A program made the translations under genes and the position numbers. 23,898 nt of DNA from a virus. This document shows, piece after piece, positions 1 to 23,898 of this stretch. Each line of letters starts with the position of its first letter. The first letter of the stretch is position 1. Under the pieces are notes generated by a model. It saw nothing but the letters and a program-made list of their open reading frames with translations. It had not been told where the DNA came from and searched no databases. Location of the stretch: positions 1-23,898 of IMG/VR virus record IMGVR_UViG_3300027747_003620. One strand, given 5' to 3'.

Positions 1-44
1 ATACTGTTATTGTAACCGAAAAAGGATATTTTGGTCAATGGCTT

Positions 45-68
45 TTTTGTTGTAAAAAAACAACAAAA
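45..68. repeat. A/T-rich inverted repeat downstream of flgK
   Basis: Nine-base arms TTTTGTTGT (45-53) and ACAACAAAA (60-68) flank a six-base A loop. It lies in the 86-base stretch after the flgK-like gene. On the gene strand the RNA would be a weak A/U hairpin with a U-only loop and no U-tract after it, so it is not a standard intrinsic terminator. It may mark the end of the transcript. The rest of positions 1-86 shows no gene. Confidence 0.35.
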
Positions 69-86
69 CTCAGTTGTTGAAACAGT

Positions 87-1109
87 TTAACCCATTACAT
101 TCAACAGCGTGCCAATCATGCTGTCGCTGGCTGCCAGAACTTTGGCATTGGCTTCGTACAGACGCTGACTCTGGAGCAATTTTATGGTTTCCTGATTGAT
201 GTCCACACCGTATGCGTCAGCATAGCGATTGGCAGCTTCGTGGTAGTCTTGGGTGGCGTATTCTTCATCCAATCTACCACGACTGGCCACTGACCCAATC
301 AAGGTCTTGAATGCTGAATATTGATTGCCAAAATCAATCACACCAGGTGTGTTGCCAATGGTGCCGGCCTGCACCTGAGTTTGGTCGACCCATTCTCCAT
401 TTGAAAACATTTCAGTACCACCTGCGGTGTTGATGTTGGTTTTCACAGCGTCAGTCACCACTGTGAACTTGGCCATGAGTGGTGGCATGATGGAATTCAT
501 CACTTCGGTATAACCACTGATGGTGCCGGTGAGATTGGCAATTCTCTGTTGAATCTTTTGCACTTCACCAGAATTGTCACTGGTGATGCCGTTCACAGCA
601 ATCTTGCTCAGTTGCTCTTTGAGGCCATCCAGTTCAATTTGGCTCAGTTCAACTTTGCCCTGAATGTCGTCCCGGATACCCTGGATGCTGTCTTGGGTTT
701 GGTTGATTGCTGAATTAAATGCTGTGCCTGCCGAATTGAAATTTTGCAGTCGCACTTGATCTTGTGGAAACTGTTGTAGATCTCGGGCAGCATTCACAAA
801 GTCACTGTAGGTCTGATCAATTCTGCTGTGACTCACAGCAAGATCCACAGACTCGGTCACTTCCCGAGCCGCTTGTGATCGGTACATTTCTGTAGAAGTC
901 ACGCTCAACTGACGATCCAGCCATGGCTGGTTCTGTGTGGCCACTGACACACGCACGCCAGTTGAGTTTGATCCCGCTGTCTCAACTGTGGCGTCCTGGC
1001 GCTTGTAATTGGGATTGTCAGCATTGGCAATGTTTTGACTTATGGTGTCAATCATGTGACGCTGTGCCATCAATCCACTGGCTGCAGTACTCATTGAGTT
1101 TGATATCAT
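87..1109 (-). CDS. flgK: Short FlgK-like flagellar hook-filament junction protein
   Basis: FlgK (HAP1) joins the flagellar hook to the filament outside the cell after export through the flagellar type III apparatus. The N-terminus carries the rod/hook/FlgK signature: a GL motif at residues 12-13, then NIANADNPNYKRQ at 26-38. The C-terminus has the matching coiled-coil pattern, with DINQETIKLLQSQRLYEANAKV ending about 20 residues before the stop, written here in part only. At 340 residues it is much shorter than typical FlgK (about 450 to 650), so the loss is in the middle, where the exposed domains normally lie, while both terminal assembly helices remain. The start matches the family start; no Shine-Dalgarno is visible and a hairpin lies just upstream. 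It is the last gene of the fliS-flagellin-flgK cassette. A FlgE or FlgG relative is less likely given the C-terminal pattern. Confidence 0.85.
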   Translation of the reverse strand: MISNSMSTAASGLMAQRHMIDTISQNIANADNPNYKRQDATVETAGSNSTGVRVSVATQNQPWLDRQLSVTSTEMYRSQAAREVTESVDLAVSHSRIDQTYSDFVNAARDLQQFPQDQVRLQNFNSAGTAFNSAINQTQDSIQGIRDDIQGKVELSQIELDGLKEQLSKIAVNGITSDNSGEVQKIQQRIANLTGTISGYTEVMNSIMPPLMAKFTVVTDAVKTNINTAGGTEMFSNGEWVDQTQVQAGTIGNTPGVIDFGNQYSAFKTLIGSVASRGRLDEEYATQDYHEAANRYADAYGVDINQETIKLLQSQRLYEANAKVLAASDSMIGTLLNVMG

Positions 1110-1118
1110 GTTGTTTTT

Positions 1119-1141
1119 AGCAGGGGTTATTGGCCCCTGCT
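1119..1141. repeat. Hairpin between flagellin and flgK genes
   Basis: Eight-base arms AGCAGGGG (1119-1126) and CCCCTGCT (1134-1141) with a seven-base loop fill most of the 41-base gap between the flagellin stop and the flgK start. On the coding strand it is followed by AAAAAC, not a U-run, so it is not a classical terminator. It may protect the flagellin mRNA end or reduce FlgK relative to flagellin, which fits the stoichiometry of many filament subunits to few junction proteins. That role is inference. Confidence 0.6.
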
Positions 1142-1150
1142 GTTCCTATG

Positions 1151-1972
1151 TTAGCGAATCAGACTAAGCAGGTACTGTGGGAATTGGTTGGTAATTCCCA
1201 GAGTCGAGCTCATCAACTGTTGCTTGCTCTGCAACATGGTCAACTGGCTGCTGAGTTCAGCAACATCAGCATCTTCAATCTTGGAAATGCTTTCGGCCAA
1301 GCTGTTTTTCATGGTCTTGGCATTGTCCAACATCTTGGAGAGACCGGTCATCATGGTACCAATTGTGCTTTGGTTGGTGCCCACGGTAGCCGATGCTGTG
1401 GTCAACGCTGTCATGGCAGCTTGAGAATTGGCCACATCTGTCAAGTCAATGGTAGCAGCATCCACGCCCAGAGTAGCAGCATCGCTAGACGCAGCAGTCA
1501 AGGTATAGGTGTCGCCGGAATTGATACCGCTTTGGATGTCCAAGTCAGCTGCCGACGCATCCAACAGGTTCTGACCAAACAGCGTGGCATTGTCTGCAGT
1601 GGTGTCCAACTGGGTTTGCAGTTCTTCAAAAGAACTCTGCAATGCATCACGCTGCTCTGTGCTCAAGAGATCGGAACTGGCTTGAGTGGCCAAGTCCATC
1701 ATTTGAGTCAGGATGTCTTGCTGTGTTTGCAAGGCACGGTCACTCACATCCAACAAGGAAATACCTGATGTGAGGTTTTTGCCCACAGCGGTAAGACTGC
1801 TTTGTTGAATCTTGAGATTTGACAAAATGCCCATGCCAGCAGGATCATCTGCAGCAGTGAGAATACGCTTGCCCGAACTGATCTGAGCCGAAACTTTTTG
1901 CAGCTGGGTGGCGTTGTCGTTTAGATTTCGTGCGATTGCACTGGAAAGGGTGTTTGAGTTTAAAGATAGCAT
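1151..1972 (-). CDS. fliC: Flagellin (filament subunit)
   Basis: This is a flagellin, the secreted subunit that polymerises into the flagellar filament. The N-terminal D0/D1 region is canonical: LSLNSNTLSSAIARNLN near the start and then SSGKRILTAADDPAGMGI around residues 32-49. The C-terminal region has SKIEDADVAELSSQL followed by an end in YLLSLIR, which matches the family ending in VLSLLR. The middle, about residues 130 to 190, is short and Ala/Thr/Asp-rich, so the exposed domain is small. At 273 residues it resembles compact proteobacterial flagellins. The ATG is preceded by a strong Shine-Dalgarno, AAAGGAG, eight bases upstream. The FliS-like chaperone gene lies just before it and a FlgK-like gene just after. 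Finding flagellin among phage replication and tail genes is unexpected; a prophage-host junction seems unlikely because the flanking genes all run the same way and the window has only phage genes upstream. Confidence 0.93.
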   Translation of the reverse strand: MLSLNSNTLSSAIARNLNDNATQLQKVSAQISSGKRILTAADDPAGMGILSNLKIQQSSLTAVGKNLTSGISLLDVSDRALQTQQDILTQMMDLATQASSDLLSTEQRDALQSSFEELQTQLDTTADNATLFGQNLLDASAADLDIQSGINSGDTYTLTAASSDAATLGVDAATIDLTDVANSQAAMTALTTASATVGTNQSTIGTMMTGLSKMLDNAKTMKNSLAESISKIEDADVAELSSQLTMLQSKQQLMSSTLGITNQFPQYLLSLIR

Positions 1973-2046
1973 CGAGGTTCTCCTTTAGTTTGCTATGGAA
2001 AACCACATACTTAAATGTTGGCGAGTTGTTACACTCTAGGTTATTC

Positions 2047-2060
2047 GTGCCCCAGGGCAC
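2047..2060. repeat. GC-rich hairpin in the flagellin leader
   Basis: Perfect arms GTGCCC (2047-2052) and GGGCAC (2055-2060) with a two-base centre lie eight bases after the fliS-like stop codon and about 75 bases before the flagellin start. No U-tract follows on the coding strand. It could be an operator, an RNA processing site or a weak barrier between fliS and flagellin. The 95-base gap it sits in is the longest between two genes in this window and is probably the flagellin leader. Confidence 0.45.
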
Positions 2061-2067
2061 AAATCTT

Positions 2068-2421
2068 TTACATCTTCAACAGGATATTTATGAAACTCAG
2101 TTCCTCTTGAAAATTTTCAGGTCTGCTGTGAATGGCCACAACTGACTTTCTAATCTTGGTCAGCAGCAAGTTGAAAAATCTCCGCAACACTGCCTGTTCT
2201 TCTGCACTCACAGCTTCATTGATGTTGCTGAGCACATACTCCAGCACTTCGCTCATGTTGTTGAGACTGGTCAATCTCACATCTTTTTTGGCCGTAGTGT
2301 CTTGGGCAATCATGAGATGCTTTTTGAGACCAATCAGCAGTTGTTGATTGGTGCCTTGAGCTGTCACATGTGTTTGGTAGCTTTGAGCACGATATGCAAG
2401 ATTCATAGGTGTAGTGTACAA
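2068..2421 (-). CDS. fliS: FliS-like flagellin export chaperone
   Basis: FliS binds the C-terminal disordered part of unfolded flagellin in the cytoplasm and delivers it for export. The product is 117 residues, mostly helical, as in FliS (about 120 to 135). The first ten residues read MYTTPMNLAY, matching the enterobacterial FliS pattern of MYT at the start and AY at positions 9-10; the start Met-Tyr is functionally important in that family. A hydrophobic helix (QQLLIGLKKHLMIAQ) and two later helices fit the four- to five-helix bundle. This reading requires a TTG start at 2421. An ATG at 2406 is the alternative, giving 112 residues. Neither has a Shine-Dalgarno. The position just before flagellin strengthens the call, which is otherwise based on weak similarity. 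Confidence 0.7.
   Translation of the reverse strand: MYTTPMNLAYRAQSYQTHVTAQGTNQQLLIGLKKHLMIAQDTTAKKDVRLTSLNNMSEVLEYVLSNINEAVSAEEQAVLRRFFNLLLTKIRKSVVAIHSRPENFQEELSFINILLKM
2085..2092 (-). promoter_or_regulatory. CATAAATA late-type box upstream of flagellin
   Basis: The gene strand reads CATAAATA inside the last codons of the fliS-like gene, about 112 bases before the flagellin start. It is one base from the T4 late promoter box TATAAATA. It could give flagellin late expression separate from fliS, with the GC hairpin in the leader. The distance is longer than for the other TAAATA boxes here, so chance is quite possible. Confidence 0.25.
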
Positions 2422-2441
2422 GAGTTGGAATAAAAAGTCAA
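2413..2441 (-). promoter_or_regulatory. Possible sigma-70-like promoter for fliS
   Basis: On the minus strand TTGACT (2441-2436) and TACACT (2418-2413) are 17 bases apart, in the gap between the 103-residue protein and fliS. The -10 is a weak match. Its end is six bases from the ATG at 2406, the same geometry as the stronger promoter at 3000-3029. It overlaps the TTG start favoured by FliS similarity, so promoter and TTG start cannot both serve the same transcript. Confidence 0.3.
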
Positions 2442-2446
2442 TGATG

Positions 2447-2758
2447 TTAGGCCGTGATCCAGTTGACTGAGTCTATAGTTTCTATGTATTCGGCACCGTC
2501 GTATTCAACAATCCTAAATTTGGTACCCACAGGGATCCACCCAATGGTCAAATTGTCGATACCTCCCACATACACATCTGGGTATTTCAGGGTCATGTAG
2601 GTGGAAATTTTGTCCAGTTCGCCTTGTTCCAACCATTCCACAATGGAAGGATCAAACAACAGATCTGGATATTCCTGGTTCCAGGTGGTCCAGCCGGCGC
2701 CATGCTCGGGACTGTACAACACAGCCACCTGGCCATCGCGAATCAGTTTATTTGTCAT
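2447..2758 (-). CDS. Conserved-looking phage protein of unknown function, 103 residues
   Basis: I recognise no characterised domain. The protein is small, acidic and rich in Trp, Tyr and Asp. The opening has RDGQVAVLYSPEHGAGWTTW, then FDPSIVEWLEQGE and an end in a beta-rich half (GTKFRIVEYDGAEYIETIDS). Proteins opening with a similar 'VAVLxSPxxGAGWxTW' pattern are, as I recall, common as hypothetical proteins in large T4-like phages, so it is probably a phage core-accessory protein and not a flagellar one. It starts at ATG seven bases after the stop of the membrane protein gene, without a clear Shine-Dalgarno, and is followed by fliS after about 25 bases. It probably shares the transcript from the promoter at 3000-3029. 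Confidence 0.7.
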   Translation of the reverse strand: MTNKLIRDGQVAVLYSPEHGAGWTTWNQEYPDLLFDPSIVEWLEQGELDKISTYMTLKYPDVYVGGIDNLTIGWIPVGTKFRIVEYDGAEYIETIDSVNWITA

Positions 2759-2765
2759 GAGCGAA

Positions 2766-2993
2766 TCAGGACCAGTAGTTCCAGGCCAGGCCCACCAAGC
2801 CTGTGACCAGCATCACTGCATTGGTAGTGATCAAGCTGGGCTCACGCCAGTAAATGCTCACCGCCAACCATATGACCCCGCCCAGAGCCAAGATCAAGGG
2901 CCCTGCTGGGTAATAGCCCAGGCTGTTGACTGCGGTTCCCACAATCAAAATTGCAGTGGCCGTCCATTTTGCATACCAATCTAGTTTGTTCAT
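2766..2993 (-). CDS. Small membrane protein with three predicted transmembrane segments
   Basis: The 75-residue product begins MNKLDWYAKW and has three hydrophobic stretches: about residues 11-26 (ATAILIVGTAV), 29-47 (GPLILALGGVIWLAVSIYW) and 54-74 (NAVMLVTGLVGLAWNY). Short polar loops separate them, and no signal peptide or catalytic motif is visible. A GTG at 3008 would add five residues, but the ATG at 2993 fits the promoter, whose -10 box ends six bases before it; that would make the mRNA leaderless. Similar three-helix inner-membrane proteins occur in T4-like phages with unknown roles. It heads the transcription unit that ends in the flagellar genes. I see no evidence that it is a holin, though this cannot be excluded. 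Confidence 0.75.
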   Translation of the reverse strand: MNKLDWYAKWTATAILIVGTAVNSLGYYPAGPLILALGGVIWLAVSIYWREPSLITTNAVMLVTGLVGLAWNYWS

Positions 2994-2999
2994 GCCGCA

Positions 3000-3029
3000 A
3001 TTATACACAATTGATCAATTATCAGTCAA
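3000..3029 (-). promoter_or_regulatory. Sigma-70-like promoter with palindromic operator, heads the flagellar unit
   Basis: The minus strand reads TTGACT (3029-3024), an 18-base spacer and TATAAT (3005-3000). The -10 is perfect and the -35 matches four of six. A perfect 12-base palindrome AATTGATCAATT (3009-3020) fills the spacer and would be a natural repressor site. The -10 box is six bases from the ATG at 2993, so transcription would begin at or next to that codon. It lies in the gap after the 583-residue gene and would drive the membrane protein, the 103-residue protein and perhaps fliS-flagellin-flgK. Confidence 0.6.
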
Positions 3030-3059
3030 CCCTGGATTGTGTTGTATTTCGGCAACAGA

Positions 3060-4811
3060 TCACTGTGGCACAGGCTCGGTGCTGACCCGGTTGTTCATGC
3101 CCACACCTAAAACAGTCAATGCCGATTCGGCTCGACCCTCTCTCATGGCTGCTATCAGGCTCTGACCACCTTCAGAGGTCATGTCTGCCACTTGTGACAG
3201 GAAACTGGCTGTGCCTCCTGCCTGAGTGTCCTGAGCATACTGTGGCAACGATGTTACCAGGGCCTGAACCGATGTGACAGAATTAGCCTGCAAGGCTGGG
3301 ATCGACAATCCAGCTTGAGCCTGGTATGCAAATTCCTGTGACAGGTGCGTGGCCGTGGCTTCAAAGTTGGCGTTGAGGCCAGCTGTTGATTCTGGATTGC
3401 CGGCCACAATACTCCGGATCTCGGCCTGTGCTGCGGCAATCAAACCCGAGATCACTGAGTCCGGACTGGGTCCAGCCAGTGCGGTTAGCATGTTGTTGTA
3501 GATTACAGTCAGTGCGGTCAACGCACCTGACTCAGTCAATTCACCAATGGCAGCGGTTGCCGCTGTGAGTGGCTCAACATAACCTGTGCCCGATGCTGCA
3601 CCCAACACATCAGTTGTTGTTATGGTACCGTTGATGCCGGAACCCGTGGCCGCCTGGGTGCTAAAATACTCTGTGGATTGGGCAGTGATGGGTTGAGTTT
3701 GACTTTCCACCAAGGGCAGGCCTTGAGCAGTTTCCACAGACAGGTAAGCCTGTGCCAGTGCAGGCAGTGTGAGTCGAGTGATGTTGGTGATCTGTTGCAG
3801 GCTCACGGCCAGTGCACGATTGGCCAGGGCCTGATCTGGGGGAATTATGGCTGTCAACTGTTGATAGCCTGCCATGGCATACACTGGCAGGTCTGAGGCC
3901 AGTGTGGTGTCAACTGTGGCAGCACCAAGATAGATATTGCGATTGCCCGAGCAAGTGGGAGTGATCAAGGTTTGATAACTGCGGGGCAAAATCACTGCAG
4001 GGTTCAGTAGGTCAGCCATGGTAGCAATATTGGCCGTAGTCACTCCTAGAATTTGTTTTACTTGGCTCAGGTCGTTGCCGGTGATGTATGTCATGGCCTG
4101 GTACATGATTTTTTGCACAGCAGGAGATATGTTGTCCTGGCCTCGAGTGATCGTAATCACAGCATCAGTAGGCAAGCCGCCACGCCCCAGTTCAATCATG
4201 AGCTGTGCAGTCACAGCACCCCGACGTGCCAGCTGTCGCAACAATGCAGCCGGACTACCCAGCACATCTATATAGGCTGGATCAATCAAGTTGCCCAGGG
4301 CTGCAAGATCTTGGCCAAATGCCTGTGTAGACAGGGTAACTGCAGTCAAGTCTCCTGACATCATGTTGTTGATGCCACTGAATGTGTTGGCTTGAAATGT
4401 GGCGGCATTAACAGCAGCGTTGATGAATTGGTTGGTGCTAGCACAGTAACTCACAGCAGTGCTCAACACCTGGGCAAATTTGGACAAATCACCGGAACCC
4501 ATGTATGAATCTGCTGTGGTAGTGATCAGGCCCGAGAATCCCGAGGGGTTGATGAGAGGAACCAAAGTATTATTGCCAGACGGAATGTTGTCAGCTAGTG
4601 CAGGACATGAGCTGGCTGCAAAAGTCTGCAGACTATGTATGGTTCCAGGGGACAGGATTGTAGCACCTCGAGTAATTGTGGCTCTTATGGGTGTGATCAC
4701 TGCTAGAGCCTGATATACGTCAACTGCATCCGTCAAATCTCTGGCCACACCAACGCCGGTGTTTTGCAGCAGGGCTGCAGCAGTCTGAATTTGCAGTGTG
4801 GTCAAGGACAT
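3060..4811 (-). CDS. Large Ala/Thr-rich protein, probable virion (tail or baseplate) component
   Basis: I do not recognise a named family. The 583-residue product is very rich in Ala, Thr, Leu and Gln, has no signal peptide or transmembrane segment, and appears mostly helical with several loosely repeating stretches of about 60 to 100 residues (for example around AVITPIRATITRG, then PTDAVITITRG, then VTAATA/GALTALTVIYN). Few Lys and Trp and many small residues are typical of phage structural proteins. Its ATG overlaps the stop of the PAAR gene as TAATG, so translation is probably coupled. That coupling suggests it works with the spike tip, for instance as a tail hub or injected protein. An AT-rich gap with a new promoter follows it, marking the end of the tail block. 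Confidence 0.75.
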   Translation of the reverse strand: MSLTTLQIQTAAALLQNTGVGVARDLTDAVDVYQALAVITPIRATITRGATILSPGTIHSLQTFAASSCPALADNIPSGNNTLVPLINPSGFSGLITTTADSYMGSGDLSKFAQVLSTAVSYCASTNQFINAAVNAATFQANTFSGINNMMSGDLTAVTLSTQAFGQDLAALGNLIDPAYIDVLGSPAALLRQLARRGAVTAQLMIELGRGGLPTDAVITITRGQDNISPAVQKIMYQAMTYITGNDLSQVKQILGVTTANIATMADLLNPAVILPRSYQTLITPTCSGNRNIYLGAATVDTTLASDLPVYAMAGYQQLTAIIPPDQALANRALAVSLQQITNITRLTLPALAQAYLSVETAQGLPLVESQTQPITAQSTEYFSTQAATGSGINGTITTTDVLGAASGTGYVEPLTAATAAIGELTESGALTALTVIYNNMLTALAGPSPDSVISGLIAAAQAEIRSIVAGNPESTAGLNANFEATATHLSQEFAYQAQAGLSIPALQANSVTSVQALVTSLPQYAQDTQAGGTASFLSQVADMTSEGGQSLIAAMREGRAESALTVLGVGMNNRVSTEPVPQ

Positions 4812-5101
4812 TATGCTGCCACTCTTACGTCAGAGCTACCACCGGCTCTGGCATGCCCACAGGTGTCCACACAACCGGTGTAGATCAAGGGGATACCATT
4901 GGCACGTACGGAGCTGCTGCCACCTGCGGTTTGAGCATGGCAGTGAATGGGCGGGCAACCACGCTGACCACAACAGGGATGCGGAGTCACAGCACTGCCC
5001 GCGACCATGGCAGGTCTGCCGTTTATTCGTACTGAAGCCTCGCCGCCTTGTGCGATCCCCCCAGCTGTGTTGGCATCGCCCTGACGCTGTGTGCTTGGCA
5101 C
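4811..5101 (-). CDS. PAAR-domain tail spike tip protein
   Basis: PAAR proteins form a sharp metal-binding cone at the tip of the central spike of contractile tails and help to pierce the outer membrane; T4 gp5.4 is the phage example. The 96-residue product has three Gly-rich repeats with VRxNGxP or VR at about residues 19-30, 60-71 and 88-93. Candidate zinc ligands are H41, C43, C44, C49, H53, C54, H55, C77, C81 and H83, which is more Cys-rich than usual. It starts at GTG (5101), four bases after the upstream stop, with GGGA about eight bases before. Its stop overlaps the start of the 583-residue gene. Length and repeat pattern fit the family well. Confidence 0.85.
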   Translation of the reverse strand: MPSTQRQGDANTAGGIAQGGEASVRINGRPAMVAGSAVTPHPCCGQRGCPPIHCHAQTAGGSSSVRANGIPLIYTGCVDTCGHARAGGSSDVRVAA

Positions 5102-5105
5102 CGAT

Positions 5106-5399
5106 TTATCCCATCAAAATCTTGCTGCTGACCGGACGAATTCCTGTGGTGGCTTCAATGTAACTGTCGCGCACTTCGGCACGAGTTGCAGCCACAATCG
5201 AGCAAGCTGATTTATTTAGCGAGTAGCTGCGCTCAGGATCTGCTGTGAACACGCTCAGGATCATTTGTATGCCCTGTGGGCCTGGCACCACTGTGAGTGG
5301 TTTTGTGATAGTGTAATCAGTGTCAGTTTCGGCAGTGACTTTGGCAACCATTTCGTCGCCGCTGATGAGTTTGATGGTGTAAATTTCGTCCAGTGTCAT
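5106..5399 (-). CDS. Small Lsm/Sm-like beta-barrel phage protein
   Basis: The 97-residue product begins with YTIKLISGDEMVAKVTAET and then YTITKPLTVVPGPQG, a strand-Gly-Asp/Glu-strand pattern like the Sm1 motif of Lsm/Hfq-type barrels. Proteins with this opening are, to my knowledge, frequent unnamed genes in T4-like phages of aquatic bacteria. RNA binding has not been shown for them as far as I know, so the fold is suggested and the function open. It starts at ATG with TAGGA about six bases before, two bases after the glutaredoxin stop. A GCTAAATA box at 5213-5220 lies inside the gene. Confidence 0.65.
   Translation of the reverse strand: MTLDEIYTIKLISGDEMVAKVTAETDTDYTITKPLTVVPGPQGIQMILSVFTADPERSYSLNKSACSIVAATRAEVRDSYIEATTGIRPVSSKILMG
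5213..5220 (-). promoter_or_regulatory. GCTAAATA box inside the Lsm-like gene
   Basis: The minus strand reads GCTAAATA, identical to the boxes before three structural-type genes elsewhere in the window. Here it is inside coding sequence, about 111 bases before the PAAR start. It may be an internal late promoter for the PAAR and 583-residue genes, but the distance is unlike the others and chance is likely. Confidence 0.2.
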
Positions 5400-5401
5400 G
5401 T

Positions 5402-5725
5402 TTATCCTAGGTGTTTCTTTAATTCCGTAAATCCGCCAATGTGAGCTTGGTCTAAAAAAATCTGTGGCAGGGTTCTGGCTGTGGGCACAGCCTCCAGCAG
5501 TTGCTCGCGTGTCCAGTCTTGATTGATGTTGCGTTCTTCAAATTCAATGCCCTTGAGTTGCAACAAGGCCTTGGCCTGCACACAAAACGGGCACGAGTCT
5601 TTGGACCATACTATGGCTTTCATTGTGTTTTCCTTTTTTCCAAATGTGCGTTCCCAGTTGCTAGCAAATGTGTCAGCATCAACACCAAAGGGTCTAGGGG
5701 AACTGCCTTTACCGCCGTCGCTCAT
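5402..5725 (-). CDS. Glutaredoxin with a 34-residue N-terminal extension
   Basis: Glutaredoxins reduce ribonucleotide reductase through a CxxC dithiol. The core begins at Met35 (KAIVWSKDSCPFC) with active site C45-P-F-C48, a TLPQIF cis-proline loop near residue 86 and GGFTEL near 97, all typical. The first 34 residues (KGSSPRPFGVDADTFASNW and then ERTFGKK) resemble a small free-standing phage protein I recall from other T4-like phages, joined here in frame. Both starts look usable: GGGAGAA precedes the ATG at 5725, and AAGGAAAA precedes the internal ATG at 5623. So one gene may give a fused 107-residue form and a 73-residue glutaredoxin. It lies 20 bases after NrdB, its likely partner. Confidence 0.85.
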   Translation of the reverse strand: MSDGGKGSSPRPFGVDADTFASNWERTFGKKENTMKAIVWSKDSCPFCVQAKALLQLKGIEFEERNINQDWTREQLLEAVPTARTLPQIFLDQAHIGGFTELKKHLG

Positions 5726-5745
5726 GATTTTTCTCCCAAAGCCAA

Positions 5746-6846
5746 TTATATAGCAGGAAGTGCATCATAGTCAAGACTATCGCTCATGATGCCGATCACA
5801 TAGTTGGTGCTTTCGGTTTCTTGCAAGGCAGCTTGTTTCTTGCTGGTGTTGGTGTGCTTGGTAAACCAGGGTATGGGAGTGGTCTTGGGCGCCGAGCCCG
5901 GATACTTGATGCCAATTTCTTTCAAGGCTGCAGCAGCAGTGTAGTCCATGAAGTCTTTGAGAATGGCAGCATTGAGGCCAATCACAGGACCTTTCTTGAA
6001 CAGATAGTCAGCCCAGGCCTTTTCTTCACGAATCACATCCTGATACATGGCCATGACTTCGGCTTCACATCTTGCACGAGCAGCAGCAAAGCGCGGATCT
6101 TCTTTGACCACTTGGTTGATGAGCCAGGCAGTCCAGTCGCGATGCAAGATTTCGTCCTGCAGGATCAAGCTGATGATGTTGCCATTGCCGATGAATATGC
6201 GATTTTCCACCATGGCCAAGCTGGTGGCAAACGAAACCATGAAGCGTAATGCTTCTAGTGCATAGCTGGCATTGAGTGCCAACCAAATGGCATCAATGTG
6301 CGTTTGTTCAGCTATCTCTGCACCAGTTTCGCGAGCACAGTTGATTTGATGCAGGCCATCATAGTATCGACCCACAGCAGCAGCCATGCCCACAATCTCT
6401 TGGGTGTCATGAATAGTGTTAAACACTTCCTTGGGCACATTGTAGATGTTGCGAATGATGTGACTGTAGCTGCGTGAGTGAATGTTGGTTTCAAAAAAAG
6501 TCCAGTTGTAGACCAAGGCTTCCAGTTCAGGCAAGCTGATCACTGGTGTGAATACCTGACTGGGTCCACGACCTTGCAAACTATCAAGTGCCGTTTGTCT
6601 CAACAGGTTGCTGGTAAAAATGTGTCGTACAGTTTCTGAAGCTTCCTTGAAGTCCGTGGCATCTTTGGTGAGACTGATCTCTTCTGGCACCCAGAAAAAG
6701 CCGCGAGCTTCCTGTTCAAACTTGACCAGTCGGTTGTATCGTACTTCTTCAAAGCGTTGAATGGTAACCGGACCAGCAGGGTCCAAGAACATTTTTCTAC
6801 CAAGATAGTTGGTGGGGACGGATAGGTTGTATTGTGCTTGACTCAT
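5746..6846 (-). CDS. nrdB: Ribonucleotide reductase class Ia small subunit (NrdB)
   Basis: NrdB carries the diiron centre and tyrosyl radical that drive reduction of ribonucleotides by NrdA. The 366-residue product has the expected residues: D65 in KDATDFK, E119 and H123 in FFETNIHSRSY, radical Tyr127, E198, and E232/H235 in DEILHRDW. The C-terminus has a tail ending in LDYDALPAI, which would dock into NrdA. The spacing between E119 and H123 is one residue longer than the usual ExxH. The ATG at 6846 is preceded by AAAGGAA; an upstream in-frame extension to 6894 would overlap the aldolase gene and is not favoured. It lies after the aldolase gene and before glutaredoxin. Confidence 0.95.
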   Translation of the reverse strand: MSQAQYNLSVPTNYLGRKMFLDPAGPVTIQRFEEVRYNRLVKFEQEARGFFWVPEEISLTKDATDFKEASETVRHIFTSNLLRQTALDSLQGRGPSQVFTPVISLPELEALVYNWTFFETNIHSRSYSHIIRNIYNVPKEVFNTIHDTQEIVGMAAAVGRYYDGLHQINCARETGAEIAEQTHIDAIWLALNASYALEALRFMVSFATSLAMVENRIFIGNGNIISLILQDEILHRDWTAWLINQVVKEDPRFAAARARCEAEVMAMYQDVIREEKAWADYLFKKGPVIGLNAAILKDFMDYTAAAALKEIGIKYPGSAPKTTPIPWFTKHTNTSKKQAALQETESTNYVIGIMSDSLDYDALPAI

Positions 6847-6860
6847 GCTATTCCTTTGTT

Positions 6861-7496
6861 TTAATAATTTTTTGATGCCAAAACAATCTTGCAAATGTGT
6901 TCGAGGCGTTCAATATGTTCGTAGGCTCGCCAGGGACTGGTGTCAATGGCCACAACTCCGTGACCTTTGATGCCCACTATGTCATAGGCAATGTTGCCTG
7001 CTGAGTCCAGTTGTAGATTCTCGTGGCAACGATCCGCCAGTTCTTGACTGATGGGAGGCACATCTGGTACATTGGCGGCCACTCGAGTGTAACGACTCAG
7101 TTCTGGAAAATCAGTTACCACGGTGCTGAGATCGATCCCGGCATGCATGGCTGCCACACAGTAGGTGGGGTGCACATGCACCACCACTCGAACTTCTCCG
7201 TTGTGCTGACCCATCTCTCGTTGCAGGCCAAAGTGCAAGGGAATTTCGCCACTGGGTTTCAAGCTGGCACTGATATCGGTGTAGGGCAACTCGATCCAGT
7301 TGTAACGATTGACCGGTTGCTTTAGTATGCCAATTTTTTTAAACTGATCGGGTTGTAGAGTCTGCTTGCGAACGCCACTGGGTGTGATGTAAAAATGATC
7401 ACGGTCGTGATGACGTATCGACACATTGCCATCACGGCTGGTTATCCAATTGCGCTTGTAAGCGTCTTCCAACACTTCACAGATGGTTTCTAACAT
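6861..7496 (-). CDS. Class II aldolase/adducin-family protein
   Basis: Members cleave or epimerise small sugar phosphates or dehydrate methylthioribulose phosphate using zinc. The 211-residue product keeps the fold markers: GNVSIR at 23-28, TPSG at 38-41, E84 in PSGEIPLH, zinc ligands H107 and H109 in HVHP, and H179 in KGHG. The length is normal for fuculose-1-phosphate aldolase, ribulose-5-phosphate epimerase and MtnB relatives, and substrate cannot be read from sequence. Its ATG overlaps the YHYH stop as TAATG, and its stop is 14 bases before nrdB, so it is expressed with the nucleotide-reduction genes. A link to pentose or nucleoside sugar salvage is possible but only inferred. Confidence 0.88.
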   Translation of the reverse strand: MLETICEVLEDAYKRNWITSRDGNVSIRHHDRDHFYITPSGVRKQTLQPDQFKKIGILKQPVNRYNWIELPYTDISASLKPSGEIPLHFGLQREMGQHNGEVRVVVHVHPTYCVAAMHAGIDLSTVVTDFPELSRYTRVAANVPDVPPISQELADRCHENLQLDSAGNIAYDIVGIKGHGVVAIDTSPWRAYEHIERLEHICKIVLASKNY

Positions 7497-8593
7497 TACT
7501 GGAATGACCCGATTGGTATTGCAATAATATTTGGAGTTCCGTGATCCTTATGGCTATGTGCCTTATGGCCATGTGCCTTGCCCGATGTCCCATGAATTTT
7601 GTTATGGGCCCTAAGGTCAGGTGATCCTAATGCTTTAGCATAGTCAACTTTACCTCTAAAGCAACCAATACTATATGGATATTCATTATTCAAGTGATAG
7701 TGATAGATGTTTTGAATTTTACCATCCCATAGCACTGGATGAGTGTGACCGTGGCATTCATCCAGTTGGGCATTGGTAACCATTTTGCCATCGTCGCCTC
7801 GAGGGCCATAGATGCCAAATCCATCAAACGCATAACCAAACAAGGGTGAATGTCCTTCTGTTCCTTGATTAGGGAAACACTTCCAGCTATAACCATGCAA
7901 GTGATATTGTTGAGCATAAGGATGACCCCAGCATTGGTCAATTGGTAGTAGTGAAGTTGGATTATACCATGCGGTACCACTAGCGTTTGCCAGTTCAAAA
8001 TGCCACACAGTACCAGTTAGTGTTACACCAATCGGTAATGAAGCAATTGGATTTGGAGTAGCACTAGGCTTTGGATATTTTGGTAATTGAACCGTTAAGT
8101 TATAAGGACTAATGCCAATGGCTGCGGCGCTGGAATAGTCTGAGCCAGGAATGCCTGTTCTGAAATCATGTCCACCGGGTGCAACACTATAATACTTGTA
8201 TGCTTCGGTTCCTTGTTGTACCGGATACTCTCCCATTGCTGTTGATGGTAATCCGTTACCCTTAAAATAACGATACTTTTTATCAGTAGTTACAGTGAAT
8301 ACACTGCCTTCTTTTGCATAGTCTTTGGCATACTTGGTACCACTAACATATGGCATCTTGGAAATAACAATTGTGTTGTTTGACGAATCCACCCAAGGTT
8401 GTGTGCTTATGTCAAGTTTTGTGTTTCCAGGAATTACAAGAAGTAAATCCGGTGCTAAGAATATTCCACCACGCTCGGCCTTGTAAGGGCTTATAGTTCC
8501 TGAGTTTGATAATGTTGTTGGTGCATCTTCTGCCATAACACTGCCGGCTAATACGATGCCAAGAATAGTTCCTACTAATATATTTTTAATCAT
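7496..8593 (-). CDS. Secreted YHYH-domain protein with His-rich tail
   Basis: The 365-residue product starts with a Sec signal peptide: Lys at position 3, a hydrophobic core to about residue 18, and likely cleavage after VMA at residue 21. The central part has FGYAFDGFGIYGPRG and then YHYH at 297-300, which identify the YHYH family, whose function is not established. After it comes a His/Lys-rich tail (several HGHK and HSHK units from about residue 330) that could bind metal. AAAGGAAAC precedes the ATG by about four bases. It is more AT-rich than its neighbours and sits between nrdA and an aldolase gene, which suggests later acquisition. A periplasmic or surface role in infected cells is possible. 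I cannot assign a reaction. Confidence 0.85.
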   Translation of the reverse strand: MIKNILVGTILGIVLAGSVMAEDAPTTLSNSGTISPYKAERGGIFLAPDLLLVIPGNTKLDISTQPWVDSSNNTIVISKMPYVSGTKYAKDYAKEGSVFTVTTDKKYRYFKGNGLPSTAMGEYPVQQGTEAYKYYSVAPGGHDFRTGIPGSDYSSAAAIGISPYNLTVQLPKYPKPSATPNPIASLPIGVTLTGTVWHFELANASGTAWYNPTSLLPIDQCWGHPYAQQYHLHGYSWKCFPNQGTEGHSPLFGYAFDGFGIYGPRGDDGKMVTNAQLDECHGHTHPVLWDGKIQNIYHYHLNNEYPYSIGCFRGKVDYAKALGSPDLRAHNKIHGTSGKAHGHKAHSHKDHGTPNIIAIPIGSFQ

Positions 8594-8604
8594 TTCGGTT
8601 TCCT

Positions 8605-10920
8605 TTATAATTTACAACTTTCGCAATCGTCTTCCTCGTCAAAATCAATTGCTTCCAGCGGAGCATCAATTTCTTTGGATTTAGAACCTTGTTTGTCCAC
8701 AAGGCTATAATAAAATGTCTTGAGACCCCAGTAGTGAGATTGCATCAAGTTCTTGGCAATCAGGGTTGTGGGTATCTTGCGTCCAGCAAAATGCTTGGGC
8801 GAATAAAACGTGTTGGTACTTATGCTCTGATCCACGTAGGCCGCAATCACTGCTGCGGTTTTCAAGTAGCCTTCACAGTCCGGTTGATCCCACATCAGCT
8901 GATAACGATTTTTCAGCTTGTGATATTCGGGCACCACTTGGGTAAATGATCCGGCCTTGCTTTCCTTTACACTAATCAAGCTCATGGGCATTTCGATACC
9001 GTTGGTTGAGTTGATTACTACACTGGAACTTTCCACCGGTGCCACGGCCATTAGAGTGGCATTGCGCACACCATGTTGTTTCATGTTGGCACGTAGAGTT
9101 TCCCAGTCCAGTTCTGGAGTGAAGTCAGCCAGGTCGTTGACTCCGGCTGCACGGCGTTCCCAAGGAAACACACCTTGGCCATAACGGGTGCGCGGAGAAT
9201 CCGCACAGGCTCCGCGTTCTTGAGCCAGTTCCACGGTGGCTTCAGTGAGATAGTAGGCCTGATGTTCCATCCAGGTCTTGACTTCGGCCAGGGCATCGCG
9301 TTCGCCATACTTGAGGCTGCGTTTGGCATGCCAGTAGGCCAGATTGGTGATGCCAATGCCTAGAGGCTGGATTTCATCGTTGCTCAATTTGCTTTGGATA
9401 GAAAGAAAATCTTGATAATCCAGGATGTTGCAGAGACTGCGTTGAAGTATGCGGCAGGCACGGCGCATGTCTTCAGGATTGCGAAAGGCTCCCCAGTTGA
9501 TGGACCCCAGGGTGCACAAAGCAATTCGGCCCTCGGCATCGTCGAGTCGCTTGAACGGACGAGTGGGCAAGAGAATTTCACAGCAGAGATTGCTCTGATA
9601 AATGGCATGGTACTCAGGATCAAACGGACCTTGGTTCTGCACATTGTCAATAAACACCAGATAGATACGGCCAGTGTCAGTGCGCTCTTTGAGAATACCG
9701 CCCTTGAACACTTCTTCGGCACTCATGACTTTTTTGCGCAGGTCTGTTCTGGCTTCGTACTTTACATAAAGTTCCTCGAATAAGGCAGTATTCTTATAGA
9801 AGGCTTCGTAGAGATCAGGAACTTGGTTGGGGTCGAAGAACGTAATACTTTCCTTGTTCTTAAAGCGACGCCAGAAGAATGCAGATAAAACGACACCATA
9901 ATCCATGTGTCGTACCCGGGTCTCTTCTGTACCTTGGTTGTTTTTGAGCACAATGAGGTCATCAAATTGATGATGCCATATGGGATAGAAAACCGTAGCC
10001 GAAGCATTGCGAATACCTCCTTGTGAACATGAACGCAAATCACCAAACCATTTCTTCAAGAATGGTATCATGCCAGTGTGCATGATTTCGCCGCCACGAA
10101 TGGGAGACCCCAATGGCCGCAGTCGACCAATTTCCAGCCCTATGCCAGCTCGCTTGCTGGCATACTTGGCCATCATTTCACCACTAGCAAATATGCTGTC
10201 AAGATCATCATCACTGCGAATGAGTACGCAACTTGAGAACTGCTTGGTAGGAGTGCCGAGCCCAGCAAGCACAGGAGTAGCGAGAGTAAATAAGCCGTCA
10301 CTAGCCGCATTGTAGTATTCCTTTATGTAACGCATTCTGGCTGCGTTGGGCTCTTCTCCATGAAATACCGTGGCTGCTGCTATCATGTAACGCACCTGTG
10401 GTGTCTCGTAGATTTGCTTGGTGGCTCTGTTGCGCACCAAGTACTTCTCAATCAACTGCTCAATGGCAGCATATGAGTATTCCTCATCTTTGTCATGATC
10501 CAACATGGCTTGCATTCGGTTCCAGTCGGACTCGTCGTACCAGGTCAACAGGTCGGGTGTGTATAGACCCACCTCCACATTGCGTTTCACAATGTCGTAA
10601 AGATGTGGAGGTTCATAGCTGCCGTACACATCTTTGCGCAGCATGCTGAGTCGTTGTTTGCCGGCCACGTACTGATAGTTGACATGACCCACATCTGAGT
10701 GATTTTCCACATCGATCAAGTCCACAATGGCTCTCAAGGTAATGCCATCAATATCCTGGGTAGTGATACCATCATAAAAGTGCAACTGGGCCTTGATCTC
10801 GATCATGCTCTGACTCACATCAGCTATGCCTTGACACACTTTGGCCACTTGAGCTTGCCATTTTTCGATCATGAGTGGTTCGCGGCGACCACTGCGTTTG
10901 ACTACAGTTATATTGGACAT
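8605..10920 (-). CDS. nrdA: Ribonucleotide reductase class Ia large subunit (NrdA)
   Basis: NrdA reduces ribonucleoside diphosphates to deoxy forms, supplying DNA precursors for phage replication. The 771-residue product has an N-terminal ATP-cone (about residues 4-95), redox cysteines C231 (FSSCVLI) and C469 (IALCTLGS), and the active-site set N444, C446 and E448 in SNLCCEI. The C-terminal tail is acidic and ends CESCKL, giving the CxxC that passes electrons from glutaredoxin. Length fits E. coli NrdA (761). The ATG at 10920 lies two bases after the preceding stop and has no clear Shine-Dalgarno. nrdB is separated from it by the YHYH and aldolase genes, with glutaredoxin just after nrdB. Confidence 0.97.
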   Translation of the reverse strand: MSNITVVKRSGRREPLMIEKWQAQVAKVCQGIADVSQSMIEIKAQLHFYDGITTQDIDGITLRAIVDLIDVENHSDVGHVNYQYVAGKQRLSMLRKDVYGSYEPPHLYDIVKRNVEVGLYTPDLLTWYDESDWNRMQAMLDHDKDEEYSYAAIEQLIEKYLVRNRATKQIYETPQVRYMIAAATVFHGEEPNAARMRYIKEYYNAASDGLFTLATPVLAGLGTPTKQFSSCVLIRSDDDLDSIFASGEMMAKYASKRAGIGLEIGRLRPLGSPIRGGEIMHTGMIPFLKKWFGDLRSCSQGGIRNASATVFYPIWHHQFDDLIVLKNNQGTEETRVRHMDYGVVLSAFFWRRFKNKESITFFDPNQVPDLYEAFYKNTALFEELYVKYEARTDLRKKVMSAEEVFKGGILKERTDTGRIYLVFIDNVQNQGPFDPEYHAIYQSNLCCEILLPTRPFKRLDDAEGRIALCTLGSINWGAFRNPEDMRRACRILQRSLCNILDYQDFLSIQSKLSNDEIQPLGIGITNLAYWHAKRSLKYGERDALAEVKTWMEHQAYYLTEATVELAQERGACADSPRTRYGQGVFPWERRAAGVNDLADFTPELDWETLRANMKQHGVRNATLMAVAPVESSSVVINSTNGIEMPMSLISVKESKAGSFTQVVPEYHKLKNRYQLMWDQPDCEGYLKTAAVIAAYVDQSISTNTFYSPKHFAGRKIPTTLIAKNLMQSHYWGLKTFYYSLVDKQGSKSKEIDAPLEAIDFDEEDDCESCKL

Positions 10921-10921
10921 G

Positions 10922-11347
10922 TTAGGTATATTGTTGTTTTAGATGCTGCTGGTCCAGAAGTTGACGAATCTCACCAGCTGGGTTGATATTTACGACAGAA
11001 CTGGAGTCCCAATTCAATATATATTTTGTGTCTGGAATCAGGACTAAATTGTTGCCACGGTGGTCGTGAACCAGCTGTGCATGTTGAATATCCTTGCGAT
11101 CCAGCAAAGTTATAGTGTACATGATTCCCAGCCCGCGAGCAATATCACAGTACATGTTGTCGCTCAATAGCTGCCAGGGATCAGGCCAGTCTGCTTGTTC
11201 GTCCCAGTGCAGGTGATAGGGCTGCCAGGGGCACCGAAACCACCAAGAATTTATTTCTGTCAAGGCCAGGTCCAAGGGTAAATCGTGTGCTTGCAGTCGT
11301 AGATGACTCCACGACGCCAGGCGTTCGGCAAAAGTTTTAGGCCACAT
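10922..11347 (-). CDS. Conserved-looking phage protein of unknown function, 141 residues
   Basis: I do not recognise a characterised family. The product is rich in Trp, His and Asp and has the segments INSWWFRCPWQPYHLHWDE, DPWQLLSDNMYCDIARGLGI and NLVLIPDTKYILNW. The order of a Cys at the start of a helix (C67), a later His (H94 or H96) and an Asp on a strand is reminiscent of small transglutaminase-like cysteine proteases, but this is a weak guess. Similar unnamed proteins are, to my memory, found in other T4-like phages. The ATG at 11347 overlaps the tail-protein stop as TGATG, so a TTG three bases earlier is not needed. Its stop is two bases before nrdA. Confidence 0.7.
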   Translation of the reverse strand: MWPKTFAERLASWSHLRLQAHDLPLDLALTEINSWWFRCPWQPYHLHWDEQADWPDPWQLLSDNMYCDIARGLGIMYTITLLDRKDIQHAQLVHDHRGNNLVLIPDTKYILNWDSSSVVNINPAGEIRQLLDQQHLKQQYT

Positions 11348-12939
11348 CAAGCGAGATAGGAAACGGAATAGTTGATCACCGGCGCAAAGCCAGTATTGGT
11401 AGATGTGTATTGAAACTTCATAGTGGAGTCAGTTTGAGTCACTGTGAGTGTCACACCAGTGGGTGTGTTTTCCATGTAGTCATCACTGTAGTTCAAGGCG
11501 TTGGCGCCGGTGCCTGCTGCCACTGTGATGGTTCCTGTACGATAGGCATCAGATCTGCGAATGGCATAGTTGATCAAAAATGTTGGCGAAGCAGTGGCAT
11601 CAATTTCTACCAAGGTCACTGCCGAAGTCTGATAGTTGTTGAGTGATACTGTTTGCCCTGTGAGTCTCACATAGCTGCCCATGGCCAGCTGCTCGCCGCT
11701 GGTGAATGCAATACTGGCTTGATTGGCAAGATTGATTCTGGCACGAATTGCAGCACTGGTAGCGGAACGTTCAAACTGGTCGCCCACGCTGACACAGTTG
11801 GCTGACAGCAGGTCAACCACAGTGGTTGAGGGATTGCCTTCACCACCAAAGTGATTGCCCACATCGAGAAAAGTGTTGTTGGCCGAACCCGAAACACTGA
11901 CTTGATCAAACACAATACCCTGTGCATAGATGTTGTTGAACAACCCAGCAGTGACACGAAACCCTGTGGGCAACAATGCAGGATTAACAGTGCCGCTAGC
12001 ACCCAGCACAATGCCCTGATACAAGGTATCGAATTTGCATTGATCAACACTGATCCCTGTCATGCCTGCATCGCTATTGATGGCTCTAGTAGTACCACCA
12101 AACTCACAACGATCAAATTGAATATTGGAACATAACAGGTTAGCTCTACTGGAAAAAGTTATGCCAGATGAGTTTGATCCGGTACTGGTCAATTCAGACT
12201 TACTAAGAGATCCCAAAAATTGTGATCGAGAAAACACACAATTTTGTGCATCTTGTATCAGTCCGATACTGGCTGATTTTTTAAGACTGCTGAATCCCAA
12301 ATCCATAACAGTGACAGACCCGGGAGGAATAGCGCCCTCGGTACCAATCTGTGCACCGGTTTGTTGTAGACTATCGCCGGTTCGAAACACATAGGATGCC
12401 GAAGAACCTGCAGCCAATTGTATCACGCTATTCCGAGCGCCTTCACCGCACAATGTGGCCCAGGTGGGAATCACAATAGTTCCGGTAACACGATAAACAC
12501 CACCGGGAAAGAACAAACTTCTGCGTATCTGCGGGTTGGTTTGTCTGCAATAGATTTCGTACAGCGCACGATTAATAGCGTCGGTACAGTCCATGACACC
12601 ATCACCCACAGCACCAAAATCCAGCACTGTGGCCCACTGATCCATCCAGCTTTGTATGCTCATGCTGATGGGATCACTAGGTGTGGGGCCTGTTTGCACT
12701 TCGTATCCAGCTGCTTCACCGCGATAGGTATAGCCGCCCGGAGCAATGGCCAACAGGTCAGAAAATTCTGTCAGAATCTCGGTGTTGCCCACCACCGGAG
12801 CACCTTCCTCTAGTGTGCCATTGCCAATGAACAGTCGGCGTTGATCCACACTCCAGCCAAATTCGGCACCAGCCAGTTGTGGTAGATCTTGTTGCAGCCC
12901 TGAACGCTGTGTGATTCTCGAAATTTGTACAATAGCCAC
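11347..12939 (-). CDS. Tail protein with pectate-lyase-like beta-helix
   Basis: The 530-residue product has a two-part design. Residues 1 to about 60 hold a phage-type attachment module (ITQRSGLQQDLPQLAGAEFGW and RRLFIGNGTLEEGAP). From about residue 100 a right-handed beta-helix of the pectate lyase superfamily begins with VLDFGAVGDGVMDCTDAINRA, followed by FFPGGVYRVTGTIVIP and CGEGARNSVI. Such proteins form tail fibres or spikes that bind or cut host surface glycans. Catalytic residues cannot be assigned. Long Asn/Ser/Thr-rich strands run to the C-terminus. It starts at GTG with AGGGA about 11 bases before, and a GCTAAATA box 23 bases before. The exonuclease gene lies just upstream. Confidence 0.85.
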   Translation of the reverse strand: MAIVQISRITQRSGLQQDLPQLAGAEFGWSVDQRRLFIGNGTLEEGAPVVGNTEILTEFSDLLAIAPGGYTYRGEAAGYEVQTGPTPSDPISMSIQSWMDQWATVLDFGAVGDGVMDCTDAINRALYEIYCRQTNPQIRRSLFFPGGVYRVTGTIVIPTWATLCGEGARNSVIQLAAGSSASYVFRTGDSLQQTGAQIGTEGAIPPGSVTVMDLGFSSLKKSASIGLIQDAQNCVFSRSQFLGSLSKSELTSTGSNSSGITFSSRANLLCSNIQFDRCEFGGTTRAINSDAGMTGISVDQCKFDTLYQGIVLGASGTVNPALLPTGFRVTAGLFNNIYAQGIVFDQVSVSGSANNTFLDVGNHFGGEGNPSTTVVDLLSANCVSVGDQFERSATSAAIRARINLANQASIAFTSGEQLAMGSYVRLTGQTVSLNNYQTSAVTLVEIDATASPTFLINYAIRRSDAYRTGTITVAAGTGANALNYSDDYMENTPTGVTLTVTQTDSTMKFQYTSTNTGFAPVINYSVSYLA

Positions 12940-12957
12940 GATGAAGTCCCTAAATGA

Positions 12958-13674
12958 TCACGTATTTAGCATGTAATACTGTTCCACACGATCCCACCAC
13001 AGTTGTCGATACTGCTCAAATTCCACGCCCGCCAGCACAAATTCCTGATATTCCGGCGGTTTTAACATGTTGTTGTTGGCGTCCATGTCCGGTTTCACGC
13101 ACATCAAGATCACGCCTTTGTTTATCTTGGTACCATGCAATTCGTTGTGAGCTTCAGCATAGGCACACAACTGCATGAAGTAGTCTTCGATCCACTCACG
13201 CTTTTTGGGACGATTGGTCTGCTTGTAGTCCAGGATGGCTTGGTCGCCCAAATGGATGCCACAGCCGTCTGTAGTGCCGGCATAGATACTGGGAAAGTAT
13301 AATGGCACTTCGATGCCCCAGAATTCCTGCACATTTTTCAAACCCTGTTCAATAACCACCGCAGCCATGGCATGACTGGCCCAGCCAAAGGGATTGGTGC
13401 CACGTGCTTTGACTTCTCCGGTCTTGACATAGTGCTCAAGATAAGTGTGCATTCGGGTGCCGCGATTGGCAGCTTCTGTAGTAATGGCCTGTGCCTGTGC
13501 CACACCCACTCGATTGCGCCAGTTTTGCAAGGCCTGACGTTTTTCTTCAGGTTTGGTGGCTTCCAGGATCGTGGTCACTGATGGCAGTCTGCGGCCGTCG
13601 GGAGTGGCATAAAGTCGCCGCCCATCCACAGTTTCTCTAGGAATGGGTTGATAGTCAAATTTGGGATTATACAA
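12958..13674 (-). CDS. PD-(D/E)XK exonuclease, MGME1-like
   Basis: The 238-residue product has the RecB/MGME1 nuclease motifs: RGTRMH at 71-76, E122 in WGIEVPLY, D136 in GTTDG, D149-Y-K151 as the (D/E)xK element, and QLxxYA at 168-173. These cut single-stranded DNA ends in metal-dependent fashion in relatives. Similar proteins in T4-like phages are thought to act in replication or recombination. Three Cys are present but not in the four-Cys iron-sulfur pattern of Cas4 or AddB. Translation appears to begin at TTG (13674), two bases after the IscA stop, with no nearby ATG. Its last codons contain the TAAATA box of the next gene. Confidence 0.85.
   Translation of the reverse strand: MYNPKFDYQPIPRETVDGRRLYATPDGRRLPSVTTILEATKPEEKRQALQNWRNRVGVAQAQAITTEAANRGTRMHTYLEHYVKTGEVKARGTNPFGWASHAMAAVVIEQGLKNVQEFWGIEVPLYFPSIYAGTTDGCGIHLGDQAILDYKQTNRPKKREWIEDYFMQLCAYAEAHNELHGTKINKGVILMCVKPDMDANNNMLKPPEYQEFVLAGVEFEQYRQLWWDRVEQYYMLNT
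12963..12970 (-). promoter_or_regulatory. GCTAAATA late-type promoter for the tail protein
   Basis: The minus strand reads GCTAAATA, ending 23 bases before the GTG start of the beta-helix tail protein. The same box and the same 23-base distance occur before the 290-residue gene. It resembles the T4 late box TATAAATA with GC in place of TA at its start. It lies in the last codons of the exonuclease gene. Confidence 0.5.
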
Positions 13675-13676
13675 TG

Positions 13677-14018
13677 TTAAACTCTAAAACTGATACCACA
13701 ACCACATCGGTCGCGCTCATTGGGGTTGCGGAACTCAAAACCTTCATTCAGACCTTGACGCACATAGTCCACAGTCATGTTGGCCAACAAGGGTTCATTG
13801 CGCTTGTCCACCAACACACAAAATCCGGGTGTGTTGTGATCTCCGGGTTGAGCATAGTTGATAGTGGTTTCGTCATATTCATAACGATCTACATATTCTA
13901 ACACATAAGCTAGCCCTGAGCAACCGGTGGTTTTGACACCTAGTCTGATGCCAGCACCGCCACGTTGTGCCAGGAGTTTTTTTACTTTACGCTGTGCTGC
14001 GTCAGTCAGTTTTATCAT
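13677..14018 (-). CDS. iscA: IscA-like A-type Fe-S carrier
   Basis: A-type carriers accept iron-sulfur clusters from the scaffold and hand them to target proteins. The 113-residue product has the three ligand cysteines C33 (GCSGL), C105 and C107 (CGCG), in the standard order, and the family opening MIKLTDAAQRKVKKLL. It is slightly longer than typical IscA (about 107), through an insert around AQPGDHNTPGF. The start at 14018 fits the family; it overlaps the end of iscU by 17 bases, so the two are coupled. An upstream start at 14057 would only add residues overlapping iscU. IscA, SufA and ErpA cannot be told apart with confidence from this alone. Confidence 0.92.
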   Translation of the reverse strand: MIKLTDAAQRKVKKLLAQRGGAGIRLGVKTTGCSGLAYVLEYVDRYEYDETTINYAQPGDHNTPGFCVLVDKRNEPLLANMTVDYVRQGLNEGFEFRNPNERDRCGCGISFRV

Positions 14019-14391
14019 GTTTGGCTCGGTAGTCGGCGATTGCAGCCCGGATGGCATCCTCGGCCAAAATGCTGCAATGTATTTTTACAGGAGGGAGTGC
14101 AAGCTCTTGTGCGATCTCGCTGTTTTTGATATTTTGAGCAGCATCAATGTGCATGCCCTTGACCATTTCCGTAACCAAACTTGAGCTGGCAATGGCCGAA
14201 CCGCAGCCATATGTCTTGAAACGAGCATCTCTAATAACACCATGTTCATCTACCTTGATTTGCAATTTCATCACGTCACCGCATGCCGGTGCTCCCACCA
14301 TGCCTGTGCCTACACCTGCTTCGTCCTTGCCGAAACTGCCCACATTGCGGGGATTTTCGTAGTGATCAACAACTTTGTCTGAATATGCCAT
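14002..14391 (-). CDS. iscU: IscU iron-sulfur cluster scaffold protein
   Basis: IscU is the scaffold on which IscS sulfur and iron are built into a 2Fe-2S cluster in the cytoplasm. The 129-residue product is close to E. coli IscU along its length: opening MAYSDKVVDHYENPRNVG, cluster residues C37, D39, C63, H105 and C106, and the HscA-binding motif LPPVK at 99-103. All functional residues are present. AGGGAT lies seven bases before the ATG, and a near-consensus promoter with a dyad lies just upstream. No iscS, hscBA or fdx gene is nearby, so it must use host partners. Its similarity to bacterial IscU suggests transfer from a host. IscA follows. Confidence 0.97.
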   Translation of the reverse strand: MAYSDKVVDHYENPRNVGSFGKDEAGVGTGMVGAPACGDVMKLQIKVDEHGVIRDARFKTYGCGSAIASSSLVTEMVKGMHIDAAQNIKNSEIAQELALPPVKIHCSILAEDAIRAAIADYRAKHDKTD

Positions 14392-14402
14392 GGTAGATCC
14401 CT

Positions 14403-14431
14403 ATTGTATGCGACTTTGTGATCAAAGTCAA
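14403..14431 (-). promoter_or_regulatory. Sigma-70-like promoter with dyad, upstream of iscU
   Basis: The minus strand has TTGACT (14431-14426), a 17-base spacer and TACAAT (14408-14403). Arms GACTTTG and CAAAGTC (14412-14429) form an 18-base dyad covering part of the -35 and the spacer, as an operator would. The -10 box is 11 bases from the iscU ATG, so the leader would be very short and might not include the AGGGAT. It would drive iscU and iscA, and possibly the exonuclease. Confidence 0.55.
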
Positions 14432-14436
14432 GTTTT

Positions 14437-14790
14437 TTATTTTGCTCGTTTTAGAGCAGATTGAGCATTCTTGGCCACAATGTCCTGAGCCTGATCGGCC
14501 GTCATGTCAGTGTCAGTTTTTGTATTTCCACGAAATCTCAAAATTGGTGAATTGGGTTCATCTGGCTCCAGGATGTTGCTGAGTGGTGGTTGTGCCAGCA
14601 GTTGTGGCAATGTGTCCGGAGTCACTGCCACGCCCAAGCTGTTGGCCATGCTGACAAAAGCAGTTTTGGAAATTTCCCGGGGGCCGTTTTGTTCCTCTGC
14701 ACGACCAGTCAACAAGGCCACCAAGGCCGTGAGTTTTTGTGCACCAGGATCCTGACCCGGACCTGATTCCATTACCTCAAAAATCAACAT
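14437..14790 (-). CDS. Hypothetical protein, 117 residues, in probable structural block
   Basis: I do not recognise this protein. It begins MLIFEVMESGPGQDPGA, then a helical part with LTALVALLTGRAEE, then a Pro-rich linker (QPPLSNILEPDEPNSP) and a helical Ala/Gln/Lys-rich C-terminus with ADQAQDIVAKNAQSALKRA. No signal peptide, membrane segment or Cys is visible. The ATG lies two bases after the stop of the 290-residue gene, so they are co-transcribed and possibly act together in virion assembly. Its stop is just before the iscU promoter, which marks the end of this block. Confidence 0.65.
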   Translation of the reverse strand: MLIFEVMESGPGQDPGAQKLTALVALLTGRAEEQNGPREISKTAFVSMANSLGVAVTPDTLPQLLAQPPLSNILEPDEPNSPILRFRGNTKTDTDMTADQAQDIVAKNAQSALKRAK

Positions 14791-14792
14791 GG

Positions 14793-15665
14793 TTATCTAC
14801 GCTTGCGACCCAGGGACGAGCCAGGAACTTCAGCATCGGGCTCGATTTCAGCATCCACGTCAACATCAATGTCAGCGGTGGGATCAACAGCAGCATCTGC
14901 AGCAGGCAAGGCTGCTGCAGGATCTGCGCCAGTCACATCAGGCATGGCAGGCGCAGCAGGAGCTTGGCCAGTTACCACACCCAGGGCTGTGTCCAACTGC
15001 TGTCTAGCAGCTTGAAGATTTTGCACTAAGCCGCTCAAGGCTGCTGTGGCATCATTGTTGAACTGAACGCTTTGTTCTGCGCCAATTTGATTCTTGATCT
15101 GATCTACCAAGGCCGGCAGGTCTTTGAACTGCAGTTCAGATGTGTCTTCCAACATCTTTTGCATCTTGTCCACTAGGTCTTGAGCAGCCAAAACCACTTG
15201 AGCCTGCTGAACTTCGCTTTCTTTGAGAGTGCGATAGGCACGACGAAGGCGACTTTCTTGAGTCATGAGGGCAGCACCGGCTACCATTTTTTGCTCGTCA
15301 GGCGTGAGTGTTTGTCCCTTGGTGCTCTTGTCCAGCGCAGCCTTGAGCTTGGGATCTTGTACTTTGGCCACAGCCTGTTGTGTGGCTTTGGGATCAGCAG
15401 GGGCCACAGGAGGCATGGTTTCTTTTAAACGATGTGTTAAAGCCTGTTCCATCATGACCAGACGCAAGTAAGCAGAGTTGCGCTCGCTCACATGGAACTC
15501 GGGACGAGCACGATGTTCTGTGATCAAGCCACGCACACGGCTCAGCATGGCACGTGCCTGACCCGGTGTTACGGTGTCAAATTTAATGGTTTTACCAAAA
15601 TAGCTCTCAAGTACTCGAGCGGTTTGCTCGGTTGGTTTTTGATGGGCCAGTTCTTGCAGTTTCAT
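14793..15665 (-). CDS. Helical protein with acidic tail, probable virion or scaffold protein
   Basis: The 290-residue product starts with a basic helical part (FGKTIKFDTVTPGQARAMLS, RGLITEHRARPEF), continues with long charged helices likely to form coiled coil (about residues 125-215), and ends in an Ala/Pro/Asp-rich stretch with DVDVDAEIEPDAE, then GSSLGRKRR. Acidic disordered tails of this kind occur in phage core or scaffold proteins, though I cannot name the family. The ATG has AAAGAGGA about eight bases before and a GCTAAATA box 23 bases before, giving a full late-type start signal. The upstream 168-residue gene overlaps its start by 59 bases in another frame. Confidence 0.7.
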   Translation of the reverse strand: MKLQELAHQKPTEQTARVLESYFGKTIKFDTVTPGQARAMLSRVRGLITEHRARPEFHVSERNSAYLRLVMMEQALTHRLKETMPPVAPADPKATQQAVAKVQDPKLKAALDKSTKGQTLTPDEQKMVAGAALMTQESRLRRAYRTLKESEVQQAQVVLAAQDLVDKMQKMLEDTSELQFKDLPALVDQIKNQIGAEQSVQFNNDATAALSGLVQNLQAARQQLDTALGVVTGQAPAAPAMPDVTGADPAAALPAADAAVDPTADIDVDVDAEIEPDAEVPGSSLGRKRR

Positions 15666-16113
15666 TATCGAATCCTCTTTGTTGAATGTATTTAGCCAAA
15701 TTTACACAAACTGCTAGATGATTTTCCAGCTGTTGTTTGCGAATTGATCGAGTCTGTAACTTGGCTTCTACATGGTCCCGGAATTCATATTGCTTGCTCA
15801 GACGGCTCACAGCAGTCCTTACTTGCACATCATGAGTCACTCGACTCAACATGCGATCTGTGGTTTCGATGTCGCGAGCCAGGCGGTATTGTTGATAACG
15901 GTCAGCTATGCACCAGCTGACTGCAGCACGAGTGGTGCCAAATACTGCTGCCGGTGTGTTGTTGCGGAAAACTTGATGTTGTTGATCATTGCTGACCAAG
16001 CGATAGCGGCCAAACAGTTGGTATCCACCTTGGGAATCCGGGGCAATGATGCAGGGCAAGATCTGCTGCAACTCTTCAGCGAGAGCACGTTCAACTGATT
16101 TTTTTGACTTCAT
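15607..16113 (-). CDS. Hypothetical basic protein, 168 residues
   Basis: No named domain is recognised. The product starts with a charged helix (KSVERALAEELQQILP), has a compact beta part with YQLFGRYRLVSND and TPAAVFGTTRAAVSWCIADRY, then long Arg/Gln-rich helices and a polar tail. It resembles small phage proteins of unknown role from other T4-like phages in layout only. Its ATG overlaps the preceding stop as ATGA, and its final 59 bases overlap the next gene in another reading frame, an unusually long overlap here. The next gene has its own strong start signal, so the overlapped tail may be a late extension. Confidence 0.65.
   Translation of the reverse strand: MKSKKSVERALAEELQQILPCIIAPDSQGGYQLFGRYRLVSNDQQHQVFRNNTPAAVFGTTRAAVSWCIADRYQQYRLARDIETTDRMLSRVTHDVQVRTAVSRLSKQYEFRDHVEAKLQTRSIRKQQLENHLAVCVNLAKYIQQRGFDNETARTGPSKTNRANRSST
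15689..15696 (-). promoter_or_regulatory. GCTAAATA late-type promoter for the 290-residue gene
   Basis: The minus strand reads GCTAAATA, 23 bases before the ATG at 15665, with AAAGAGGA between them. Transcription about seven bases after the box would leave a short leader containing the Shine-Dalgarno. It lies within the end of the 168-residue gene. Confidence 0.5.
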
Positions 16114-16373
16114 TTAACCACATAATGTGTGACAAACCAGGCCACAGTGGCCAGCAACACACCAATGACACCCACGCCCCAGTTGATGATCTGATCGTTG
16201 CGTTTGGTCACGACTGTATGCATCATGTCATGCATTTCCTTGATCATCTTGCTCATGGATGAGATTTTGTCATCCACACTGTCAAGTCTGTTCTCGATGG
16301 CGTTGTAACGCTCAGCACAAAGCTCAACGTGCGCTTCTAAACTTTTTTTCTCAATGTCTGTGGCCTCAACCAT
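16110..16373 (-). CDS. Small coiled-coil protein with C-terminal membrane segment
   Basis: The 87-residue product has a charged heptad-like helix from about residue 6 to 58 (ENRLDSVDDKISSMSKMIKEM) and one hydrophobic segment at about 64-84 (WGVGVIGVLLATVAWFVTHY), then VVK. The layout is like XhlA-type haemolysin or holin-associated proteins, where a coiled coil lies outside the membrane anchor. A lysis role is therefore plausible but not shown, and no endolysin was found in this window. GGGAGAA precedes the ATG, and a GCTAAATA box is 18 bases before it. It overlaps the preceding gene by eight bases and the next as ATGA. Confidence 0.75.
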   Translation of the reverse strand: MVEATDIEKKSLEAHVELCAERYNAIENRLDSVDDKISSMSKMIKEMHDMMHTVVTKRNDQIINWGVGVIGVLLATVAWFVTHYVVK

Positions 16374-16800
16374 GATTTTCTCCCGCTTGACTATTTAGCA
16401 GGTTCAGCTGAAACCATAGGTTTTGACCAGTCCCTTGTGTTATTAGTACTTTAGTACTAGAAGCTGTTTCATCCAGTCCTGTCAGCATGGGCACACCCTC
16501 GCAGTCGGCCTGCAGCAGGCTCAGATCCTCGCCATACACATCCTGGGATTCCACTTCAAACTCAAACTGCCACATGTGACCCTGGCGTGTTGGCACAGTG
16601 GCCGAAAAAACCTGGGTGCGCAGGCTCAACAACTGCTGTAGGGTTTCCCAGTTGCGCTGTTGATTTCTAGATCTATTCCAGTCTCGTTCGGTAGCGATTT
16701 CACGGCCAGCACAATCCAGGAATGGCACACGGGACACTTTGTAGTGGCCGGTCACTCCGGTCACAGTGATATCAAACAGGGTGGTACAAACAATCTTCAC
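16366..16800 (-). CDS. Hypothetical protein, 144 residues, probable late gene
   Basis: No named family is recognised. The product appears beta-rich in its first half (VCTTLFDITVTGVTGHYKV, FLDCAGREIATERDWNRS) and contains WQFEFEVESQDVYGEDLSLL later, with no membrane segment. Similar unnamed proteins occur next to small structural genes in large phages, as far as I recall. The start is GTG at 16800, only seven bases after a TGTAAATA box and with no Shine-Dalgarno, so its mRNA could start at or near the codon itself. Next upstream is the strong terminator of the virion-like gene, so this gene opens a new transcription unit. Confidence 0.65.
   Translation of the reverse strand: MKIVCTTLFDITVTGVTGHYKVSRVPFLDCAGREIATERDWNRSRNQQRNWETLQQLLSLRTQVFSATVPTRQGHMWQFEFEVESQDVYGEDLSLLQADCEGVPMLTGLDETASSTKVLITQGTGQNLWFQLNLLNSQAGENHG
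16392..16399 (-). promoter_or_regulatory. GCTAAATA late-type promoter for the membrane protein gene
   Basis: The minus strand reads GCTAAATA, 18 bases before the ATG at 16373, followed by GGGAGAA as ribosome site. It lies in the last codons of the 144-residue gene. Confidence 0.45.
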
Positions 16801-16807
16801 AGTGGGT

Positions 16808-16815
16808 TATTTACA
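16808..16815 (-). promoter_or_regulatory. TGTAAATA late-type promoter for the 144-residue gene
   Basis: The minus strand reads TGTAAATA between the terminator and the GTG at 16800, with only seven bases from box to start codon. It is in non-coding sequence, unlike several of the other boxes, and just after a terminator, which fits a new promoter. Confidence 0.5.
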
Positions 16816-16820
16816 CCAAC

Positions 16821-16853
16821 AAAAAACCCTGGGTTTTTAATCCAGGGTTTTTT
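16821..16853 (-). terminator. Strong intrinsic terminator after the 128-residue virion-like gene
   Basis: Perfect 12-base arms AAAAAACCCTGG (16821-16832) and CCAGGGTTTTTT (16842-16853) enclose a nine-base loop. On the minus strand the hairpin ends in a T-run and follows the stop of the 128-residue gene by 17 bases. The A/T symmetry would let it work in both directions. It is the clearest terminator in the window. Confidence 0.9.
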
Positions 16854-16870
16854 GTTCACAAAGATCATGA

Positions 16871-17257
16871 TTAGGAAGCAGCCAGCTTGAAGCCAATGCT
16901 GGTGCAGCTATCCAACTGGTAGCCAGTGGCTGTTACGTTGGCAGCAGCCAAGAAAGCAGAGCTACTAGCAAATGCGCCTTGGGGGAACACAGCAATGCTC
17001 AACACTGTACCGTCCACTTGGTACATGGCCACTGTGGAAGTTTGTTGAACTGATTGCAGCACGTTGGCAACGTACTCGTTCACGCCTTGTTGGGACACAA
17101 CACTGGTGTTGGCCACAACGCGGAAAAAGTCCAGCTTGGGACCAGCAAAGTTAACTGGTGTAGCTGCTGTGCTAGCGTCAGCACTGACGGGACCTGTTGC
17201 AACGTCTGTTGCAAATACTGGTTGTGCATCACCGTGCACTCGTGTAATATAAGCCAT
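16871..17257 (-). CDS. Small abundant-type protein, probable virion component, own transcription unit
   Basis: The 128-residue product is rich in Ala, Val, Thr and Ser with few charged residues, starts MAYITRVHGDAQPVFATD, and contains FFRVVANTSVVSQQGVNEY and VLSIAVFPQGAFASSSAF. Its composition resembles decoration or small capsid/tail proteins. I do not recognise a named family. It is the only gene here bounded by both a late-type promoter with a 40-base leader (GGTAAATA at 17298-17305, AAGGAG eight bases before the ATG) and a strong terminator, a layout expected for a highly expressed structural gene. A weak four-base-stem hairpin (GGGT/ACCC, 17278-17291) lies in the leader. Confidence 0.7.
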   Translation of the reverse strand: MAYITRVHGDAQPVFATDVATGPVSADASTAATPVNFAGPKLDFFRVVANTSVVSQQGVNEYVANVLQSVQQTSTVAMYQVDGTVLSIAVFPQGAFASSSAFLAAANVTATGYQLDSCTSIGFKLAAS

Positions 17258-17297
17258 TTTGATTCTCCTTGGTATATGGGTTCGTTGACCCTACACT

Positions 17298-17305
17298 TAT
17301 TTACC
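17298..17305 (-). promoter_or_regulatory. GGTAAATA late-type promoter for the 128-residue gene
   Basis: The minus strand reads GGTAAATA followed by AG, in the non-coding gap after the 646-residue gene's stop, 40 bases before the ATG at 17257. The ten-base context GGTAAATAAG is identical to that at 20353-20360. Together with the terminator it defines a one-gene unit. Confidence 0.6.
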
Positions 17306-17326
17306 AAGTTGACAAAAAATCTCGGT

Positions 17327-19267
17327 TTAGGCGGCTTTTCGGGCACCAAAGCCACCGGCGGTTCGGCTGACCAATTTGGCACGACCGGCGGGAGTGGCAA
17401 ACACCCAACCTTCTTGTCCGGGTTGCTGCAGGTCTAGCTGTCGCTGTAGATCTTGCTTGAGAGCATGCAACAGGTTCCAGATATCAAATGCCACTTGCAT
17501 GCCCAGCATGTTGGATCTGGGACTGCGGAGATATTCCACTGTATTGTTGTACTTGCGTGGGGTCACTGCAGTCTGCAACCAGGCCACAAATGATTCAGGT
17601 GTGGCAGCTGAATAGTCAGTGCCTTTGAGACTGTTGATGTAGCGTTCCATTAGCGCCGGGAGGTCTGTGATCTGCTGTGCTCGCAATTCTGCGGGATTCA
17701 GCAAGCCTTGCAGAGCCTGTGCAGATTCGCCTCTAGTGAGCGGGGTCAGCTCGGACATAATGCCACGATTGATCTGCAGATTCTTCAGGGTCTTGACTGT
17801 GGCTGCTGTGACCATGAGACCTGGCACTCGTTTCAACACACTTTCGGGATCAGTTTCGGGCTGCTCGGCGCTGCCGGGATCATCCATGCGTGTGTGTATG
17901 GCCACGCCCACGCGACTGGCAGCAATTTTTTGACCCAGTTCGCTGCTTTCGGGAATTCTGTAAGTGATGCCATCATGCTTGTTGGGGTTGAAAACCAAGT
18001 TGCCTGCATCACGCACATAGGGATCCGACGACGAGTACAACATGTCGCCCTTGAGGTATCCTTGAAATTTGCGTGGTGTGGCTGCTTGCAACAAGGGCCA
18101 CAGTTCTTGATACATGGGCAACAGGGTCTGCACACGGTCAGCCCGTTTGCCTTGAGCAGCGGCGGCTTGATCACGCTGAGACATGATCTGTGCTATTTGT
18201 TCAGGACTGGTGGCCAAGCCTGAGTAGCCCACTGCAGTGGCGCCGGCTTTGTCTGTGAGCACAAATTCGCCCTGTTCGTTACGGCCAAATATCACAGCAG
18301 GCGAGCCGTCCCACTTGATTGTGACATATTCTTGAGCATTTGCAGCAGCTTGACGAATGATATCCACAGCCTGTCTGGCACCACGCAGGCCTGCTTGGAA
18401 CACCAGGTCTTCCACATAGGGAATTCGGGGATTTTTGGCTTCACGCAGATACTGCACACGTTCTTCACGATCTTCAATCAAGGGTTGCATGCCTTGGTTT
18501 ACAATGCGATCTCTTAGTCGTGCCAAGAATCCCACATCATCCACAGGCCGGTACAGGTCCACACTCTCTTTGAATGGCAAGTTTTCACGAACCATGTGTT
18601 CACGGAAGTCGGCCAACTTGGCATCTCGCTTGGGGTCAGAGGCCAGGGCACGAGCAATACTTTCCACCGATGCCAGGTCTTTACCTGTGGCTCTGGGGTT
18701 CAACAATATTTTGGCCACTTGGTCCGGGTCATCTGAAATGATTTGGTTGGTGGCACGATCTGCAATGCCGGCCACTTGGTTCAGCTTGTAACCCAGGCTT
18801 TTGGCAATGGAGTTCATCATGACATTGCGCTCTCGGCCTTTGTATTGGCTGTCAGTGGGAACAGCACCCAGTACAAACTTTGACCATGGCACATTGTTCA
18901 ACAACATGAAGTCAGTTTGCACAAAACCGTTGCTGGCATCTCCCGCAATGGGGGTTTTGAAGTGCACAGCAGTACCAGATTTGCGTACCCAGTCTTTGGG
19001 ATCCTGTCCTTGAGACGTGGCCCAACGAACCAGCTGTGCTTCCAGTTGTGATTTAGTAACCTGATTGGCATCCACAGCAATATCCAAGTCACCGGATGTG
19101 TCCTTGATACCGGTTGAACCTAGTGTGTTGTTTTGTATGTCCAGTCCCGGCAACAGGCGTTCCAGCCAGGCCAAGGTGGGTTTCACATCCTCACGGCGGA
19201 TGCGCTGGGTAACAGGAACGCCGTCCGCGTCCTTGAACACATTGCCGCCTTCAGACAACATGTTCAT
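17327..19267 (-). CDS. Nucleotidyltransferase plus ligase-like bifunctional protein
   Basis: The 646-residue product appears to join two nucleotidyl-transfer domains. Residues 45-125 match the polymerase-beta nucleotidyltransferase pattern: GSTG at 50-53, D60 and D62 in GDLDIAVD, and a third acid D119 in VQTDFML. Around residue 315 begins a ligase-like part: K318-W-D320-G321 (KxDG motif I), GYLKGDML at 403-410 as a candidate motif IV, and ITYRIP at 434-439 near motif V. The rest to 646 is helical with a Gly/Ala/Arg tail. RNA or DNA end repair would fit both domains, but substrate and activity are unknown. The start overlaps the preceding stop as ATGA. The gene lies between a 277-residue protein and a late unit. 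Confidence 0.75.
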   Translation of the reverse strand: MNMLSEGGNVFKDADGVPVTQRIRREDVKPTLAWLERLLPGLDIQNNTLGSTGIKDTSGDLDIAVDANQVTKSQLEAQLVRWATSQGQDPKDWVRKSGTAVHFKTPIAGDASNGFVQTDFMLLNNVPWSKFVLGAVPTDSQYKGRERNVMMNSIAKSLGYKLNQVAGIADRATNQIISDDPDQVAKILLNPRATGKDLASVESIARALASDPKRDAKLADFREHMVRENLPFKESVDLYRPVDDVGFLARLRDRIVNQGMQPLIEDREERVQYLREAKNPRIPYVEDLVFQAGLRGARQAVDIIRQAAANAQEYVTIKWDGSPAVIFGRNEQGEFVLTDKAGATAVGYSGLATSPEQIAQIMSQRDQAAAAQGKRADRVQTLLPMYQELWPLLQAATPRKFQGYLKGDMLYSSSDPYVRDAGNLVFNPNKHDGITYRIPESSELGQKIAASRVGVAIHTRMDDPGSAEQPETDPESVLKRVPGLMVTAATVKTLKNLQINRGIMSELTPLTRGESAQALQGLLNPAELRAQQITDLPALMERYINSLKGTDYSAATPESFVAWLQTAVTPRKYNNTVEYLRSPRSNMLGMQVAFDIWNLLHALKQDLQRQLDLQQPGQEGWVFATPAGRAKLVSRTAGGFGARKAA

Positions 19268-20097
19268 GCCAGCACCTGAATGCCCATGGCATTGATAATT
19301 GCGTTGAGTTGTGCATTGCCGGTGCTTTTGACTCGTTGACCAGTGGGTATGCCCACTGCCTGCCCTAATGCCATCAACTGTTGTGATGTCAGCTTGGCTT
19401 TTTGCAACACAGAGGTGACATCGGATGTGCCGGTAGCGGTCGCAGGATTGTTAGAGGGCGGGGTTGGGGATGTTTTTTTGGGGGTTTGAGCTGTGTGTAT
19501 TTGCACAGCAGCTATGGCAAGATTCATGTAGTTTTTGAATGCAGTAGAGACGCCTGCAGCGTTTTTTTTGATTGCAGCATCGGCTAGATCTTCCAGTGCA
19601 TCCTCGAGTTTGGAATCAACAGCAGAACCAAAGCCTTTCTTGGCATCAAATTTGCCTGACAGTTTTGATCTTGCCCAGTCCCCAAAGGCTTTTGTATAAC
19701 TGTCTTGTGCCTGTTGAGCAGTGTTGGCTGTGCTGGCAGCAGGCGGTGGCGGTGCAACTGTTTTGGTCATGGTATTGGGAACCATGATGCCGCTGCCGGG
19801 CAATGGAGCATAGCCCGAGTCCACAGCCTCGGGCACAGGAGTGGATGGATTCAGCAATGCAGGGTTGGCTTTGATATAGGTCGCCCACTCTTTTTCCATG
19901 TTGCCGATGAGTTGTTGTATCTTGGGATCGTTTTGCACACGTTTAAGCGTTTGATCCGGTGTCTCACCGGGCTGATACCCGCCGCTTGGCTGTCCAGGAA
20001 TGTCGTTGGGATTTTGGCCAGTGAGCCCCGCTATAAAATGTGTGACCATGCCTGCCTCGGTCAGGCGACGGCCCTGTGTGATTTCATGAACCTGCAT
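19264..20097 (-). CDS. Hypothetical protein with Pro-rich linkers, 277 residues
   Basis: I do not recognise a named domain. It starts MQVHEITQGRRLTEAG, has a Gly/Pro/Gln segment (NDIPGQPSGGYQPGETPDQT), a helical region with IQQLIGNMEKEWATYI, Pro/Ala linkers at about residues 113-125 and 205-220, and a helical C-terminus with SVLQKAKLTSQQLMALGQAVG. Many short linkers and Ala/Thr/Pro bias suggest a multi-part virion or scaffold protein. The ATG overlaps the preceding gene by 14 bases and its stop overlaps the next start by four, so three genes here are coupled. Function is open. Confidence 0.65.
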   Translation of the reverse strand: MQVHEITQGRRLTEAGMVTHFIAGLTGQNPNDIPGQPSGGYQPGETPDQTLKRVQNDPKIQQLIGNMEKEWATYIKANPALLNPSTPVPEAVDSGYAPLPGSGIMVPNTMTKTVAPPPPAASTANTAQQAQDSYTKAFGDWARSKLSGKFDAKKGFGSAVDSKLEDALEDLADAAIKKNAAGVSTAFKNYMNLAIAAVQIHTAQTPKKTSPTPPSNNPATATGTSDVTSVLQKAKLTSQQLMALGQAVGIPTGQRVKSTGNAQLNAIINAMGIQVLA

Positions 20098-20332
20098 CAG
20101 TTTTTCTCACAGTGCGGGCAAATTTGGCAGGGTCCCGCAAGCGAATGGCGTTCAAGAATTTTCTCGACAAATTTTCAGCTTGTTCAGGTGTGTATGCAGC
20201 GTCAATGTGTTCCAGCAAGCGAATGGCACTGGCAATCACATTGGCGGCACGACTCTCTACCACATGGCGCTGATCGCGCTCCACATACATGGCATCAAGT
20301 TCTTCAAGTAGACTACGAGTTTTTTTCTGCAT
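20084..20332 (-). CDS. Small helical protein, 82 residues
   Basis: The product starts MQKKTRSLLEELDAMY and is fully helical and charged, with ANVIASAIRLLEHIDAAY and NLSRKFLNAIRLRDPAKF. No motif or membrane segment is seen and I do not recognise the family. An upstream ATG at 20371 would add 13 residues but overlaps the radical SAM gene's stop and the GGTAAATA box at 20353-20360; with the box as promoter, the ATG at 20332 (AAAGGG about 11 bases before) is the sensible start. It overlaps the next gene by 14 bases. Confidence 0.65.
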   Translation of the reverse strand: MQKKTRSLLEELDAMYVERDQRHVVESRAANVIASAIRLLEHIDAAYTPEQAENLSRKFLNAIRLRDPAKFARTVRKTDAGS

Positions 20333-20351
20333 GACCGGCGGACCCTTTGGC

Positions 20352-21356
20352 TTATTTACCACAAACATCATCGCAAATAACTAGTCTACCTTGTTCATAA
20401 CGGTCAACAGACCAAGACTGTTCAACAGAGTTAAACCACTCAATACATTCTTCTAAGGTATATTCCAGTGCATTATTTTTTGATAACAGCGGAATTAATT
20501 GTGCATTAGCAGCTTGATGATAATAGCCAGCGCCATATGTTTTGGGATAAAATCCTGTCCAACAGCACGGACTTACATCACCTGTGGCACTTATGTATAT
20601 GCTTTTTAAAGTCTTGGTTTTACAAAATATATGTTTTTTTGGTTGTCGATCAATAATAATATCTTCAAGCAATACTTCATCTGTTTTCCTTTTATGAAAT
20701 AGCACTTTGAAATCCTGTTCTCCGGTATAATTGCCCAACACATGAGTCAAATTACCCTGTCGATCAAATACTGGGGCAGTATTTCGACCATCATTAACTA
20801 GCTCAAAATCAACAAATCCAAGAGTTTTACTCAATTTTTGACATTGTTCAATTTGGTGACGGTTGTGATCAAATTCGATCATTTTCCAAACAGCTCTACC
20901 TCCGGCTGCAATAAATGTTTGAGCATTGCGAATCACTGTGGACCACACTGTGTTTTGTCTATACAAGTGATGAGTATCTTCTAATCCGTCGATACAAAAC
21001 AAAACTGTAACAGGAGTTTGCGCCAACTGAGTCCAAAATTTGCTGTCCCTGGCGCCACCGTTGGTGCTGACAGAAATATTTAAAGCAGGATTCACATTAA
21101 AAAAGTATTCAACAATGTCAGGTCCTTCTGGATTCATCACTATGTCCCCAAAATTTCCATTGATTCGAATTCTAGTCAGCTGATTCAAAAAATCCGGCTG
21201 AAATATTTTTTTGGCATTATCAAGAAAAAGATTTACCTCAGGATATCCTCCATTGAACGGATATCCCCAAAATGTTCTAGGGCACCAAGGACAGCTGGCA
21301 TTACAAATACTGGAAATTTCCAGATGAACATCTCGAATTTCATGAAATTTTATCAT
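20352..21356 (-). CDS. Radical SAM protein, AT-rich, unknown substrate
   Basis: Radical SAM enzymes use a 4Fe-4S cluster and S-adenosylmethionine to start radical reactions. The 334-residue product has the CxxxCxxC motif at C18, C22 and C25 (ICNASCPWCPR), a glycine-rich strand, and later cysteines in SATGDVSPCCWTGF and at the C-terminus (CDDVCGK), suggesting a SPASM or Twitch-type extension with extra cluster binding. Such enzymes often modify peptides or other cofactors, but the substrate here is unknown. The ATG overlaps the helicase stop as ATGA; an upstream extension to 21461 lies inside the helicase gene and is rejected. Base composition is visibly more AT-rich than both neighbours, a sign of separate origin. 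Phage IscU-IscA might help to supply its clusters. Confidence 0.88.
   Translation of the reverse strand: MIKFHEIRDVHLEISSICNASCPWCPRTFWGYPFNGGYPEVNLFLDNAKKIFQPDFLNQLTRIRINGNFGDIVMNPEGPDIVEYFFNVNPALNISVSTNGGARDSKFWTQLAQTPVTVLFCIDGLEDTHHLYRQNTVWSTVIRNAQTFIAAGGRAVWKMIEFDHNRHQIEQCQKLSKTLGFVDFELVNDGRNTAPVFDRQGNLTHVLGNYTGEQDFKVLFHKRKTDEVLLEDIIIDRQPKKHIFCKTKTLKSIYISATGDVSPCCWTGFYPKTYGAGYYHQAANAQLIPLLSKNNALEYTLEECIEWFNSVEQSWSVDRYEQGRLVICDDVCGK
20353..20360 (-). promoter_or_regulatory. GGTAAATA late-type promoter after the radical SAM gene
   Basis: The minus strand reads GGTAAATA, 20 bases before the ATG at 20332. It contains part of the radical SAM stop codon, so coding constraint (Gly-Lys-stop) could explain it. 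The ten-base GGTAAATAAG is the same as before the 128-residue gene. It would drive the 82-, 277- and 646-residue genes. Confidence 0.4.
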
Positions 21357-22801
21357 GATTGTTTTATCTGTCCCAGTAATTGTTTGAGCTTGGCGCTCTG
21401 CACATCTGCAGACACCTTGGCTGGCTGTTCCCAGGCTGGAGTTCCTACAGCCCGTTCCCACGATGGTGTAGAAGCAGTATCACTGTCGTTGTTGGTGGCA
21501 GAAACTGTAGTTCTGGTTTTGATGGAATCCAAGATGTTGCTTTTTTTCACAAAGCCCGAACTCTGTTGTTCATCTTCGGCCAAGTCTGTGATACGCATGG
21601 TTTCAATGTTGTATTCTAGATCAATCTTTTGACCCACACCTGTGCTGGATCGCGATTTCATGCACTGAATTTGATAACGCCCACGCTCGCGCATGGCTCT
21701 GCTGGTAAAGATACCAAACACGTTGTCTGCGGTGTTAATCTTGGAGATACCACCCGAAATATGCGAGTGATCAAATTCCACTTCTTCCACAGCTGATCTA
21801 TTCAACTGACTTGCTGTCACAAACAACACATTGAGTTCTCGTGCTAGATTACGCAATTCCTCACTCACATACTTGTCTTTCACAAACAGGTCATTGGGCG
21901 ACACCTTGGCCGAAACTGGCATCAACAAGTCCAGGTAGTCTACCATGACAAAATCAACGCCAATACCGGTTTGTATCTGCACTTCTTTGATGTAGCTGCG
22001 TATGTCGTTCACTGTGCTCTGTGCAGGCAGAGCCTTGACTCGGTACTGTCCTGACTTCTTGGCCATCATGCGCACCTTGAGTTCAGCAGTTTCGATATCC
22101 TTTCGAATATCCTTGGTGCTCATGTTGGCCAGCATGGCATCAGTTCTCAAGGCACACAGTTCTTCGCTGAGTTCTAAACTGATGTACACACCACTCAAGC
22201 CAGTTTGCAGCCAATTTAGTGCCATGTTCATCATGACCAAGCTCTTGCCCGATCCTGACCCACCAGCAAAGATATTGAGTTCACCACGTGAGAACCCACC
22301 GTACAGCAACTTGTCCATGCTGCTCCAACCTGTGCTGACCTGTCCACCAGTGTTGAAATATCTGTTGATACGCTCAGAGGGATTTTCAAAATAGTCAGTG
22401 CCCATGTCTTTGGTCAAGCTGATCTGCACAGCGTCCTTGATCAGCTTTTCCACAGGATCATAGTCGCCTTTTTCCAGCAAGTCAGCACTTTTGAGAATGG
22501 CTCGTTCCAGTTCTTGACGTCTAGTAAACTTTTCAAATTCTGCCATGAACCACTCAAAGTGGCCTTCGTTCAAATCCGGCACTCGACTCAGCTGTATTCC
22601 TGTGGCAGCTGAAATCACTTCCACTGTGGGCAGGGTCTTGTGGTCCTGGCTGTGTTGTTGGATAAATTCAGCCACAGGACGCAGCTTGCGATCAAAGTTT
22701 TCGGGATTGTAGATGTTCTGCACACGCACATAGCTGCCGGCATCTTCCAACATCATTTCCAGAAAAATTTTCTGAACATCAACTGAGTAATCTTTTAGCA
22801 A
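21353..22801 (-). CDS. DnaB-type replicative helicase (T4 gp41-like)
   Basis: This is the replicative helicase that unwinds the phage fork as a hexamer, paired with the primase. The 482-residue product has the helicase-family N-terminal helical domain, a Walker A motif GGSGSGKS at 180-187, a Walker B-like VDFVMVDYLDLL at 282-293, and a Gln sensor segment around FVTASQLNRSA, followed by GGISKINTADN. The C-terminal 60 or so residues are polar and likely disordered. The start is TTG at 22801 with AAGGAAG five bases before; it overlaps the primase gene by 23 bases. The length and the primase neighbour fit T4 gp41 (475 residues). Confidence 0.95.
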   Translation of the reverse strand: MLKDYSVDVQKIFLEMMLEDAGSYVRVQNIYNPENFDRKLRPVAEFIQQHSQDHKTLPTVEVISAATGIQLSRVPDLNEGHFEWFMAEFEKFTRRQELERAILKSADLLEKGDYDPVEKLIKDAVQISLTKDMGTDYFENPSERINRYFNTGGQVSTGWSSMDKLLYGGFSRGELNIFAGGSGSGKSLVMMNMALNWLQTGLSGVYISLELSEELCALRTDAMLANMSTKDIRKDIETAELKVRMMAKKSGQYRVKALPAQSTVNDIRSYIKEVQIQTGIGVDFVMVDYLDLLMPVSAKVSPNDLFVKDKYVSEELRNLARELNVLFVTASQLNRSAVEEVEFDHSHISGGISKINTADNVFGIFTSRAMRERGRYQIQCMKSRSSTGVGQKIDLEYNIETMRITDLAEDEQQSSGFVKKSNILDSIKTRTTVSATNNDSDTASTPSWERAVGTPAWEQPAKVSADVQSAKLKQLLGQIKQS

Positions 22802-23768
22802 GTTGCTTCCTTTTCATTTCAATCTTTATACGCGATGTTTCTCGGGCCTGGAATATAGTTAGCAAGGCGCCTAATCGACCCAGGCAAATCACTGCATCAT
22901 TCACATCCTTGCAACCCTCAGGCCATTCAGGCATGCTCACCGCCCAGCCCAGTTCTAGGGCACGATCCACCAATTCCATGCCAGCTCGATCTTGATCTGG
23001 TACCACTGTGACTTCTCGGCCCAGACTTCTTATCAGTCGAGCTTGAGCGTCACTCACGGTGTTATGCATGAGTGCCAGGCCTCCGATGCTGAGTGCATCA
23101 AATATGCCTTCGGTCACAATCACATGCTGCCACGCGGGTCTTTGCAGGTCTGTACCAAACACATAGCCCGGCTGCGAGTGATTGATGTACCTGGGTTGCC
23201 GGTTGTCTAAGAATCTAGCACACCACCCCACCACACGATCATGATGCATGAACGGAATGATCACCTGTGGCCTGACCCAGTGAACACCGTCATTTTCGAT
23301 CGCGGTCATCACAGGGTAATCTTCCGGAACGCCACGCTGTCTCAAGTATTGCCACTGTGCCTCATGCTCAGGAGTAACCAATTCACTAAATGGTGGAAAT
23401 TCGTCACACTCGTCAAAACGAATGTCAGTGATAGCATCGGCCACTCGTTGCCGATCATCAATGATACCGTACACGCTGCGATGCCGCAAGCTGTCAAGGT
23501 TCAGTTGATCAATGTCACTGTCACTCACACCCAACCAAGTCAGCAGTTGCCGTGCTCGAAATCCCAGTTGTCGTCCCAAAACAAAACTGGCAGTGAACTG
23601 GCAGTTGAAGCAATGATAGGAAAAACCCAGATCAGTGACTTTGATACCGCCACGCTGTCGCCGATCTAGCGATTGGCCACGATGGGCACAGCACACAGCA
23701 TTGAAGCTGATCCAGCCCGAGGGCGTGGTCTTGCGTTTGCCCGGTAGTAAACTCACCACATCAATCAT
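22779..23768 (-). CDS. DNA primase (T4 gp61-like)
   Basis: The primase makes RNA primers for lagging-strand synthesis and works with the helicase encoded next. The 329-residue product has a zinc-finger N-terminus (C26/C27, H29, then C53 and C56 in YHCFNC) and a TOPRIM core: EGIFDALSIGG from about residue 220 and PDQDRAGM from about 257. The order and size fit T4 gp61 (342 residues). A GTG at 23783 would add five residues; the ATG at 23768 is favoured because a -10-like TACAAT ends five bases before it. It overlaps the helicase start by 23 bases. The C-terminus is highly basic (KIEMKRKQLAKR). Confidence 0.93.
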   Translation of the reverse strand: MIDVVSLLPGKRKTTPSGWISFNAVCCAHRGQSLDRRQRGGIKVTDLGFSYHCFNCQFTASFVLGRQLGFRARQLLTWLGVSDSDIDQLNLDSLRHRSVYGIIDDRQRVADAITDIRFDECDEFPPFSELVTPEHEAQWQYLRQRGVPEDYPVMTAIENDGVHWVRPQVIIPFMHHDRVVGWCARFLDNRQPRYINHSQPGYVFGTDLQRPAWQHVIVTEGIFDALSIGGLALMHNTVSDAQARLIRSLGREVTVVPDQDRAGMELVDRALELGWAVSMPEWPEGCKDVNDAVICLGRLGALLTIFQARETSRIKIEMKRKQLAKRLLS

Positions 23769-23773
23769 GCTAC

Positions 23774-23803
23774 ATTGTAACACAATCGCAACTGAGCAAT
23801 CAA
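23774..23803 (-). promoter_or_regulatory. Possible sigma-70-like promoter for primase-helicase
   Basis: The minus strand has TTGATT (23803-23798), an 18-base spacer and TACAAT (23779-23774), ending five bases before the primase ATG. The leader would be essentially absent, as for the promoter at 3000-3029. It lies in the only gap between this operon and the partial gene at the right edge. Each box is imperfect, so support is moderate. Confidence 0.4.
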
Positions 23804-23816
23804 CCGTTCCGGCAAT

Positions 23817-23898
23817 TTATCGATACAGGAGATTGGTCACAAAGCCTGTGGTAACAATCACCACGGCCGGGTTCATGGTAGGAGGACTTGGTCTATAC
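23817..23898 (-). CDS. C-terminal end of an upstream gene (partial)
   Basis: The minus-strand frame read from the right edge gives 26 codons and a TAA stop: YRPSPPT then MNPAVVIVTTGFVTNLLYR. No start for it is in the window except an internal ATG, and the reading stays open to the edge, so this is most likely the tail of a gene that starts outside. The fragment is too short to identify; the hydrophobic end is compatible with a structural protein. It could also be a free 19-residue ORF or non-coding sequence. Confidence 0.4.
   Translation of the reverse strand, partial: YRPSPPTMNPAVVIVTTGFVTNLLYR

Follow-up and report, generated by a model that had tools for sequence, protein, structure and literature searches.

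The locus and its surroundings

The window discussed here is the whole of one IMG/VR virus record, 23,898 bases long, that is, a fragment of a genome. At one end it carries a cassette of three co-directional genes (87-2406, minus strand). In the order in which they are read, these encode a FliS-like four-helix protein of 112 amino acids (aa), probably a flagellin export chaperone (2068-2406, minus strand); a flagellin of 273 aa (1151-1972, minus strand); and a short FlgK-like hook-filament junction protein of 340 aa (87-1109, minus strand). The flagellin gene has a structured mRNA leader (1970-2040, minus strand). An earlier, sequence-only reading had the coordinates, strand, order, and shared direction of the three genes right (87-1109, 1151-1972, and 2068-2421, all minus); for the chaperone gene, its TTG start at 2421 is possible, and the conserved ATG at 2406 is likelier.

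Upstream of the chaperone gene lies a sigma-70-like promoter candidate (TTGACT-17-TACACT, 9/12; 2413-2441, minus strand), and a sequence resembling it is also found in two related contigs described below, L002 and L003. The candidate must be regarded as weak because such sites number near chance expectation. A pattern scan for a sigma-28 promoter was negative.

The contig is that of a virus. Nearly all of its genes lie on the minus strand, and they encode a gp41-like helicase, a gp61-like primase, NrdA, NrdB, a PAAR protein, and a tail spike, together with a glutaredoxin and an exonuclease; the earlier description speaks of a T4-like phage genome. For the helicase the best-matching phages are jumbo phages of the PA5oct type (49%), and for NrdA it is Xanthomonas phage X1 (59%). 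The nearest phage relatives of these two proteins infect Xanthomonas, Stenotrophomonas, and Pseudomonas, which may be taken as a clue to the host, although only as a hint.

The three proteins

Judged by its sequence, the product of the middle gene is a bona fide flagellin, and it is predicted to polymerize. Both helical ends are well above their Pfam cut-offs, the N-terminal region (PF00669) at 6e-26 (91.6 bits against 26.6) and the C-terminal region (PF00700) at 1.5e-11 (44.9 bits against 23). The 273 aa form a D0/D1 core without an outer domain. The C terminus, which is the part of flagellin that FliS binds in known systems, is near-invariant among the phage proteins.

FlgK starts the filament on the hook. 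The phage protein retains the N-terminal rod helix, beta hairpin, D1 helices, and C-terminal helix and is without the outer D2/D3 domains, so to speak a trimmed junction protein: bacterial junction-protein frames matched by its profile run to about 450-870 aa. Flg_bb_rod at the N end and Flg_bbr_C at the C end are over the Pfam cut-off both here and in the homologue from contig L086, and the claim that flagellin and FlgK keep their N- and C-terminal regions is correct for both proteins. The best of all NCBIfam models is flgK_ends (TIGR02492), with 107.8 bits (8e-31) for the window protein and 89 bits as the second score, yet both fall under the equivalog cut-off of 170.75 because the middle is missing; we therefore use the name “FlgK-like.” In an AF2 model of moderate confidence (63), the best six Foldseek matches are FlgK from solved hook-filament junctions (best E value 3e-4).

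The first protein is harder to name. It has no FliS match in Pfam (PF02561) or NCBIfam, its profile-profile comparison with FliS was negative (hhalign probability <6%), and a search of PDB sequences with its profile returned chance matches only. Its predicted fold, however, points to FliS: AF2 gave a model with pLDDT 84.5, for which FliS fills the top eight PDB rows (Z 15.1-11.5; the first unrelated chain scores 11.1), and its gene lies upstream of flagellin in 6/6 contigs. By sequence, the protein appears to lean weakly to FlaF, the alphaproteobacterial flagellin-coupling protein. The FlaF profile (PF07309) reaches the homologue from contig L005 at E 0.093, below the cut-off, and hhalign gives FlaF an E value of 8.5e-4 when this homologue is part of the profile, a score equaled by 0/150 column-shuffled decoys (7/150 for FliS); the signal is gone when L005, the most divergent homologue, is left out. 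FlbT had no match in the six contigs. Given a FliS fold, no FliS sequence match, and a weak FlaF lean, we call the protein FliS-like by fold and file it in neither family; fold and position beside flagellin make an export chaperone the probable function. Of the families named in the sequence-only reading, profile searches thus place flagellin over the cut-off and FlgK by its end domains but not at the equivalog level, and the FliS label has fold and position on its side but no profile.

Recurrence across viral contigs

The module is rare: pattern-limited searches found it in six IMG/VR contigs, the window and five more (L002, L003, L086, L004, and L005). The gene order is chaperone-flagellin-FlgK in the window, L002, L003, and L086, and chaperone-flagellin-FlaG in L004 and L005; the trio first described therefore recurs, but with FlaG in place of FlgK in one group. 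L002 and L003 are close relatives of the window and have NrdB, glutaredoxin, and PAAR on one side of the cassette. L003 also has phage genes, among them a DNA ligase, on the opposite side, and in L002, too, there is phage DNA beyond the cassette. The 45.9 kb contig L086, which has PhoH, carries a chaperone, flagellin, and FlgK-like protein that are 56%, 74%, and 45% identical to those of the window, the last being exactly 340 aa too.

In L004 (104 kb, with rIIA, DNA ligase, and ribonucleotide reductase) the chaperone and flagellin genes are followed by a FlaG-like gene, and FlgK had no match anywhere on the contig. L005 has a T4 RNase H-type exonuclease and a dCMP deaminase. The FlaG profile (PF03646) gives 26.0 bits in L005 against a cut-off of 23.8, and a weak 16.6 in L004. 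A core block runs colinear in the L004 phage and the window at 26-53% identity, whereas their flagellins are 73% identical and placed elsewhere relative to it. The module has therefore moved relative to the core genes, and either flagellin is under unusual constraint or these phages exchange it.

The phage contigs searched yielded no hook gene and no convincing cap gene. These phages must therefore rely on the organelle of the host, as the sequence-only reading had supposed for the basal body. A FliD_N match in L002 is below the cut-off, falls in an Ala/Gly-rich, PA14-domain protein of 707 aa, and was rejected as a cap. The gene for this protein (L002 1066-3189) lies between a small gene and NrdB and is missing from the window, which makes this a variable insertion site.

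Wider flagellin scans of IMG/VR yielded L086 in one case and nothing new in the last, and the plasmids searched held no match to the module. Among 50,697 annotated phage records there are no relatives, save what appear to be bacterial contigs under a wrong label and a Bacillus flagellin that stands alone and is unrelated. Two flagellin matches in INPHARED (L014 and L015; MT835518 and MT835713, human gut “Bacteriophage sp.”) were rejected; they show flagellin-FliS and tad-type bacterial neighborhoods and so are probably mislabelled records. Short Listeria and Salmonella “phage” records were also among these matches.

A tree with 70 bacterial flagellins places the five distinct phage sequences in a single clade (SH-aLRT 100), which answers the earlier question of whether phage copies group together; the clade sits on a long branch, and the tree does not fix its place among bacteria. 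Phage flagellins are 50-96% identical to each other, and the best segments of the bacterial flagellins examined are ≤38% identical to them, one very short stretch excepted. All three cassette genes are under purifying selection (dN/dS 0-0.21 among the window, L002, and L003; 0.15 for NrdB), conservation within the module is highest for flagellin, and the GC content of the cassette tracks that of each phage.

These results bear directly on whether we are simply looking at host DNA, that is, bacterial flagellar genes newly captured or mis-assembled and without function in the phage. The cassette does sit at the end of the window contig, and bacterial flagellar loci often hold fliC, flaG, fliD, and fliS together. 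However, five other viral contigs, from other metagenomes, share the cassette, with phage genes around it in the two close relatives, and the phage clade, the selection, and the phage-like GC argue strongly against a chimera or a recent capture of junk. We consider this explanation largely refuted and highly improbable; the contig is not a chimera.

A structured flagellin leader

The 95-base flagellin leader contains three hairpins, the first two with conserved loops. Hairpin 1 (2036-2023) has the loop UGUAAYAA, hairpin 2 (2018-2005) the loop UUUAAnUA, and hairpin 3 (2004-1976) pairs with the Shine-Dalgarno sequence AAGGAG. The fold beats nearly all shuffles in the window, L003, L004, and L086 (z -3.1 to -5.1). 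Across the three helices 97.6% of cells pair, and 6/14 pairs are changed on both sides (among 3 distinct sequences), a covariation that vanishes if the pairing partner is slid by one base.

The leader is also exclusive. When a covariance model (R1) was run on 224 kb of these phages, the confident sites were flagellin leaders only, and it found none in 41 bacterial flagellin loci. A search of 185 genomes, which had no positive control, was likewise empty, and no Rfam family matched. The pattern scan of IMG/VR with the leader loops returned 14 contigs, only four of which, all already known, have the pattern before flagellin. A leader-like site in L142 was rejected, being weak (20.8 bits) and before a non-flagellin gene. 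L005 is without the leader because its chaperone and flagellin genes are only 4 bases apart. Occlusion of a Shine-Dalgarno sequence is by itself not rare among the genes of the window phage, so the weight rests on the covariation and the exclusivity. The leader is apparently a new regulatory RNA element, and it would act on translation.

Two further hairpins deserve mention. One lies upstream of the three (GTGCCC...GGGCAC, 2043-2064, minus strand) and has a counterpart of different sequence in L004 and none in L086. The other, between flagellin and flgK (1119-1141, minus strand; AGCAGGGG-loop-CCCCTGCT), is strong and without a T run; a strong hairpin is found between flagellin and the third gene in L086 and L004 as well, with a different sequence each time.

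Just before the leader of L086 there is a T4-type late promoter motif (TATAAATA), which we rejected as a promoter since about two are expected by chance in this AT-rich locus and it is not above chance there. Taken at face value, the motif would suit a virion or extracellular role, in which flagellin and the FlgK-like protein build a part of the particle or a fiber and the FliS-like protein is the assembly chaperone; flagellin and tail proteins are, after all, both helical self-assemblers. On the other hand, the FlgK-like and FlaG partners and the FliS-like fold are all elements of flagellar export and assembly, and the annotated phage records hold no relatives beyond the exceptions given above. 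Such a role is possible but poorly supported, and we think it very unlikely.

What the cassette may do

The reading that we favor, and consider probable, is that the cassette serves a phage-owned substitution of the filament, in which a filament subunit, its escort, and a factor for the junction or for length would all be phage products destined for the hooks of the host. FliS in known systems carries flagellin to FlhA, where competition by FlaG limits filament length; this contest between FlaG and FliS sets the length in Campylobacter (PMC12445086). It follows that the FlgK and FlaG variants of the module both supply parts of the same export and assembly step, and the known roles of FliS, FlaG, and FlgK suggest that these phages supply flagellin, an escort, and one initiation-or-length protein.

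During infection, then, the phage would make its minimal D0/D1 flagellin, and the four-helix chaperone would keep it unpolymerized and bring it to the host export gate, FlhA. The third factor, a trimmed FlgK in one set of phages and a FlaG-type protein in the other, would act on filament initiation or length. Export and polymerization would proceed through the basal body, hook, FlgL, and FliD of the host. FlgL sits between FlgK and flagellin, and since neither it nor FliD appears to be supplied by the phage, the phage versions of FlgK and flagellin have to be compatible with partners from the host. Where host flagella grow further, the new part would then contain phage flagellin, leaving infected cells with a phage-type filament. 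Flagellin output may be set post-transcriptionally, with the leader keeping the ribosome-binding site covered until some factor exposes it, and the hairpin after the flagellin stop may help flagellin to outnumber the third protein. The most likely benefit would be a changed filament surface that deprives flagellotropic competitors of their receptor and lets the cell go on swimming, although sequence does not separate the three roles named in the sequence-only reading (blocking such competitors, altering surface antigen or motility, and keeping the cell swimming).

The main rival is sabotage of motility. Here the trimmed FlgK or FlaG, with the chaperone-flagellin pair, would block hooks and the export gate, and without a working filament the infected cell would no longer swim or no longer grow filaments, which would save energy or deny the cell to flagellotropic phages. 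A FlgK-like protein without outer domains would suit a blocker, FlaG is a known brake on the delivery of FliS-flagellin at FlhA (PMC12445086), and no FliD is supplied. However, the flagellin has both terminal domains intact, is strongly selected, and is better conserved than the other genes of the module; a pure blocker would need neither a full-length flagellin nor a dedicated structured leader. We regard sabotage as unlikely.

Filament substitution, the preferred reading, also admits a more specific version, which we consider unlikely: the module would be a self-contained filament program in which the chaperone-like protein, when free of flagellin, controls the leader, so that flagellin is translated only while the host gate accepts it, and a virulent phage could re-dress the flagella and go on driving them during infection. 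If true, this would be a new RNA element together with a new kind of host takeover, one that is directed at the surface of an organelle and not at metabolism.

Comparison with known systems

The closest precedent is the TldR-associated prophage flagellin FliC_P of Enterobacter phage FRphi, described as the first known prophage-encoded flagellin, which imaging showed to replace the host flagellin on host flagella after infection (PMC13418256). In both cases the flagellin is encoded by a phage; replacement of the filament was imaged for FRphi, and here we infer it from the genes. FRphi, a temperate siphophage of the lambda-like kind, has one flagellin gene, and next to it an RNA-guided repressor of host fliC is encoded, whereas the present phages are large and T4-like and add a FliS-like protein, either a FlgK-like protein or FlaG, and a structured leader. 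No TnpB-like Pfam match, as expected of a TldR-like repressor, was found among the main open reading frames (ORFs) of the window and the scanned downstream ORFs of L003.

FliC_P boosts motility and alters immune recognition in lysogens (PMC13418256), and it is fair to ask whether the present cassette likewise serves lysogenic or pseudolysogenic conversion, that is, long-term carriage with gains in motility or in escape from immunity and predators, and not the lytic cycle. Against this, the genes present are those of virulent phages of the T4-like kind (gp41/gp61, Nrd genes, and rIIA in L004), and no integrase was seen among the genes scanned, the contigs being fragments. We rate conversion as decidedly unlikely.

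The statement in the sequence-only reading that no characterized phage deploys this trio stands within our searches, which found no paper describing chaperone, flagellin, and FlgK together in a phage (open-access literature), but must be read beside FliC_P, a prophage flagellin with a known function. The trio is apparently phage-encoded flagellar remodeling in a new form, with a new RNA leader. Phage flagellin as so far described means a single gene, temperate phages, and an RNA-guided repressor; a conserved module with a regulatory RNA in T4-like phages implies that control of the host filament is also worthwhile during lytic infection. Whether phages change the receptor surface or the swimming of the very cell that they are killing becomes testable, and the module offers a small, separable system for asking which parts filament exchange needs.

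Compared with bacterial fliC-flaG-fliD-fliS loci, the cassette is similar in having chaperone, flagellin, and FlaG as neighbors and partners of one export step. It differs in that no cap gene was found, the chaperone comes first, the proteins are far diverged, and FlgK occupies the place of FlaG in one phage group. Small proteins are known to couple flagellin synthesis to assembly: FlbT and FlaF control flagellin translation in Caulobacter, and CsrA and FliW act on the flagellin leaders of Bacillus and Campylobacter (PMC3930126, PMC8306008). The phage system resembles these in the use of a flagellin mRNA leader, through which translation would be controlled, but its leader has three covarying hairpins and no match in the bacterial flagellin loci tested.

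A lone flagellin of 301 aa is encoded at 5001-5906 of Bacillus phage EZ-2018a (CP027117.1, L174; 118 kb), beside a Rap-like gene. This, too, is an annotated phage record; the flagellin is 28% identical to that of L005 and, unlike the cassette, has no FliS-, FlgK-, or FlaG-like neighbor within the few kb read.

Other genes of the window

Several genes outside the cassette are worth recording. At 13677-14391 (minus strand), an IscU gene, which passes the NCBIfam equivalog cut-off with 217.8 bits, adjoins a gene for an IscA/SufA-family protein, so that a T4-like phage carries a pair of genes for Fe-S cluster assembly. Between NrdB and the gene that follows lies a class II aldolase-type gene (6861-7496, minus strand; Pfam Aldolase_II, 2e-29), of a kind uncommon in phages. 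Its neighbor (7496-8593, minus strand) encodes a protein of 365 aa with an N-terminal signal-like segment, a YHYH domain over the Pfam cut-off, and a His-rich C terminus; with a GC3 of 0.30 against about 0.5 in neighboring genes, it was probably acquired recently. A radical-SAM-like protein (20352-21371, minus strand; PHROG radical SAM) is encoded by a gene whose GC3 of 0.27 is far below that of its surroundings, which makes it another likely recent acquisition.
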